64,000 bases of DNA from Devosia subaequoris (lineage in GTDB: Bacteria > Pseudomonadota > Alphaproteobacteria > Rhizobiales > Devosiaceae), in NCBI RefSeq assembly GCF_014197055.1, contig NZ_JACIEW010000001.1, positions 496,001 through 560,000 on the forward strand, read 5' to 3'. How positions within the stretch are numbered: the first letter of the stretch is position 1; each line of letters begins with the position of its first letter. The translations under genes and the position numbers were made by a program. Below, piece by piece: positions 1 to 64,000 of this stretch. The notes under the pieces are model-generated. The model saw only the letters and a program-made list of their open reading frames with translations, did not search any database and had not been told where the DNA came from.

Positions 1-677
1 GTGCCAGGGCGCAGCACCAAGCCCATATCCGCCTGTTCCATGGTGGCGTTGCGATAGATATCGATGACCACCAGCTTGGCGCCACGCGTCTTGCGGGCCT
101 TGATAGCGTGGGTCATCACATTGACCTGGGTATGGACCGCATTGGTGCCCCAGATGACGACGCAATCGCTCTCGGCCATCTGCTCCGGGTTGACTCCGCC
201 CAACAGGCCCGTGCCGGCGATATAGCCAGGCCAGGCGAGACCGGTGCAGATGGTGTCATATTGATGCGAATAGCCGCGCAGGGCGCGTAGCCGCTCGATG
301 CCGTCACGATGCACATGGCCCATGGTGCCGGCGTAGAAATAGGGCCAGATGGCCTCGGCACCATGCTCAGCTTCAATCGCAAGGAAGCGCTGCACGATCT
401 CATCGAGCGCTTCGTCCCAGGAAATGCGCTGCCACTGCGCTGCCCCCTTGGGCCCGACGCGGCGCAGGGGATGGGTCAGGCGCTCGGGGTGGTGAATGCG
501 CTCGGCATAGCGCGCGACCTTCTCGCAGATCACTCCGGCCGTATAGGGATCATCCTTGGCACCGCGGACGCGACCGACGGTGCCATCGGCAAGGATGTCG
601 ACATCAAGCGCGCAGGCGGAGGGGCAGTCATGCGGGCAGACGGAGCGGATGGTGCGCTGGGCAATGGGGGCGTTCAT
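1..677 (-). CDS. Molybdopterin-dependent oxidoreductase, N-terminal part (cut by window edge)
   Basis: The reverse-strand frame opens with ATG at 677 and runs off the window start, giving about 225 residues. Near the N terminus is the cysteine pattern CPHDCPSAC, followed by a further Cys in GVICEKVARY, which is the [4Fe-4S] site of the formate dehydrogenase/DMSO reductase superfamily. Next come the typical phrases PERLTHPLRRVG and WDEALDEI, then VVIWGTNAVHTQ from the cofactor-binding region. The family moves electrons between a bis-MGD molybdenum centre and an acceptor. The substrate cannot be told from this fragment. No twin-arginine signal is visible, so it is probably cytoplasmic. Confidence 0.85.
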   Translation of the reverse strand, partial: MNAPIAQRTIRSVCPHDCPSACALDVDILADGTVGRVRGAKDDPYTAGVICEKVARYAERIHHPERLTHPLRRVGPKGAAQWQRISWDEALDEIVQRFLAIEAEHGAEAIWPYFYAGTMGHVHRDGIERLRALRGYSHQYDTICTGLAWPGYIAGTGLLGGVNPEQMAESDCVVIWGTNAVHTQVNVMTHAIKARKTRGAKLVVIDIYRNATMEQADMGLVLRPG

Positions 678-770
678 CCTGCAAGGGTAGCGCCGCCCCT
701 GCTCCGCGACAATCGCAATGTAGTTATAGGAGGGATCAGGGACGGTGATGGCTCGCCCCTGCCCCCAGGA

Positions 771-1403
771 TCAGGTTGCGAAAGCCTTGGCGGCGGATTC
801 GGAATTGCGGCGCGCGCGGGTGGCCGCATGCTTGGCCAGTTGAGCTGCGCCGGCGTGAAACTGCGAAAAGGTGATGTGGCCAGAGGTTCCGGTGATGGTG
901 ATGCCGCGCCAATTGGGACGCACCGAACGCACTTCGGTCCACTCAAGCCTGGTCTCGCGGCCCATCGCATTGCGATGGGTGACATTGCGATGGTCCCACC
1001 GGGTTTGGGTGAACAGGCCCGCTATGCCGATGCCAAGTGAGCCGGCCGCGAGGAGAATCACGGCGATATAGGTGGCGATCAGCTGCGTGGTGTCGGCGGC
1101 ATGGCCCATGATGATCACGGCAAAGAGCAGAATGGCAGCCAGCGCCGCGGCACCGTAGCAGGCGAAATATTCGACCATGGAAGGTCGCAACTCGGCCCAG
1201 CCGCCGTCAACCGTAACCGCCTCCTCAGGTTGCACCAACCGCAGCGCCAGAAAAGCAGCATAACCAAATGCCACCACACCGGCCGCCCGGGACAGCGGCA
1301 GGTGGTCGGTCAGAGGGATATATTTGAGGACAATGAGAAGGGTGATTGTAATCAGCGGCAAAGCCACTTCCTGCCAACGCAAGGGCACGCTGTAAGTCTC
1401 CAT
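771..1403 (-). CDS. Orphan membrane protein with PH-like C-terminal region
   Basis: The 210-residue protein starts at ATG 1403. The same frame stays open further upstream, but that part is Arg/Pro-rich and looks non-coding. Four hydrophobic segments can be seen at about residues 14-27, 38-52, 78-96 and 106-128. They are followed by a soluble tail that reads like a short bacterial PH-type sheet: TRLEWTEVRSV, then GITITGTSGHITFSQF. I do not recognise a named family. Such proteins usually sit in the inner membrane with the tail in the cytoplasm. It stands alone between the oxidoreductase and the helicase, and both neighbours are on the same strand. Confidence 0.6.
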   Translation of the reverse strand: METYSVPLRWQEVALPLITITLLIVLKYIPLTDHLPLSRAAGVVAFGYAAFLALRLVQPEEAVTVDGGWAELRPSMVEYFACYGAAALAAILLFAVIIMGHAADTTQLIATYIAVILLAAGSLGIGIAGLFTQTRWDHRNVTHRNAMGRETRLEWTEVRSVRPNWRGITITGTSGHITFSQFHAGAAQLAKHAATRARRNSESAAKAFAT

Positions 1404-1755
1404 GTTGCGGGGCCGGCGACGCAAACTCGGCAAATTTCCTTTCGTCGAAGGGTAAGCAAACGAAGTGATTTGGCCATTCACAATTTTGCCATAACAAGGG
1501 CGCGATGGCAGGGATGAGCTCGGGGATTGTTTCAAGAGCCTGACAGAGTGAGTCAACGACCTGCCAATTTGATTCACGCTTCGCGCCCAAAGCAATGAAA
1601 TTGCTCGAGTAACTCCCCAGCCACCAACAAAAGCCATCCCAAAATGTGCCCAGGACAGTCCGGCAAACGCGACGCCGAAACGTGGCAGAAATGTCTCAAT
1701 CCTGCTGGGCGGATCGGAAGCGGCTGGGGCGGTTAAGGCCCCAGCCTGCAACCGG
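1404..1755. other. Intergenic stretch without a recognisable gene
   Basis: This gap lies between the end of the DEAD-box helicase gene and the start of the membrane protein gene, both on the minus strand. It is somewhat richer in A/T than its surroundings near 1440-1500, which would fit a promoter for the membrane protein. I could not fix convincing -35/-10 boxes, and no frame in the gap gives a recognisable protein. Confidence 0.4.
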
Positions 1756-3690
1756 CTAGATTTCGCTGCGGTTCTTCTTGTGGTCCTTACCCTTGGCCGC
1801 CTTCTTCTTGGGCGGGCGGGCCTCGCCGTCCGCAACCGGCTTTGACCATTGCGGCTTTCCCTTGTCCTTCGGCGCTTTGCCCTTGGCGGCAAATGGCTTG
1901 CCGGCCTTTGCCGGCTTGGCCTCACGCGGCGGACGCGGGGTTTCCATCATGGCTTCGAAGTCGTTGTCCGCCTTCGGCCTGGCATAGCGCTCCTTGCGGT
2001 CGGCGCGCTCGGGCCGGGCCTTCATCGGATCGTATTTTTCCGGCGGGCCGGGTGGGCGGCGCTTGGACTGTGGACGCTCGGGGCGCTCGCCCGGACCGTC
2101 GACGGTGTTGATATGCACGCCCTTTTCGCCCGTTCCATTCTTCCCCAGAGCGCGCTGAAAATTGTCCACCTTGTCGGCAGCAATCTCAAAAATGCTCTCG
2201 GTATCGAAGATACGGATCGAGCCAATGGCCGATTTGGTGACACCGCCGGCCTTGCAGATCATCGGCAGCAGCCAGCGTGGCTCGGCCCGCTGCTTGCGGC
2301 CCAGATTGACCTTGAACCAACTGCCACCAACAAAGGCCTCACGGCTGCGCGGCTCGCGCGAGCCGGATTCATTGAGCGCCAATGCCGTCACATCCTCGGG
2401 AACCGGACGCGCCGCCAATTGCAGCCGCACATAGGCGGCGGCAATCGCCTCGGGGCTGTGGCGCTCGAGCAATTGGCTCACCAGCGGCGCCTCGTCCTCT
2501 GTTGCCGCTGCGCTTAGCGTCTCGGCCGAAAGGATATGTTCGCGGTAACGCGCATCGATATCGGCGGCGCTGGGCGGGGCTATGTTTTCGGCATCGACCT
2601 TGGCGGTGCGCAGGATGGAGAGCGCCACGCGCTTGCGATGGGCCGGGGCGATGACCACGCAGGTGCCCTTGCGCCCTGCCCGGCCGGTGCGGCCCGAGCG
2701 GTGTAGCAGCGTTTCGGCATTCATCGGCAGGTCGGCGTGAATGACCAGGTCGAGATTGGGCAGGTCGATGCCGCGAGCAGCAACGTCGGTGGCCACGCAG
2801 ATACGGGCGCGCCCGTCCCGCATGGATTGCAGCGCGCTGGTGCGCTCGGCCTGGCTCAACTCGCCCGACAAGGTCACTACGTCAAAGCCGCGATTGTGCA
2901 GCCGGGCCGACAGGTGTTTCACCGCTTCGCGGGTGGAGGCGAAGACGATAGTATTGGTGCTCTCGTACCAGAGCAGTGTGTTGATGACGGCATTCTCGCG
3001 CTCGGCAGCGGGCACCGCCATCAGCTTGTAGTCAATATCGGCGTGTTGCGAGCCGGAACTGGCGGCGGTGATGCGCAGGGCATCGCGCTGGAAGGTTTTG
3101 GCCAATTCAGCGATCTGCTTGGGCACGGTAGCCGAAAACAGCAGGGTGCGGCGCTCTTCCGGTGCCGCAGCGAGGATGAACTCGAGATCTTCGCGGAAGC
3201 CGAGGTCGAGCATTTCGTCGGCCTCGTCGAGCACCACAGCACGCAGCGCCGATGTGTCGAGCACCCCGCGGGTAATATGGTCGCGCAGGCGGCCGGGAGT
3301 GCCGACTACGATATGGGCGCCGCGTTCCAGCGCCCGGCGCTCGGTGCGCTGGTCCATGCCACCAACGCCTGCGGCGGACTGGGCGTGCATATTGGCGTAG
3401 AGCCAGTCGAGTTCACGACGAACCTGCATGGCCAATTCGCGGGTCGGGGCGATCACCAGCGCAAGCGGCGCGCCGGGAGGCGGCAGGATGAGGTCGTCGC
3501 CCAACAGGGTCGGCGCAATCGCCATGCCAAAGGCAACGGTCTTGCCCGAGCCGGTCTGGGCGGAAACCAGAAGGTCGCGCCCATCCGCGCCTTCTTCAAT
3601 GACGGCAGCCTGTACCGGGGTGAGGCTGTCATAGCCCTTGGCCACGAGGGCCTGGGCGATGGGGGCAATAATGGTATCGGGTAGGGACAA
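1756..3690 (-). CDS. DEAD-box ATP-dependent RNA helicase with C-terminal RNA-binding domain
   Basis: The protein unwinds or remodels RNA using ATP, probably in ribosome assembly or mRNA decay. All helicase motifs are visible in order: Q-motif region SLTPVQ, Walker A AQTGSGKT, PTRELAMQV, TPGRL, VLDEADEML, SAT, VATDVAARGIDL and HRSGRTGRAG. A DbpA-type RNA-binding region follows (roughly residues 450-530) and then a Lys/Pro/Arg-rich tail of about 110 residues. I chose the TTG at 3690 (reading MSLPDTIIAP, with GAAAGAA upstream) because relatives begin there. The frame is open to a TTG at 3774, so up to 28 more residues are possible. Confidence 0.9.
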   Translation of the reverse strand: MSLPDTIIAPIAQALVAKGYDSLTPVQAAVIEEGADGRDLLVSAQTGSGKTVAFGMAIAPTLLGDDLILPPPGAPLALVIAPTRELAMQVRRELDWLYANMHAQSAAGVGGMDQRTERRALERGAHIVVGTPGRLRDHITRGVLDTSALRAVVLDEADEMLDLGFREDLEFILAAAPEERRTLLFSATVPKQIAELAKTFQRDALRITAASSGSQHADIDYKLMAVPAAERENAVINTLLWYESTNTIVFASTREAVKHLSARLHNRGFDVVTLSGELSQAERTSALQSMRDGRARICVATDVAARGIDLPNLDLVIHADLPMNAETLLHRSGRTGRAGRKGTCVVIAPAHRKRVALSILRTAKVDAENIAPPSAADIDARYREHILSAETLSAAATEDEAPLVSQLLERHSPEAIAAAYVRLQLAARPVPEDVTALALNESGSREPRSREAFVGGSWFKVNLGRKQRAEPRWLLPMICKAGGVTKSAIGSIRIFDTESIFEIAADKVDNFQRALGKNGTGEKGVHINTVDGPGERPERPQSKRRPPGPPEKYDPMKARPERADRKERYARPKADNDFEAMMETPRPPREAKPAKAGKPFAAKGKAPKDKGKPQWSKPVADGEARPPKKKAAKGKDHKKNRSEI

Positions 3691-3842
3691 AGCAGTTCTT
3701 TCGGAGCGGATTACACCATGCGTGCCGTGCCCCGATGCGACGGGATGCTCCGACCGATTATTGGTGTCTAGCAATGGGGTTCCGCCCTTGTGGCGGAGTG
3801 ACCCGGGTCGTGTTCAATGCCTTATAGCACGAACAAGCAAAA

Positions 3843-3863
3843 AGGCCGCCCGGCGGGCGGCCT
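3843..3863 (-). terminator. Rho-independent terminator after ndk
   Basis: A perfect 8-bp GC stem (3844-3851 with 3855-3862, plus an A-T closing pair) with a 3-nt loop is followed on the minus strand by a run of five T. It lies about 115 bp past the ndk stop codon and upstream of the helicase gene, so it should end the ndk transcript. Confidence 0.75.
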
Positions 3864-3924
3864 GAAATTTGTGGTGGCGGAGACATCGGCCCGGCCCCTC
3901 GCGGGCCCCAGGGCGTTCGTCCCT

Positions 3925-3970
3925 CAAATCGCTCCACCGGAGCGATTTGCCGGCTGGCCTTGGCCAGCCG
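3925..3970 (-). repeat. Post-stop hairpin pair, copy A (after ndk)
   Basis: Two adjacent hairpins lie just behind the ndk stop codon. The outer one (3925-3949) is an 11-bp stem AAATCGCTCC/GGAGCGATTT plus a C-G closing pair, with loop ACC. The inner one (3951-3970) is a perfect 9-bp stem CGGCTGGCC/GGCCAGCCG with loop TT. The outer hairpin has relatives after fabG, guaA and rlmE in the same orientation relative to the gene. Its role is unknown; mRNA 3'-end protection or termination are possibilities. Confidence 0.7.
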
Positions 3971-3977
3971 TCAGGCC

Positions 3978-4400
3978 TCACCCAACGATTTCGTCGTCGG
4001 AGAAGAAGAACTTGATTTCCTGGGCAGCGGTTTCCGGAGCGTCCGAACCGTGCACGGAGTTTTCACCGACGGACAAGGCAAATTCCTTGCGGATGGTGCC
4101 TTCAGCGGCGTTTTCCGGGTTGGTGGCGCCCATGATTTCGCGGTTCTTGAGGATGGCGTTTTCGCCTTCCAGGACCTGCACGACAACCGGCGAGGCGATC
4201 ATCTGCTCGACCAGTTCACCGAAGAAGGGGCGTTCCTTGTGGACCGCGTAGAAGCCTTCGGCCTGTTCGCGGGTCATGTGGATTTTCTTCATGGCGACGG
4301 GGCGCAGACCGTTCTCTTCGAACTTGGCGACGATCTTGCCGATCAGGTTGCGGCGGACGGCATCGGGCTTGATGATGGAGAAGGTGCGTTCGAGCGCCAT
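3978..4400 (-). CDS. ndk: Nucleoside diphosphate kinase
   Basis: Ndk moves the terminal phosphate between nucleoside triphosphates and diphosphates through a phosphohistidine, balancing NTP and dNTP pools in the cytoplasm. At 140 residues it has the standard bacterial length. The start [15 protein letters not shown], the KPDAV motif and the active-site region NSVHGSD (His near residue 117) are all present. ATG 4400 is preferred over the upstream frame extension because it gives the family N terminus and has AGGAAC upstream. The gene is monocistronic by position, with a terminator and a hairpin repeat behind it. Confidence 0.98.
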
Positions 4401-4489
4401 GGCGGTATGTTCCTGCTTGATGCGTTTGGAAAGGTGGCGCCTTTTAGCGGGTGCGTGTGTAAGGCGCAAGACGGCAAGTTGCCGCCTTC

Positions 4490-4897
4490 TCAGCCCTTTG
4501 CTTCCAGGCAGTTCCCCTGCCCTTGGCTGACCTCGATCAGCCCCCGCGCCATCACGTCGTTCTGCGGCGTGGCGGCCCTCACTTCCAGGTCGCTGGTCGG
4601 CTCGGGCGCCTCGATCACCTGCTCAGTGCTGACGGGCACGATGTTCATGGTGCAGATTTCAGCAGTGCTGAGCGTGGGCAGATGCACCGCAACAGTGGTG
4701 CCACGCGGTTCTGCCAGTTGCGCGGGCTCCACCGCCCAGCAGGGACTGCCCTGGAACGTCGCCTTCAACAGGACGCGTTCGACGTCGATCCGGCAGGCGG
4801 AAAGCTGGGTAAAGCTGGCCGCTTCCTGGGCCAGCACCGCCCCGCAACATAGTGTTGCGGCCAGCGCCAGCGATATGGACGCGAAGGGTTTGCGCAT
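4490..4897 (-). CDS. Small secreted protein of unknown function
   Basis: The 135-residue product starts at ATG 4897, with a good ribosome site (GGAGATG) a few bases before. It opens with a signal peptide, [19 protein letters not shown], and a likely cleavage after GAVLAQ. The mature part has four cysteines (in SACRID, SPCWAV, EICTMN and GNCLEA), which would suit disulfide bonds in the periplasm. I do not recognise the family. It is divergent from the ABC-F gene, and the 95-bp gap between them should hold both promoters. Confidence 0.65.
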
Positions 4898-4992
4898 TAG
4901 ACATCTCCTCGGGCGCGCTGTATTGGCACAGCAACATTGCAAACGACTTTATGGACCGCTGACCTTGCTTATAGGGTCGGCGAGATTATGGC

Positions 4993-6864
4993 ATGCTGAC
5001 GATCAATAACCTGACCTATCGCATTCAGGGCCGCCCCCTGTTCGAGGATGCCTCGCTGGTCCTGCCTGATGGCGCCAAGGCCGGCTTTGTCGGCAAGAAC
5101 GGCACCGGTAAGACCACGCTGTTCCACCTGATCCAGGGCCATATCAGCGCCGATAGCGGCTCCACCGAGGTCAACAAAAAGGCGCGTATCGGCGCGGTCG
5201 CGCAGGAAGCCCCGGCGGGCGAAGAGACCGTGCTCGAGGTAGTGCTGGCCGCCGACAAGGAACGCACAGCGCTTCTGGCCGAAGCCGAGACGGCGACGGA
5301 CCCGCACCGGATTGGCGAAATCCATATGCGCCTTGCCGATATCGACGCGCATAGCGCCGAGGCGCGCGCCTCATCCATTCTCAAGGGTCTGGGGTTCGAA
5401 CAGGACCGGCAGAATGCGCCGACCCGGCAGCTGTCCGGCGGCTGGCGCATGCGCGTCGCCCTGGCTGCGGTACTGTTCAGCCAGCCCGACCTGCTGCTGC
5501 TCGACGAGCCGACCAACTATCTCGACCTTGAAGGCACGCTGTGGCTGGAGAAATACCTGGCCACCTATCCCTATACGGTCTTTCTGATCAGCCATGACCG
5601 CGACCTGCTGAACAAGGCGGTCAATTCGATCGTGCATCTCGAACACCGCAAGCTGACCTTCTACAAGGGCAATTACGACACCTTTGAAGAGACCCGTCGC
5701 ATGCAGATGGAGCTCAACAACAAGAGCCGGGAAAAGACGCTGGACCAGATCGCCCATCTGCAGAAATTCGTCGACCGCTTCAAGGCCAAGGCCACCAAGG
5801 CCAAGCAGGCGCAAGCGCGCGTCAAGATGATCGAAAAATTGAAGCCGCCCGAGGCGATGTTCGACGAACATGCCGCCCCGTTCCAGTTCCAGCAGCCCAA
5901 GGTGGATTTGCCAACCCCGATGATCACGCTGGACAAGGTGTCGACCGGCTATGGCGATACGGTGATCCTCAAGAATATCACCCAACGCATAGATCCCGAT
6001 GCGCGCATCGCGCTGATCGGCGTCAATGGCAATGGCAAGTCGACCTTCGCCAAGCTTCTGGCCGGCGACATTCCGGTGCTGGATGGCCAGCTCAAGATCA
6101 ACAAGAAGCTCGATATCGCCCATTTCGCCCAGCACCAGATGGACAAGCTCAAACCTGAGCAGACTCCACTGGAGCATGTCACCGCGCTGATGCCGCTCGA
6201 CAATGAGGCCAAGCGCCGGAGCCGACTGGCGCAGATGGGCCTGACCACCTCGCGCATGGACACCAAGGCCAAGAACCTTTCCGGTGGCGAACGGGCGCGC
6301 CTCTTGATGGGCCTGATCACCTTTTCGGGGCCGTCGATGATGATCCTGGACGAACCGACCAACCATCTCGACATCGATAGCCGCGATGCCCTGGTCTATG
6401 CGCTCAACGACTATCAGGGCGCCGTACTGATCATTTCGCACGACCGCCATCTGATCGAGGCCACTTGCGACACGCTCTGGATCGCCGAAAACGGTACCAT
6501 TCGGGAGCTGGACGAAGATCTGGACAGCTACCAGCGCAGCATCACCTCGAACAAGGAGGGCAAGTCAGGTGGCGGGTCGGGCGTCAATGACCGCAAGCAG
6601 TCCCGCCAGGAAGCCGCGGCGCGACGGGCCGAATTGGCGCCGCTCAAGAAGAAGATCACCGACGCCGAAAACAAGATGAAGCGGCTCAGGACCGAGATCG
6701 ACAAGATCGAGGCCCAGCTTGCGGACCCCAAGGTCTATGACGGCCCGCCGGACAAGTTGATCGCCCTGGGCAAGGACAAGGCGCGGTTCAGCACCGATCT
6801 GGAAGCGCTTGAAGAAAGCTGGCTCGAATTCAGCGCAGAACTCGAGGACGCCGAGCGGGCATAA
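4993..6864 (+). CDS. ABC-F family ATPase (Uup-like)
   Basis: This 623-residue protein has two ATP-binding cassettes on one chain and no membrane segments, as expected of the translation-associated ABC-F family. Walker A sequences are GKNGTGKT (residues 34-41) and GVNGNGKS. Signature motifs are LSGGW and LSGGE, and both Walker B boxes end in DEPTN. The linker between cassettes is charged and helical. The C-terminal 90 residues (about 530-620) are Lys/Glu-rich and would form the coiled coil seen in Uup. ABC-F proteins act on ribosomes or, for Uup, on branched DNA intermediates. Confidence 0.92.
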   Translation: MLTINNLTYRIQGRPLFEDASLVLPDGAKAGFVGKNGTGKTTLFHLIQGHISADSGSTEVNKKARIGAVAQEAPAGEETVLEVVLAADKERTALLAEAETATDPHRIGEIHMRLADIDAHSAEARASSILKGLGFEQDRQNAPTRQLSGGWRMRVALAAVLFSQPDLLLLDEPTNYLDLEGTLWLEKYLATYPYTVFLISHDRDLLNKAVNSIVHLEHRKLTFYKGNYDTFEETRRMQMELNNKSREKTLDQIAHLQKFVDRFKAKATKAKQAQARVKMIEKLKPPEAMFDEHAAPFQFQQPKVDLPTPMITLDKVSTGYGDTVILKNITQRIDPDARIALIGVNGNGKSTFAKLLAGDIPVLDGQLKINKKLDIAHFAQHQMDKLKPEQTPLEHVTALMPLDNEAKRRSRLAQMGLTTSRMDTKAKNLSGGERARLLMGLITFSGPSMMILDEPTNHLDIDSRDALVYALNDYQGAVLIISHDRHLIEATCDTLWIAENGTIRELDEDLDSYQRSITSNKEGKSGGGSGVNDRKQSRQEAAARRAELAPLKKKITDAENKMKRLRTEIDKIEAQLADPKVYDGPPDKLIALGKDKARFSTDLEALEESWLEFSAELEDAERA

Positions 6865-6954
6865 GGGAGCCGTGTCTTCACCATTGGGGCCATAGGTTGT
6901 TGACGGGCGCGCAGCGCTGGCATTTGCTGGAAGCTGAACCTCCCGAGGCAAGAT

Positions 6955-7761
6955 ATGATACGCCTGCCTGCCCTGATCACTGTGCTCTTCCTGTCCTTCT
7001 GCCCGCTGCCCGCTGCGGCGCAGGACCTGTCTGGGCTTACCAAGCAGGAGCGCGCCGAAACGCTGCGTTTTGCTGTCAACAACAGCCTGTTCACGCTCTA
7101 TCATGAGGTAGCGCATCTGCTGATCGACAAGCTGGCCCTACCCGTCCTGGGCAAGGAAGAAGACGCCGCCGACAACATCGCCACCTGGATCCTGCTCAAG
7201 AAGAATACGCCCGAGGCCAATCAGACGCTTGAAGATGCGGCGGTTGGCTGGGTGCTGACCGGCCAGAGCTATGGCGATTACTTCGGCGGTGAGGACTATG
7301 CCTCGGGCTATAGTCCTGATCGGCACCGGGCCATGCAGATTATCTGCCTGATGGTCGGCGCGGACCGCACGGCCTTTCGCTCCATTGCCAGCGCCTATGA
7401 CATTCCTTCGGAGCGGCAGCACACCTGCCTGTTCGACTATGAACTGGTCAATCGCAGTCTCGACGAACTGATTGCCGAGGGCAATTCAGGCACGCAGGTC
7501 AATGTGACCTACCACGATGGCGGCAGACGGCTCCGCCTGGCCGAGCGTGCCTTCCGTGGCAGTGGCATTTTCGATGATGTCGCCGAGGAGCTGCGGCGCG
7601 CCTACCGCCTGGAGGGTCGAGTACGGTTCACGGCGAGACGCTGCGGCGAACCCAATGCATTCTATGACCCCGCGACAACTGAAATTATCTTCTGCTATGA
7701 GTTGATGCAGGACTTCATGCAACTTCATCTGGACCAGCGGGCAGAACCCAGCGGCAATTGA
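6955..7761 (+). CDS. Secreted DUF4344-type putative metallopeptidase, first copy
   Basis: The 268-residue protein begins with a clear signal peptide (MIRLPALITVLFLSFCPLP, cleavage near AAAQ) and carries the zinc-peptidase motif HEVAH at about residue 46, inside NSLFTLYHEVAHLLIDKL. A block LPVLGKEEDAADNIATW follows, then conserved cysteines and FCYELMQDF near the C terminus. This matches the DUF4344 family, which is inferred but not proven to be proteolytic and should act in the periplasm. The next gene is a paralogue, so the pair arose by tandem duplication. Substrate unknown. Confidence 0.85.
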   Translation: MIRLPALITVLFLSFCPLPAAAQDLSGLTKQERAETLRFAVNNSLFTLYHEVAHLLIDKLALPVLGKEEDAADNIATWILLKKNTPEANQTLEDAAVGWVLTGQSYGDYFGGEDYASGYSPDRHRAMQIICLMVGADRTAFRSIASAYDIPSERQHTCLFDYELVNRSLDELIAEGNSGTQVNVTYHDGGRRLRLAERAFRGSGIFDDVAEELRRAYRLEGRVRFTARRCGEPNAFYDPATTEIIFCYELMQDFMQLHLDQRAEPSGN

Positions 7762-7805
7762 AGCATGGTCGGGGGAGCGGCGGTAAGCCGCGCAATGGAA
7801 ATCTC

Positions 7806-8645
7806 ATGAATAAGCTAGCAACGGCAGCGACCGCATTGATTGCGTTCGCGGTTATGATCCCGGTCGCCACTCACGCGCAGGACGAGGAAAACCAAGTCCT
7901 CAACGACGCCATGGCCTTCGCCATGCACGACGCCGCTTTCACCATCTACCACGAAGTGGGGCACATGCTGGTGGGTGAACTGGGCATTCCGGTGCTCGGC
8001 AAGGAGGAAGACGCCGTCGACACCCTGGCCACCCTCTGGCTGCTCAATGATGAAGATCAGGACTACGCCTTCAACGCGCTGATCGATGCCTCGGACGGCT
8101 GGTATTTCAACGCGGTCAACTCCACAGGCTCCGGCGTCGATGAGTTCTCTTACTACGACGAGCACAGCCTCGACATTCAGCGCGCATACGCCATGGTTTG
8201 TTTGATGGTTGGCAAGGATCCCGACAATTTTGGGGAAACTGCCGACAATTACGAGCTGGCGGCCGAGCAGCAAGAAAATTGCTCCTACACCTACGAACAA
8301 GCCGCAGTCTCATGGGGCACCCTGCTCTCGCAGTTCGAGTTGAACGGAGACGTGAGCGCGCCCATTGAGGTGATCTATGACGAGGCGGGAGACTATGAAG
8401 ACTTTGCTGTCGCGCTTCAGGAAGAGGGCTTGCTCGAACGGGCCGCTGAGGAAATCACCAATGTATATGCGCTGCCACAGCCAGTGACGTTTCGGGCGAC
8501 GCAGTGCGGCGAAGCCAACGCCTATTACGATCCGTCAGCCAGCGAAGTGACCTATTGCTACGAACTGGCGGCAGAGATGTTCAATCTTTACGTCTACGAT
8601 ATTGCCGGCTGGGGGGACACCGGCGAGGACACCGGACAAGAGTGA
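7806..8645 (+). CDS. Secreted DUF4344-type putative metallopeptidase, second copy
   Basis: I start this at ATG 7806 (MNKLATAATALIAFAVMIP, a signal peptide ending near THAQ), giving 279 residues; an in-frame extension upstream lacks sense. It carries HEVGH in TIYHEVGHMLVGEL, then IPVLGKEEDAVDTLATL, QCGEANAYYDPSASEV and YCYELAAEM, all aligned with the first copy. It is more acidic than its partner, with a Gly/Asp/Glu-rich C terminus (GWGDTGEDTGQE). The 44-bp spacing and shared strand suggest cotranscription. Function is as uncertain as for the first copy. Confidence 0.85.
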   Translation: MNKLATAATALIAFAVMIPVATHAQDEENQVLNDAMAFAMHDAAFTIYHEVGHMLVGELGIPVLGKEEDAVDTLATLWLLNDEDQDYAFNALIDASDGWYFNAVNSTGSGVDEFSYYDEHSLDIQRAYAMVCLMVGKDPDNFGETADNYELAAEQQENCSYTYEQAAVSWGTLLSQFELNGDVSAPIEVIYDEAGDYEDFAVALQEEGLLERAAEEITNVYALPQPVTFRATQCGEANAYYDPSASEVTYCYELAAEMFNLYVYDIAGWGDTGEDTGQE

Positions 8646-8660
8646 CCCCACTGCCGGCGC

Positions 8661-9278
8661 TTAGCTGAAACCGACATATCGCCCTGGACGATGGTTCAGG
8701 GCGATGATCATGTTGAGCACCAAAGCACCCAGGATCGAATAGAGCACCCGATCAAACGGCAGCACAAAGAAGGCGATGACCAAGATCACCGCATCGACGC
8801 CGAGCTGAAAATAGCCGGCGCGAATGCCGAAATTTTCCTGCAGGAACAGCGCCAGGATATTGATGCCGCCGACGCTCGCCTTGTGGCGGAACAGCGAGAG
8901 AATACCCAGGCCCATCAACCCGCCACCGACCAGCGCGGCAAATAGCGGGTCAATGCGTTCAATGCCGATCCAAGCCGGAATCTGGCTGGTGAAGTAGGAC
9001 ACCATGGCCACGCTGGCGATGGTCTTGAGAGTGAAGGGCAGGCCCATGCGCCACCAGGCCAGTGCGTAGAATGGCAAGTTGATGGCAAAGAACAGCCAGC
9101 CGAACGGGATGCCGGTGATATATTGCAGCAACAACGCAAGGCCGGCGCTGCTGCCGGTGGTGAGCTGGACCTGGGCATAAAAGGCAATGCCCAGCGACAC
9201 CAGCATTGTGCCAATCAGCATGGCGAAAAGGTCTTCGTGCAGCTTGTGCTGGCTGGGCGTCGAAAGGTCAGGCGTCAT
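8661..9278 (-). CDS. YitT family membrane protein
   Basis: The 205-residue product from ATG 9278 has about five or six membrane segments. It carries phrases typical of the YitT family (DUF161): TTGSSAGLALLLQYITGIPFG near the second helix and HKASVGGINILALFLQ in the middle. Members are inner-membrane proteins of unsettled function, possibly transporters. The start codon overlaps the stop of holC by 4 bp (ATGA), so translation is probably coupled to holC, an unusual partner. Confidence 0.85.
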   Translation of the reverse strand: MTPDLSTPSQHKLHEDLFAMLIGTMLVSLGIAFYAQVQLTTGSSAGLALLLQYITGIPFGWLFFAINLPFYALAWWRMGLPFTLKTIASVAMVSYFTSQIPAWIGIERIDPLFAALVGGGLMGLGILSLFRHKASVGGINILALFLQENFGIRAGYFQLGVDAVILVIAFFVLPFDRVLYSILGALVLNMIIALNHRPGRYVGFS

Positions 9279-9730
9279 GCGCTCGCCTTCTTTTCCCAGC
9301 GGCCGGTGGCGTCCTGCTGCCAATAGGTCAGGGTATCAGCGCCGCCCCGCAGGGCCTTCCAGGCGTCGCGTGCAGTCTGCACAGCCTCTGGATCGTGTCC
9401 CGAGAAGAGATATACAAGCCGCTGATAGCCCTCGCCCGATTGGGGCACCGCGCCATCGGCAAAAAACCGGACGGTGGCGCCATTGGGATTGTCGGTCTCG
9501 GTGGTGATCAGAATGGGCTGCTGGGCGTCGATTTCCTCACCGGCCAAACCATGCGCCAGAAAGCTGTCATCGCGATAGGTCCAGAGATGGGCGTCGAGCG
9601 CCTCGGCACGTTCGCGTGAGCCGACCTCGACAACGGCGCGCCAGCCCCGCTCGATGGTTTTTTCGAGCAGCAGCGGCATCACGGATTCGAGCGGGCGGGC
9701 TTCGAGATGATAAAACAGGACTTCGGCCAT
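9275..9730 (-). CDS. holC: DNA polymerase III chi subunit
   Basis: HolC links the clamp loader to single-strand binding protein during replication. The 151-residue product starts MAEVLFYHLEARPLESVMP at ATG 9730. It shows the family landmarks LDAHLWTYRDDSFLAHG, QQPILITTETDNPNGA and a C-terminal GRWEKKA. The open frame extends upstream to 9862, but that stretch does not resemble the family. In many alphaproteobacteria holC follows pepA; here pepA is absent and only 170 bp separate holC from the divergent lptF. Confidence 0.9.
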   Translation of the reverse strand: MAEVLFYHLEARPLESVMPLLLEKTIERGWRAVVEVGSRERAEALDAHLWTYRDDSFLAHGLAGEEIDAQQPILITTETDNPNGATVRFFADGAVPQSGEGYQRLVYLFSGHDPEAVQTARDAWKALRGGADTLTYWQQDATGRWEKKASA

Positions 9731-9900
9731 GGCTCCACAATATCTGCCGCATGCTGGCGGCACCAGTTCGCCACGCGCCAAGCTGGCATGCGTGGGCTCA
9801 TCTGTGACGGAATGGGAGATTGTGCCGAACCAGGAACTGCCGCAAGGTGCGGCGCGATTCATCCCACGCTAATCTGCGCGGGTGCCAGCCTCGGACCCAT

Positions 9901-10968
9901 ATGAGACGACTGACCAGCTATTTGACGCGCCTGTTTGCGAGCGATGCGCTGATCCTGTTCGGGATCATGTGTTTTCTGCTCTGGCTGGTCAATTGCCTGC
10001 GCTCCTTCGACGTGGTCTCGGTCAAGGGTCAGGGCTTCGGCACGCTGGCGCTGCAGGCGCTCTACACCATGCCGCCGCTTGCCCTGTCGTTTTTCTATAT
10101 CTGCGTGGGGATTGGCGTGGTGCGGGCACTTAGCGCCCTGCAGACCAGCCACGAGCTGCATATTATCCACACCAGCAACGGATTGAGCGGGCTCTGGCGG
10201 GCCAGCATTGTCACCTGCAGCGTCGCGGTGGCGATGGTGCTGCTGCTCGCCCATGTGGTGGAGCCGCTCGCCAACAAACAGCTCAACAAGCTGTCGGCGG
10301 AAGTGGCCGCTGACCTTGTCAGTTCGACGCTCAAGCCGAACCGGTTCACCCAGGTCACGCCCGGCGTCGTGCTGCTGATCGGCGGGCGCGCCGATGGCGG
10401 GGAAATCACCGAGTTCTTTGCCGATGACCGACGCGATCCGGAAACGCGCCGCACCTATATCGCGGCCTCCGCCCGCGTGGTCAGCGTCGGCGAGGACTAC
10501 GTGCTCGAATTGCGCGACGGCACGCTGCAGCACACAGAGGCCGATGGGCGCTATTCGGAGATCCGCTTTTCCCGCTACGATGTGAGCGTGGAAAGCCTGG
10601 CCCAGCAAATTGCCTATGTCGACGTGCTTTCGGAGACCGACAGTTTCGGGCTGATCGCACAGGGGCTCGAAGCCGGCTGGTCTCCCGAAATCGTCAAGCG
10701 CCTGCTCGACCGTTCCGCCGAAGGGTTGCGAGTGTTGGGGCTGGTGCTGCTGGTCGTCGCGTTGGCCGGCTTCCCAAATGGCAACCGCATGCGCATCAAG
10801 CTGCCGCTCGAGGCCTTCGTCCTGCTCGTGGCGTTTGGCGAGCGCGGCATCAGCGCCTATAGCCCGCTGGGCAGCGGTACGGGCGCAATCCTGCTGATCC
10901 TGGCCGGCAGCATCATCCTTGCCATGCGGCTCTGGCCGCGGCGCCCGATGGAGGCGAAACCGGCATGA
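9901..10968 (+). CDS. lptF: LPS export ABC transporter permease LptF
   Basis: LptF is one of the two inner-membrane permeases that, with the LptB ATPase, extract lipopolysaccharide and push it towards LptC and LptA. The 355-residue protein starts MRRLTSYLTRLFASD at ATG 9901. It has three N-terminal membrane segments, a central periplasmic beta-rich domain (about residues 130-265) and three C-terminal segments ending near LILAGSIILAMRLW, the YjgP/YjgQ layout. Its stop overlaps the lptG start by 4 bp. LptB, A and C are not in the window. Confidence 0.93.
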   Translation: MRRLTSYLTRLFASDALILFGIMCFLLWLVNCLRSFDVVSVKGQGFGTLALQALYTMPPLALSFFYICVGIGVVRALSALQTSHELHIIHTSNGLSGLWRASIVTCSVAVAMVLLLAHVVEPLANKQLNKLSAEVAADLVSSTLKPNRFTQVTPGVVLLIGGRADGGEITEFFADDRRDPETRRTYIAASARVVSVGEDYVLELRDGTLQHTEADGRYSEIRFSRYDVSVESLAQQIAYVDVLSETDSFGLIAQGLEAGWSPEIVKRLLDRSAEGLRVLGLVLLVVALAGFPNGNRMRIKLPLEAFVLLVAFGERGISAYSPLGSGTGAILLILAGSIILAMRLWPRRPMEAKPA

Positions 10969-12038
10969 TCAGCCATATCGACAGGGTCATCATCGCCCGC
11001 CTCACCAGCCGTATCGCCGCCACGGTCTTCATCTTCTACGGGCTGATCGCACTGGTCGAATCGCTTGATACTTGGCGGTTCAGCCATGTGGCCGACGAGC
11101 GCGGCGTGCACATGGCCATCGTCATGGTAGCGATGAGCGCGGTGCGCTGGACCATCAAGACCCTGCCGGTGACGGTGTTGATGGGCACCATATTGGGGTT
11201 GATCGACCTCAAAATGCGGCATGAGTTGACGGTGATCAAAGCCAGTGGGCTCTCGATCTGGCGCGTGTTGCGAGCACCCGTCGCGGTGCTATTTGTCGCC
11301 AGCCTGGTGATTGCCCTCGGTGCAGAGACCATCAGCACCACGATCAATCGCGAACTGGCCCCTACCCCGCCGGGCCAAGTGACGCAATTGACCCCGCCAG
11401 GCGAGGTCTGGCTGGAGCAACGCGGCGACAACGTGCACTATGTCTTGATGGGGCGCGGCATGTCGCAAGGCGGCTCCCGGCTGGCTGATGTGACGCTGTT
11501 TCATCTGGGCCCCAGCGAAACGCCGCGTATCGAAGCGGACCAAGCCATCCTTGAGGGAGGCTTCTGGATCTTTCCCGAAGCCAGTTTGCGCGCGCCGGAT
11601 GGCCCGATACAGATCAAGCAGAATGTTCGTGTGCCGACCCAATCCACCGCGGCCGAAATTAGCCTCAAGCTGGCCTCGACCGAGGACATGACGTTTTTTG
11701 AGTTGGCCCAATTGCTGCAACGCGGGGTCAGCGACCCCTCGATCTATGCCTCGACCTCGATGCGGCTGATCAAGCTGCTCGCTCTGCCGCTGGTGCTGAC
11801 GGGCTCCCTATTGATCGGCTTTGCCTTTACCGCCGGCTATAGCCGCCATGCGCAGGTTGGGCCGGCGGTGCTCTATGGCATTGTGCTCGGCTTTGTCGTC
11901 TTCATCATCACCGAAATGGCAGATCGGGCCGGCGCGACCGGCGTGCTGGACCCGCTCTTTGCCGCCATCGGCCCGGCCCTTGTCGCCATCGTCATCGGTG
12001 TGACAGTGTTGCTTCGCAAGGAGGACGGCTGGACCTGA
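10965..12038 (+). CDS. lptG: LPS export ABC transporter permease LptG
   Basis: This is the second permease of the LPS export machine, 357 residues with the same layout as LptF: about six membrane segments around a periplasmic jelly-roll domain. The N terminus (MISHIDRVIIARLTSRIAAT) and the coupling region IDLKMRHELTVIKASGLS, which contacts the ATPase in homologues, are recognisable. ATGA overlap with lptF implies coupled translation. In many relatives lptD comes next. Here there are only 100 bp and then the surA-like gene. Confidence 0.93.
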   Translation: MISHIDRVIIARLTSRIAATVFIFYGLIALVESLDTWRFSHVADERGVHMAIVMVAMSAVRWTIKTLPVTVLMGTILGLIDLKMRHELTVIKASGLSIWRVLRAPVAVLFVASLVIALGAETISTTINRELAPTPPGQVTQLTPPGEVWLEQRGDNVHYVLMGRGMSQGGSRLADVTLFHLGPSETPRIEADQAILEGGFWIFPEASLRAPDGPIQIKQNVRVPTQSTAAEISLKLASTEDMTFFELAQLLQRGVSDPSIYASTSMRLIKLLALPLVLTGSLLIGFAFTAGYSRHAQVGPAVLYGIVLGFVVFIITEMADRAGATGVLDPLFAAIGPALVAIVIGVTVLLRKEDGWT

Positions 12039-12138
12039 CCGGTTCGGGCCGTTCCGATTTTGGCCTCAATCATCGCCCAATTGACAAGACTGGCTCCGAC
12101 GCCGCATTGAAGGCGTCACAAGACAAGCGGACCCGACC

Positions 12139-13029
12139 ATGACCTTTGCTGAATTTCGGCGCGCCCTTGGCGCGATGTTCATCGGACTTGCCCTCACCTT
12201 GGGTGGCATTGCCCCCGCCGTGGCAGCGACCGTGGTGACGGTCAATGGCGAGCCAATCAGCGATATTCAGGTTGATCAGCGCCTCCGGCTGTTCCGCATG
12301 GAAGGCAATAATACCGGCCGCAGCGGCGCTACCCAGCAATTGATCAACGAGGCTATTCAGGTTCAGGAGGCCAAGCGGCTGGGCATCAATGTGTCCAATG
12401 CGCAGGTCGATGACGCGTTTCTCCAGATTGCCCGCAATCTCAATGTCAGCCGCGACCGGCTGACCCAGATGCTGGAACAGGGGGGTGTCAGTTCCCAGAC
12501 CCTGCAGGACCGCCTGCGCGCCGCCATTGCCTGGAATGCCGTGACCGAAGCCGCGATCACCCCGCAGGTGCAAATTTCCGAGCTTGAACTGGATCAGCGC
12601 GCCGCCGAGCAGATCGCCGATTTCCAGAAATTCGACTATATCCTCAAGGAGGTCATCTTTGTGGGGGGCGGTGGCCGGTCTGGCCAGGCCAATCGTTTCC
12701 GTTCCAGCTTTGCCGGCTGCGATACGGCTGTCGAACTCTCGCTGGCCTATAACGACGTTGCCGTCGTCGATATCGGTCGCCGACACGCCACGCAGATGCC
12801 TGACGCGATTGCCAAGGAACTGGCTGGCCTCAATGTCGGGGGCATCAGCAAGCCCCGCGCGGTCGAGGCGGGCCTGTCCATGCTGGCTGTCTGCGAGAAA
12901 GTGCAGGCCGAAGACCTGACCTTCGTCAAAGGCGGCCTTCGTGAAGATGTCGGTGGCGACGCCCTGGCCAAGGAAGCTGAAGCCTATCTTGAACGCCTGC
13001 GCAGCCAGGCCAAGATTTTCTACCAGTAG
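12139..13029 (+). CDS. SurA N-terminal-domain periplasmic chaperone
   Basis: The 296-residue protein has a signal peptide (cleavage near AVAAT, residue 30). A SurA-type chaperone domain follows: TVVTVNGEPISDIQVDQRL, then the helical NVSRDRLTQMLEQGGVSSQT, which matches the family wording closely. After about residue 170 a peptidyl-prolyl isomerase-like (parvulin) part would be expected, but it is short and divergent, so isomerase activity is doubtful. SurA proteins guard unfolded outer-membrane proteins, LptD among them, on the way to the Bam complex. The position between lptG and pdxA is the usual one. Confidence 0.85.
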   Translation: MTFAEFRRALGAMFIGLALTLGGIAPAVAATVVTVNGEPISDIQVDQRLRLFRMEGNNTGRSGATQQLINEAIQVQEAKRLGINVSNAQVDDAFLQIARNLNVSRDRLTQMLEQGGVSSQTLQDRLRAAIAWNAVTEAAITPQVQISELELDQRAAEQIADFQKFDYILKEVIFVGGGGRSGQANRFRSSFAGCDTAVELSLAYNDVAVVDIGRRHATQMPDAIAKELAGLNVGGISKPRAVEAGLSMLAVCEKVQAEDLTFVKGGLREDVGGDALAKEAEAYLERLRSQAKIFYQ

Positions 13030-13111
13030 GCGCGCGCGCTAAACAGCGGCCCACTCCAGGGCCATTTCGCGGCCGCAATGTCTTGCGGCCGCCTCGCCTT
13101 TGGGGGACAGC

Positions 13112-14113
13112 ATGACCGCGCCTGTGGCCGTCACAATGGGGGAGCCGGCTGGCATCGGCCCAGACCTGATCCTGGCGCTTTACGCGCGCCGCAAGGCTCT
13201 CAGTCTTCCCCCTTTCGTTGTTTACGGACATGCCAATTTCCTCAAGGCCCGCGCAAAGCGCCTTGGCCTTGATGTCGCCATTGCGACCGCCGGTCCGGAT
13301 GCCGCAGCCGAGACCTTCGCGCAGGCGCTACCCGTGGCGCATATCGAGGGCATGGTGGCCGACCTGCCCGGCGTAGCCGATGAACGCGCCGCACCCGTGG
13401 TAATCAATGCGATCTCCGAGGCCGTCCATGCAGCGATGACCGGCCATTGCCGGGCCGTGGTGACGGCCCCCATTCACAAGGGCGCGCTCTACCATGCCGG
13501 GTTCAAACATCCCGGACATACCGAGTTCCTGGCCGATCTCTGCGCCATGGGCGGCAGGCCTCCACTGCCGATTATGATGCTGGCGCACGAGGATCTGCGC
13601 GCTGTGCCGTTGACTATTCACGTGCCGATCAAAGATGTGCCGGGGCTGATCAATCGCAAGCTGATCCTCGATACGCTGCGGGTAATGACACATGATCTGC
13701 GGCAGCGCTTCCATCTTGAACGGCCTCGCATCGCGGTGGCGGGGCTCAATCCCCATGCCGGCGAGGGCGGCTCGATTGGCCGCGAAGACGTGGAGATTAT
13801 TGCGCCCGCGATTGCAGACGCGCAGGCCGATGGCATTGCGGCAGTTGGTCCCCTGCCCGCCGACACGCTGTTCCATCCGCCCCATTGGCGGCAATATGAT
13901 GCGGTGCTGGCCATGTATCACGATCAGGCGCTGATCCCGATCAAGACCGTCGCCTTCGATGCCGGCGTCAATGTCACGCTCGGCTTACCCATCGTGCGCA
14001 CCTCGCCCGACCACGGCACCGCATTTGACCTGGCCGGCACCGGCAAGGCCTCTGTTTCCAGTTTTGCCGCGGCCCTGGCCATGGCGCATATCATGACGGC
14101 CCCTAAAGCATGA
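13112..14113 (+). CDS. pdxA: 4-hydroxythreonine-4-phosphate dehydrogenase
   Basis: PdxA oxidises 4-phosphohydroxy-L-threonine in the DXP-dependent route to vitamin B6. The start is ATG 13112 ([19 protein letters not shown]) behind a GGGGGA ribosome site; an in-frame TTG at 13100 is less likely. The 333-residue length is normal. Visible motifs include [20 protein letters not shown], a metal-binding His region, [11 protein letters not shown] and [12 protein letters not shown] near the C terminus. The stop overlaps the rsmA start by 4 bp, so the pair is an operon. Confidence 0.97.
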
Positions 14114-14961
14114 GCCAGATCGACAATCTCCCCCCGCTACGCGAGGTCATCAACGCCCACGGCCTGCGCGCCAAGAAAGAACTGGGACAGAACTTTCTGT
14201 TCGATCTCAACCTGACCGCGCGCATCGCCCGTGTCGGCGGTTCGCTCGAGGGCGTGCGGGTGGTCGAGGTCGGTCCCGGTCCCGGCGGGCTGACCCGCGC
14301 TTTGCTCGCCGAAGGCGCCCGCGAGGTCATTGCCATTGAGCGAGACGCCCGCGCCCTGCCGGCCCTGGCCGAAGTGTCCGACGCCTATCCGGGCCGACTG
14401 ACCGTAATCGGCGGCGATGCCATGGAGATGGACTATCGCCGTCTGGCCGACGGCCCCACACGGATCGTGGCCAATCTGCCTTACAATATCGGTACGCAGC
14501 TCCTCACCGGCTGGCTCACCATGGAGCCCTGGCCGCCCTTTTTCGAAAGCCTGACGCTGATGTTCCAGCGCGAAGTAGCCGAGCGAATCGTGGCCAGGCC
14601 CGGTGACAATCACTATGGCCGCCTCGGCGTCCTTGCCGGTTGGCGGAGTGAAGCACGCATCGCCTTCAATGTGGGCAAGCAGGCCTTCGTGCCGCCACCG
14701 AGCGTTACCTCGGCGGTGGTGCATATCGTCCCCAAGCCCGTGGAAGAGGGATTGCCGGTCAGACAAGTCGAACAGGTGACCAAGGCCGCCTTCGGTCAGC
14801 GCCGCAAGATGGTGCGGCAGTCGTTGAAATCACTCGGCGTGCCGGTGGAGTCCCTGCTGGCCGCCGCTGACCTCAAGGGCGACGAACGGGCCGAAACCTT
14901 GCCCATCGAAGCCTTTCTCGCCATGGCGAGGGCCTTGCCGAGGTTGAGGGCGGAAGGTTAG
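14110..14961 (+). CDS. rsmA: 16S rRNA (adenine-1518/1519-N6)-dimethyltransferase
   Basis: RsmA (KsgA) dimethylates the two adjacent adenines in the 3' hairpin loop of 16S rRNA late in 30S assembly. The 283-residue protein has the SAM-binding loop [16 protein letters not shown], the acidic [13 protein letters not shown] and the catalytic [11 protein letters not shown], followed by a small C-terminal domain with [18 protein letters not shown]. Coupling to pdxA through ATGA is the usual alphaproteobacterial arrangement. About 95 bp follow before the convergent gmk end. Confidence 0.97.
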
Positions 14962-15057
14962 GTCCCCTGTCCCGGATACAGCCGAGGGCTTTGAAGGAGT
15001 CTCCGGCACCGGCGGGAAGATCAAGCTGATGCCCTCTCCCACCGATCCGACTGCCTC

Positions 15058-15705
15058 TCAGAGTGAGTCAATCTGACTTTGCAAGTCTATGATAAAACTT
15101 GCAAAATTCACCTGACGCTCGCGCTTGAGGCGGGCAGCGGCGAGGATCGAACGGACGTTCTGGACCGACTGCTCCAGATCCCGGTTGATGATGACATATT
15201 CATATTCGCCCGCGTGATCGAGTTCGATGCGGGCGTTGCGCAGACGCTTCTCAATGGTGCCCACGCTATCTTGAGCGCGACGCTCAAGCCGGGCGCGCAA
15301 CTCTTCAATTGTAGGCGGCAGGATGAAGACCGTTACCATATCGTGGCGGCACTTCTCATAGAGCTGCAGGGTGCCCTGATAGTCGACATCGAAGAGGATG
15401 TCGTTGCCGGCGGCAAGCTGCTCTTCGACCTGAGCGCGCGGCGTGCCATAGTAATTGCCGTGCACCTCCGCGGATTCGAGCAATCCGTCCTCGGCCTGCA
15501 TGCGCTTGAAGGTGGGCACGTCGATAAAATGGTAATGCGTGCCGTCCACTTCGTCGCTGCGGCGCGCACGCGTCGTCACCGAAACGGACAGGCGGATATT
15601 GGGATCCTGCTGGAACAGGGAGCGCGAAATCGATGACTTTCCTGCGCCTGACGGAGAGGCAATCACCAACATGACGCCGCGGCGCTGAAAATCCATCTGA
15701 CCCAC
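15058..15705 (-). CDS. gmk: Guanylate kinase
   Basis: Gmk phosphorylates GMP to GDP. The 215-residue product carries the P-loop SPSGAGKSSISR, TRARRSDEVDGTHYHFID of the GMP-binding region and DVDYQGTLQLYEKC. I start at ATG 15705 (MGQMDFQRRGVML); an internal ATG three codons on is also possible. The gene sits 1 bp after the stop of the yicC frame, in the order mltG-yicC-gmk. Confidence 0.96.
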   Translation of the reverse strand: MGQMDFQRRGVMLVIASPSGAGKSSISRSLFQQDPNIRLSVSVTTRARRSDEVDGTHYHFIDVPTFKRMQAEDGLLESAEVHGNYYGTPRAQVEEQLAAGNDILFDVDYQGTLQLYEKCRHDMVTVFILPPTIEELRARLERRAQDSVGTIEKRLRNARIELDHAGEYEYVIINRDLEQSVQNVRSILAAARLKRERQVNFASFIIDLQSQIDSL

Positions 15706-15706
15706 T

Positions 15707-16595
15707 CTATTCGACGTTTTGAATTTGTTCGCGTAGTTGATCGATCACCGCCTTGAGGTCAAGACCGATGGCCGTCAGCTCCACTGCGTTTGCCTTTGAG
15801 CAAAGCGTGTTGGCCTCACGATTGAACTCCTGGCTGAGAAAATCCAGGCGCCGGCCCACTGCGCCCCCGCCTTCGATCAGCTTGCGGGCAGCGGCAATGT
15901 GGGCGCGCAGCCGGTCGAGCTCTCCCTGGATATCGGCCTTGGTGGCCAAAAGCAGGGCTTCCTGCGCCAGCCGGTCCTGTGGCAGCCTGGCATCGTCGCG
16001 CAGCACTGCGATCTGCTGGCGCAGCCGGGCCTCAATAGTGGCGCGGTCGCGGGCCGGGTGAGCCTCGGCGCGATCGACCAGATCGGCAAATTGTGTCGAG
16101 ATGGGCAAGCAGCACCGAGGCGATCTCTGCGCCTTCCTGGCGCCGCGCGGTTTGCAGAGCTTCGAGGGCCTGCCGGGCGCAATCCAGAATCAGCTCTGCC
16201 TGCCGCTCCTCATCGATCCCCCCTGCTCCCTCGCCCGCATCGAGCACACCGGGCAAGGCTAAAATGCCCTCCGGGCGCGGCATATCTGTCGTGATCTGTT
16301 TCCGGAGCTGCTCAATCGCATTCAAGACGTCGGCCAATACCGGTTGGTTGATGCGAATTGCACTAGCGCCGACACCGCGATCCAGCGTCAGCACAAGGTT
16401 GATGGCACCGCGCGTCAGCGATCTGGACAGCAGTTGGCGCAAGGGAATTTCGAAGGCGTCGAGCCCTGGGCCCAGCCGCAGGCGCATATCAAGCCCGCGA
16501 CTATTGACCGATTTGAGCTCCACCCGGACCCGCATCTCGCCATGCTGCTGCTCTGCGCGGGCAAAGCCCGTCATGCTGGCGAGAGCGGCGCTCAC
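15707..16595 (-). pseudogene. yicC: YicC family endoribonuclease, interrupted by a single-base frameshift
   Basis: The first 170 residues read well as YicC: MTGFARAEQQHGEMRVRVE, SVNSRGLDMRLRLG, then LLAHLDTI near 16100. The frame then turns into an arginine-rich tail. The rest of the protein (ADLVDRAEAHPARDRATIE to the end, QLREQIQNVE) continues in another frame. Removing one A from the AAA at 16088-16090 restores a full product of about 295 residues, the family length. The GTG start at 16595 overlaps the mltG stop by 4 bp. Either the gene is broken or this is a sequencing error; the otherwise intact second half favours an error or a very recent mutation. Confidence 0.85.
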
Positions 16596-17716
16596 TGTGC
16601 CGTTTCGGCTTCGGCGCCGGCCCCTTCGGCCTCTTGAGCTTCGAGCGCCTGGCGCGCGGCTTCGGCCTCTTCCTCAGCCTGCGCCGCCGCCTCGGCGGCT
16701 ATCTCGCGATAGCGCGCTACGTTCTGCTGGTGCTCGGCATAGGTCTCGGCAAAGACGTGGCCCTCGCTCGGTGTCGCGCCCTTGGCCACGAAGTAGAGGT
16801 AATCATGGCTGTCCGGATGGGCCACGGCCTCGAGCGCCTCGATGCCGGGATTGGCGATCGGGGTCGGGGGCAGACCATCGATCTGGTAGGTATTGTAGGG
16901 TGTCCGCTCCTCAATTTCCGAGCGGCGGATGCCACGGTCGAGCGTTGCCTGACCCAACGTGATGCCATAGATGATGGTCGGGTCCGACTGCAGGCGCATG
17001 CCCTCGCGGATACGATTGACGAAAACGGCGGCAATCTGCGGACGCTCCGACGCGATGCCGGTTTCCTTCTCGACGATCGAGGCCAGGATCAGCAATTCGG
17101 CCGGCGATTCGAGCGGCAAATCCGCCTCGCGCCCCGCCCAGACCTGTGCCAGCGCCTGAGTCATGGCCAGTTGCATTTCGTCGAGCACCGACTGGCGGGT
17201 GTCGCCGGGGGTGTAGTCATAACTGCCCGGCAGGATAGAGCCTTCAGGCGGGAGCTGGTCGATCGAGCCGGTCAGACGATCATCCGCATTGATGCGCTGA
17301 ATGGCCTGCCACACAGTCCAGCCTTCCGGGATGGTGACGGCATAACGCAGCGGATTGCCTAGGGTAAGCTCCTTGAGGATTTCAGACATCGAAGCGCCAG
17401 CTGGAATACTGAAATCGCCTGCCTTAACGATTGCGCTTTCTTCGACGCGGCTACCGAACTGGCTGAAAATCACCGAATTGGTGATGAAGCCCTGTTCTTC
17501 GAGACGATTGGCCGTGGTGGAAAGCGTATTGCCCGATTCTACCCGGAAAACGCGGTCTTCGCGGAGTGGACCGTCGCCGTAATATTGCGAGGCAATATAG
17601 AACAGCCCACCGCCGACTATCACCAAGCCGATGACCAGAAGGGTCAACAAGCCATTGAGGATGTCGATCAAGCCATTGCCTGAGCGGCGGCGGCGCCGGT
17701 TCCTGCGGTCGGTCAT
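16592..17716 (-). CDS. mltG: Endolytic murein transglycosylase MltG
   Basis: MltG cuts growing glycan strands of peptidoglycan near the inner membrane and so sets strand length. I start at ATG 17716 (MTDRRNRRRRRSGNG), giving 374 residues: a basic cytoplasmic tail, one membrane helix (about residues 19-41), a LysM-like region, then the YceG catalytic domain with ILASIVEKETG (catalytic Glu), MRLQSDPTIIYG and PYNTYQIDGLPPTPIANPG. The last 40 residues are an Ala/Glu-rich extension. It follows fabF on the same strand and overlaps yicC. Confidence 0.93.
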   Translation of the reverse strand: MTDRRNRRRRRSGNGLIDILNGLLTLLVIGLVIVGGGLFYIASQYYGDGPLREDRVFRVESGNTLSTTANRLEEQGFITNSVIFSQFGSRVEESAIVKAGDFSIPAGASMSEILKELTLGNPLRYAVTIPEGWTVWQAIQRINADDRLTGSIDQLPPEGSILPGSYDYTPGDTRQSVLDEMQLAMTQALAQVWAGREADLPLESPAELLILASIVEKETGIASERPQIAAVFVNRIREGMRLQSDPTIIYGITLGQATLDRGIRRSEIEERTPYNTYQIDGLPPTPIANPGIEALEAVAHPDSHDYLYFVAKGATPSEGHVFAETYAEHQQNVARYREIAAEAAAQAEEEAEAARQALEAQEAEGAGAEAETAQ

Positions 17717-17826
17717 CGTATCCCTGTCACTCGCGAATATGGGCCTTTGCGGCCCCGGTTGTCTTTGTTCTTGCGCCAAACTGTGGTGGGGCGCCGGCAT
17801 TGTTCGCAATGCGGGCGCGCAAAGAC

Positions 17827-17862
17827 AAGGGGCACATCGCAGGTGAGTGCGATGTGCCCCTT
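17827..17862 (-). terminator. Strong hairpin after fabF, probable terminator
   Basis: A perfect 15-bp stem (17827-17841 with 17848-17862) with a 6-nt loop lies 18 bp past the fabF stop. On the minus strand it is followed by TTGTCTTTG, a weak U tract. This would end the fab transcript ahead of mltG, or at least weaken read-through. Confidence 0.65.
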
Positions 17863-17879
17863 ACAATTCGTGGAAAAGT

Positions 17880-19148
17880 TTAGCCGACCTTGCGCATGAC
17901 CAGCGTGGCATTGGTACCACCAAAGCCGAAGCTGTTGGATAGTGCCACGTTGATCTCTGTCTTGAGCGGCGTATGCGGCACAAGATTCATCTCGGTCTCG
18001 ACCGAAGGATTGTCCAGGTTCAGCGTTGGCGGGGCGATATTGTCCCGCATGGCCAGCAGGCAGAAAATGGCCTCTACCGAACCCGCAGCCCCGAGCAGAT
18101 GGCCGACAGCGGACTTGGTCGAGCTCATTACGGCGCCCTTGGCCGCCTCGCCCATCACGCGGGTCACCGCACCAAGCTCGATTTCATCACCAAGAGGCGT
18201 CGATGTGCCGTGGGCATTGATGTAGTCGACCTCTGAGGCCGGAATACCGGCGCGCTTGATCGCCGCACTCATGGCGCGGAAACCGCCATCGCCATCCGGC
18301 GAGGGAGCAGTGATGTGATAGGCATCGCCCGACAGGCCGTAACCGATCACTTCACCATAAATCTTGGCGCCGCGGGCCTTGGCCCGCTCATAGTCTTCGA
18401 GCACGACAATACCTGCGCCCTCGCCCATGACGAAACCATCGCGGTCCTTGTCATAGGGGCGCGAGGCGGCAGTCGGGTTGTCGTTAAAGCCTGTCGAGAG
18501 CGCACGAGCTGCGGAAAAGCCGGCCAGCGACAGACGGTTGACGCAGCTCTCGGTACCACCCGCCACCATCACATCCGCATCACCCAATGCGATAAGACGG
18601 GCGGCATCGCCAATGGCGTGCGCACCTGTCGAGCATGCGGTGACGACCGAGTGGTTCGGCCCCTTGAGGCCGTAGCGGATCGAAACCTGGCCCGAGGCCA
18701 GGTTAATCAGTCGACCGGGGATAAAGAAGGGACTGATACGGCGGGGCCCCTTTTCATGCAGCGTGATGGAGGCATCATAGATGCCGCCCACGCCACCAAT
18801 GCCCGAGCCGATCAGGACGCCTGTGCGTTCCTGCTCTTCCTGGGTCTTGGGTTCGACGCCGGCATCTTCGATGGCCTGCTGGGACGCCGCCATGGCATAG
18901 ACGATGAATGGATCAACCTTGCGCTGCTCCTTCACCTCCATCCATTCGTCGGGATTGTACTTGCCATCGGCATAGTCCCCAAGCGGAATGCGGTGAGCGA
19001 TCTGGCAGGCAATATCGTCGATCTCAAAATCGTCGATACGCTTGGCGCCACTCTTGCCTGCAAGAATGTTGGCCCAGGTCGCTTCCACGCCGCAACCAAG
19101 CGGTGTGACAAGCCCCAGTCCGGTGACGACGACTCGGCGCAATTCCAT
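17880..19148 (-). CDS. fabF: Beta-ketoacyl-ACP synthase II
   Basis: FabF condenses malonyl-ACP with acyl-ACP in fatty acid elongation. The 422-residue protein starts MELRRVVVTGLGLVTPLG and carries the catalytic triad: Cys in VTACSTGAHAIG, His in INAHGTSTPLGD and His in KSAVGHLLGAAG. The end FGFGGTNATLVMRKV is typical. It lies 22 bp behind acpP, the normal acpP-fabF pair of type II fatty acid synthesis. Length and motifs leave little doubt about FabF versus FabB. Confidence 0.97.
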   Translation of the reverse strand: MELRRVVVTGLGLVTPLGCGVEATWANILAGKSGAKRIDDFEIDDIACQIAHRIPLGDYADGKYNPDEWMEVKEQRKVDPFIVYAMAASQQAIEDAGVEPKTQEEQERTGVLIGSGIGGVGGIYDASITLHEKGPRRISPFFIPGRLINLASGQVSIRYGLKGPNHSVVTACSTGAHAIGDAARLIALGDADVMVAGGTESCVNRLSLAGFSAARALSTGFNDNPTAASRPYDKDRDGFVMGEGAGIVVLEDYERAKARGAKIYGEVIGYGLSGDAYHITAPSPDGDGGFRAMSAAIKRAGIPASEVDYINAHGTSTPLGDEIELGAVTRVMGEAAKGAVMSSTKSAVGHLLGAAGSVEAIFCLLAMRDNIAPPTLNLDNPSVETEMNLVPHTPLKTEINVALSNSFGFGGTNATLVMRKVG

Positions 19149-19170
19149 GGTCAGCGGCCTAACCCCAGCG

Positions 19171-19407
19171 TTAGCTGGTGGCCTTGGTCAGGAAGGCGAC
19201 CGCGTCACCGAAAGTCTGGATCGACTCGGCTGCGTCGTCGGGGATCTCGACCGAGAACTCTTCCTCGAATGCCATCACCAGCTCGACCTGATCCAGCGAA
19301 TCTGCGCCCAGATCGTCGATGAAGCTGGCCTTTTCGGTGACCTTCTCGGCATCCACATTGAGGTGTTCCACAACGATCTTGCGGACCCGATCAGCGACAT
19401 CGCTCAT
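19171..19407 (-). CDS. acpP: Acyl carrier protein
   Basis: The 78-residue acidic protein carries growing acyl chains on a 4'-phosphopantetheine arm attached to the Ser of [15 protein letters not shown]. It starts [19 protein letters not shown], is standard in length, and ends in a short tail KATS. Downstream fabF is close, while the 295-bp gap on the upstream side suggests its own promoter. High expression is expected of this gene, and a purine-rich AAGGGAAG sits upstream of the start. Confidence 0.98.
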
Positions 19408-19664
19408 ATTTGACTTCCCTTTTTAGAAATCGACGTTTCATTTCGCTTCTTATTGGCGCGAAGCCAAATCATCAAGCGCACAATTGGTTTGCACTGGGGC
19501 AATGTATGCGGCCTTCTGGGCGCCCGCAAGGCGGGCCAGCAAGATCGACCGGGGCGCGAGGTACCATGTTTTATCCGCCATAGCCAGCCGCAATTGCCAA
19601 GGTTTCCAAGGCTTTTGCCATGTAGTACCGCCATTCGAGCATAGCTCTCATCGCCTTCTCACCT
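19408..19664. other. Intergenic region between fabG and acpP
   Basis: About 260 bp without a recognisable gene lie between the fabG hairpins and acpP. The acpP promoter should be here. Two stretches resemble sequences near 46505-46590: one at about 19565-19600 (CCATAGCCAGCCG) and one at 19630-19660. So the dispersed repeat may reach beyond its hairpin. Confidence 0.45.
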
Positions 19665-19702
19665 CAAATCTCTCCATCGGAGAAATTTGATCCTGGGACG
19701 GA
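19665..19702 (-). repeat. Post-stop hairpin pair, copy B (after fabG)
   Basis: The outer hairpin at 19665-19689 pairs AAATCTCTCC with GGAGAAATTT around loop ATC. Its only irregular position is C-A on the plus strand but U-G in minus-strand RNA, so it pairs fully in the fabG message. An inner hairpin (TTGATCC/GGATCAA, loop TGGGAC, 19687 to about 19707) runs into the fabG stop codon. The sequence beyond the outer hairpin (CCATTCGAGCATAGCTCTC) resembles the flank of copy D. Confidence 0.7.
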
Positions 19703-20440
19703 TCAAAGCATCGCCATGCCGCCATTCACATTGAGCGTGTGCCCGGTGATGTAGGCCGCAGAATCGCTGGCAAGGAACACCGTACAGCCGGCAATTTCCT
19801 GTGCAGTACCAAGCCGGCCGGCCGGAACGCCCGAAAGGATCGAGTCGCGCTGCTTGTCGTTGAGTTCGTCGGTCATGGCGGAGGCGATGAAACCCGGCGC
19901 GATGGAATTGACGGTGATATTGCGGCTCGCGACCTCATAGGCCAGCGCCTTGTTCATACCGATCAGGCCGGCTTTCGAGGCGGCATAATTGCCCTGCCCC
20001 GGATTGCCCATCACGCCCACCACGGAAGAAATGCCGATAATGCGGCCCCAGCGCGCCTTCATCATGCCGCGCAGCACAGCGCGGTTGAGATGAAAGGCGG
20101 CCGTGAGATTGACGGCGATGACGTCGTCCCATTCCTCGTCCTTCATGCGCATGAACAGATTATCGCGCGTCATGCCGGCATTGTTGACCAGGATATCGAC
20201 GCCACCCATGGCAGCCTCGGCCGCCGGCACGAGTTTGTCGACTTCGTCGAGCTTGGAGAGGTTCGCAGGCAGGATGGGACAATCCTTGCCGATTTCCTTG
20301 GCCGTATCTTCCAGCGCGCCCACCCGGGTACCTGAAAGAGCTACCGTCGCGCCTGCAGCGGCCAGGGCCTTGGCGATTTCGCGGCCAATACCACCGCTGG
20401 CGCCCGTAACCAGGGCGCGTTTACCAGAAAGATCAAACAT
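19703..20440 (-). CDS. fabG: 3-oxoacyl-ACP reductase
   Basis: FabG reduces 3-ketoacyl-ACP with NADPH in fatty acid synthesis. The 245-residue short-chain dehydrogenase starts MFDLSGKRALVTGASGGIGR (TGASGGIG nucleotide loop). It has NNAGMTRDN, the catalytic Ser in GISSVVG, and Tyr and Lys in YAASKAGLIG. The end GHTLNVNGGMAML is typical. fabD lies 57 bp upstream and acpP downstream, completing fabD-fabG-acpP-fabF. Confidence 0.97.
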   Translation of the reverse strand: MFDLSGKRALVTGASGGIGREIAKALAAAGATVALSGTRVGALEDTAKEIGKDCPILPANLSKLDEVDKLVPAAEAAMGGVDILVNNAGMTRDNLFMRMKDEEWDDVIAVNLTAAFHLNRAVLRGMMKARWGRIIGISSVVGVMGNPGQGNYAASKAGLIGMNKALAYEVASRNITVNSIAPGFIASAMTDELNDKQRDSILSGVPAGRLGTAQEIAGCTVFLASDSAAYITGHTLNVNGGMAML

Positions 20441-20497
20441 TTAGGTCTCCTCCGGGGAGAAAGCGATTCAAGCGCTTGAGATTGTGAATCAAGTGGC

Positions 20498-21448
20498 TCA
20501 GGTGGCCAACTGGGCCGCGAAAGCTTCGATGTCGGCCGGCGTACCAACGGCCTGGGCCGATGCGTCCGGCGCGATGCGTTTGGCCAGTCCTGTCAGCACC
20601 TTGCCCGAGCCGAGTTCGACCAGATTGGCCACACCGCCCGCAGTGGTGAGCCAGGTGACGCTTTCAGTCCAACGCACAACACCGGTCACTTGTTCGACCA
20701 GACGCTGGCGGATTTCATCCGGATCGGAAATCGGCGCGGCCAGCACATTGGCGACCAGAGGCACCACGGGCGCCTTCATTTCGACTTCAGCAAGCGCGGC
20801 CGCCATGGCGTCGGCGGCCGGCTGCATCAGCGAACAGTGGAACGGCGCGCTAACCGGCAGCAGCAAGGCGCGCTTGGCACCCTTGCCCTTGGCAATATCG
20901 AGGGCGCGCTCGATGGCGGCCGTGGCGCCGGAGATCACCACCTGTCCTGGGGCATTGTCATTGGCGACAGCACAAACCTCGCCCTGAGCGGCTTCATCGG
21001 CCACGGCCTGTGCGGTCTCGAGGTCGAGGCCCAGCAGCGCCGCCATGGCACCATGCCCCACCGGAACGGCTTTCTGCATGGCCTGGCCACGTGTGCGCAG
21101 CAGGCGCGCGGCATCGGCCAGGCTGAAAGTGCCGGCGGCACACAGCGCCGAGTATTCGCCCAGTGAGTGACCGGCGACATATTTTGCGTGGTCCTTAAGT
21201 GAGAGGCCCCTGGCCTCGAGCACCCGGATTACCGCTACGCTGACGGCCATCAGCGCGGGCTGCGCGTTTTCTGTCAAACGCAGAATGTCTTCAGGCCCCT
21301 CGAACATGATGGAGGAAAGTCGCTCGCCCAAAGCCTCGTCCACCTCGTGAAAGACGGCCCGCGCTTCGGAAAATTCGTGCGCCAGATCCTTGCCCATGCC
21401 GACAGTCTGGCTGCCCTGACCGGGAAAAGTGAAAGCGGAGATGGACAT
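20498..21448 (-). CDS. fabD: Malonyl-CoA:ACP transacylase
   Basis: FabD loads malonyl groups from CoA onto acyl carrier protein. The start is ATG 21448 (MSISAFTFPGQGSQTVGMG) behind AAAAGGGA; an in-frame ATG at 21478 is too far upstream for the family. The 316-residue enzyme has the nucleophilic Ser in AGHSLGEYSAL, Arg in LRTRGQAMQ and the His region PVSAPFHCSLM. It is the first gene of the fab cluster on this strand, divergent from rpsF. Confidence 0.97.
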   Translation of the reverse strand: MSISAFTFPGQGSQTVGMGKDLAHEFSEARAVFHEVDEALGERLSSIMFEGPEDILRLTENAQPALMAVSVAVIRVLEARGLSLKDHAKYVAGHSLGEYSALCAAGTFSLADAARLLRTRGQAMQKAVPVGHGAMAALLGLDLETAQAVADEAAQGEVCAVANDNAPGQVVISGATAAIERALDIAKGKGAKRALLLPVSAPFHCSLMQPAADAMAAALAEVEMKAPVVPLVANVLAAPISDPDEIRQRLVEQVTGVVRWTESVTWLTTAGGVANLVELGSGKVLTGLAKRIAPDASAQAVGTPADIEAFAAQLAT

Positions 21449-21763
21449 GTTCGATCCCTTTTCGAGCCAATGTGACAAGCCGCAAGCGGCCTGTCCAGTT
21501 GCCCGGCGCTTTGCCGGGTGTGTGTGGCGGAGTCAAGACGAACGGACGCGCCGCTTGCCTTCTTCCCCTCATTCCTCTATAGCCGCGCCAGCAATTCGTT
21601 TGGCCGGGGGCTGAACGGAGGGTTTGTGCTTTGCATGAACAGGGTCCGGCGGACCCGGCCTCCCGTGTTCCCGCTCTTTGCAAGACTGCTTTGACGCCTT
21701 TCCGGCTTCGAAGGGGCTCCGCGCCAGGCATTGTTGAGTAAAACTCGAAAGGAAGGCGCATCA
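21449..21763. other. Divergent promoter and leader region between fabD and rpsF
   Basis: This 315-bp gap must hold promoters for fabD (minus) and rpsF (plus). Near 21640-21660 there is a GC hairpin GGGTCC/GGACCC on the rpsF side. Several bacteria carry an S6:S18-binding leader RNA upstream of rpsF, and this region has the right place for one. I cannot confirm its consensus by eye. No coding frame here is convincing. Confidence 0.4.
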
Positions 21764-22150
21764 ATGGCCCTCTACGAACATATCTACCTGGCTCGCCAGG
21801 ACGTTTCCCAGCAGCAGGTTGAGGAACTGACCGCACAGCTCGCCGAAATTCTCGGTCAGGGCGGCGGCAAGATCACCAAGAACGAATATTGGGGCCTCAA
21901 GGGTCTCTCCTACCGCATCCGCAAGAACCGCAAGGCGCACTACACCCTGCTCAACATCGACGCACCGGCCACCGCCGTTGCCGAGATGGAGCGCCAGATG
22001 CGCATCAATGAAGACATCCTGCGCTTCATGACCGTGCGCGTCGACGAGCTGGAAGAAGGCCCGTCCGCGATGATGCAGAAGCGCGACCGTGACGACCGCG
22101 ATGGCGGCCGTGGTGGCTTCTCCGGCGAACGCCGTCCGCGCCGCTTCTAA
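21764..22150 (+). CDS. rpsF: 30S ribosomal protein bS6
   Basis: bS6 binds the central domain of 16S rRNA together with bS18. The start is ATG 21764 ([18 protein letters not shown]) behind GAAAGGAAGG, giving 128 residues. The family signature region [17 protein letters not shown] is clear, and the charged tail ([16 protein letters not shown]) is typical of alphaproteobacteria. It heads the rpsF-rpsR-rplI operon, 20 bp before rpsR. Confidence 0.98.
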
Positions 22151-22170
22151 GAGACAAGGAAGAAAACAAA

Positions 22171-22425
22171 ATGGCTATCAAAGACCTTACCACTTCCCAG
22201 GCTCGCCGTCCGTTCCAGCGTCGCCGCAAGACCTGCCCGTTCTCCGGCGAGAACGCACCGCGCATCGACTACAAGGATGTACGCCTGCTTTCGCGCTACG
22301 TCTCCGAGCGCGGCAAGATTGTGCCGAGCCGCATCACCGCCGTTTCGGCCAAGAAGCAGCGCGAACTGGCCCGTGCCATCAAGCGCGCCCGCTTCATCGG
22401 CCTGATGCCCTACGCCGTCCAGTAA
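22171..22425 (+). CDS. rpsR: 30S ribosomal protein bS18
   Basis: The 84-residue basic protein partners bS6 in the small subunit. Typical stretches are [54 protein letters not shown] and the end IGLMPYAVQ. It lies between rpsF and rplI in the usual operon order. Start ATG 22171 has AAGGAAGAAA just upstream. Confidence 0.98.
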
Positions 22426-22458
22426 GCTTTAGCTACACTGAGACTGCATCGCTGGGGT

Positions 22459-22499
22459 CGCGAATGGTTCGCGGCTCCTAACCGCTCCTTGAAGAGCGG
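22459..22499 (+). other. Two small hairpins between rpsR and rplI
   Basis: The 94-bp rpsR-rplI gap contains CGCGAA/TTCGCG (22459-22473, loop TGG) and CCGCTC/GAGCGG (22482-22499, loop CTTGAA). The second ends about 20 bp before the rplI start, close to its ribosome site AAAGGAAAAAG. They could set the relative yield of bL9 or serve as processing sites. No U run follows, so neither is a plain terminator. Confidence 0.45.
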
Positions 22500-22519
22500 G
22501 ACAGCCAAAGGAAAAAGAC

Positions 22520-23086
22520 ATGAAAGTCATTCTGCTCGAGCGCGTTGGCCGTACCGGCACCATCGGCGACGAAGTCAACGTCAAGGACGGTTTTGCCCGT
22601 AACTTCCTGCTGCCCCAGGGCAAGGCCCTGCGCGCCACGGAAGCCAACCGCAAGAAGTTCGAAAACGAACGCGCCCATATCGAACAGCGCAATGAAGAGC
22701 GCCGCAATGCCGCCGCTGGCATTGCCGAAGGTCTGAACGGTCATGCCGTGATCATGATTCGTCAGGCTGGTGAAACCGGCCAGCTCTACGGTTCGGTTGC
22801 TGCCCGCGACATCGTCGAGGCCCTGGCCAATGACGGCTTTACCGTCCAGCGCAATCAGGTCGACCTTGCCGATCCGATCAAGACCGTCGGCGTTCACAAT
22901 GTCGATCTGTCGTTGCACCCGGAAGTGGCCGTTTCGATCACTGTCAACGTGGCGCGCTCGGAAGACGAAGCCGAACGTCAGGCCGCTGGTGAAGACGTCT
23001 CCGTCCCCGCCTTCGACAGCGATGAAGATGGCGACTTCGCAGCCGGCCAGGCCGCTGCTGCCGCTGAAGACCGCTTCGAAGAGTAG
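22520..23086 (+). CDS. rplI: 50S ribosomal protein bL9
   Basis: bL9 binds 23S rRNA near the L1 stalk and reaches across the ribosome through a long helix. The 188-residue protein begins [19 protein letters not shown] and has the N-domain phrase [19 protein letters not shown], a connecting helix and a C-domain with [12 protein letters not shown] and [15 protein letters not shown]. An acidic tail of about 35 residues extends it beyond the E. coli length, as is common in alphaproteobacteria. Confidence 0.98.
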
Positions 23087-23108
23087 TCTTCGATCAAATC
23101 CGCTTTTG

Positions 23109-23135
23109 AAAGGCCGGGCCAATGCCCGGCCTTTT
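23109..23135 (+). terminator. Rho-independent terminator of the rpsF operon
   Basis: An 8-bp GC stem (23112-23119 with 23124-23131, loop CAAT), flanked by AAA and TTTT, lies 25 bp behind the rplI stop. TTTTGCTTTT follows the stem. This is a textbook terminator for rpsF-rpsR-rplI. Confidence 0.85.
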
Positions 23136-23328
23136 GCTTTTGCACGACAATTGCGACAGACTCAGTGCAGCGCGCCAGTGAGTCTTGAGAAGCAACCGGC
23201 GTCAGGTGAAATCCCCGTTGTCCACAGAGTTCACAGGGGCCATCAGGGAAACTTTAACCCCCGTCCCGCTAGCCCAAGACTCAGCGCCAAAATGCATGGT
23301 TAAGAAAGGCTAACCCCCAGGAAGACCC

Positions 23329-24813
23329 ATGGCCGAGATCGCCCGCCTTCACCCTGCCGATGACAAGTCGTTTCGCGTCGCACCGCACAATGTGGATGTT
23401 GAGCAGGCGCTGCTGGGCGCCATTCTGATCAACAATGACGCGTTCTATCGCGTCGCCGATTTCCTGCTGCCAGAGCATTTCTACGAGCCGATCCACCGCG
23501 ACATTTATGAACTCGCCGGCAAGATCATCCGCGCCGGCAAGGCGGCGGAACCGGCTACGCTCAAGACCCATCTGCCTGACCAATTGCTGCCCGAAGTCAC
23601 CATGATGCAGTACCTCTCGCGTCTGGCGGCAGAAGCGACGACCGTGCTCAATGCCGGCGATTATGGACAGGCGATCTATGATCTGGCCATACGCCGCAAT
23701 CTGATCATGGTGGGCGAGGAAATGGTCGGCGTCGCCTATGACAGCGATGTCGAGATGACCCCGGTCAAGCAGATCGAAAAGGTCGAGGGCGAACTGTTCC
23801 TGCTTGCGGAAAAGGGCCGCTATGACGGGGGCTTCCAGGCCTTCAGTTCGGCACTCAACGCCTCCATCCAGATGGCAGGCGAAGCTTTTCAACGCGATGG
23901 CGGCCTTTCCGGCGTCGCAACCGATCTGCATGATCTTGACCGGCAGATGGGCGGCCTGCAGCGAAGCGACCTGATCATCCTGGCTGGTCGTCCCGCCATG
24001 GGTAAAACCTCGCTGGTGACCAATATCGCCTATAATGTCGCCAAGAACTGGCGGGGCGATGTGACACCCGATGGGCATTCCAAAACTGTCAACGGCGGCA
24101 TTGTCGGCTTCTTCAGCCTGGAAATGAGTTCCGAACAGCTCGCCACCCGTATTCTGGCCGAGCAGGCAGAGATCTCCTCGTCGGACATTCGCCGCGGTCG
24201 CATTCACGACAATCAGTTCGCCAAGCTGGTCGACGTGTCCAATGTGATGAGCAAGGTGCCGCTCTATATTGACGACACCGGCGGTATCTCGGTGGCCCAG
24301 CTTGCCGCCCGCGCACGGCGTCTGAAACGCCAAAAGGGTCTGGATCTGCTCATCGTCGACTATTTGCAGTTGCTCTCGGGCTCCTCCAAAGCCTCGAGCC
24401 AGAACCGCGTGCAGGAACTGACCGAAATCACCACCACGCTCAAGGCGCTGGCCAAGGAACTCGAAGTGCCGGTGATCGCGCTGTCCCAGCTTTCCCGTCA
24501 GGTGGAAGCGCGCGACGACAAGCATCCGCAATTGGCCGACTTGCGCGAATCGGGCTCTATCGAACAGGACGCGGACGTGGTCTTGTTCGTGTATCGTGAA
24601 GAATATTATCTCAAGAACAAGGAGCCCAAAGAGGGCACGCCGGAGCATCTGACCTGGCAGGGCGAAATGGAAAAGGTGCATGGCAAGGCGGAAGTGATCA
24701 TCGCCAAGCAGCGCCACGGCCCCACCGGCACAGTGCAGTTGAGCTTCGAGGCGCAGTTTACCCGCTTTGGTAACCTTGCTCGGGCAGATTATCTGCCTGA
24801 ACGCATGGAATAG
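23329..24813 (+). CDS. dnaB: Replicative DNA helicase
   Basis: DnaB is the hexameric helicase that opens the fork and recruits primase. The 494-residue protein has the N-terminal dimer domain (PHNVDVEQALLGAILINND), a linker, and the RecA-like motor with Walker A GRPAMGKTSL, FFSLEMSSEQLATR, Walker B LLIVDYLQLL and QLSRQVEARDDKHPQLADLR. The C terminus RHGPTGTVQLSFEAQFTRF is canonical. No intein interrupts it. A DnaA-box-like TTGTCCACA lies at 23218-23226. alr starts 2 bp after the stop. Confidence 0.98.
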   Translation: MAEIARLHPADDKSFRVAPHNVDVEQALLGAILINNDAFYRVADFLLPEHFYEPIHRDIYELAGKIIRAGKAAEPATLKTHLPDQLLPEVTMMQYLSRLAAEATTVLNAGDYGQAIYDLAIRRNLIMVGEEMVGVAYDSDVEMTPVKQIEKVEGELFLLAEKGRYDGGFQAFSSALNASIQMAGEAFQRDGGLSGVATDLHDLDRQMGGLQRSDLIILAGRPAMGKTSLVTNIAYNVAKNWRGDVTPDGHSKTVNGGIVGFFSLEMSSEQLATRILAEQAEISSSDIRRGRIHDNQFAKLVDVSNVMSKVPLYIDDTGGISVAQLAARARRLKRQKGLDLLIVDYLQLLSGSSKASSQNRVQELTEITTTLKALAKELEVPVIALSQLSRQVEARDDKHPQLADLRESGSIEQDADVVLFVYREEYYLKNKEPKEGTPEHLTWQGEMEKVHGKAEVIIAKQRHGPTGTVQLSFEAQFTRFGNLARADYLPERME

Positions 24814-24815
24814 GC

Positions 24816-25943
24816 ATGGCGCTGACTTCTGGCCTTGGCGGCCAATTGAGCATCGATCTGGGGGCCCTGGCCCGAAACTGGCGGGCCCTGGACAAGGTGA
24901 GCGCCGGCGCGTTGACCGCTGCGGTGGTGAAGGCCGACGCCTATGGCACCGGCATCGAGCAGGCGTCAAAGGCGCTGCACGCGGCCGGCGCGCGCTTCTT
25001 CTTCGTGGCAACGCCCGATGAAGGCATGGCGGTACGCGCCGCTGTGCCCGATGCGCATATCTTCATTCTCTATGGGCTTTATCCGGGCGCTGCCAATCTC
25101 TACATCCGGCAGAACCTGATGCCGGTGCTCTCCTCCATGTCGATGTTGGAAGAGTGGATGGCCAAATGCATCGAGCGAAATGAGGCGTATCCGGCAGCCT
25201 TCCATTTTGACACCGGTATCAACCGTCTTGGTTTCCGCCTCAATGAGGCGAGCCTGGTGCGCGAAAGCATCGAAAAGCTTGGCTATGCGCCACAAATGGT
25301 GATGAGCCATCTGGCCTGTGCCGACACACCCAACCATGAAAAGAATCGCACGCAACTGGCGCTGTTCGGTTCGGTGATGTCGCAATTTCCCGGCATTCCG
25401 GCATCGCTCTCGAACTCGGCCGGGCTGATGACTGGACGCGACTATCATTTTCAGATGGTGCGTCCGGGCATTGCGCTCTATGGCGGCCGCGCCGTGGGTG
25501 GCCGGAAGAACCCGATGCAGCCGGTCGTCACCCTGCATGTGCCGATTCTGCAGGTTACCGAGGGCCGCACCGGTGAGTCGGTGGGCTATGGCGCCACCTA
25601 CACGCTCAACCGCAATTCGAAGCTGGCCATCCTCGGCTATGGCTATGCCGATGGCTTCCTGCGCGCGCTTTCGGGCACCAATCCGCGCCCAGGCGGCAAG
25701 GTCTTCATTCGCGGTAAGCTCTGCCCGGTGATTGGGCGGATTTCCATGGACCTGACCGTAGTCGACGTCACCGAGCTCGGCTCCGATCTCCCCACTCCTG
25801 GCGAAGGTGCCGAAGTGCTGGGCGCCAATGTCAGCATTGACGATCAAGCCGATGCGGCCGGCACCATTGGCTACGAGATTCTCACCAGCCTCAAGGGCCG
25901 CTATAGCCGCAACTATGTGGGCGACGGCAATTTGCCGGAGTGA
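24816..25943 (+). CDS. alr: Alanine racemase
   Basis: Alr interconverts L- and D-alanine with PLP, feeding peptidoglycan synthesis. The 375-residue enzyme has the PLP lysine in AAVVKADAYGTG, the second catalytic Tyr in ESVGYGATYTLNR and VIGRISMDLTVVDVT near the C-terminal domain. It follows dnaB by 2 bp, so it is cotranscribed. The end abuts the stop of the convergent small membrane protein gene. Confidence 0.96.
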   Translation: MALTSGLGGQLSIDLGALARNWRALDKVSAGALTAAVVKADAYGTGIEQASKALHAAGARFFFVATPDEGMAVRAAVPDAHIFILYGLYPGAANLYIRQNLMPVLSSMSMLEEWMAKCIERNEAYPAAFHFDTGINRLGFRLNEASLVRESIEKLGYAPQMVMSHLACADTPNHEKNRTQLALFGSVMSQFPGIPASLSNSAGLMTGRDYHFQMVRPGIALYGGRAVGGRKNPMQPVVTLHVPILQVTEGRTGESVGYGATYTLNRNSKLAILGYGYADGFLRALSGTNPRPGGKVFIRGKLCPVIGRISMDLTVVDVTELGSDLPTPGEGAEVLGANVSIDDQADAAGTIGYEILTSLKGRYSRNYVGDGNLPE

Positions 25944-26135
25944 TCAGGAGCCGTTGTTGATGAGTTCGGCAGGGTCATCTGCCGGTCCCGCAGGCAATTC
26001 CTTTTGCTCGGTAATCTCATTGGCCGTCCGCGCCCCGTCAACCTCTGGCGCCTGATTGTTGGCGATGAAGACGGTCACGGCAAAAACCACGACCACAATG
26101 ACGGCGACGATGGCGATGACCAGATTTTTGTTCAT
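25944..26135 (-). CDS. Small single-pass membrane protein
   Basis: The 63-residue product from ATG 26135 (MNKNLVIAIVAVIVVVVFAV) is one membrane helix followed by an acidic, Ala/Pro-rich tail. Upstream lies GAGAGCTCG-type purine sequence; the frame is also open to 26192. I recognise no family. It is convergent with alr, with no bases between the two stop codons. Confidence 0.55.
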   Translation of the reverse strand: MNKNLVIAIVAVIVVVVFAVTVFIANNQAPEVDGARTANEITEQKELPAGPADDPAELINNGS

Positions 26136-26335
26136 ATCGAGCTCTCCGTGCTCTGAAACAATCTGGAAGACCGAGAAGAGTTCCGTGCGCATACGCGGCT
26201 AGTCGAAATGTTGCCAACTTGTCGGCATGAGGCCCGTTTACAGCTCCGAGATCGCTCCAGGTTTGTTCTCATTTCGTTCTTGCCCAGAGATGCCGATTGC
26301 TGCTAGTTTGTCCCTGACTAGGCTTCGGGTTCGAC

Positions 26336-26890
26336 TTGGCAACATCAATTCCATTCTACGCCATCCTCCTGCGCGCCATCGGTCCTGCGACGCACAAGTT
26401 GATGAGCATGGCGCAGTGGCGAGAGGCCTCGGGGGCCGCTGGCTTCATCGCGCCCGAAACACTGGTCAATACGGGCAATATGATTGCCGGGTTCGAGGGC
26501 TCGTCGGCTGAGGCGGGCAAGGCGATGACCGGCGTGCTGCGCCAATTCGGGCTTGCCGAGAATGTCGTTCCAGTTCTGCGGACCCCGGCGCAGTTGAAAA
26601 AGCTGCTGCGCGCCGACCCGATTGCTGAGGCCGCGAAGGACCGCCCCGCCGAGACCGGTGTCTATTTCTTCGCAGCGCGGCAGCCAGACTTCACATGGCT
26701 GAACAGCCATGATGGTCCGGAGATCATCCACATTGTCGAGAAGCATCTGATCGTGGACTTCTCGCAGGACATCGCCAAGTCCGGCAAGCTGATCCGAAAA
26801 ATCGACAAGCAATGCGGGCTCAACACGGCCCGCAACTGGAACACACTGCGCAAACTGGCGGAACGCTCGATCGCGCGAGGGAAAGAATAA
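26336..26890 (+). CDS. DUF1697 family protein
   Basis: The 184-residue protein resembles DUF1697: an opening FYAILLRAIGPATHKLMSM, then ETLVNTGNMIAGFEGSS (family: SGNVVF-like strand) and the conserved end LNTARNWNTLRKLAE. The start is uncertain. TTG 26336 is the only candidate before the first strand, without a clear ribosome site. The family's biochemical role is unknown. radA begins 2 bp later. Confidence 0.75.
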   Translation: MATSIPFYAILLRAIGPATHKLMSMAQWREASGAAGFIAPETLVNTGNMIAGFEGSSAEAGKAMTGVLRQFGLAENVVPVLRTPAQLKKLLRADPIAEAAKDRPAETGVYFFAARQPDFTWLNSHDGPEIIHIVEKHLIVDFSQDIAKSGKLIRKIDKQCGLNTARNWNTLRKLAERSIARGKE

Positions 26891-26892
26891 AC

Positions 26893-28299
26893 GTGGCCAA
26901 GAACCGATCCCAATTCATCTGCCAGTCCTGTGGCGCGGTTTCCAGCCGGTGGCAGGGACGCTGCGACGCCTGTGGGGAATGGAATACGATTGTCGAGGAA
27001 CTGGTGGACTCCGGGGTCGGAGCGGGCCCAAAATCAGCCAAGGCAGGTGGCCGCCCCGCCAATCTGGTGCCGCTTTCGGGCGAAACGGAAAGCGCCGCGC
27101 GCGTCGTTACCGGTTTTGTCGAGCTGGATCGGGTCACCGGGGGTGGTTTCGTCAAGGGATCAGCCCTTCTGGTCGGCGGCGATCCGGGCATTGGCAAGTC
27201 CACCCTGCTGCTGCAGTCGGCGGCGGCGCTGGCTCAGAAGGGCAAACGCGTTATCTATGTGTCAGGCGAGGAAGCGGTTGCCCAGGTGAGGCTGCGGGCG
27301 CAACGATTGGGCTTGGGCGAAGCAGGTGTGCTGCTGGCCGCCGAAACCAATGTCGAGATCATTCTGGCGACGCTCGAAAACGGGCCGCCACCGGACCTGG
27401 TCATTATCGATTCCATTCAGACCCTATGGACCGACCGCGTCGACTCTGCACCGGGCACCGTCACCCAGGTGCGCACCTCGGCCCAGGCGCTGACTCGTTT
27501 TGCCAAGAAGAGCGGCGCTGCCGTGGTGCTGGTGGGCCACGTCACCAAGGATGGGCAGATTGCCGGGCCGCGCGTGGTCGAGCACATGGTGGATGCTGTG
27601 TTGTATTTTGAGGGCGACAGCAGTCACACCTTCCGCATCTTGCGTGGGGTGAAGAACCGTTACGGCGCCACCGACGAGATCGGCGTCTTCGCCATGACCG
27701 AACTTGGCCTTGAACAGGTGGCAAACCCTTCCGCGTTGTTCCTTGACCAGCGCGACAAGGACGCGGCGGGGTCGGCGGTCTTTGCCGGCATGGAGGGGAC
27801 GCGTCCGATTCTCATCGAGATCCAGGCCCTGGTGGCCCCTTCCCCGCTTGGCACACCGCGCCGGGCCGTGGTGGGCTGGGACAGCTCGCGCCTGTCCATG
27901 GTGCTGGCCGTGCTCGAAACGCGCTGCGGGGTCCGGATCGGCGCCAATGACATCTATCTCAATGTCGCGGGCGGTCTGAAGATCAATGAGCCGGCGGCCG
28001 ATCTGGCCGTGGCCGCAGCGCTGATTTCCTCGCTGACTGGCGCGTCCTTGCCCGCCGATGCTGTCTATTTCGGGGAAATCTCGCTGGCCGGCGGGGTGCG
28101 CCCCGTGGTGCATGGTGCGCTGCGCCTGCGCGAAGCCGAAAAACTGGGCTTCGGCTCGGTGGTCACCGGCAAGCTGGGCAAGGCGGATCGCAATAGCGGC
28201 CTCGAGATCACCGAATATGCTCTGTTGAGCGACATGGTGAGCCGCATAGCCGCGGGGGGCAAACGTCCAATGCCGGAGCCGGAGCCTGAGGGCTGGTAG
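26893..28299 (+). CDS. radA: DNA repair protein RadA
   Basis: RadA is a DnaB-like ATPase that helps process recombination intermediates. I take GTG 26893 as start (MAKNRSQFICQSCGAVSSRW) because the zinc finger CQSCG...CDACGEW stands at the N terminus and AGGGAAAG lies upstream. The 468-residue protein has Walker A GGDPGIGKST, the RadA motif KNRYGATDEIGVFAM (usually KNRFG) and a C-terminal Lon-like domain with LYLNVAGGLKI-type sequence and EISLAGGVRPV. It probably shares a transcript with the DUF1697 gene. Confidence 0.96.
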   Translation: MAKNRSQFICQSCGAVSSRWQGRCDACGEWNTIVEELVDSGVGAGPKSAKAGGRPANLVPLSGETESAARVVTGFVELDRVTGGGFVKGSALLVGGDPGIGKSTLLLQSAAALAQKGKRVIYVSGEEAVAQVRLRAQRLGLGEAGVLLAAETNVEIILATLENGPPPDLVIIDSIQTLWTDRVDSAPGTVTQVRTSAQALTRFAKKSGAAVVLVGHVTKDGQIAGPRVVEHMVDAVLYFEGDSSHTFRILRGVKNRYGATDEIGVFAMTELGLEQVANPSALFLDQRDKDAAGSAVFAGMEGTRPILIEIQALVAPSPLGTPRRAVVGWDSSRLSMVLAVLETRCGVRIGANDIYLNVAGGLKINEPAADLAVAAALISSLTGASLPADAVYFGEISLAGGVRPVVHGALRLREAEKLGFGSVVTGKLGKADRNSGLEITEYALLSDMVSRIAAGGKRPMPEPEPEGW

Positions 28300-28415
28300 C
28301 CAAGTGGTTTCCCAGGAGATTATGAGGCCTTGGCATCGCTAGGCTTGGCACGGCGCGTCAAAGCCGTTAAAGGTCCAGCAAAAGCCGGGGCGGCAAGACA
28401 ACAGGGCAAAGACAT

Positions 28416-29036
28416 ATGCTGACTGCGTTCGACGTTGGTGTGGGTGTGCTGGTGCTGATTTCAGCGATCCTGGCCACGGCGCGGGGGCTTACCCGCGAAG
28501 TACTTTCCCTGGCGACCTGGGCTGGTTCGGCCGCCATCGCCGTCTACATGTGGCAGTACCACCCCGATATCGCCCGGCAATATATCGCAGAGCCCGTGGT
28601 GGCCGACATCGCCACGGTGGTCGTGACGTTCATCGTGGCGCTGATCGTGCTGCACTTGCTCACCATGCGCATTGCCGACTTCGTGGTGGACAGCCGCATC
28701 GGGCCGATCGATCGCACGCTGGGTTTCGTTTTCGGTGTGCTGCGCGGCATTCTGATCGCCATCGTCATCACCATTTTCGGCATCTGGCTGCTCGGCAGCA
28801 ATCTGCCGGAATGGGCCAGCAACGCCCAGTCGCTGCCTTATCTGCGGGATATGGGTAACACGCTGATTTCCATGTTGCCCGAAGGCCTTGAGCAGCAGGT
28901 GACTGACATACTTTCGGGTGGCGGCGCCAATCTGACCGAGGATCCACCGGCCCCTGCCGCCCCGCTCGAAGACGGGACGCCCGACCCCAGCATTGACGGC
29001 ACCGTGGACCCAACCGACCCAGCGCCCGAGGCCTGA
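28416..29036 (+). CDS. cvpA: CvpA family membrane protein
   Basis: CvpA is an inner-membrane protein linked to envelope integrity and, in E. coli, to colicin V production; its exact role is unsettled. The 206-residue product has four membrane segments in the first 125 residues, and the family phrases FDVGVGVLVLISAILATARG and VDSRIGPIDRTLGFVFGVLRG. A Pro/Ala/Asp-rich tail follows. It precedes purF, the classical cvpA-purF order, with a 110-bp gap. Confidence 0.92.
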   Translation: MLTAFDVGVGVLVLISAILATARGLTREVLSLATWAGSAAIAVYMWQYHPDIARQYIAEPVVADIATVVVTFIVALIVLHLLTMRIADFVVDSRIGPIDRTLGFVFGVLRGILIAIVITIFGIWLLGSNLPEWASNAQSLPYLRDMGNTLISMLPEGLEQQVTDILSGGGANLTEDPPAPAAPLEDGTPDPSIDGTVDPTDPAPEA

Positions 29037-29146
29037 GGTTCGACAAGTTCGGCGGGCAGCAGCGCACCCGCCTCATTCCTGCCGACCCCATCTGGTATTG
29101 GTGGCCGGCAGGTAATTGCGCTATTTGCGAGCAGGCCCCAATTCGC

Positions 29147-30649
29147 ATGGAGAATCCGGTGACCCATTGGAACGATGACGATTTCGATCTCAATGGAGAC
29201 ACGCTGCACGAAGAGTGCGGCGTGTTTGGCATTTTGGGGCACAACGATGCCTCGACACTGACCGCGCTCGGTCTGCATGCCCTGCAGCATCGCGGTCAGG
29301 AAGCGGCCGGTATCGTCAGCTTCGATGGCCGCCAGTTCTATCAGGAAAAGCGCATGGGTCTGGTGGGCGACCACTATACCGACCCGGCCGTACTGGCGAA
29401 GCTTCCCGGCAATATTTCGATCGGCCACACCCGCTATTCGACCACCGGGGAAGTGGCGCTGCGCAATGTGCAGCCGCTGTTTGCCGAACTGGAAGCCGGT
29501 GGCATCGCCATTGCCCACAATGGCAATTTCACCAATGGGCTGACCCTAAGGCGCCAGATCATTGCGACGGGCGCCATTTGCCAGTCGACCTCGGACAGCG
29601 AGGTGGTGCTGCACCTGATCGCCCGTTCGCGGCATTCCTCTACCGCCGACCGCTTCATCGATGCGATCCGGCAGATGGAGGGGGGCTACGCCATGCTGGC
29701 CATGTCCCGCACCAAGCTGATCGCTGCCCGTGACCCGGTCGGCATCCGCCCGCTGGTAATGGGCGATCTCGATGGTAAGCCGATCTTCTGCTCGGAAACC
29801 TGCGCTCTCGACATCGTCGGCGCCAAATATGTGCGCGACGTTGAGAATGGCGAAGTCATCATCTGCGAAATGCAGCCGGATGGCTCGATCAGCATCGAGG
29901 CGCGCAAGCCCGCCCACCAGGTCCCCGAGCGTCCTTGCCTGTTCGAGTATGTGTATTTCGCGCGTCCCGACAGCATGGTCTCGGGCCGCAGCGTCTATAC
30001 CGCCCGCAAGAACATGGGCAAGAATCTGGCCGTGGAAGCCCCGGTCGAGGCCGATGTGGTGGTGCCGGTGCCTGATGGCGGCACGCCGGCGGCGATCGGT
30101 TTTGCGCAACAGAGCGGTATTCCGTTCGAGCTGGGGATCATTCGCAACCACTATGTGGGCCGCACCTTCATCGAGCCGACCCAACAAATCCGCGCCTTTG
30201 GCGTGCGCCTCAAGCATTCGGCCAATCGGGCAGAAATTGCCGGCAAGCGCGTGGTGCTGATCGACGATTCCATCGTGCGCGGCACCACATCAGTCAAGAT
30301 CGTGCAGATGATCCGCGAAGCGGGCGCCACCGAAGTGCATATCCGCGTCGCCAGCCCGATGATTTTCCATTCGGACTATTACGGCATCGACACGCCCGAT
30401 CCTGACAAGCTGCTCGCCAACCAGTATGCCGAGCTCGATGAGATGTGCCGCTATATCGGTGCGGATTCACTGGCGTTCCTGTCGATTGACGGTCTCTACC
30501 AGGCCGTGGGCGGAGAAAAGCGCAATGCCAAGGCGCCGCAATTCACGGATCATTACTTCACGGGCGACTATCCGACGCAGTTGACCGATCTGCATGGACG
30601 CACGATGAGCGATCCCAAGCAGATTTCGCTGCTCAAGGAAGCGGGTTGA
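29147..30649 (+). CDS. purF: Amidophosphoribosyltransferase
   Basis: PurF makes 5-phosphoribosylamine from PRPP and glutamine, the first committed step of purine synthesis. The 500-residue precursor has a propeptide ending LHEE before the catalytic Cys24 in CGVFGILG. The glutaminase part has GHTRYSTTGEV and HNGNF. The phosphoribosyltransferase part has VVLIDDSIVRGTTS. Iron-sulfur-type extra cysteines cannot be judged by eye. The stop overlaps the following SDR gene (TGATG). Confidence 0.97.
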   Translation: MENPVTHWNDDDFDLNGDTLHEECGVFGILGHNDASTLTALGLHALQHRGQEAAGIVSFDGRQFYQEKRMGLVGDHYTDPAVLAKLPGNISIGHTRYSTTGEVALRNVQPLFAELEAGGIAIAHNGNFTNGLTLRRQIIATGAICQSTSDSEVVLHLIARSRHSSTADRFIDAIRQMEGGYAMLAMSRTKLIAARDPVGIRPLVMGDLDGKPIFCSETCALDIVGAKYVRDVENGEVIICEMQPDGSISIEARKPAHQVPERPCLFEYVYFARPDSMVSGRSVYTARKNMGKNLAVEAPVEADVVVPVPDGGTPAAIGFAQQSGIPFELGIIRNHYVGRTFIEPTQQIRAFGVRLKHSANRAEIAGKRVVLIDDSIVRGTTSVKIVQMIREAGATEVHIRVASPMIFHSDYYGIDTPDPDKLLANQYAELDEMCRYIGADSLAFLSIDGLYQAVGGEKRNAKAPQFTDHYFTGDYPTQLTDLHGRTMSDPKQISLLKEAG

Positions 30650-31383
30650 TGACTGACAATACCGAACTGGCCGGCAAGGTCGTCCTGATCACTGGTGCCT
30701 CGCGCGGCATTGGTTACGCCGCCAGTATCGAAGCGGCGCAACGCGGCGCACATGTGATTGCCGTGGCTCGGACCGTCGGGGGCCTCGAAGAACTCGACGA
30801 TGCCATACAGGCGACCGGAGGCTCGACAACGCTGGTGCCGCTCGACCTGCGCGACGGTGACGCTATCGACCGGCTGGGTGCCGCTATCTTTGAGCGCTGG
30901 GGCCATCTCGATGGATTGGTGGCCAATGCCGGTCAATTGGGCGTGCTAAGCCCAGTGGCCCACATCAAGCCCGACGATTTCGACAAGGTGCTGTCGGTGA
31001 ACGTGACGGCCAATTATCGCCTACTGCGCTCGCTGGACCTGTTACTGCGCCAGTCCGAGGCCGGGCGCGCCGTCTTCGTGTCGTCCGGCGCGGCCAGGTC
31101 GGCCAAGCCGTTCTGGGGCCTTTATGCGGCCAGCAAGGCGGCGCTTGATGCGCTGGTCAAATCCTATTCCGGTGAAATCGCGACCACCAAGGTGCGGGCG
31201 AACGTGTTCTACCCGGGCGTGGTGCGCACGGCCATGCGGGCCAAGGCCATGCCCGGCGAAGATCCCAATACGCTGCCGACCCCGGCGGAGGTGGCGCCCA
31301 AGCTGATCGATATGCTGAGCCCATCGCTCGACGAGAATGGCCGGCTGTTTGATGTCAGTTCCGGTGCCTTTGAAGACATCTGA
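30649..31383 (+). CDS. Short-chain dehydrogenase/reductase
   Basis: The 244-residue SDR starts at ATG 30649, sharing bases with the purF stop. It has the nucleotide loop TGASRGIGYA, NAGQLG, catalytic Ser in VFVSSGAARS, and Tyr/Lys in YAASKAALDAL. Similar SDRs follow purF in many Hyphomicrobiales. The substrate is unknown; it is related to the YciK-type group in general layout. Translational coupling to purF is likely. Confidence 0.9.
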   Translation: MTDNTELAGKVVLITGASRGIGYAASIEAAQRGAHVIAVARTVGGLEELDDAIQATGGSTTLVPLDLRDGDAIDRLGAAIFERWGHLDGLVANAGQLGVLSPVAHIKPDDFDKVLSVNVTANYRLLRSLDLLLRQSEAGRAVFVSSGAARSAKPFWGLYAASKAALDALVKSYSGEIATTKVRANVFYPGVVRTAMRAKAMPGEDPNTLPTPAEVAPKLIDMLSPSLDENGRLFDVSSGAFEDI

Positions 31384-31386
31384 TCC

Positions 31387-31980
31387 ATGTTGAATCTGCG
31401 TCCCTACCGTCCCGACGACCTCGACGCGCTCTATGCGATCTGCCTGCAGACTGGCGATGCCAGCAAAGATGCTACGGCGCTGCACAGCGACCCGCAATTG
31501 GTCGGGCACATCTATTCCGCGCCTTATGGAATTCTGGAGCCCGACAAGGTGTTCGTGGCCGAGGATGATGATGGCGTGGCCGGCTATGTCGTGGGCACCC
31601 ATGACAGCATTCGCTTTGCCGAGCGGCTGGAGCAGGACTGGTGGCCCGATCTGCGCGCCAGATATGCCGACGCCTCAGGCATGACCGAAGCGGACAGAGA
31701 CCGCATCGCTGCCATCAAGCGACCGGAACAGACGCCGGACGACATCGTGGCGGCCTACCCCGCGCATATCCACATGAACCTGCTTTCCCGCCTGCGTGGG
31801 CAGCGTGTGGGCACGCGACTGCTCGAAATGTGGGTTGCACAGGCTAAAGCGGCCGGGGTGACAGGTATTCATCTGGGCGCCAGTGCCAGCAATAGCGGCG
31901 GCATTGCCTTCTGGACCCGCAGCGGCTTTGAGCCGCTGCGAGAAGAGCCCGGCGTGATCTGGTTCGGAATGACCCTTTAA
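31387..31980 (+). CDS. GNAT family N-acetyltransferase
   Basis: The 197-residue protein begins MLNLRPYRPDDLDALYAIC, the typical first strand and helix of GNAT enzymes. It contains the acetyl-CoA loop LRGQRVGTRLLEMWVAQAKA followed by GIHLGASASNSGGIAFWTRSGF. The residues of the Q/RxxGxG/A motif are in place. The acceptor is unknown. It sits 3 bp behind the SDR gene and overlaps the convergent CorC-like gene by 4 bp at the stop codons. Confidence 0.88.
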   Translation: MLNLRPYRPDDLDALYAICLQTGDASKDATALHSDPQLVGHIYSAPYGILEPDKVFVAEDDDGVAGYVVGTHDSIRFAERLEQDWWPDLRARYADASGMTEADRDRIAAIKRPEQTPDDIVAAYPAHIHMNLLSRLRGQRVGTRLLEMWVAQAKAAGVTGIHLGASASNSGGIAFWTRSGFEPLREEPGVIWFGMTL

Positions 31981-33269
31981 TCGACGCTCTGCGGCGTGAC
32001 AGGCGTCACCAGCACCTTGTCGATGCGGTGTCCGTCCAGATCAAGCACTTCAAACCGCCAGCCATCCTGCTCGAAGCTCTCTCCGACGGCCGGCATATGG
32101 TTGATCTGGGCCAGTACAAAACCTGCCAGCGTTTCGTAGCGGGCGTCGTTGGGCACGGGCACGTTGAAGCGCTCGGCAAAGTCGTAGACGGGCATCCAGC
32201 CGGCAACCAGCCATGAGCCGTCCTGCCGCTGGGTCAGCGCCGGTTCATCGCCGGGCGCTTCATTGTAGATCCCAGTAATGACCTCCAGCACATCACCATA
32301 GGTGATGATGCCTTCGAAGTGCCCATATTCGTCGACAACCAACGCCATCTGAGCGCGCTCCTTGCGCATGGCTTCGACGACGTCGAGCGCGTCGGCGTGT
32401 TCCATGACCACTGGCACCGGCTTGACCAGCGCGCGCAAGTCCGGCTGTTTCCCGGAAACCAGGGCCGGGAGCAGGTCGGACTGGGCCAGAACGCCCAGGA
32501 TCGTATCCGCGTCAGCCTCCTGCACCAGCACCTTGGTGTGCGAAGTGTCGAGGATAATCTTGAGATTGTCCTCATAGCTGTCTTCGAGATCGATCAGCAC
32601 GACGTCGAGCCGTGGGGTCATGATGCCGCGAGCCGAGCGATCAGCCAGCTTCATCACGCCCGATATCATGGAGTGCTCTTCATGCTCGAGAATGCCGGCC
32701 GTGGTGGCCTCGGCAATGATGTTGCGCACTTCCTCTTCGGTGACCGAGTTTTCAGTCTGGTCCCCCTGCCCCAAGAGCCGCAGCACGGCCTTGCCCGTAA
32801 TATCGAGCAGCCAGACGATCGGCGAACCGATGAGCGCCAGGGTCGCCATGGGTTGGGCCACGCGGGCCGCCACGGCCTCCGGATTGCGCAGGGCAATCTG
32901 CTTGGGCACAAGCTCGCCCAGGACCAACGAACCATAGGTGATCAACACCACCACGACACCGACGCCGGCAATATCGGCGATGTTGTCCGCCAATCCTAAG
33001 TCCTTGAGCCAGACCGTGAGACGCAGGCCCAGCGTGGCTCCGGAAAACGCGCCCGACAGAATGCCGACCAGAGTAATGCCGATTTGAACGGAAGAGAGGA
33101 ACTTACCCGGTTCTTCGGCCAGACGCATGGCAGTTGCCGCGCCTTTATTGCCCTGTTCGGCAAGCACCTTGAGACGGGCCGGACGGGAAGAGACCACCGC
33201 CAGTTCGGACATGGCCAGCGCGCCGTTCACCAGGATCAACACAACGACGATGAGAATTTCTGTAAACAA
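31977..33269 (-). CDS. Hemolysin/CorC family CNNM-CBS transporter
   Basis: The 430-residue protein has an N-terminal DUF21/CNNM membrane domain (about residues 1-185, with SELAVVSSRPARL and LGELVPKQIALRNPE), a CBS pair starting at GIMTPRLDVVLIDLED and going on to DEYGHFEGIITYGDVLE, and a C-terminal CorC/HlyC domain ending in VLVTPVTP. Relatives are implicated in magnesium or cobalt handling in the inner membrane; the old hemolysin name is historical. It stands alone upstream of der on the same strand. Confidence 0.92.
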   Translation of the reverse strand: MFTEILIVVVLILVNGALAMSELAVVSSRPARLKVLAEQGNKGAATAMRLAEEPGKFLSSVQIGITLVGILSGAFSGATLGLRLTVWLKDLGLADNIADIAGVGVVVVLITYGSLVLGELVPKQIALRNPEAVAARVAQPMATLALIGSPIVWLLDITGKAVLRLLGQGDQTENSVTEEEVRNIIAEATTAGILEHEEHSMISGVMKLADRSARGIMTPRLDVVLIDLEDSYEDNLKIILDTSHTKVLVQEADADTILGVLAQSDLLPALVSGKQPDLRALVKPVPVVMEHADALDVVEAMRKERAQMALVVDEYGHFEGIITYGDVLEVITGIYNEAPGDEPALTQRQDGSWLVAGWMPVYDFAERFNVPVPNDARYETLAGFVLAQINHMPAVGESFEQDGWRFEVLDLDGHRIDKVLVTPVTPQSVD

Positions 33270-33391
33270 GTGAATGCACTATTGGCATGCCGCGACCAAT
33301 GGCGGGATGCTACGACCGGCGCATCATAGGGCAAGGCGCCAAGACGTAAACAGGGCTTGGCGCCGCGTTGAATGTCCAGGCTCAGATTTGC

Positions 33392-34843
33392 CTATTTCTT
33401 GTCCGCATAGGGGTTCTTGCCGCCGCGCAGCCAGAGCCGGATCGGCGTGCCCTTCATGTCGAAGGCCTCGCGCAATCCATTCACCAGATAGCGCTGATAC
33501 GACGCCGGGACGGCGTTAGGCCGCGATGAAAAGACGATGAAGCTGGGTGGGCGCGTCTTGGCCTGGGTCATGTAGCGCAGCTTGAGGCGGCGGCCAGAGA
33601 CCGCCGGGGGCGGATGCCCCTCGATCATGCCAGCCAACCAGCGATTGAGGCGCGAGGTCGACACATGCGCGTTCCAGTGCCGCTCGATCTCAAAAATGGC
33701 CTCCATCAACCGGTCGATATTCTTGCCGGTCAGGCCTGAAAGGGTCACCAGCGGAACGCCGCGAAGCTGCGGCAGCAAGCGCTCACAGGCCTCCCGCAAT
33801 TCGCTCAGGGTCTTGTTCTTGTCCTCGATCAGATCCCATTTGTTGAGCGCGATGACCATGGCGCGGCCCTCGCGTTCCACCAGGTCGGCCAGGGCCAAAT
33901 CCTGCTTTTCAAACGGAATGGTCGCGTCGAGCATCAAGACGACGACTTCGGCATATTGGATGGAGCGCAGGCTATCTCCCACGGCCAGCTTTTCCAGCTT
34001 GCCGGTGACGCGGGAGCGGCGACGGATGCCAGCGGTATCCACCAGATTGACGATGCGACCTTCCCACTCCCAGGGCACCAGGATGCTGTCACGGGTAATG
34101 CCGGCTTCCGGGCCAACCAGAACGCGATCCTCGCCCACCATGCGATTGATCAGGGTGGACTTGCCGGCATTGGGGCGCCCGACAATGGCAACATTGAGAT
34201 AACGGCGCGGGTTCCAGCGCAGCGTGGCGTCGTCCCCCTCCCCTTCGAGCATGTCGGGGGTAATGTCGACATCGACCTCCGGCATGAGGTCAAGCTCGTC
34301 CACGACATCTTCGCCAAGAGCGGCGGCGGCCGCCTTTTGCTCCTCTGCCTTGTCGATGGCGGCTGAAACGATGGAGTAGAGCTCGGACAAGCCCAGACCG
34401 TGTTCCGCCGACAAGGGGATGGGTTCACCAAAGCCGAGCTTGAAGGCTTCGACAAGTCCGGCTTCGGCGGCACTGCTTTCGGCTTTGTTGCCAACGAGAT
34501 GCACGTGTTTGCCGGCCTTGCGCAGCACCTGGGCAAAGCGCTGGTCAAGTGGAACAACGCCGGCCCGTGCATCGATCATGAACAGGATGATATCGGCTTC
34601 GCGGATGGCCAGTTCGGTCTGCTGGCGCATGCGGTCTTCGAGGCTGCCATCATTGACGTCCTCATAGCCGGCGGTGTCGAGCACCTTGAAATGCAGGTCC
34701 GCAATGCGGCCATCGGCCTCGCGTCGGTCCCGCGTCACGCCCGGCGTGTCGTCGACCAGGGCGATCTTGCGGCCCACCAGTCGGTTGAACAGGGTGGACT
34801 TGCCGACATTTGGACGGCCGACAATGGCTAGTGTGACCGTCAT
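33392..34843 (-). CDS. der: Ribosome biogenesis GTPase Der
   Basis: Der (EngA) has two tandem GTPase domains and acts in 50S assembly. I start at ATG 34843 ([20 protein letters not shown]), giving 483 residues; an upstream extension is not family-like. Domain 1 has [17 protein letters not shown] and NKAE. Domain 2 has [19 protein letters not shown] and NKWD. A KH-like C-terminal domain ends GGKNPY. It follows the TPR membrane protein with a 22-bp gap, comparable to the yfgM-bamB-der order but without a bamB between. Confidence 0.97.
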
Positions 34844-34865
34844 GGCGGTTCCCCTGAAATGCGGC

Positions 34866-35594
34866 TTATTCGGCCGAAGGTTCGGCAGCGGGCTCGCCGT
34901 TGATAGTCGCGTCTTCGGCGTTCTCAGGGGCCTCGGCCACCACACCTTCGGCCAGCATCTGTGCCAGATAATAGGCCATGCGGTTGCGGATGCCGCTCTG
35001 TGCCAGCGGATCGTTCAGCACGGTTTCGAAGCTTTCTTCGGCCGCGGCGAACTCGCCCGCCTTATATTGCGCCAGACCGAGCAGTTCGCCGGCAACGCGG
35101 CGCATCTGGCTGTCCTCGGTTGCCAGCGTACCGATGCGCGCCTCGACATCGGCCAGCGAGCCATTGTCGACCAAAAGATTGGCGGCCAGCAGCAGCGCCA
35201 GTTCACGCAGGCGCGGATTGGACTGGGTGTTGGCCAGATCGTCATAGGCGGCGACGGCGTCAGCGGTGTCGCCCTGTTCGGCCAGCAAGGCGGCCTTGCG
35301 GAACTCGGCCAGTACCGGATAGCCGCCGGAACCGTCAGCGGCCAGCGCGTCGAGCTGGCTTAAGGCTTCATCCAGATCACCGGCCTCGGCCGAATCGTAC
35401 GCTGCATAGAGCTCTTCGGAAGCCGCAGCCGACTGGCTGTTGGTGTACCAGGACCAACCTTCATTGATTGCCACCAAGGCGACGATGGCGATGGCACCGC
35501 CGATGACGAACGGCGCAAAGCGGCGCCACAGCGCCCGCATGCGGTCGGTGCGCAGTTCCTCGTCGATCTCACGGAAAATGTTCTCGTTGGACAT
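34866..35594 (-). CDS. YfgM-like tetratricopeptide membrane protein
   Basis: From ATG 35594 ([22 protein letters not shown]) the 242-residue product has a short cytoplasmic part, one membrane helix (about residues 27-46, [21 protein letters not shown]) and a periplasmic helical region of TPR type. The tail is acidic. YfgM-like proteins work with periplasmic chaperones and the Sec translocon. The neighbourhood next to der supports the assignment. Confidence 0.85.
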
Positions 35595-35747
35595 GGTCGG
35601 CCTAAGGCAAGAAAGAATTTGAGGGCGAGCATTATCACGCGCCCCCGGGAATGCAAACCGGCTCGCCAAGACGAGCCGAGTGGAACTGCATTGTACTTCG
35701 TTGGGGTACCAAGCCCTGCGAGCGTAGCTCTCCGGGCGTAGCCACCT

Positions 35748-35788
35748 AAAATCAGTCCACCGGACTGATTTTGCGGCGCTTTGCGCCG
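35748..35788 (-). repeat. Post-stop hairpin pair, copy C (after guaA)
   Basis: A perfect 11-bp stem AAAATCAGTCC/GGACTGATTTT with loop ACC (35748-35772) and an inner stem CGGCGC/GCGCCG with loop TTT (35774-35788) lie just behind the guaA stop. The stem sequence differs from copies A, B and D but pairing is kept, and the loop is identical to A and D. The flank GAGCGTAGCTCTCC resembles that of copy B. Confidence 0.7.
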
Positions 35789-35795
35789 TCAGCGG

Positions 35796-37367
35796 CTACT
35801 CCCACTCAATGGTCCCCGGCGGCTTGGATGTCACGTCGTAGACCACCCGGTTGATGCCCCGAACTTCGTTGATTATGCGCGTGGCCGTCTTGCCCAGGAA
35901 GTTCATGTCGAACTGGTAGAAATCGGCGGTCATGCCATCGACTGAGGTGACTGCACGCAGCGCACAGACGAACTCGTAGGTCCGACCGTCGCCCATCACG
36001 CCAACCGTCTGCACCGGCAGGAGCACCGCGAAGGCCTGCCAGATCTTGTCGTACTGGCCGGACTTGCGGATCTCGTCGAGATAGATGGCGTCGGCCTGGC
36101 GCAGGATGTCGAGCTTTTCAGGCGTGATGCCGCCGGGACAACGTATTGCGAGGCCCGGCCCGGGGAATGGGTGACGACCGATGAAGCTCTCTGGAATGCC
36201 CAGTTCGCGGCCCAGCGCGCGCACTTCATCCTTGAACAGCTCGCGCAGCGGTTCGACGAGCTGCATGTTCATGCGCTCGGGCAGTCCACCCACATTGTGG
36301 TGCGACTTGATGGTGACCGAGGGGCCACCGCTGAAGGAGACGGACTCGATCACGTCGGGGTAGAGCGTGCCCTGCGCGAGGAAATCGGCGCCGCCGAGCT
36401 TCTTTGCCTCTTCCTCGAACACCTCGATGAACAGGCGGCCGATGGTCTTGCGCTTGGTCTCGGGGTCCGACTGACCTTCAAGCTCGCCGATGAAGAGTTT
36501 TTCGGCATCGACATGGACCAGCGGGATATTGAACTGATCGCGGAACATGGTGACGACCTGTTCGCTCTCATTGAGCCGCATCAGGCCGTGATCGACATAG
36601 ATGCAAGTGAGCTGATCGCCAATGGCTTCGTGGATCAGCACGGCGGCAACCGAGGAATCCACACCACCGGAGAGGCCGCAGATCACCTTGCCGGTGCCGA
36701 CCTGTTCCCGGATCTTTTCGACCATCTTCTGGCGATAGGCCGCCATGGTCCAGTTACTGGCGATGCCACAGATCTGGTGCACGAAATTGGCGTAAAGCCT
36801 CGCGCCGTCAGGAGTGTGGACCACTTCGGGGTGGAACTGCACGGCCCAGATGCGGCGCTCTTCGTTGGCAATCATCGCAAATGGAGCGTTGGGAGAGGTG
36901 CCCACCACCTCGAAGCCTTCAGGCAACTCGACAACGCGATCACCATGGCTCATCCAGACCTGATGATCGGAGCCGAGTACCCACACACCTTCCGAGAGGC
37001 TGTTGTTCTTGTGGACGGTCAGATCGGCGCGGCCGAATTCACGATGGTGGCCAGCCTCCACCTTGCCGCCCAAAGCCATGCAGAGCGCTTGCTGACCATA
37101 ACAGATACCCAGGATCGGCACACCGGCATCCAGAATGGCCGGATCGATGGTCGGCGCATTCTCGTCCAGCGTCGAGGCTGGACTGCCCGAGAGCACGACG
37201 CCCCTGGGATTGAGCTCTGCCATGGCAGCGCCGGCTGCCTGGAAGGGATGAATTTCGCAATAGACACCGGTTTCGCGAATACGGCGGGCGATCAACTGCG
37301 TGACCTGCGAGCCGAAGTCGACGATCAGGATGGTGTCGTTGCGGGTGGCGGTGTCTGGGTGCTGCAT
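35796..37367 (-). CDS. guaA: GMP synthase (glutamine-hydrolysing)
   Basis: GuaA aminates XMP to GMP. The 523-residue enzyme joins a class I glutaminase ([15 protein letters not shown] with the nucleophilic Cys, and QFHPEVVHT) to an ATP pyrophosphatase domain ([18 protein letters not shown]) and a C-terminal dimerisation domain ending PPGTIEWE. guaB lies about 4 kb away on the same strand, so the guanine pathway genes are near but not adjacent. A hairpin pair follows the stop. Confidence 0.98.
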
Positions 37368-37441
37368 GGCGAGGCTTTAGCCTCGCCACACGGATTCCGC
37401 AAGCTCACGAGCCATGCAAAAACGCAAGGCTCCCCGCAGCC

Positions 37442-37927
37442 CTATGCGTTAAGGACTGCAATCGAGAGATTGAGGTAGGTGGCAAAGCTTACCCAGGCCA
37501 GATAAGGCACGAACAGCCAAGCGGCGAGTTGATCGCGTTTGCGTGCAATGACGATGAAACCGACAATGGCGAACCAAAGTGCAATGATGATGGCAAGTGC
37601 CAGCCAGGGCATGTTGGCGCCGAACCAGGTTGGCGACCACGCCCAATTGAGCAGCATCTGCACGCCCCAAAGTGTCATGGCCGTGGATTTGGGTTGATCC
37701 ATCCAGATGCGCCAACCCGCCACGGCAATCATGACATACAGCGTGAACCAGACCGGCCCGAAAACCCAGTTGGGTGGGTTGAGAGGCGGTTTGGTGAGCT
37801 CTTCAAACCATGGACCCGGCGCCGTCTGGCTACCAATAAGGCCGCCGACACCCACAACGAGAGCCAGAAAGATCGCCAAAGTTATCAGTGACTGCGGGCG
37901 ACGATATTCGGAGGTGGCCGCGGACAT
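37442..37927 (-). CDS. tspO: TspO/MBR family membrane protein
   Basis: The 161-residue protein has five hydrophobic segments and the family phrases PPLNPPNWVFGPVWFTLYV, NWAWSPTWFGA and the end SFATYLNLSIAVLN. TspO proteins are membrane proteins that bind tetrapyrroles and act in stress or pigment regulation in alphaproteobacteria. The start at ATG 37927 has CAGGAGAGC upstream. No pigment genes are nearby. Confidence 0.93.
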   Translation of the reverse strand: MSAATSEYRRPQSLITLAIFLALVVGVGGLIGSQTAPGPWFEELTKPPLNPPNWVFGPVWFTLYVMIAVAGWRIWMDQPKSTAMTLWGVQMLLNWAWSPTWFGANMPWLALAIIIALWFAIVGFIVIARKRDQLAAWLFVPYLAWVSFATYLNLSIAVLNA

Positions 37928-38049
37928 ATTGCTCTCCTGTTGGACTTCTTTTGAGAAGAACGACGAAAAACGTGTCGTGGTTCACCTTTGACCTGCGCGG
38001 CAAACTAGTCAACCAAGCACTCGTGCCCAGTCCAACAGGACGGTTACGC

Positions 38050-39333
38050 CTACTTGTGCAGGAGATGACAGTAAAAGCCGTCGGTATTTGTACGGTGTGG
38101 CGTCAGGCAAATGCCGCCGCCGGGGGTGGTCAGGCCGTTGGGGAGATCGGTGATCAGCGTCTGGCGCCAGGCGGTGGCCATGTCATGGGATTGGAAGCCG
38201 GGATTGGCCGCTAGGAAAGCGGCTGCCTGATCGTCATTCTCCTCGGGGAGGATGGAACAGGTGATATAGACCAAGGTGCCACCTGGCTTGAGGTAGCGCG
38301 CTGCTTCCACCAGCAGAGCCGCCTGTTCGGACTGGCGCTGGGCAAGCAGTTCCGGCGTCAGCTTCCATTTGGTATCCGGGCGGCGACGCCAGGTGCCAGT
38401 TCCGGTGCAGGGCGCATCGACCACCACGCGATCCATCTTGCCGACCAGATCATCCAGTGCGCCATCCTGCGGAGCACGGACCTGGGCATTGCGCACGGTG
38501 TTGCGCTTGAGGCGGTCATAAATCGGCGCGAGCCGCGAACGGTCGGCGTCATAGGCAAAAATCTGGCCCTTATTGCCCATGGTCGCGGCGAAGGCCAAAG
38601 TCTTGCCCCCTGCCCCGGCGCAGAGATCGAGCACCTGTTCGCCCTCCCGGGCGCCGGCCAGCATAGCCACGATCTGGCTGCCCTGGTCCTGCACCTCGAA
38701 CCAGCCCTTCTGATAGCCTTCGTCGGTGGTGACATTCGGCGTGCGGGCATCGCGTGGGCCGGCCGGCATGGTGATACCGAAGGGGGCGATGGTGGTGGGT
38801 TGGGGGGAAAACCGCGCCAGCGACTTCATCACCTTTTCGGGCGATGCCTTGAGCGCATTGGCCCGCAGATCGAGCGAGGGGCGGCCGGCCATCGCCGCGC
38901 CTTCAGCAATCCACTCGTCGCCAAAGGCGCGTTCGAGCGAGGGCGCAAGCCACTCAGGTAGATCGGCTCGGGCTGCCGCTGGGGCGTTTGAGAGATCGGC
39001 TGTTGCGCCGGCAATTTCTTCGGGCGTGAGCGGCTGGGGAGCATGGCTATCGCCCTCGAAGGCCGCAGCGAGGCTTTCCGGCGTTTCGCCCCAGTCGCGC
39101 ATGGCAACAGCCAGCACGAGGGCACGGGGGCTGTCGCTGCCCATGGCCGCAGCATGGGAGGCGCGGCGGCGCAGCGCGTCATAGACCAGATTGCCGATGG
39201 CGGCGCGATCTCCAGCGCCGGCAAAGCGATTATTGATGCCCCAGGCCTTCAGCGCTTCCGAGACGGGTCGGTGCCGCGTCTCCACGTCGGAGAGGACTTC
39301 AATGGCGGCGGCGAGACGGCCGGGAAGGCGCAT
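38050..39333 (-). CDS. rsmB: RsmB/NOP-family rRNA cytosine-C5 methyltransferase
   Basis: The 427-residue protein methylates cytosine in rRNA, probably position 967 of 16S. It has an N-terminal NusB-like RNA-binding part, the SAM-binding VLDLCAGAGGKTLAF, the Cys loop VDAPCTGTGTWRRRPD and the second Cys in VYITCSILPEEND. The last residues GFYCHLLHK are typical. It overlaps nothing and starts 3 bp after the MAPEG gene stop. Confidence 0.9.
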   Translation of the reverse strand: MRLPGRLAAAIEVLSDVETRHRPVSEALKAWGINNRFAGAGDRAAIGNLVYDALRRRASHAAAMGSDSPRALVLAVAMRDWGETPESLAAAFEGDSHAPQPLTPEEIAGATADLSNAPAAARADLPEWLAPSLERAFGDEWIAEGAAMAGRPSLDLRANALKASPEKVMKSLARFSPQPTTIAPFGITMPAGPRDARTPNVTTDEGYQKGWFEVQDQGSQIVAMLAGAREGEQVLDLCAGAGGKTLAFAATMGNKGQIFAYDADRSRLAPIYDRLKRNTVRNAQVRAPQDGALDDLVGKMDRVVVDAPCTGTGTWRRRPDTKWKLTPELLAQRQSEQAALLVEAARYLKPGGTLVYITCSILPEENDDQAAAFLAANPGFQSHDMATAWRQTLITDLPNGLTTPGGGICLTPHRTNTDGFYCHLLHK

Positions 39334-39336
39334 GGG

Positions 39337-39771
39337 TCAAATACCTGGGGCGAGAAGAATGCGGAGCGTCAGCCATAGCCAGAATAGCGCCAGCACGGCA
39401 AGGCCGGCCACATAGGCTGCAAAGCGACGGTGGACGCGATTGGTGGTGACATGGATCACCGCGTGTACATAGCGCAGCGCGACGAAGAGCCAGGCGAGGA
39501 TGAGCGTGGCCCAGCCCACAAGGCCACTGCCCAGAGCGAGCAAGGCGCCGACAAAGAACAGCACCGGGAGTTGGAATTGATTATCGAAGCTGTTTGAAAG
39601 CAATCGGGCCTTGAGGGGATATGCCGTGCGATCGACTGCAATGTCGGCAACTGCAATCTCCCCCCGCATTACCCTGGGCACCCTCTCTTTTCCCATCCAG
39701 ATCAGCAGGACCAGGGTCAACAGGACCTGAGCGGCCATGGCGAGGACGAGAAGCTTCTCGAGAAGAGGCAC
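39337..39771 (-). CDS. MAPEG family membrane protein
   Basis: The 144-residue protein has four membrane segments and the MAPEG-like stretch SNSFDNQFQLPVLFFVGALLA followed by ALRYVHAVIHVTTNRVHRR. The superfamily includes glutathione-dependent membrane enzymes, but bacterial members like this one have no known substrate. It is 3 bp upstream of rsmB in the direction of transcription and probably cotranscribed with it. Confidence 0.85.
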   Translation of the reverse strand: MPLLEKLLVLAMAAQVLLTLVLLIWMGKERVPRVMRGEIAVADIAVDRTAYPLKARLLSNSFDNQFQLPVLFFVGALLALGSGLVGWATLILAWLFVALRYVHAVIHVTTNRVHRRFAAYVAGLAVLALFWLWLTLRILLAPGI

Positions 39772-39940
39772 GGTTCAGGCTCCGGTAGAGAGTCGGGAAA
39801 TGGGCGCAAGGGCCTGTTTGAGAATCATATTTTCCCGACGTGGTGGGGATTGGCGCGCAGCGCCAGGCCACGCGCACCAATGTGTGCGCTGCTACCGCTT
39901 TCGAATGGTGACGAACATCCCGCGTGGTGAATGAGTGCCC

Positions 39941-40165
39941 TCAGGAGCCGCTCTGCTCCTTCTGCCGGGACCGCCACACGGTCGCGGCTGACGTCGCCGA
40001 CTCCTGCACGATCACTTCAGCATCGGGGTCGCCAGACGCCCGGGCTTCGCCGATGGCCGCCTCGATGGCGGCCTCTCGACTGGTGAATGGCGCCGACGTA
40101 GTGCCGCGATTGGTGTGCTGCCAGGCCCCTTCACGCAGACATACTATATAGTGACATTCGCTCAT
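39941..40165 (-). CDS. Small DUF2188-like protein
   Basis: The 74-residue product (MSECHYIVCLREGAWQHTNR) has a central SREAAIEAAIGEARASGDPDAEVIVQ, close in pattern to DUF2188 proteins (a W/K start, then repeated Ala helices and a VI strand). A strong ribosome site, GGGAGGAAG, precedes ATG 40165. Function is unknown. It lies after guaB on the same strand, 68 bp away. Confidence 0.6.
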   Translation of the reverse strand: MSECHYIVCLREGAWQHTNRGTTSAPFTSREAAIEAAIGEARASGDPDAEVIVQESATSAATVWRSRQKEQSGS

Positions 40166-40233
40166 CGAGACTTCCTCCCTTGCCTACAACGCAGCAGGAT
40201 GCGCCGCGTTGCAGGCAGAAGGCAAGCCGGTGA

Positions 40234-41901
<1,668 letters not shown>

Positions 41902-41979
41902 CTAGTCCTGCGCTAGCCACCGGCCCATAATGTTCGCACCGCATTCGCGGCCTATTCCGATTCACCCCGGTTTCCTGCC

Positions 41980-43365
41980 TTGATCCGCGTTACCCCGCTC
42001 ATCCTGGCGGTCGCTCTGTTCATGGAACAGATGGACTCGACCGTCATCGCGACGTCGCTGCCCGCGATTGCCAATGACATCGGCACTGAGCCGATTGCGC
42101 TGAAGCTCGCGCTGACGGCGTATTTCGTGGCGCTGGCCATCTTCATTCCGATCAGCGGCTGGATGGCCGATCGATTTGGCGCCAAGAATATCTTTCGGCT
42201 GGCGATCTTCGTGTTCATGCTTGGGTCGCTTGCCTGTTCCTTCGCCTATTCGCTGGAAACTTTCGTGGGCTCGCGCTTCTTCCAGGGCATCGGCTCGTCG
42301 ATGATGACGCCGGTTGGACGGCTGTTGCTGGTGCGCTCCACCCCGCGCAACGAACTGGTGGCCGCCATGGCGTGGCTGACCATACCCGCGCTGATAGCCC
42401 CGGTTTCCGGACCACTTATCGGCGGGTTTCTGACAACCTATCTTTCCTGGCACTGGATCTTCTGGATCAATATTCCCATCGGTATTGCCGGGATCATCTT
42501 TTCCAGCATCTATCTCCAGGTGCCCGACGAGCGCACGCCGCGGTCGGTCGACATGGTCGGGTTCTTCATTGCGGCCGTCGCCTTTGCCGGATCGGTGTTC
42601 GGGCTGTCGGTGATCAGCCTACCGGCCCTGCCGATTATTTACGGTTACATGACACTGGCAATTGGGGTGACTGCGGCCCTGCTCTATTTGCTGCATGCCC
42701 GCAAGACGAAATATCCCCTGCTCGATCCGAGCCTGTTCCGTCACAAACTGTTCCGCTCTTCGGTCACCGGGGGATCGTTTTTCCGCATTGGCGTGGGCGC
42801 CATGCCCTTCCTGCTGCCGCTGATGCTGCAGCTCGGTTTCGGGCTCAATCCGTTTCAGTCCGGCGCCATCACGTTCGTATCGGCGATTGGCGCGATCATG
42901 AGCAAGTTCATTGCCGAGCGGATCTTTGCGCGCTTCGGCTTTCCGCGCGTATTGGGCTTGGCGGCAGTGTTTGGTGGTCTCCTGATCGCAGCGCAGGGAC
43001 TGTTCACCACCGAAACGCCAGTCGCGGTAATGATGATCATCCTGCTTGCGGGCGGCGTGCTGCGCTCGATCTTTTTTACCGGCACCAACGCCATCGGCTA
43101 TGCCGATATCTCCGACGAAGAAGCCAGCCAGGCCACCGCCATCGTTGCGGTGGGCCAGCAACTCTCGGTCGCTTTCGGAGTGGCGGTGGCCGGCGCCATT
43201 TTGGAGATCACCACGACTTTCAGTGGCGGCCACCTGACGCTGCTCAATTTTCAGATTGCCTTTTTCGCCGTTGGGGGCATGAGCGCCCTCGCCGGTATCA
43301 TCTATTTCCGCCTGCCGCATGACGCCGGCAACAATGTTTCCGGCCACAGGGCCGCCCGGGAGTGA
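41980..43365 (+). CDS. DHA2-type MFS drug/solute exporter, first copy
   Basis: The 461-residue protein starts at TTG 41980 (MIRVTPLILAVALFMEQMDS) and has the DHA2-family opening MDSTVIATSLPAIANDIGTEP. The loop motif GWMADRFGAKNIF sits between helices 2 and 3, and about 12-14 membrane segments are seen. It should be a proton-driven exporter in the inner membrane, of unknown substrate. The next gene is a paralogue of equal length with many identical stretches. No regulator or outer-membrane partner is adjacent. Confidence 0.9.
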   Translation: MIRVTPLILAVALFMEQMDSTVIATSLPAIANDIGTEPIALKLALTAYFVALAIFIPISGWMADRFGAKNIFRLAIFVFMLGSLACSFAYSLETFVGSRFFQGIGSSMMTPVGRLLLVRSTPRNELVAAMAWLTIPALIAPVSGPLIGGFLTTYLSWHWIFWINIPIGIAGIIFSSIYLQVPDERTPRSVDMVGFFIAAVAFAGSVFGLSVISLPALPIIYGYMTLAIGVTAALLYLLHARKTKYPLLDPSLFRHKLFRSSVTGGSFFRIGVGAMPFLLPLMLQLGFGLNPFQSGAITFVSAIGAIMSKFIAERIFARFGFPRVLGLAAVFGGLLIAAQGLFTTETPVAVMMIILLAGGVLRSIFFTGTNAIGYADISDEEASQATAIVAVGQQLSVAFGVAVAGAILEITTTFSGGHLTLLNFQIAFFAVGGMSALAGIIYFRLPHDAGNNVSGHRAARE

Positions 43366-43396
43366 GCGGCACCGAAATATTGGGCCGAAACAATAC

Positions 43397-44782
43397 ATGT
43401 CGCGCGCAACACCTCTGATTCTCGCCACGGCGATCTTCATGGAGAACATGGATTCCACGGTGATCGCCACCTCGCTGGCGGCCATTGCGGCCGATATCGG
43501 CACCGATCCTATCTCGCTCAAACTGGCGCTGACCGCCTATCTCGTGGCCCTGGCCATCTTCATTCCGATTTCGAGCTGGATGGCAGACCGGTTCGGCGCC
43601 CGCCGGGTGTTCCGGCTGGCCATGCTGGTCTTCATGATCGGCTCGATCGCCTGTGCCTTTTCCGGCTCGCTGGCCCAGTTCGTTGGCGCCCGCTTCATTC
43701 AGGGCATGGGCGGCGCGATGATGGGACCGGTGGCACGGCTGGTGCTGGTGCGGATGACGCCGCGCCATCAATTGGTCGACGCCATGGCCTGGCTAACCAT
43801 TCCGGGTCTGATCGGCCCCATTGTCGGCCCACCTTTTGGCGGGTTCCTGACCACCTATTTCTCCTGGCACTGGATCTTCATCATCAATATTCCCATCGGC
43901 CTGCTCGGCATGGCGCTGGTGGGGCTGGCGCTGCCCAGCGAGACGCGCAACAAGCCACGCAGTATCGACGGCAAGGGTTTTGTGCTGGCGGGGCTTGCCT
44001 TTGCGCTCTTTGCCTTCGGCTGCTCGGTCGTCAGCCTACCGGCCCTGCCCCCGGTCTATGGGGTGGTCGCGGCCAGCCTGGGCATCGGTCTGGGATATTT
44101 CTACATCCGCCATGCGCTATCGACGGAGTATCCGCTGCTCGATCTGCGACTGCTGCGCCTGCCGATCTTCCGGGTTTCTGTGGTGGCGGGCAGCTTCTTC
44201 CGCCTCGGCCAGGGCGCGGTGCCATTTCTTTTCCCGCTGATGCTGCAACTCGGCTTTGGCCTGTCACCGTTCGAAAGCGGCATGGTGACCTTTGTCGCCG
44301 CCATCGGAGCTCTGGCCGCCAAATTCGTCGCCAACCGGATCTTCAAACGCTGGGGATTCAAATACCCGCTGCTGATTGCCAGCCTGGTTTCGACCCTGGG
44401 TATTCTGGTGATGGGCTTTTATGTGCCGGGCACACCGATCCCGTTGATGCTGGGGATCCTGGTGTTCACTGGGTTCTGGCAATCCACGTTCTGGACTGGG
44501 TCCAATGCCTTCGTGTTCGCCGATGTGGACGACAAGGATGCCGGTCAGGCCAACGTCATAAGCCAGGTCTGGGGACAGTTGATGTTCGCCATGGGCGTGG
44601 CAGTGGGCGGTGGCACACTCGAACTCGCGCATCGCCTGCGCGGCGGGGGCGAACTGGCCCTGGCCGATTTCCACATCGCCTTTTTCGTGGTCTCGGCCAT
44701 CAGTGCTGTCGCAGTCGTCATGTTCCTGCGCATTCCGCGCAATGCGGGCCACCAGTTGATGAGCGGCCCGCATATGCATTGA
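43397..44782 (+). CDS. DHA2-type MFS drug/solute exporter, second copy
   Basis: I start at ATG 43397 (MSRATPLILATAIFMENMDS), which aligns with the first copy and gives 461 residues. The shared phrases TVIATSLAAIAADIGTDP, LALTAYLVALAIFIPISSW and RLGQGAVPFLFPLMLQLGFG show a tandem duplication. The gap to the first copy is 31 bp, so they are likely cotranscribed. A short hairpin TGATCC/GGATCA (44780-44797) sits at the end, between this gene and the convergent solute-binding protein. Confidence 0.9.
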   Translation: MSRATPLILATAIFMENMDSTVIATSLAAIAADIGTDPISLKLALTAYLVALAIFIPISSWMADRFGARRVFRLAMLVFMIGSIACAFSGSLAQFVGARFIQGMGGAMMGPVARLVLVRMTPRHQLVDAMAWLTIPGLIGPIVGPPFGGFLTTYFSWHWIFIINIPIGLLGMALVGLALPSETRNKPRSIDGKGFVLAGLAFALFAFGCSVVSLPALPPVYGVVAASLGIGLGYFYIRHALSTEYPLLDLRLLRLPIFRVSVVAGSFFRLGQGAVPFLFPLMLQLGFGLSPFESGMVTFVAAIGALAAKFVANRIFKRWGFKYPLLIASLVSTLGILVMGFYVPGTPIPLMLGILVFTGFWQSTFWTGSNAFVFADVDDKDAGQANVISQVWGQLMFAMGVAVGGGTLELAHRLRGGGELALADFHIAFFVVSAISAVAVVMFLRIPRNAGHQLMSGPHMH

Positions 44783-44794
44783 TCCGGCGAAGGA

Positions 44795-46372
44795 TCAGTT
44801 CACCGTAACCCAGCGCAGCATGAGGAAGTTGTCCGGACGCTGCACCAAATCAACTCCGTCACGCGCGGCCCAGACCAGGGGCTCTTCATAGAGCGGCACA
44901 TAGGCCGTTTCGTCCTGAATGATGCCCGCGACTTCGTCCAGCATCTCCTGGCGGGCTGCCGGATCGAGTTCCTGCTGGATCTGGGGCAGCAATTCATCGA
45001 TGCGCGCATTGGAATAGCCGCCGAAGTTCCAGGTCCCGAGCTGCTCGGTCGGTGTGTGCGCCAGGAAGCGGATCGGGTGCTCGGCGTCGAACGTGCCCGG
45101 CGACCAGCCGAGGAGGTAGAGGTCGGCATTGTCCTCGCGCAGTTCGGGCCAGTAATTGGCGACCGGCATGGTTTCAAGTTCGGCGTTCAACCCCACCTGC
45201 TGCAGCATGCCGGTGATGGCCAGGCACACATCGGCGTCATTGAGATAGCGGTCATTGGGGCAGCGGAAGCTAAAGGTGAAACCCTCGGGATAACCCGCTT
45301 CGGCCAGCAAGGCGCGGGCTGCATCGGGGTCGTAGGCCGGGCGTTCGGTGTGAGCTGCCGAATAGCCCGAGAGCCCTGCAGGCTGCAACTGCGCCGCCGG
45401 CTTGGCGAGACCGCCCATGATCACCTGGACGATCGCAGGAACATTGACCGCGTGCGCGACGGCCTGGCGGACGCGCGCATCGGTGAAGGGATTCCCCTCG
45501 ACATTGCCGTCGGTGAAATAGAGCGTGTCCTTGTCCTGGCTGAAGCCGAGCATGATGACGCGCGCCTCGACCCCGGAGAACACTGTGATCCCATCGGTTT
45601 CGGCCAGGCGAGGCGCGTTCTGTACCGGCACCGTGGTCAACATATCGAGTTCGCCCGACAGGAGCGCGGCGATGGCCGTGGCCGAATTGGTGATCGGGCT
45701 CAGCACGGCCTCGGTGAGGTTGTGTTCGGGCTCATCCCACCAATCGGGGTTGGCCACCAGGCGCGTGGCAACGCCCGGCTCGCGCGTGTCGAGCATGAAC
45801 GGACCGGTGCCGTTCGCGTTCAGGGTCGCGTAGGTTTCGCTGTCCCGCGCCGGCGCGGTCGCGCCATTGGCCTCGGCCCAGTCGCGATCGAGAATCATCC
45901 AGTTGGCGATGCTGTCGGGAAACAGCGGATTGGGGCCATTGGTGATGAACTCGACGGTATAATCATCCACCACCCGCAATTCGCTGACCGGCGCGAACCA
46001 GGATTTCACATCCGACTGCTCGGAAATTGCGCGCTCATAGGAAAACAGCACGTCATCGGCATTGAACTGGGCACCATCCTGAAAGGTGACTCCCTCGCGC
46101 AGAGTAAAACGCCAGCCGTCCTCCTCGCCAGTCAAGGGTTCCCAGGCGGTGGCCAGGGATGGCTCGATGGCCATGTCCTTGCCGCGTCGCACCAGCCCCT
46201 CATAGATATTGTTCAGGAACGAGGTGACCGGCGCCAGATTGGCGGCATGCGGGTCCATGGTCTGCGGGTCGGTGGCGGCCGACCAGCGGAAGGTTTCGGC
46301 CATGGCGGTGCCGCCGAGCAGGGCGACCATCGATGTGGCCAGGAATATTCGGGTAGTGGTATGACGCAACAT
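44795..46372 (-). CDS. Orphan family-5 ABC solute-binding protein
   Basis: From ATG 46372, behind GGGAGGAACCC, the 525-residue protein has a signal peptide (MLRHTTTRIFLATSMVALLG, cleavage near AMAE). It then shows the SBP_bac_5 pattern: DPQTMDPHAANLAPV, WRFTLREGVTFQDGAQFNAD and SFRCPNDRYLND. Such proteins deliver peptides, nickel or glycosides to Opp-type permeases from the periplasm. No permease or ATPase is next to it, so it must share a transporter coded elsewhere. It is unlike the binding protein at 61.7-63.6 kb in length and detail. Confidence 0.88.
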   Translation of the reverse strand: MLRHTTTRIFLATSMVALLGGTAMAETFRWSAATDPQTMDPHAANLAPVTSFLNNIYEGLVRRGKDMAIEPSLATAWEPLTGEEDGWRFTLREGVTFQDGAQFNADDVLFSYERAISEQSDVKSWFAPVSELRVVDDYTVEFITNGPNPLFPDSIANWMILDRDWAEANGATAPARDSETYATLNANGTGPFMLDTREPGVATRLVANPDWWDEPEHNLTEAVLSPITNSATAIAALLSGELDMLTTVPVQNAPRLAETDGITVFSGVEARVIMLGFSQDKDTLYFTDGNVEGNPFTDARVRQAVAHAVNVPAIVQVIMGGLAKPAAQLQPAGLSGYSAAHTERPAYDPDAARALLAEAGYPEGFTFSFRCPNDRYLNDADVCLAITGMLQQVGLNAELETMPVANYWPELREDNADLYLLGWSPGTFDAEHPIRFLAHTPTEQLGTWNFGGYSNARIDELLPQIQQELDPAARQEMLDEVAGIIQDETAYVPLYEEPLVWAARDGVDLVQRPDNFLMLRWVTVN

Positions 46373-46593
46373 GGGTTCCTCCCGGGTCATTACTGCAGCC
46401 AGCATTTCAGCCTTGGCCACAATGACCAAGTGCAATGTCTAAGAAGTGTTCGATTTTGCGCCGCGTGCGGTTACCGGGCCGGACTGCTTTTTCTTTGCGT
46501 GGCATCACTTTGAGCACTGACGTGCCTGGTGGGCCGCCATGGCCAGCCGAGTAACCCACCATTCAAGCAAAGCCCTCATGGCCTCCGCCTCTG

Positions 46594-46616
46594 AAATCAC
46601 TCCACCGGAGTAATTT
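46594..46616 (-). repeat. Post-stop hairpin, copy D (after rlmE)
   Basis: AAATCACTCC pairs with GGAGTAATTT around loop ACC, overlapping the first bases of the rlmE stop codon. The only irregular position is C-A on the plus strand but U-G in minus-strand RNA, exactly as in copy B. The flank CCATTCAAGCAAAGCCCTC matches copy B's CCATTCGAGCATAGCTCTC closely. The intergenic stretch 46373-46593 holds no recognisable gene. Confidence 0.7.
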
Positions 46617-47337
46617 AGTCTTCGGCCGAGCCGGAGCCCTTGAATCCCTTCGCGACCAGATAGGCCTCCGCCGAATCCTTGCGGCTCGAAGGCGGCTTGA
46701 CGTGAAAAGTCGTCGCAAAGTGCCGCTTGAGCATGTGCAGCAGCTCATGCTCGGTTCCACCCTGAAACACCTTGGCCACGAAGGACCCGCCGGGATTGAG
46801 CACCTGGATCGCGAAATCGGCGGCGATTTCGATCAGATGCACGATCCGCAGATGGTCGGTGGCGCGGTGGCCGGTGGTGGGCCAGGCCATGTCGCTCATC
46901 ACCACATCGGCGCCGTGACCGCCCATGGCCTCGATCAGCATGGCAGGCGCATCCTCCTCGGTGAAGTCCTTCTTGAGCAGGATGACGCCGGGGATAGCGT
47001 CCATATCGAGATAGTCGATGCCCACGATCAACGGATGCTCGGTTGTGGAGCCAACCGCACTGGCCGCCACTTGCGACCAGCCGCCGGGCGCGGCGCCGAG
47101 ATCGACCACGCGCATGCCCTTCTTGAAGAGCTTGTGCTTCTCGTTGATCTCCCGAATCTTGAAGGCGGCGCGGGACCGGTAGCCCTCGGCGCGAGCGCGC
47201 GCCACATAAGGATCGTTGAGCTGGCGTTCGAGCCATTTGGTCGAAGCAACCTTGCGGCCCTTGGCCGTTTTCACCCTGATCTTGAGGTCCTTGTCGGACT
47301 TGCGGCCGCCCGTGCCCAGCGCCTTGTTATTGGCCAT
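46615..47337 (-). CDS. rlmE: 23S rRNA (uridine-2552-2'-O)-methyltransferase
   Basis: RlmE (FtsJ/RrmJ) methylates the ribose of U2552 in the A loop of 23S rRNA. The 240-residue product has a basic N-terminal extension, then YRSRAAFKIREINEKHKLF, the SAM loop VVDLGAAPGGWSQ, the catalytic Asp in DVVMSDMAWPTTGH, Lys in FVAKVFQGG and a C-terminal KPPSSRKDSAEAYLVAKGF. Its start lies within the last 11 bp of the upstream Ppx/GppA gene, so the two are coupled. Confidence 0.96.
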   Translation of the reverse strand: MANNKALGTGGRKSDKDLKIRVKTAKGRKVASTKWLERQLNDPYVARARAEGYRSRAAFKIREINEKHKLFKKGMRVVDLGAAPGGWSQVAASAVGSTTEHPLIVGIDYLDMDAIPGVILLKKDFTEEDAPAMLIEAMGGHGADVVMSDMAWPTTGHRATDHLRIVHLIEIAADFAIQVLNPGGSFVAKVFQGGTEHELLHMLKRHFATTFHVKPPSSRKDSAEAYLVAKGFKGSGSAED

Positions 47338-48508
47338 TGCCTTGCCTCCTGGGGTAGCGGTTCGGGCGCTTCTGCGAACGGTCGGCGTCCATCAGGGAAA
47401 TCAGAATGCCTTCACGCAAACCGCGGTCGGCCACGCGGACACGTTCGGTCGGCCATTCGCGGCGAATGGCTTCGAAAATGGCGCAGCCGGGCAGCACCAG
47501 ATCGGCGCGGTCCTTACCGATGCAGGCATGGGCAACACGGCGCTCGAACGGCATGCCGAGCAGTGCCCGCATGGTTTCATCGACCTGGTCGCGCCGCATC
47601 CAGAGGCCATCGACCTTCTGCCGCTCATAGCGCTCCAGCCCCAGATGCAACCCGGCCAGCGTCGTCACAGTGCCCGAGGTCCCGATCAGGTGCACCGGGT
47701 GGGTGCCAATCATCTGCTTGAGCTTTTCGCGGCCGCGGAACTGGCGCAGATGCGAGCCGACATGTTCGACCATGGCCTCGAACACTTCGGGGGTGACATC
47801 GACGCCGCCGAACTTTTCGGCAATCGAGACCACGCCCACCGGCAGGGATTGCCAGGAGCGGATGGAGGCCGACATGCGGCCCTGGGCGCGCGGGCGTCCC
47901 CCACGAAAATCGAGCCAGGCAAGCTCGGAGGAGCCGCCGCCAATGTCGAACATCAGCGCGCCCTGCGCTGCGCCATCGATCAGGTCGGCACAGCCCGTCA
48001 CCGCCAATTCGGCCTCGGTGCGGCGATCGACGATTTCGAGTTCGAGGCCGACTTCATTCCGGACACGGTCAAGAAAGGCCGTTCCGTTCTCGGCGGCGCG
48101 GCAGGCCTCGGTGGCGATCAGGCGCATGCGGCTGGGTTGATGGTCGCGCAGCTTGTTGCGGCACTGGCGCAGGGCGTCCAGCGTGCGGTCCATAGCCGCA
48201 TCGGATAGCCGACCGGTGACCGACACCCCCTCCCCCAGGCGGACGATTCGGGTGAACCCATCGAGCACGCGGAAGCCGCGCTCATGCGGACGGGCGATCA
48301 ACAATCGGCAATTATTGGTGCCCAGGTCCAGCGCCGCATAGAGCGGGCCACGACCGCGTCTGGGATGGGGGGCGTTTGGGGTCCGTTGTTCCGGCACGGC
48401 AGGCGGGGCTGCGCCCGCCCGCTCCCTCCGGCTCTGGCCGGAAGAGACGCCGGCTCCGGCCTCGTCCACAAGGGCCGAGACCAGGGCGGACCGAACAGGT
48501 TCGGTCAC
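47327..48508 (-). CDS. Ppx/GppA family phosphatase
   Basis: The family hydrolyses polyphosphate or pppGpp. I take GTG 48508 (MTEPVRSALVSALVDEAGAG) because AAGGAGCC lies at the right distance; the frame runs further upstream without sense. The 393-residue protein has about 60 extra residues (Pro/Arg-rich) before the actin-like ATPase fold begins at YAALDLGTNNCRLLIARP. MRLIATEACRAAENG, MFDIGGGSSELAW and HLIGTSGTVTTLAG follow. Pairing with rlmE is usual in alphaproteobacteria. Which substrate it prefers cannot be told. Confidence 0.9.
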   Translation of the reverse strand: MTEPVRSALVSALVDEAGAGVSSGQSRRERAGAAPPAVPEQRTPNAPHPRRGRGPLYAALDLGTNNCRLLIARPHERGFRVLDGFTRIVRLGEGVSVTGRLSDAAMDRTLDALRQCRNKLRDHQPSRMRLIATEACRAAENGTAFLDRVRNEVGLELEIVDRRTEAELAVTGCADLIDGAAQGALMFDIGGGSSELAWLDFRGGRPRAQGRMSASIRSWQSLPVGVVSIAEKFGGVDVTPEVFEAMVEHVGSHLRQFRGREKLKQMIGTHPVHLIGTSGTVTTLAGLHLGLERYERQKVDGLWMRRDQVDETMRALLGMPFERRVAHACIGKDRADLVLPGCAIFEAIRREWPTERVRVADRGLREGILISLMDADRSQKRPNRYPRRQGNGQ

Positions 48509-48834
48509 TATTGGCTCCTTTGTGCACGGTCGCAGGACCGGACAGACCGGCCGCGCCCGAAGGCACATCATGTTGCGTTGTCGAGAATGACGGTAGAGCA
48601 AGGCAGGCCGAAGCGCAACGCAAAGCATGCCCAACACGCCTTCCAGGCAATCCAGCCAACTTGGAAAATCGGCATTGCCCCGGCCTTTGCGGCAGCGGCC
48701 CCAAGGATTTTTCCCCAGCACGGCGTTATTCGCGCGCCGTCCCGCTTGCATTCGGCCCCAGCTTTGTCTAATGAGACCCCCGTCGCGCTTCGCCGCCCCA
48801 GGGCCGCCGCGCTGACCTGCCAGCAGGTACCTGC
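48509..48834. other. Region upstream of tRNA-Gln, with an 18-bp perfect palindrome
   Basis: No coding frame in this gap is convincing, although long antisense-type frames cross it. At 48820-48837 there is a perfect palindrome CCAGCAGGTACCTGCTGG whose right arm overlaps the first three bases of the tRNA. The promoters of the tRNA (rightward) and the Ppx/GppA-rlmE pair (leftward) should lie between them; I cannot place their boxes safely. Confidence 0.5.
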
Positions 48835-48908
48835 TGGGGAATAGTTCAATGGTAGAACAGCGGACTCTGACTCCGTCGATCTTGGTTCGAATCCAGGTTC
48901 CCCAGCCA
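48835..48908 (+). tRNA. tRNA-Gln (anticodon CTG)
   Basis: The full cloverleaf is visible: acceptor stem TGGGGAA with TTCCCCA, D-arm GTTC...GAAC, anticodon stem GCGGA/TCCGT with loop CTCTGAC (anticodon CTG), T-arm with GGTTCGAATCC, discriminator G and an encoded CCA (48906-48908). It decodes CAG. An integrase gene fragment begins 150 bp downstream on the same strand, which marks this tRNA as an integration site. Confidence 0.97.
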
Positions 48909-49058
48909 AACCTCCCTAAGTCATTGATCTTGCAATCCCTCCAGGTTTTCCAGGGGTTTGCGGTCGGTCACATGGCCCACCATTGTGGCCCAGTTTTCCC
49001 ATACCGCAGCACTCGATCAAAGCGAACGCTACAACCCCTGGGGAAGGAGAAATTACGC

Positions 49059-49175
49059 ATGCCCACCGGCTCCAACCTCATAGTTCGCGGCTCTGTTTGC
49101 TGCGCTCGCCTCAAGGTGCCCGCTGAGCTTCAGCGCTTAGTGGGCACAAAGGAACGTACGCGGCCGCTTTTTTAG
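49059..49175 (+). pseudogene. 5' fragment of a tyrosine-recombinase (integrase) gene
   Basis: Behind a strong ribosome site (GGGAAGGAG), ATG 49059 opens the frame MPTGSNLIVRGSVCCARLKV, then PAELQRLVGTKERTR. This is the usual N terminus of phage- or island-type tyrosine integrases (family wording: L...RGSVWYARLKVPAEL...GRKELTRSL). The likeness stops at about 49160, and the frame ends at 49175 inside IS3-type sequence. The DNA-binding and catalytic domains are missing. Its place after the tRNA, in the same direction, is typical for island integrases. Confidence 0.75.
49116..49147 (+). repeat. Imperfect inverted repeat within the integrase fragment
   Basis: GTGCCCGCTGAGC (49116-49128) and the inverse of GTGCCCACTAAGC (49135-49147) match at 11 of 13 positions. 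A smaller GCTGA/TCAGC hairpin nests at 49122-49134. It falls in the integrase codons for VPAELQRLVGT, so it may simply be coding sequence. It lies next to the break with the IS sequence. Confidence 0.45.
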
Positions 49176-49404
49176 GATGTCGCGCTCCTCGGTGACCCGC
49201 GCCAGTTCTCGCTTCAGCAGCCGGATCTCCTCGGACTGTTCATCGCCCTTGCCGACATCAGAGGCGTACGTCTTACGCCACGCGTAGAGCGAATGGACAC
49301 TCACCCCCAAGACGCTGCGACACCTCCGAAACCGGATACCCTCGCTCGGTGATCTGACGCACCGCGTCACGTTTGAACTCGTCGCTGAAATTGCCTTTGC
49401 CCAT
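49137..49404 (-). pseudogene. Degenerate IS3-family transposase OrfA
   Basis: Reading from ATG 49404, the frame gives MGKGNFSDEFKRDAVRQITE, then RGYPVSEVSQRLG, the IS3 OrfA helix-turn-helix. It is cut by an extra base in the CCCCC run at 49304-49308. The next frame continues VSVHSLYAWRKTYASD, then the leucine-zipper-like EEIRLLKRELARVTEERDIL. Likeness ends at about 49166 where the A-rich slippage site (six A here) would lead into OrfB. OrfB is entirely missing. A possible left end (TGTAGACGCCTTC on the minus strand) lies near 49432-49444. No active transposase can be made. Confidence 0.85.
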
Positions 49405-49484
49405 ATAGGCCTGATTGCCTCAAAACTAGAGAAGAAGGCGTCTACAAATCTAGGGACTATTCAAAGCTTGTGAAGGCGGAAGCT

Positions 49485-50591
49485 CTAGAACGCCGGGTTG
49501 TAGTTGAAGTAGAGGGGATTGGAGAGGGCGACCATGTTCTGACTCAGTGCCATGGAGTTGGGCACCGCCGGATAGGGGGTCTGCGGCCCTTCGATCTCGA
49601 CGCGATAATAATTGCGTTCGCCTGTGCCGGGAGTGTCAACGAAGCGAACACTGCGCGTCTCAGGGTCGGTAATCAACGTCGCAAATTCGTCCCGATTGCG
49701 CACCACCCGCACGCGATAGCTCGCCCTATCGATGCCGCCGCCGACCAGGCGCACCTCGAAGGTCACCGGCGCACCAGTCGGTTTGACATTGTCGCCCATC
49801 ATCATGTCCATCACCCCGTCCCCATCGTGATCGGCGACCAGTTCGACACGCGGATTGAACGGATTGGCGCTGACAGACGCGCGTCCCGCCGCCATGGCTT
49901 CCAGCACGGCCTGTTTGGTGCGCTCCCGCGCATAGACCCAGGTCGTCGGTGTACCGACATAGTTGGCTGTCGCCTCGATGGAGTGGGGTGTGGTCAATTC
50001 GGGCGCATCGGGCACGCCGTGATGGGCGTCACTGCCGCCCCGCCCCCCCAGCATGCGCCCCGATTTAAGCATATCGTCCCAGATGCGAACGCCGGGGACA
50101 TTCTTGGGCCAGACGCTGCCGTTCCAGATCTCCACCGAATCCGCAAGGTCGAACGAAAAGCCGTAATGGTTCTTCGTGCTGGGGTGATTGGCTGAGAAAT
50201 GCACGCCCAGTTCGCGTTTGAGGGCAAGCAGGTTCCAATCCCGATCATCACGGTGGTCGAACACCCGCTGGTGGTCATAAGGACCAGTCGAGAGAATATT
50301 GATGTGACCGCGATTGGCGGTTAGCTCGGCCCCGTGGAACAACAGCAGATTGTCTGATCTGAGTTCGGGGTCGGCCCAGGTATGGCTAGCCACCGCGCCC
50401 ATGACATGAACGTCGTGGTCGGTGATGGCGAGGTAGTCAAAACCCTGACTCTCGGCAAAGCCGATGATCTTGCCGATCGGGTTGTTGGATGAATCGGTGC
50501 TGTGCCGGGAATGCAGATGCCAGTCACCCTTGAGCCAGACCCCTTCCCGAGCCGGAAGCGGCGGAAGCGAAGTGGGGATAGCCGGGATCAT
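49485..50591 (-). CDS. CehA/McbA-type PHP-domain metallohydrolase
   Basis: The 368-residue protein from ATG 50591 has a PHP domain with metal-binding motifs WHLHSRHSTDS (residues 24-34), AITDHDVHVMG, HGAELTANRGHIN, SANHPSTKNH and GGSDAHHG. A C-terminal beta-rich part follows. It matches the CehA/McbA family, whose characterised members hydrolyse phosphoesters or carbamates. No signal peptide is seen, so it acts in the cytoplasm. The start overlaps the mannosidase stop by 4 bp, and it is the last gene of the operon. A role in removing a substituent from the imported glycan is inferred. Confidence 0.88.
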   Translation of the reverse strand: MIPAIPTSLPPLPAREGVWLKGDWHLHSRHSTDSSNNPIGKIIGFAESQGFDYLAITDHDVHVMGAVASHTWADPELRSDNLLLFHGAELTANRGHINILSTGPYDHQRVFDHRDDRDWNLLALKRELGVHFSANHPSTKNHYGFSFDLADSVEIWNGSVWPKNVPGVRIWDDMLKSGRMLGGRGGSDAHHGVPDAPELTTPHSIEATANYVGTPTTWVYARERTKQAVLEAMAAGRASVSANPFNPRVELVADHDGDGVMDMMMGDNVKPTGAPVTFEVRLVGGGIDRASYRVRVVRNRDEFATLITDPETRSVRFVDTPGTGERNYYRVEIEGPQTPYPAVPNSMALSQNMVALSNPLYFNYNPAF

Positions 50592-53500
50592 GCGCGTACT
50601 CCCGTCTCCAGCTTGAGGGTCAGAATCTGGAACGGGGTGAGTGCCAGCTGGACCTTGCCATCTTCGATCGTCAGAGGCCGTGGATCGCGTTCGAGCAGAT
50701 TGACGATCTCCGCCTGCCTTGTGCCGTCGGGCAGGCGTACGCTCACAGTGCTGCTGTGTCCGTGCGTTTCCCAAATGCGAGCGATCAAGCCGGCACCGTC
50801 CTCGCTACGCTTGAGCGCCTCCAACGTCACTCCCTGTCCGTCCAGCTCAAGCAGCGGACAAGACGCGGCCTCGCTCCCCTGCCCCGCCATCAGCCTCAGT
50901 GGCAGATTATAGGCTTCGGCGCGGGCGGGAATATCACTGGCCAGCAGGCCATGATGCACAATGGCCGCATAGCGGAAATGGTGTTCGCCCTGATCGGCCT
51001 CGGGCCATGGATAGACCGGCGACTTGAGCAGTGTCAGGCGAACCGTGCTGCCACGCACGTCATAGCCGTATTTGCAGTCGTTGACGAACGCGACGCCGAA
51101 ATCGGGTTCGGAAACATCGACCCAGCGATGCATGACGGTCTCGAAACGCGCCTGATCCCATGACGTATTGGCATGGCTGGGACGCCGGACATGACCGTAC
51201 TGGATCTCCGCCGTACTCTCCTGGGCCAGCACGTCGAGCGGGAACGCAACCTTCACCAGCGTATCGTGCTCATGCCAGTCAACACAATTGTCGAAGTCGA
51301 GCTGATCGCTGTCGGCACCAAGGGCGACGATCTGCACGATGCGGGACTGCTCGTAGCGCCATTCGAAGCGGATCGCGGCCCGGTGCGGGCCAGTTTCAAC
51401 GACCTCGGCGCTGACCAGATCGTCGATCTCCCAGACCTGATCCTCGAAACTGTCATCAATGTCCCAGGCGTCATATTCGACCGGCATGTCCCGATAGGCC
51501 TGCAGCCGGTTCGCCGCCTGTCCTGGCTTGATCGTCTCTCGCCCACGCCGCTTGTCGAATAGGGACACCAGATGCCCCTTGTCGTCGAAGCGGGCTGCAA
51601 TCATCCCGTTTTCGAGATGATGCGCGGAGACATCCAGCCCGCCATTGCCGCTTGCGTGGTCACCGGTTGCGCGCTCAACGCTTATGACGCTTGTTGCCGG
51701 CAGGTCTTTGACCAGCACGCCCTGTCGTGTCCGACCATCGGCCCGATGAATGACTTGGCTGGCGATCGACCGGCCGTCAATCGTCAGGCAGGACGGCTGT
51801 TCAGCGTCGAATTCGAGCAGGCCATCGCGCGGCCTGCCCAATGCGTTGAGCACGCCAAAGCGACCTTTGCCCGCCCGTGCACCTGTCAGTTCACCGCGCA
51901 GCTGCTCGGCAATTTCAAAAAACTGCTCATAATCGCGATCGCTGTCATCGAACACACCGCCGATCGAGGTTCCGGGCAGAATGTCGTGGAACTGATTGAG
52001 CAGCACGATGCGCCAAAGCGCGTGCAGCTGCGCCCCGGGATACGGCAGCCCGAGACGCTCTTGCGCCAAAACGGCCAACACCTCGAGTTCGCGCAGCGTC
52101 TGTTCGGCAAGACGATTGTTGCGCTTGTTCTTGGCCACCGAGGTCAGCGTGCCGCGGTGATATTCGAGATAGAGTTCCCCCACCCAGGTTGGATAGTCCC
52201 CCGGACGCTCGGCCATGCGCTTCAGAAGCCGCTCGAAATAGGGCCGCATGTGCTCATGCCGGACGGCCGGGCAGCCAGGGATGCCCTTTTCCATGCGGCG
52301 GATATTCTCCAGCATCTCGCGGGTGGGCCCACCGCCACCATCGCCATGGCCATAAACCATGAAGAGTTCATTGTTGAGCGACTGTTGCGCATGGCGCTTC
52401 CACGTTCCCATGACAAAAGTCGGCTTGATGTCGGCATTGTATGTCGTGCCAAAACCTGTCGCTGTGTAGGGCTGGGTGGTCATGAAATAGGCGGCCACGG
52501 TGCTGCCATCGATCCCCTGCCAGTGGAAGGTCTCGTTGGGCATGCGATTGGTGTCGTTCCAGCTCATCTTGTGGGTAACGAACATATCGACGTCGGCCAG
52601 CTTCATCATCTGCGGCAGCGCAGCAGAATAACCGAACGTATCCGGGAGCCAGAACACACGCGGCGTCACCCCGAAAGTTTCTTCGTGATAGGCCACACCG
52701 TGCAGAATATGCCGGGCAAAGGACTCGCCACTGGTGATATTGGCGTCGGGCTCGAGCCAAAGCGCCCCTTCGATCTCGAACTTGCCCGCCTCGACCTGCT
52801 TCTGAACCCGCTCGAAGATTTCGGGGTAGTCCTGAGCCAGATAGTCCAGCAGCACGCCCTGATTATACATGAAGCGGTAGTCGGGATATTGCTCCATCAG
52901 AGCCAGGGCCGTCGACATTGACCGAGCCATCTTCTGACGGGTTTCGCGCACGCGCCAGAGCCATGCGACATCGATATGGGTGTGGCCGGTAACCGTGATG
53001 ACCGGTTTGTCCCCGAAATCCCTGGCCGCATAAATTTCCTCGGCTATCGCCTGGGCCCGTTCAAGCGAGGCCGCAAATCGTGCCGCATCGCCGGGCCGGA
53101 AGTCGATTTGTGCCAGCGCCGCATCAACGCGATTGACAATATGGTGCCGTCGCGGATCGTCCTCGGCCAGCAGGCGCGCCACATCGAGCGGCACGGATAG
53201 ATCGTAGAACACCTTCTCGACCAGTGCGTCATGCGCCAGCAACGAGAACGACATGCCGTATTGCCGTCGGTCCTCGATGGTCCCCGCTTCGAGCAGAATG
53301 TCGTAGGTTTCGCCCGCCTGTGCGGCGGTGCTTAGCAGCACCTCCTGGTGATTGCCATCGGCCCCCTGAGCAATCCGGCCATTGACCCGCACCAGGCATT
53401 GCGGGTCCGAGCGGCCACGCGTATTGCCAAACTGCGCATTGACCTTGAGAAATACCCGCTGCCCGTTGGCCGCCTCCGGCATTGCAAAGCGCGTCGCGAA

Positions 53501-53695
53501 CCAGAAATAGCTCTCCGGCTCACCCCAAACCAGATCGGGACCAACCGCCTCCCAGTCCTGCGGGTCCTCCATCACAATATCGGCGCGCTGCTCAGGCAGG
53601 CCGCGCCGGAAGCGCAGTGGCAAATCCGCGACGATCTCCGTGAAGATATGTGCGCGCAGGCGACGGAGAAGGTGATCCAGTTTTTTGAAACGCAT
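50588..53695 (-). CDS. GH38 alpha-mannosidase
   Basis: GH38 enzymes cleave alpha-mannosidic bonds with a zinc ion and an Asp nucleophile. I start at ATG 53695 (MRFKKLDHLLRRLRAHIF), 8 bp after an AGGA site; ATG 53704 is an alternative. The 1035-residue enzyme has an N-terminal ancillary beta region (to about 235). The catalytic part carries zinc motif TGHTHIDVAWLWR (238 on) and nucleophile Asp352 in WLPDTFGYSAALPQM. THKMSWNDTNRMP and YGHGDGGGGPT follow, then large C-terminal beta domains. No signal peptide is seen, so imported glycans are cut in the cytoplasm. Confidence 0.95.
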   Translation of the reverse strand: MRFKKLDHLLRRLRAHIFTEIVADLPLRFRRGLPEQRADIVMEDPQDWEAVGPDLVWGEPESYFWFATRFAMPEAANGQRVFLKVNAQFGNTRGRSDPQCLVRVNGRIAQGADGNHQEVLLSTAAQAGETYDILLEAGTIEDRRQYGMSFSLLAHDALVEKVFYDLSVPLDVARLLAEDDPRRHHIVNRVDAALAQIDFRPGDAARFAASLERAQAIAEEIYAARDFGDKPVITVTGHTHIDVAWLWRVRETRQKMARSMSTALALMEQYPDYRFMYNQGVLLDYLAQDYPEIFERVQKQVEAGKFEIEGALWLEPDANITSGESFARHILHGVAYHEETFGVTPRVFWLPDTFGYSAALPQMMKLADVDMFVTHKMSWNDTNRMPNETFHWQGIDGSTVAAYFMTTQPYTATGFGTTYNADIKPTFVMGTWKRHAQQSLNNELFMVYGHGDGGGGPTREMLENIRRMEKGIPGCPAVRHEHMRPYFERLLKRMAERPGDYPTWVGELYLEYHRGTLTSVAKNKRNNRLAEQTLRELEVLAVLAQERLGLPYPGAQLHALWRIVLLNQFHDILPGTSIGGVFDDSDRDYEQFFEIAEQLRGELTGARAGKGRFGVLNALGRPRDGLLEFDAEQPSCLTIDGRSIASQVIHRADGRTRQGVLVKDLPATSVISVERATGDHASGNGGLDVSAHHLENGMIAARFDDKGHLVSLFDKRRGRETIKPGQAANRLQAYRDMPVEYDAWDIDDSFEDQVWEIDDLVSAEVVETGPHRAAIRFEWRYEQSRIVQIVALGADSDQLDFDNCVDWHEHDTLVKVAFPLDVLAQESTAEIQYGHVRRPSHANTSWDQARFETVMHRWVDVSEPDFGVAFVNDCKYGYDVRGSTVRLTLLKSPVYPWPEADQGEHHFRYAAIVHHGLLASDIPARAEAYNLPLRLMAGQGSEAASCPLLELDGQGVTLEALKRSEDGAGLIARIWETHGHSSTVSVRLPDGTRQAEIVNLLERDPRPLTIEDGKVQLALTPFQILTLKLETGVRA

Positions 53696-53711
53696 AGGCT
53701 TCATCCTGCCG

Positions 53712-56165
53712 CTAATGAGTGCTGATCGTGATGTCTGGGGTGACGCCGTGAGCCGGCGGCGGTTGCGGGACGAAGTCGACCAGCAGCCCCTGCTGCCAGT
53801 CCAGGCGCAGTTGCGCTGACCCAGGTCCTTCAAACACCAGCGCGTTTTTGCCATCGAAATGCAGTCGGCATTGCCCCATTCGATGGACAAAGTCCGAAAG
53901 GGATTCGCCCTGGGCAACGACAACGGCCCATCCCTGTAGCGGTCCATTGCAACGGTATTCAAGTCCCTCTGCGGGCCCCTCCTTGATCGCCTGCAATGCA
54001 CCGGTTGCCTTGAGGGCCACCAGTCCATCGCCACCCTCCAGCACCAGCAGATCGTCGTGATGGTGATGGATGAGGCCAGCCCGGGCGGCAAAGGCGTGGG
54101 TGAAGTTCAGGCGCGCTTCGCTACCCGGTCGGTATTGCAGCAAAGCAGCGTTACCATGCTGACCAACGCGCGGCAGCGTGCCATTCCCGGCCCAGTATGA
54201 TGGGCGCTGCTGGCCCCAGGGATCGTCCTCGCCGGGGTGATTGATCCAGGCACGGGCCATCGGGTGACTGGCAAAACGCAGGTCGAGCACATGCTGCTGA
54301 TGACCATGCCCGCCCGCTTTGGCGCCACTATTGGTGGACAGCTGGACATCGCGCGTTTTGTACAGGCCCAGCTCTGCTGCCGGCCCGTAACCCTGCAAAT
54401 AGCGCGCTGAAACGACCTGCCCCGGGTCCAGCCAGGCGTAGCGCGCAAGCCCCTCGGGCGGTTCATAGCGACCCGCCGCAAACAGCGGCAGCGATGCGAC
54501 GCCCTTGTTGAGCCATCCCTGGCCAAAGGCAACGGCAGCAAAAGGCGCCAACTCGGTCAGCGGCCCCGCCCGCAATTCCTTGTCATAGGCCCGCCCCATC
54601 GAGCCCGCTGGCACGCCTTCGAGCGTGTGGAGCGCAACCATAGTAAAGATCCGGTCGCACATGGCCCGAGCGCGATCTGCCAGGTCCGGTGGCCCAAGCT
54701 CTGCCAATGTCAGCAGGCCAATGAAGTCCACTGGGTAATAGGCAGCTGAATTCCATTCCGCGAGCCCGTCTTCTTCAACCGCTTCGAACCAGCGCGCCAG
54801 TCGCCCGGCGGCCAATTCCGCTTGCGCCGTCCCAGTCCGGCCAGAAGCCGAAAATGTATCTTGGGCAAAACTCTGCCCGGCCAGCATTTGTGCGACGTGA
54901 AAACACAATGCGTGGTTCTCACTCCAGAACCACATGGCGTCATTGCCCGGCTCGTCTACCCAATAGCGGAAATCGAGCACGGCTTGCCGAATACGCGTCT
55001 GCAGATTTGCAGGCAACGCGTCCCGGTAGCGTATCCAGACCCAAAGCAACGGCACCGCAACGAAATCGGCACAGTCCCGCCGTTCCGCCATAGCCAGCAG
55101 TGTCTCCTCGACGATGCCAGCGATCCGCGGGTCGTCCGTCTCGCCACCTTCGAGCAGGGCGACAACCAACCCCATTCGGTTCTCGCCATAAGCAATGGCG
55201 TGTTCGAGCGCCTGCTTTTTGCGGTCAGCCAGGTCGCCCCCAAGTCGCTTGGCCGAGGTCTGGTGCAGAACAGCACACCCGATCGTGCGCTCCACCACAC
55301 TATCACCGGCCAGAAAAGTAAGTTGCAGTACGTGATAGCCTTGCGGCAGGTCGTGCCCGCTGCATAGCGCTATCTCGGTCGCGCCTGCAGGCAAATCATA
55401 GACTGCATCGAGCAACACTGCCCTGGTGTGCGAGGTCGTGGCAATCACGGCGCGAATACGCACGGGCGTGCCGGCTGGCGTGTCGAACAGCAGCGTCAAC
55501 TCGTCGTCAGCTGTCACCACGTCGCCGCGTGTACGCACCTGGGCTGATAGCCCGCGCAATGTCTCGACGTGGTCTCCCAGGCTTGCGCCCGGCAAATATA
55601 CATCCAGCGTCACATCGTCGAGCAGCACCAGTTCGAAGAACCAGTTGGTATCTCGCTCTGCCATGTCCTCGGTTAGCACGATGATCTCGCTGCCACCTGC
55701 CTTGATGGGCAGATGCACCACGCTGCGCTGATCCGCATTGCGTGTGAACGGTTCAAAGCGCCCGGCCAACTCTCCATCGACCCAGATGTGCACCCCGCCC
55801 CGGGTTCGTAGCTCGAACGAGCAATACCGGTCCCTCGACGCAGCAACCCGCGTGCGGCACCAGCGCGCCAGGCGCGTCGGCCGGTGTCGGAACTGGCTGA
55901 ACTCGACGCGGCGGTTGTTGCCGGGAAGATAAAGCGCTTCAACTGGCCAGTCGGTGCGCAACGTCACGCTGCGCTTGGCGACGTCTCGCCAGGTCGCAAC
56001 CCGGCAGGGCAAGTCACCGACATCCACAAAGCCGTTGACATATTTGTAGTCCTGCGGATCGCTCGCTGTAGCGGGCTCCCCCGGAAAATACTCGGCTTCA
56101 ACCTCGGACAATTCCCAGGCGGTCAGACTGTCGCCGCGGGCGATGGTCAGCAAAGGGCACGACAT
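53712..56165 (-). CDS. Uncharacterised large protein with polysaccharide-lyase-like layout
   Basis: I do not recognise a named family for this 817-residue protein. Residues 1-300 are beta-rich, with carbohydrate-binding-like stretches (RGGVHIWVDGELAGRFEPF). Residues 310-560 are helical, with WFWSENHALCFHVAQ at about 412-426, as in an alpha/alpha-toroid. Residues 600-817 are beta-rich again and open with KAGGHGHQQHVLDLRF. The order toroid then beta domain, with Asn-His in the first and His-x-His in the second, recalls heparinase II/III-type lyases. No signal peptide is visible. The gene lies between the HAD fusion (20 bp) and the mannosidase (16 bp). Confidence 0.7.
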   Translation of the reverse strand: MSCPLLTIARGDSLTAWELSEVEAEYFPGEPATASDPQDYKYVNGFVDVGDLPCRVATWRDVAKRSVTLRTDWPVEALYLPGNNRRVEFSQFRHRPTRLARWCRTRVAASRDRYCSFELRTRGGVHIWVDGELAGRFEPFTRNADQRSVVHLPIKAGGSEIIVLTEDMAERDTNWFFELVLLDDVTLDVYLPGASLGDHVETLRGLSAQVRTRGDVVTADDELTLLFDTPAGTPVRIRAVIATTSHTRAVLLDAVYDLPAGATEIALCSGHDLPQGYHVLQLTFLAGDSVVERTIGCAVLHQTSAKRLGGDLADRKKQALEHAIAYGENRMGLVVALLEGGETDDPRIAGIVEETLLAMAERRDCADFVAVPLLWVWIRYRDALPANLQTRIRQAVLDFRYWVDEPGNDAMWFWSENHALCFHVAQMLAGQSFAQDTFSASGRTGTAQAELAAGRLARWFEAVEEDGLAEWNSAAYYPVDFIGLLTLAELGPPDLADRARAMCDRIFTMVALHTLEGVPAGSMGRAYDKELRAGPLTELAPFAAVAFGQGWLNKGVASLPLFAAGRYEPPEGLARYAWLDPGQVVSARYLQGYGPAAELGLYKTRDVQLSTNSGAKAGGHGHQQHVLDLRFASHPMARAWINHPGEDDPWGQQRPSYWAGNGTLPRVGQHGNAALLQYRPGSEARLNFTHAFAARAGLIHHHHDDLLVLEGGDGLVALKATGALQAIKEGPAEGLEYRCNGPLQGWAVVVAQGESLSDFVHRMGQCRLHFDGKNALVFEGPGSAQLRLDWQQGLLVDFVPQPPPAHGVTPDITISTH

Positions 56166-56185
56166 GAAAAACCTTGATGAAACGG

Positions 56186-57418
56186 TCAGACGAAATGTGT
56201 GGTCGGCAGCCGGTAAGGCAGCAATGCCTCAAGCCGCTCAAGCAGGGCCGGCAGTTCGGCAGGTGCCGAAATTCTGTAGTCCGGCACCTCGTCAGCATCG
56301 GCGGGCGCATGGGGACGAAGGCTCGACCACGCCATGAAGACCGAGGTTATCCCCAGCCGATTGGCGCCCTTGATGTCCCTGGAAAGGTTGTTGCCCACCA
56401 TCACGCAACGCCAGGCGTCAGCGCGCGTGAGGCCTGCGGCCTCCAGCGCGGCGTCAAACATGCGCGCGTCGGGCTTTAGCACGCCGACATCGCCGGAGAT
56501 CACATGGGCATCGAACAGATCCCACAGGCCGTGCTGGCTTAGAACATTCATGAAGGTCTGGCGCGGACCGTCGGCCACCAGTACCAGCTTGTGCCCCGCG
56601 TCCTTGAGCGCATGCATCATTTCCGCCGCGCCAGGGATAAGATCACCTCGCAGCACCACCTCACTCCCCGGCTCCTTGATCTCGGTGCGCTCGTCCACGA
56701 GCGTGTCGCCGCAATCGAGCAGGATCGCACCAAAATGGGGCAGTTGCTCGGAGAGCCTTGCCAGTTCGCTCTTGACCCGCTTGGGAATCTCGGCCGCAAG
56801 CTCGGGCCACGGCAGGATCGGCAGATCCGTTTCGAACCGGCGGTAGGCGTGAGCCGGCACAAAGGCGTCACCCTGCATCTTGAGCCGAGCACGGCGGTGA
56901 TCCGCCGCCGAGGCGGCATACTTGCCCGATTTGGCGAAGTCATTGCCCAGATGCACGCCCTCTTCGCCTGCCAGCGGGCCGCAAACCGCCTCCAGACGAC
57001 GACGTGATCCGGCATCCATGTGGTCCGGGCTGGCCCAGTGTGCATGCTTTCCAGCTTCAACATAGATCACCGGCCGGCCATGCGACATCTGGGCAGAGCC
57101 TGCGCCAGCATCCATGACCAGCCGGCCGCCATGGGAGGAGGCGTCCACGCGTATGACTGCACCCGAATGATCGACATGCACCCAGACATGTTCGAGGTCG
57201 TAGAGGTGGCCGATATCCCAGTCGTAGTAGACCGCATATTCGATGGTAAGCTCGCCAGCGGGCTCGATCGTGAACTTGGACGAGGGCGAGGGGGCCACGT
57301 TGCGCAACACGGTCTGCCCGAGCGCCACCGGCAGATAGGGCTCATTGCTGTCCAGCATGAAGACCGGCGCAAATCTGGCGGCGATTTCCGCGTCACTTAA
57401 CGGCAGATCTGCGCTCAC
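56186..57418 (-). CDS. Two-domain protein: Vps62/NPP1-like region fused to HAD hydrolase
   Basis: The GTG start at 57418 overlaps the oppF-like stop by 4 bp and gives 410 residues. Residues 1-190 (ARFAPVFMLDSNEPYLPVALG, DWDIGHLYDLEHVWVHVD, SSHGG, RPVIYVEAGKHAHWAS) read like the Vps62/NPP1 type, which uses GHxxDxE and HG motifs. Residues 228-405 are a HAD domain: motif I LLDCGDTLV, LVLVADGPRQTF, the Lys in VGVLKPDARMFDAAL and MVGNNLSRDIKGANRLG. In motif I the second Asp of DxD is Gly, so ordinary phosphatase chemistry is not certain. It probably works on products inside the cell. Confidence 0.8.
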   Translation of the reverse strand: MSADLPLSDAEIAARFAPVFMLDSNEPYLPVALGQTVLRNVAPSPSSKFTIEPAGELTIEYAVYYDWDIGHLYDLEHVWVHVDHSGAVIRVDASSHGGRLVMDAGAGSAQMSHGRPVIYVEAGKHAHWASPDHMDAGSRRRLEAVCGPLAGEEGVHLGNDFAKSGKYAASAADHRRARLKMQGDAFVPAHAYRRFETDLPILPWPELAAEIPKRVKSELARLSEQLPHFGAILLDCGDTLVDERTEIKEPGSEVVLRGDLIPGAAEMMHALKDAGHKLVLVADGPRQTFMNVLSQHGLWDLFDAHVISGDVGVLKPDARMFDAALEAAGLTRADAWRCVMVGNNLSRDIKGANRLGITSVFMAWSSLRPHAPADADEVPDYRISAPAELPALLERLEALLPYRLPTTHFV

Positions 57419-58479
57419 GTCGTCACTCCGGTCAGCGTCAACTCCTCCGCGAAATGGCAGCGGACCTGCCGCCCACCGGCCACCGCGCGCAGCGCGGGTT
57501 CGTCGGTGCCGCACACCGGCTGGGCATAGGGGCAACGCGGGTGAAATGTGCATCCCTTGGGCGGATTGGCAGCATTGGCAATCTCACCCTTGAGCGGCAC
57601 ACGCTTGCGGGTGCGATTGCCGCGCGGATCGGGCTGCGGAACTGCTGCCATCAGCGCTTCGGTATAAGGGTGCAACGGCTTGGCGAATAGCTGGTCGGTC
57701 GGGGCAGTCTCCATCAACCGCCCCAGATACATCACGCCCACCCGATCCGAGATATGCTCCACCATGCCCAGATCGTGGGTGATGAACAGGTAAGTCAGGC
57801 CAAACTTTTCCTGCAGGTCCTGCATCAGATTGATGTTTTGCGCCGCCACCGAAACGTCCAGCGCCGAAACCGCCTCGTCAGCAGCGATAAAGCTCGGGTT
57901 AAGCGCCAATGCCCGGGCAATACCGATGCGCTGGCGCTGCCCTCCGGAAAAGGCGTGCGGATAGCGGTTGATATATTCAGGACGCAGCCCGACCACCTGC
58001 AACAATTCGGCCACCCGGTCGCGGATTTCGCCCTGGCTGCCCACACCGTGGATCAACATGGGCTCGCCCACCAATTGCAGGAGCGTCATACGCGGGTTGA
58101 GCGAGGAATAGGGATCTTGAAAGATCATCTGCATCTCGCGCCGCATAGTGCGCATCTGCCGGTCCGTCAGGTCCGAGAGATCAATGACTTCCCCATTGCC
58201 TCCCCGAAACAGGATCTGCCCATCGGTGAGGTCATAGGCCCGTAGCATCAGGCGCGCCACGGTCGACTTGCCCGAGCCTGATTCCCCGACCAGGCCGAAA
58301 GTCTCTCCCTTGCGGATATCGAGCGAGACATCGTCGATGGCTTTGATGTGCCCCACGGTCTTTTTCATCCAGCCGGCCTGGATGGGGAAGTATTTCTTCA
58401 GCCGGCGCACCGAGATCAGCACATCTTCGGGCATTTCGCCGGCCTGCGGCGTCGAGTGGGACATGGCAGCTTCAGGCAT
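57415..58479 (-). CDS. Opp-type ABC transporter ATPase (OppF-like)
   Basis: The 354-residue ATPase from ATG 58479 (AGGAG 8 bp upstream) has Walker [26 protein letters not shown], signature FSGGQRQRIGIARAL, AADEAVSALDVSV and the C-terminal oligopeptide-type Cys cluster HPRCPYAQPVC. It pairs with the OppD-like protein to drive import. In homologous transporters the cysteines bind an iron-sulfur cluster. The canonical D-E of Walker B is present as ADEAVS, where most have ADEPVS. It overlaps oppD by 8 bp. Confidence 0.94.
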   Translation of the reverse strand: MPEAAMSHSTPQAGEMPEDVLISVRRLKKYFPIQAGWMKKTVGHIKAIDDVSLDIRKGETFGLVGESGSGKSTVARLMLRAYDLTDGQILFRGGNGEVIDLSDLTDRQMRTMRREMQMIFQDPYSSLNPRMTLLQLVGEPMLIHGVGSQGEIRDRVAELLQVVGLRPEYINRYPHAFSGGQRQRIGIARALALNPSFIAADEAVSALDVSVAAQNINLMQDLQEKFGLTYLFITHDLGMVEHISDRVGVMYLGRLMETAPTDQLFAKPLHPYTEALMAAVPQPDPRGNRTRKRVPLKGEIANAANPPKGCTFHPRCPYAQPVCGTDEPALRAVAGGRQVRCHFAEELTLTGVTT

Positions 58480-59506
58480 GAACGGGCTCCTGAGCAAACT
58501 GGTCTGCGATGTGGCAGCGCGACATCTGGCTACCGAAGCGTTTTTCCGGAGGTTCCTGCACGTCACACAACCCGGCCAGCGCATGGCTGCAACGGGGGTT
58601 GAAGGCACAGCCAGGCGGCACGCTGAATGGATCCGGTACCATGCCCGGGATGGTCGGCAAGCGACGTCCCTGATCGACCCCCAGCCGCGGGATCGAGCGC
58701 AGCAGGGCCTGGGTATAGGGGTGCTTCGGGGCATAGAAGATATCGTCGACCGTCGCGGTTTCGACAATACGCCCCAGATACATCACCGACACCCGGTCGG
58801 CGATGTCGGCCACCACCCCGAAATTGTGGGTGATGAAGATGATCGCCATGCCCAGCTCGGACTGCAGCTGCTTGAGCAGTTCCAGGATTTGCGCTTCCGT
58901 CGTCACATCGAGCGCCGTGGTGGGCTCATCGGCGATCAGAAGCGCCGGATCGCAGGAAATAGCCAGAGCGATCATGGCGCGCTGGCGCATGCCGCCCGAA
59001 AGCTGGTGCGGATAGGCATCGACCAATTGCTCGGGCCGCGGCATCTGCACCTTGGCCAACAGGTCAATGGCCCGCGCCCGCGCGGCGGACCGGCTCATCC
59101 CCATGTGGAGTTGCACCGTACGCATGATCTGACTGCCGATCGTGTGAACCGGCGACAGCGCCGTCATCGGCTCCTGGAAGATCATGCCAATATGCTTGCC
59201 GCGCACCTGCCGGATCGCGCGGCTGTTGCGGCCATAAGAGGAAAGCTCGAAATGCTCCCCGGAGCGCAATTGCATCTGCACCCGTCCGCCGGCATCGACC
59301 GCCCTTTTGGGCAGCAACCGCATAATGGAACGCGCGGTGATCGACTTGCCCGACCCCGATTCCCCGACGATCCCAAGCACTTCGCCCTTGTTGACATGAT
59401 AGGAAACGCCGTCCACCGCCTTCACCAACCCTTCGCGCAAGGGGAAGTGGACCTGGACATTGTCGACATCGAGCAGCCGCTCTGGGGGCATGTTGGTTTT
59501 GGTCAT
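58472..59506 (-). CDS. Opp-type ABC transporter ATPase (OppD-like)
   Basis: The 344-residue product ([20 protein letters not shown]) has Walker [28 protein letters not shown], signature [26 protein letters not shown] and the C-terminal Cys cluster [13 protein letters not shown]. It forms the ATPase pair with the OppF-like protein on the cytoplasmic face. It starts 4 bp after the upstream permease stop. The nearest substrate class, given the mannosidase, is oligosaccharides or glycosides. Confidence 0.94.
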
Positions 59507-59510
59507 GGTC

Positions 59511-60644
59511 TTATTGCCCATAGGGGTCGGCTGCATCGCGCAGGCCATCGCCGAGGAAATTGAAGGCCAGGACAGTGAGAACCACCGCCGCGCCCGGCGA
59601 AAGCAACCAGGGGGCCAGCGAGATTGAACGCAGGTTCTGGGCATCCTGCAGCAGCACGCCCCAGCTTACCACCGGCGGCCGCAGGCCCAGACCGAGGAAG
59701 CTCAGCGCGGTTTCGCCCAGGATCATTTCTGGAACGGCCAGGGTCAGCGCCGCAATGATATAGGAGGTCATCGAGGGCAGCATGTGCTTGGTGATGATGC
59801 GGTATTCGGTTGCCCCGGCCAGCCGGGCCGCCATCACATAGTCCTCATTGCGAATGGCCAGGAACTGCCCGCGCACCACGCGCGCCAAATGCGTCCAGCC
59901 GATCAAAGCCAGGATCAGCGTTATCAGCACATAGACCACGATAGGATCCCACGCGATGGGCAGCGCCGCCGCCAGCCCCATCCATAGCGGGATCGTGGGC
60001 ACCGACCGGATCAGTTCCATCAGGCGTTGGATGGAGTTGTCGATCCAGCCACCAAAATAGCCCGAGATCGAACCCAGCGTCAGGCCGAGCACAAAGGCGA
60101 AGATCACCCCGATCAATCCGGCCGACAGCGTCACCCGGCCGCCATGCATCAGCCGCGAGAACACATCGCGCCCCAGATCGTCGGTCCCGAGCAGGTTGAT
60201 CTGCTGCCGCCTGTCATCGACGCCGAACAGGTGAATATTGGACTGAAACAGGCCAAAGAAATTGTAGTCGTCGCCTTGATGGAACAGCCGGATTGGCAGC
60301 ACGGTTTCCGGGTCCGTCTCGTAGATGACCCGCGCCGTTTCGGCGTCCCGCTCGCGCGACAGGCCATAGACGAAGGGGCCGACGAACTTGCCTTCATGGA
60401 ACAGGTGTATGCCCGTAGGCGGCGCCAGCGTCCTTAAGCGCTGCACCTCGAATGGCGCATAGGGCGCCACCATGTCCGCGAACAAGGCGCACAGTGCAAG
60501 AATGACTAGGAACCACAGCGACACCACAGCCAGGGCGTGTTTGGAAAAGCGGCGCCAGATGAGTTGCGCCGGCGTGGCAGTATAGAGATCTTCCTTGCGG
60601 TCCTTGGCAGGCGCAGCGGTCGAGTTGATGGTCTGATCGGTCAT
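59511..60644 (-). CDS. Opp-type ABC transporter permease (OppC-like)
   Basis: The 377-residue permease begins MTDQTINSTAAPAKDRKEDL, with a long cytoplasmic N terminus and a first helix near residue 40 (LAVVSLWFLVILALCALFAD). It carries GTDDLGRDVFSRLMHGGRVT, the classic OppC/DppC phrase, and the EAA loop AARLAGATEYRIITKHMLP. Its large loop between helix 1 and the core, about 100 residues, is longer than in OppC and would face the periplasm. It lies 10 bp after the other permease. Confidence 0.93.
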   Translation of the reverse strand: MTDQTINSTAAPAKDRKEDLYTATPAQLIWRRFSKHALAVVSLWFLVILALCALFADMVAPYAPFEVQRLRTLAPPTGIHLFHEGKFVGPFVYGLSRERDAETARVIYETDPETVLPIRLFHQGDDYNFFGLFQSNIHLFGVDDRRQQINLLGTDDLGRDVFSRLMHGGRVTLSAGLIGVIFAFVLGLTLGSISGYFGGWIDNSIQRLMELIRSVPTIPLWMGLAAALPIAWDPIVVYVLITLILALIGWTHLARVVRGQFLAIRNEDYVMAARLAGATEYRIITKHMLPSMTSYIIAALTLAVPEMILGETALSFLGLGLRPPVVSWGVLLQDAQNLRSISLAPWLLSPGAAVVLTVLAFNFLGDGLRDAADPYGQ

Positions 60645-60654
60645 GGCCAATCCC

Positions 60655-61641
60655 TCACGCGTTGCGGATGCGCGGGTCGAACCACGCAAGCAGGATGTCG
60701 GAGATCAGCGTGCCCACGACGGTGAAGACGCTGAGGATAAGAATGAAGCTGCCCGCCAGATACATGTCCTGCATCTTGAGCGCCTGGAGCAACAACGGCC
60801 CGGTAGTAGGCAGGTTGAGAACAACCGCCGTGATCACGTCACCGGAAAACAGCGCCGGCAAGGCCCAGCCAACGGTCGAAATGAACGGATTGAGCGCCAC
60901 GCGAACCGGATAGGTCCAGACCACGCGGGCTTCGCTCAAACCCTGTGCATATGCCGTTTCAACATAGGGTTTACCCAGCTCGTCCAGCATGTTGGCGCGC
61001 ATCACGCGGATCAGTCCCGCTGCGCCGCCCGTCGCGAGCACGACAAGTGGAATCCAGAGGTGGCTCAGGAGATTTCCGAGCTTGGCGAAGCTCCAGGGGG
61101 CATTCTGATATTCGGGCGAGAACAGCCCGCCCACATCCATGTTGAGATAGGCGAAGGCCAACCACATCAGGATCAGGGCCAGCAGGAAGTCCGGAATGCC
61201 TTTGCCCAGAAAGCCGAACACCGTGAACAGGTGATCCAGAAACGAATATTGCCGCGACGCCGAATAGACGCCGACAGGGATGGCAATTGCCCAGGTCAGC
61301 ACCAGACTCGCCGAGGATATCGCCAGGGTCAGCATCAGCCTGTCCCAGATCAGGGTCGAAACCGGTGCATTCCACTCCAGTGAATAGCCGAAATCGCCGC
61401 GCAGCACGATATCGCTGATCCAGCGCCAATATTGCACGATCATCGGGTCGTTGAGCCCGAACTGGTCGCGCATCATCTCTTCCTGCAGCGGCGAGATGTA
61501 CTCTCCGGCATGGCGCAATTGCGCGGCATAGGCGGTGACATAGTCGCCGGGCGGAAGCTGAATGATCACGAACGAAATGAACGAGATGAAGATCAGCGTC
61601 GGAATCGCCAGAAGGGCGCGGTTGCCGATAAATGCGAGCAT
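60655..61641 (-). CDS. Opp-type ABC transporter permease (OppB-like)
   Basis: The 328-residue permease starts MLAFIGNRALLAIPTLIFIS and has six membrane segments, the binding-protein-dependent pattern WISDIVLRGDFGYSLEW near the middle and the EAA loop VETAYAQGLSEARVVWTYPV. It should pair with the OppC-like permease to form the pore. The 89-bp gap to the solute-binding protein gene is the largest in the operon. Confidence 0.94.
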   Translation of the reverse strand: MLAFIGNRALLAIPTLIFISFISFVIIQLPPGDYVTAYAAQLRHAGEYISPLQEEMMRDQFGLNDPMIVQYWRWISDIVLRGDFGYSLEWNAPVSTLIWDRLMLTLAISSASLVLTWAIAIPVGVYSASRQYSFLDHLFTVFGFLGKGIPDFLLALILMWLAFAYLNMDVGGLFSPEYQNAPWSFAKLGNLLSHLWIPLVVLATGGAAGLIRVMRANMLDELGKPYVETAYAQGLSEARVVWTYPVRVALNPFISTVGWALPALFSGDVITAVVLNLPTTGPLLLQALKMQDMYLAGSFILILSVFTVVGTLISDILLAWFDPRIRNA

Positions 61642-61730
61642 GGTGTGGGGTCTCCAGGCCGGGCGTCATCCTCACATGACGCCACAGCAAGCCGGGACGG
61701 GCGAACCCGTCCCGGACAGGGTCTTTTGCT

Positions 61731-63632
61731 TTAGTCCTGTTCGAGCCAGAACTGCTGGGTGCGCGCCAGGCCCACACCGCGGAAGATGTCGTCCTGCACA
61801 AGGTTTGCCTGCACATTGTGCATCTTGTCCGAGACGATATTGACCACGGTACCGGCACCATAGACACCGATTACCCAGCCCTGATTGACGAAGATTTCCG
61901 CCATCTGGGAGACATAGTCATCGGCGACTTCCACCGATGCCGACTGCGACGCCTGATCCCAGAGATCATAGATCTGCTGCAGTTCAGCGCTCGGCTCCAT
62001 GCCTTCGGCGCCATCGGTATTGTACCACTTGAAGCTCTGGTTGGCGTAGCCGTCCGAGCCCATGATGCGGCGCGGATCGGCCGGCACATAGGTCAGGCGA
62101 TCGAACGGAATCCAGTGCATCTGGAAGTCGTTATTGGCGCGATTGTTGTCCCACTGGGTCCGGTCGATCACGCGGGGCAGGAATTCGATGCCGACATCGG
62201 CAAAGTTTTCAGCCAGAAGTTCAAGCGTTTTGGCGTGAGCGGCGTCATTGGCCTCTACCACCAGGCTGAACCGCTGCCCATCGGGCCGCAAGCGGAAGCC
62301 GGCACCATCGCGTTCGCTCAGCCCCGCTTCATCAAGCAGTTCGTTAGCCAGATCGGGGTCGTATTCGGTCCAGTGGTTCGACAGCTCCTCGCTGTAATAG
62401 GGGGACCCCATCACCGGCGCGGTCTGCAGTTCCTTTGCCAAACCCGATTGCGTCAGCTCATTGATCAGTTCCCGATCCACGGCAATCGACATGGCATGGC
62501 GTACTGCCTCGGTCTCGAACAGCCCACGCAGAACCTCGTCCGTGGTGTTCATATTGGGCACCAGCGACCACACATTGGAGTCCAGGCCGGGCACGATGTG
62601 ATAGCCGCCGCGCTCCTCGTTCTCCTTGTAGAAGGTGTAGTTATCCAGGCCCATATAGCGCGCCTGCATGTCGATCTGGCCCTGCGCCACCATCAGGTTG
62701 AGCGTTTCGGGATCCTGGAACAGCCGGTGCTCGATGCGATCGATATAGGGGAGCTGGTTACCCTCCTGATCCACGGCATAGTAGTACGGGTTGCGCACCA
62801 TGGTGACGGTTTCAGCCGGCGCGGGGGTCTCGATTTTCCAGGCGGTGATGACCGGCAGCTCCGGATTGTTCCACCAGCCGGTCAGGGCGCCCTTGGAGCC
62901 CCAGAGGTCAGTCCAGGCCGCGACATTGTACTTCTCGGCTGCTGCCGCGAGCTCTTCTTCGCTGGCATATTTATCGTTGTACTGGCTCAGATAGTGCTTG
63001 GGAAACAGGAAGCTGGGCCGGTCAAGGCTGGGTTCGCCGGTGGAATCCTTGGCCAGGATCTGCAGAAAATACACATAAGGCTGGGCGAATTTGATGGTGA
63101 AGGTCCGCTCGTCCTGAACCTCAAGCTCAAGCGGCACGCCGCCCGGGGCAAAGGTGGGGTCAATCGTCGGCACCAGTGCAGGATTGAGGAAAACGTCGTT
63201 ATACCAGAACTCGACATCCTCGGTTGTGACCGGCATGCCATCGGACCACTTCAGGCCCTCGAGAAGTGTGAATGTGAATTCGGTCGAATCCTCGTTGACC
63301 GAATAGCTCTCGATATAGCCTGGGGTCAGCACTGCCGTGCCGTTCTCATCCGCGGTCCATTTGAGCACACGCTCTTCCATGAGCTTGGTAGGACCCCAGC
63401 GGTCGCCCGGACCGCTATAGGCGCGGCGCCAGGTGCCGCCATACTCGCCCACGCTGAGGGCTTCCACCACAGTGGGGTTTTCCGGGAGCCGTTCGTCAAC
63501 CGGTGGCAACTCGCCCGACTCGACCATCTCCGCCAGCATCGGCGCCTCCTGGAAGGCCCAGGGCGAGCCGGCCATCGCCGTTGACGACAGAGCCGCTAGG
63601 GCAATCGCCGCAACCCAATTCTTGGTATTCAT
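61731..63632 (-). CDS. Family-5 ABC solute-binding protein of oligosaccharide type
   Basis: The 633-residue periplasmic protein has a signal peptide (MNTKNWVAAIALAALSSTAM, cleavage near AMAG). Then comes the opening EAPMLAEMVESGELPPVDER, seen in the large Opp-type binding proteins that in some bacteria bind oligosaccharides instead of peptides. Further landmarks are TFTLLEGLKWSDGMPVTTED, NPYYYAVDQEGNQLPYID and EYDPDLANELLDEAGLSERD. The start ATG 63632 has AGGAG 7 bp upstream. It heads the transport operon, and the mannosidase suggests mannosides as cargo. That is inference. Confidence 0.93.
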   Translation of the reverse strand: MNTKNWVAAIALAALSSTAMAGSPWAFQEAPMLAEMVESGELPPVDERLPENPTVVEALSVGEYGGTWRRAYSGPGDRWGPTKLMEERVLKWTADENGTAVLTPGYIESYSVNEDSTEFTFTLLEGLKWSDGMPVTTEDVEFWYNDVFLNPALVPTIDPTFAPGGVPLELEVQDERTFTIKFAQPYVYFLQILAKDSTGEPSLDRPSFLFPKHYLSQYNDKYASEEELAAAAEKYNVAAWTDLWGSKGALTGWWNNPELPVITAWKIETPAPAETVTMVRNPYYYAVDQEGNQLPYIDRIEHRLFQDPETLNLMVAQGQIDMQARYMGLDNYTFYKENEERGGYHIVPGLDSNVWSLVPNMNTTDEVLRGLFETEAVRHAMSIAVDRELINELTQSGLAKELQTAPVMGSPYYSEELSNHWTEYDPDLANELLDEAGLSERDGAGFRLRPDGQRFSLVVEANDAAHAKTLELLAENFADVGIEFLPRVIDRTQWDNNRANNDFQMHWIPFDRLTYVPADPRRIMGSDGYANQSFKWYNTDGAEGMEPSAELQQIYDLWDQASQSASVEVADDYVSQMAEIFVNQGWVIGVYGAGTVVNIVSDKMHNVQANLVQDDIFRGVGLARTQQFWLEQD

Positions 63633-63730
63633 AGGCTTCTCCTCAAATCATCGCGCCGGGCCATCTGAGATGGCATCCGCAGCGCGGTTCTCATTTGTGG
63701 AGGGCGACACAGCAATGAAAATATTTTCAT
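63629..63730 (-). CDS. Possible 33-codon leader ORF before the solute-binding protein
   Basis: An ATG at 63730 has AGGAG exactly 8 bp upstream and opens a frame of 33 residues (MKIFSLLCRPPQMRTALRMP, then an Arg-rich end). Its stop codon overlaps the start of the solute-binding protein by 4 bp, the same ATGA coupling seen inside the operon. The product resembles nothing I know. It could be a leader peptide or a chance frame; its start codon lies within the 18-bp palindrome. Confidence 0.3.
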   Translation of the reverse strand: MKIFSLLCRPPQMRTALRMPSQMARRDDLRRSL

Positions 63731-63731
63731 T
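63714..63731. promoter_or_regulatory. Perfect 18-bp palindrome, probable operator 1
   Basis: AATGAAAATATTTTCATT is a perfect inverted repeat about 85 bp before the solute-binding protein start. Together with the second site it gives a consensus ATGAAA-N4-TTTCAT, the sort of site bound by dimeric sugar-responsive repressors such as the RpiR or LacI families. The regulator is not in the window. Confidence 0.6.
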
Positions 63732-63845
63732 ACGCATTCTCCTCCCTCTCCTGCCCCCGCTTCAAGTGCCCGCGTTATTTCTCGCTTATTCGGCATATCA
63801 AGCTGTAGCGAAGTGCATATTCGCTTCCGTCGGCCCCAAGTGCAA

Positions 63846-63863
63846 TATGAAACAATTTTCATA
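63846..63863. promoter_or_regulatory. Near-perfect 18-bp palindrome, probable operator 2
   Basis: TATGAAACAATTTTCATA repeats the pattern of operator 1 with identical half-sites ATGAAA and TTTCAT and one central mismatch. The centres of the two sites are 132 bp apart, which would allow DNA looping or separate control of a divergent gene to the right. Confidence 0.6.
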
Positions 63864-64000
63864 ACAGCGAGTGAGCGATCGTGCGCCACCCAACACTCGA
63901 AGCTTCCATACAAGAAACTCAAGCGGATCAACACGATAGGGACTGAGGTCGGCGACCGGGCAGCTGGAATGCGCTGCGGAAAAAATTCCCCAAACGGTTA

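Follow-up and report, generated by a model that had tools for sequence, protein, structure and literature searches.

The gene at positions 53712-56165 (stop codon included) on the minus strand of the analysed window, a stretch of 64,000 nucleotides from the soil bacterium Devosia subaequoris, probably codes for a lyase of the cytoplasm that would act on imported oligosaccharides containing uronate and mannose and whose family was not represented in the libraries searched. The gene of this lyase candidate (P0001, 817 amino acids), its conservation, its predicted fold and its gene company were directly observed.

Identification and conservation of the gene

An 817-residue protein was assigned to this position by an earlier note on this DNA. 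The frame proved to be real and conserved, but its strand had to be corrected to minus: the 817-codon frame starts from ATG, and the opposite (plus) reading is interrupted by internal stops. Among 61 genomes searched, near full-length homologues with 44-86% identity were found in 16 other genomes of the genus and in one outside it, together with one extra weak local match within the genus (E 2.3e-4). A relative was also encoded in 222 of the 229 pattern-matched stretches from the public genome collection. Because of this conservation across genus genomes and stretches, the frame is a real gene and a chance frame is excluded. Even draws detected the gene in one of 289 across the class, namely the window itself, and in nine of 398 across the phylum, window included, and its distribution is therefore patchy. 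The viral-contig scan revealed no relative. The 200 plasmid records and many chromosomes carrying the gene belong to root-nodule, soil and marine bacteria; where displayed, the product name of the relatives is "hypothetical protein" or "hypothetical conserved protein".

Search for known families

No family of Pfam or NCBIfam matched the lyase candidate at E <= 1, in agreement with the earlier failure to find an exact family, and neither library gave a match to a known non-enzymatic family, which would have spoken against an enzyme. The model of the heparinase II/III family (PF07940) matched none of 46 family members, and hhalign comparison with PF07940 proteins from 17 of 25 loci (the other eight were left out since their longest frame was not the right one) gave probabilities of just 0.9% and 2.0%. 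Against all PDB sequences, profile A1 yielded two unrelated weak matches and profile A4 none at E <= 10, while phmmer against the same sequences supplied no name; by profile, there was no sequence kinship with solved lyases such as those of PL8, 12, 15, 17, 21, 23, 33, 35 and 39. Within the literature covered, most subscription journals being outside its scope, no paper was recognised as treating this family. Relative to Pfam, NCBIfam and the PDB sequences, the candidate is likely to represent a new polysaccharide-lyase family, as judged with the structural models described below.

Predicted fold

The AlphaFold2 models of the whole protein (pLDDT 85.8, pTM 0.87) and of residues 305-817 alone (pLDDT 88.5, pTM 0.89) both agree with the order beta-rich, helical, beta-rich, which had been read from the sequence. 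At the front is a beta-sandwich resembling the GH2 front domain (residues 9-184; 55614-56141, minus strand; 3fn9, Z 9.2 over 122 residues at 3.0 A), followed by a small Ig-like sandwich (residues 204-300; 55266-55556, minus strand; 4g5a, Z 9.4 over 81 residues at 2.3 A). The PA14 model matches 11 of the 46 family members (best E 3e-5) and leaves the candidate itself unmatched. Residues 305-817 (53715-55253, minus strand), the probable catalytic unit, are predicted to form an alpha/alpha toroid plus an antiparallel beta-sheet.

In the Foldseek search of the PDB with residues 305-817, the titles of the top 31 chains all name polysaccharide lyases, with E <= 0.001 for 24 chains, and an unrelated protein came next. 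The best match was 8r71 of PL33 (E 5.6e-7, probability 1.00); TM-scores of 0.30-0.46 and identities of 7-12% over the 31 chains indicate a remote structural likeness. VIA-align matched the same residues to 8khw (Z 12.1 over 394 residues) and 4nei (Z 10.7 over 425), the VIA Z values being 8-12, a range in which, by the tool's own caution for Z below about 13, a match can reflect a common arrangement in helical folds. In the predicted models and at these remote scores, the unit thus has the arrangement of the lyase fold group, a toroid and then an antiparallel beta-sheet domain. The comparison with polysaccharide lyase and glycoside hydrolase structures, suggested by the earlier note, accordingly ended with a toroid, as had been anticipated. 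The resemblance to heparinase II/III-like lyases proposed there is supported by this fold and by the spacing of Asn-His and a later Tyr.

The full-length Foldseek list was headed by GH2 enzymes, with the first toroid lyase at rank 50; this list was set aside because VIA places the GH2 likeness in about residues 9-184. A GH2 enzyme was rejected, as the TIM-barrel catalytic domain is absent and the model past residue 305 is toroid plus beta-sheet. A glycoside hydrolase built on a helical toroid, with no lyase activity, is highly improbable: the toroid hydrolases GH127, GH146 and GH63 do occur further down the Foldseek results (from rank 33, with E values of 8e-3 and weaker), but they follow the 31 lyase chains with far lower scores, and the Asn-His...Tyr pattern is a lyase pattern in the literature excerpts cited below. 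Between the new lyase and the glycosidase left open previously, fold and residue spacing support the former, and the latter is unlikely.

Conserved residues of the putative active site

The SENH motif noticed in the helical part corresponds to residues 415-418, of which E416, N417 and H418 (54912-54920, minus strand) are invariant in 46/46 near-family rows and 31/31 rows of the wide set; several rows of alignments A1 and A3 start a few residues late. By analogy with the lyases of PMC12088678, PMC4765187 and PMC11848413, this is the probable carboxylate neutraliser. The Asn-His pair proposed as a key element was upheld, and a key Tyr that had been missed was added: Y476 of the pair Y476-Y477 (54735-54740, minus strand), by analogy the probable catalytic Tyr, is invariant with N417 and H418 in all 31 wide rows, down to 27% identity. 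The GGHGHQQH motif lies at residues 618-625. Its H622, a probable helper of the Tyr within G621-H-Q-Q-H625 (54291-54305, minus strand), is His in 46/46 near-family rows, as is H625, but H620, the first His of the supposed His-x-His, is His in just three of 46 rows and hence not conserved. In the wide set, the H622 position is H in 21, Y in nine and F in one of 31 rows, Tyr being found in a distant subfamily. In both models, the loops predicted with the lowest confidence include Y476 and lie next to N417. A non-catalytic sugar-binding relative could be imagined from the N-terminal sandwiches of sugar-binding type, but it is extremely improbable, since few positions of the protein are conserved as well as those of the supposed cleft (46/46 and 31/31 rows).

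The spacing in the candidate is 59 residues from Asn to Tyr and 205 from Asn to His (N417, Y476, H622), inside the ranges of 53-60 and 184-240 for PL12, PL15 (exoheparinase), PL17, PL33, PL35, PL39 and PL40 (excerpts of PMC12088678 and PMC11848413), the comparison being by residue numbers. In one PL8 AC-lyase tabulated, His233 and Tyr242 are nine residues apart (PMC12088678, excerpt).

Comparison with known lyases

The PL33 hyaluronan lyase BtPL33HA (8r71), the best Foldseek match, shares toroid and beta-sheet with the candidate, and its Asn-Tyr and Asn-His distances are 53 and 206; BtPL33HA has two domains only and a conserved zinc site (PMC11848413, excerpt), whereas the candidate carries two additional front domains and shows no sequence match. 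The PL35 GAGases (8khv, 8khw), which include the best VIA match of the candidate domain, have an Asn, Tyr, His triplet like the putative one here but act on glycosaminoglycans (PMC12088678, excerpt) and are without sequence match. Among PL17 enzymes, Alg17c and Smlt2602 (4nei) are exo-acting oligosaccharide lyases with Asn-His and then Tyr, like N417-H418 and Y476, and the tandem Tyr-Tyr of Smlt2602 is similar to Y476-Y477 (PMC4765187, excerpt). These oligo-alginate lyases, however, have no sequence match with the candidate, and alginate genes were not noted in the clusters of its homologues. The heparinase II/III family (PL12, PL15, PL21) shares the predicted fold (5jmf, Z 12.3; 2fuq, Z 10.1) and the spacing of the putative active site (PMC12088678, excerpt), but not the sequence, as given above.

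A likeness in gene company is found in the xanthan locus of Ruminococcaceae R.UCG13, where GH88, a pair of GH38 and ABC transporter genes accompany a PL8 that takes oligosaccharides only; the PL8 is active on xanthan oligosaccharides and inactive on native xanthan (PMC10881899, excerpt). Homologues of the candidate keep similar company of GH88, GH38 and ABC transporter, but the R.UCG13 enzyme is a PL8 and has no sequence match to the candidate.

Neighbouring genes and cellular location

The neighbours described here are all on the minus strand. A GH38 alpha-mannosidase gene of 1038 amino acids lies at 50588-53704 (its Pfam domains scored above cut-off when read from a longer frame, 50588-54091), and a CehA/McbA-type PHP metallohydrolase gene, 368 amino acids from its likely start, at 49485-50591 (NCBIfam NF038032, 128.4 bits, cut-off 80). 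On the other side are a fusion gene of an unassigned N-terminal domain and a HAD phosphatase domain (56186-57415, start approximate), and an Opp-type ABC importer (57415-61641) with ATPases at 57415-58767 and 58472-59644 and permeases at 59511-60689 and 60655-61641, frames as listed, true starts possibly being later. Its SBP_bac_5 substrate-binding protein is encoded at 61731-63632 (Pfam E 1.6e-57).

The absence of a signal peptide, noted before, agrees with the N-terminus: a simple index, not a predictor, gives the first 50 residues a maximum of 0.61 for hydropathy over 15-residue stretches, as against 1.9 in the binding protein from the same neighbourhood. The hydropathy list of relatives has 34 entries, limited to rows whose kept sequence starts with M, L or V. 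The cytoplasmic location is kept, and it is less odd than previously thought, since the neighbouring genes, which code for an Opp importer and in most relatives also for a hydrolase of GH88 type that handles lyase products, suggest a lyase working on oligosaccharides.

In 59 of 80 related loci, the homologue is followed by a gene for a GH88-type unsaturated-uronyl hydrolase; the other 21 are without this neighbour. GH88-type hydrolases require an unsaturated uronide. KduI adjoins the homologue in Pseudosulfitobacter, Pannonibacter and Sinorhizobium chiapasense and lies beside the gene in four of seven more distant regions; KduI/KduD accompany distant relatives. The company of GH88 and Kdu genes supports beta-elimination to a 4,5-unsaturated uronate. 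A C5-epimerase or a uronate dehydratase of the same fold and residues, acting on the C5 proton of the uronate without net cleavage, would fit two entries of the same VIA list: 6hzn, human dermatan sulfate epimerase 1 (Z 10.9 over 435 residues, as high as PL17 lyases), and 9nwf, a beta-D-glucuronate dehydratase (Z 9.2 over 223 residues). Such a reaction is nevertheless quite unlikely in view of this GH88 and KduI/KduD company and of the Foldseek list, which had no dehydratase or epimerase on top.

No GH88-family gene was detected in the window genome, and one over cut-off was present in only two of 17 genus genomes with a full homologue; the Devosia clade of the window is without an adjoining GH88, usually retaining the Opp importer and GH38 alpha-mannosidase. 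On the family tree, a quick one with long branches at L099, L101 and L133, GH88 is near five of rows L133 and L135-L140 but not near L138 and L139 (regions L157 and L159, the latter stopping at a contig edge); L099 is likewise without it. L138 and L139 thus require one change beyond three for GH88 on the tree.

Importers near homologues are UgpC-type or Opp. GH38 is on the same strand within 21 kb in 24 of 27 chosen genomes, mostly Opp-type. In Opp-type clusters, the substrate therefore probably combines alpha-mannose with a 4-linked uronic acid; a fragment of glucuronomannan and a side chain like the Man-GlcA-Man of xanthan are examples. A lyase for pectin-type oligosaccharides (galacturonan or rhamnogalacturonan), with GH38 an incidental neighbour, is a possible but doubtful alternative. 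The R. etli order of homologue, GH88, GH28 (NCBIfam polygalacturonase PglB match over cut-off) and importer, and rhamnose genes a few kb from the Thioclava homologue, would suit it; against it stand the frequency of GH38 and the lack of GH28 in Opp-type loci among the 80 (8 kb flanks; Allorhizobium L103 has both GH28 and GH38). For the Rhizobium homologues, the adjoining GH28 favours pectin as the substrate over compounds that bear mannose, and the Opp-type and GH28-bearing branches may simply differ in substrate. The GH28/GH88 genes of Agrobacterium are reportedly the subject of a 2019 study.

Proposed pathway and its significance

For the proposed lyase of uronate- and mannose-containing oligosaccharides, we infer every chemical step, the step order and the substrate as follows. 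The Opp-type importer would take in short oligosaccharides with an O4-substituted uronic acid, which would bind in the cleft between toroid and beta-sheet domain. N417, with H418, would neutralise the carboxylate, and Y476, aided by H622 where present, would remove the C5 proton and protonate the leaving oxygen, so that beta-elimination would leave the uronic acid 4,5-unsaturated. The GH88-type hydrolase of most relatives would liberate the unsaturated sugar and KduI plus KduD would bring it into central metabolism; in Opp-type clusters, GH38 would take off alpha-mannose. In Devosia, chain-end action may free the unsaturated sugar, or another enzyme may replace GH88.

Tentatively, the candidate could found a polysaccharide-lyase family of its own, with GH2-like and Ig-like fronts, a cytoplasmic oligo-lyase cutting alpha-Man-(1->4)-GlcA as in glucuronomannan, within a conserved importer-lyase-GH88-GH38 pathway of Alphaproteobacteria. 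On a still bolder view, the HAD fusion and CehA/McbA, two neighbours resembling phosphatases, might indicate a phosphate-bearing substrate such as the plant sphingolipid head, which is Man-GlcA-inositol-phosphate.

If true, the lyase identity would add to the toroid lyases a family missed by plain sequence searches and would explain a widespread nutrient pathway in plant-associated bacteria, the partner enzymes telling what the substrate must contain.

Predicted fold of the lyase candidate

The gene for the lyase candidate retains the coordinates of the earlier note, 53712-56165, now read on the minus strand. It starts with an ATG 20 bases past the preceding stop codon, encodes 817 residues, and ends with a stop codon located 7 bases ahead of the GH38 gene start. 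AlphaFold2 modeling of the full protein on the near-family alignment A1 (46 rows; the window and 45 of 80 homologue loci) gave pLDDT 85.8 and pTM 0.87, and modeling of residues 305-817 alone from 47 rows gave pLDDT 88.5 and pTM 0.89. Foldseek search with the whole model placed GH2 enzymes on top, the first toroid lyase being at rank 50. With residues 305-817 alone, the first 31 chains were all polysaccharide lyases by title, 24 of them with E <= 0.001, headed by PL33 8r71 (5.6e-7), GAGase VII 8khw (5.8e-6), and chondroitinase 9o3q, and further including Alg17c 4ok4 (8.0e-6), exoHep 6lja (1.0e-5), chondroitin AC lyase 1rwa, and Dp0100 6jp4, among others.

In VIA-align comparison of the whole model, residues 9-184 matched a GH2 front domain (3fn9; Z 9.2, 122 residues, 3.0 A), residues 204-300 a small sandwich (4g5a; Z 9.4, 81 residues, 2.3 A), and residues about 309-806 heparinase III 5jmf (Z 12.3, 360 residues, 5.9 A), heparinase II 2fuq (Z 10.1), and Alg17c 4nei (Z 9.9), with further matches to HepC, chondroitinase AC, and hyaluronate lyases. 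The model of residues 305-817 matched 8khw (Z 12.1, 394 residues, 5.1 A), 4nei (Z 10.7, 425 residues, 5.7 A), and dermatan sulfate epimerase 6hzn (Z 10.9), where Z below about 13 in helical folds can reflect a common arrangement. The likeness to lyases gave modest TM-scores (0.30-0.46) and identities of 7-12%, consistent with one fold and remote kinship. The earlier note had read a toroid plus beta-sheet order from the sequence and proposed structure prediction and comparison; these have now been run, and the order agrees with the match of residues 305-817 to heparinase II/III-like polysaccharide lyases, the GH2 likeness being placed by VIA-align at about residues 9-184.

Conserved residues and family membership

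The residues E416, N417, H418, E470, Y476, D480, R525, Y527, Q623, W658, and H690 were invariant in A1 and also in a broader alignment, A3, of 31 rows that share 27-86% identity with the window protein, and H643 was kept in 45/46 and 31/31 rows, respectively. Position 622 was His in all 46 rows of A1, and His in 21, Tyr in nine, and Phe in one row of A3. Of the His-x-His pair of the earlier note, the first member, H620, was not conserved. The Asn/Tyr/His positions reported for PL35 (192/246/401), PL12 (240/294/424), PL15 exoheparinase (336/390/555), PL17 (201/258/413), PL39 (186/239/405), and PL21 (His202/Tyr257/His406) in Table 4 of PMC12088678, for PL33 (N238/Y291/H444; PMC11848413), and for PL40 (N245/Y305/H485; PMC12915356) give Asn-to-Tyr steps of 53-60 and Asn-to-His steps of 184-240, and the lyase candidate has steps of 59 and 205. 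Unlike the lyase candidate, PL8 AC-lyase and PL23 carry His between Asn and Tyr in the same table. The SENH and YY motifs of the lyase candidate resemble Asn207-His208 and the tandem Tyr263-Tyr264 described for PL17 Smlt2602 (PMC4765187). Because a second Tyr, instead of His, was proposed as the base in PL17 (PMC4765187, PMC11848413), the distant subfamily may have kept its function despite carrying Tyr at position 622. The least confident loops in both models include Y476 and lie beside N417, so that the active-site geometry is not fixed by the models. In a second subfamily (L098, L100, L102, and L135-L140), GYQET replaces GHQQH and GH88 and KduI/KduD adjoin in several loci; both subfamilies are present together in some genomes.

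The earlier note's failure to find an exact family match holds for Pfam and NCBIfam at E <= 1. PF07940 matched 0/46 members of A1, the commonest Pfam match being PA14 (11/46, best E 3e-5). Against PDB sequences, profile A1 detected no lyase, its two weak hits (E 0.16 and 0.28) being to unrelated proteins, and profile A4 gave no match at E <= 10; hhalign against 17 PF07940 proteins gave probabilities of 0.9% and 2.0%. At the level of sequence, therefore, no kinship was detected with solved lyase families or PF07940. On this evidence, the lyase candidate would work like these lyases, without shown membership, and probably performs the lyase reaction. Judged on Pfam, NCBIfam, and PDB sequences, it rather likely represents a PL family without a number yet. 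Literature on the family was not recognized among open-licence papers, which is weak evidence of absence.

Distribution of the lyase candidate

Search of its own genome gave a single match, and the closest named relatives are those of Devosia marina (86%) and D. indica (85%), which assigns the window to Devosia or a near relative. A full homologue is present in 17 of 37 genus genomes, the window's own counted, and one more carries a weak local match. A relative is encoded in 222 of 229 pattern-matched stretches of the species-level genome collection, the best 80 of which, forming our loci set, span Devosia, Rhizobium, Chelativorans, Pelagibacterium, Roseibium, Martelella, Pannonibacter, Rhodobacteraceae, and others. 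Relatives were also found in 200 plasmid records, 123 from Rhizobium. Distant forms (27-37% identity to the window protein) occur in Pseudosulfitobacter, Sinorhizobium chiapasense, Pannonibacter, and Thioclava, and also in four phylum genomes outside the class. The gene is rare in evenly drawn genomes, being found in 1/289 over the class (the window's own) and 9/398 over the phylum (the window's own counted). A haloarchaeal relative of 661 residues (Haladaptatus, L099:13782-15764), for which the match covers 22% of the query, is devoid of the front sandwiches and neighbors sugar-isomerase and Gfo/Idh/MocA genes.

Organization of the gene clusters

The Opp importer (OppB identity >= 55%) is present in 38 of the 80 loci. 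The HAD fusion (56186-57415, minus strand), composed of an N-terminal domain of about 230 aa with no Pfam match, reminiscent of Vps62-like proteins, and a HAD phosphatase, was detected at >= 100 bits in 31/38 Opp-type loci and 0/42 others. GH38 was inside the fetched flanks in six of 80 loci. When both proteins were searched for in 27 selected genomes, those of 26 Opp-type loci plus that of L071, GH38 was on the same contig and strand as the lyase candidate within 21 kb in 24, including L019, of which the GH38 has an internal stop; it was 42 kb off on the other strand in L022 and unlinked in L025 and L071. The order in Ciceribacter (L097) and Allorhizobium (L103) is GH38, CehA/McbA-type (match checked for L097 only), LacI regulator, binding protein, OppBCDF, HAD fusion, lyase candidate, and GH88. 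The window carries the same set from the binding protein through the lyase candidate, followed by GH38 and CehA/McbA and without GH88; a LacI gene is located just past its right edge (L152). The CehA/McbA-type PHP metallohydrolase (49485-50591, minus strand) accompanies the cluster in Devosia and, on the basis of a family match, in Ciceribacter as well. An alpha-L-fucosidase is nearby in some Devosia (L019, L021, L026).

A GH88-type hydrolase (tblastn >= 80 bits) is the next gene downstream in 59/80 loci, PF07470 being confirmed by Pfam for one (L096). NCBIfam NF051900, "beta-galactosidase BglB", matches the GH88-family proteins L096:12502-13596, L098:4662-5759, L100:10038-11138, and L101:14497-15576, a name that conflicts with the GH88 label from Pfam (L096) and the records and is at odds with GH88 chemistry. 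The 21 loci without this neighbor, of which L020, L027, and L034 have short flanks, are 15 titled Devosia, three Chelativorans, and three titled Alphaproteobacteria or Rhizobiales bacterium only, two of the latter (L020 and L030) falling in the Devosia clade of the tree. In the quick tree, the window's Devosia clade and the Chelativorans clade are placed among GH88-linked lineages, and GH88 was thus most simply lost in both. No PF07470 gene was detected in the window genome, and among the 17 genus genomes that carry a full homologue, two have a PF07470 gene over the cut-off. In R. etli, the homologue is followed by GH88, GH28, and a UgpC-type importer. Distant homologues adjoin GH88 and KduI, and in some also KduD; among seven extended regions, GH88 is present in five, KduI in four, and KduD in three. 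GH88, KduI, and KduD use up the product of a lyase. KduD and KduI homologues (51% and 59% identity to Pseudosulfitobacter or Thioclava queries) are adjacent on another contig of the window genome (L151; G000:C3, about 240-248 kb), where a GntR-like gene and, judged by eye, TRAP transporter and mannonate dehydratase genes are nearby.

Proposed pathway and substrate

Glucuronomannan is built of 4-linked GlcA and alpha-Man, and a chain of this type would need just a lyase, GH88, and alpha-mannosidase. For the Opp-type clusters, a substrate with alpha-mannose and uronate has about an even chance of being correct. In the most economical reading, a short oligosaccharide would be imported and then cleaved by elimination in the cytoplasm, and GH88 and alpha-mannosidase would act as in xanthan use. 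A gut xanthan locus is described in which a PL8 that is active on oligosaccharides and inactive on native xanthan occurs alongside GH88, two GH38, and ABC transporter genes (PMC10881899). The GH28 gene beside the Rhizobium homologues argues for pectin-type substrates there, and hence the substrate may differ between branches of the family.
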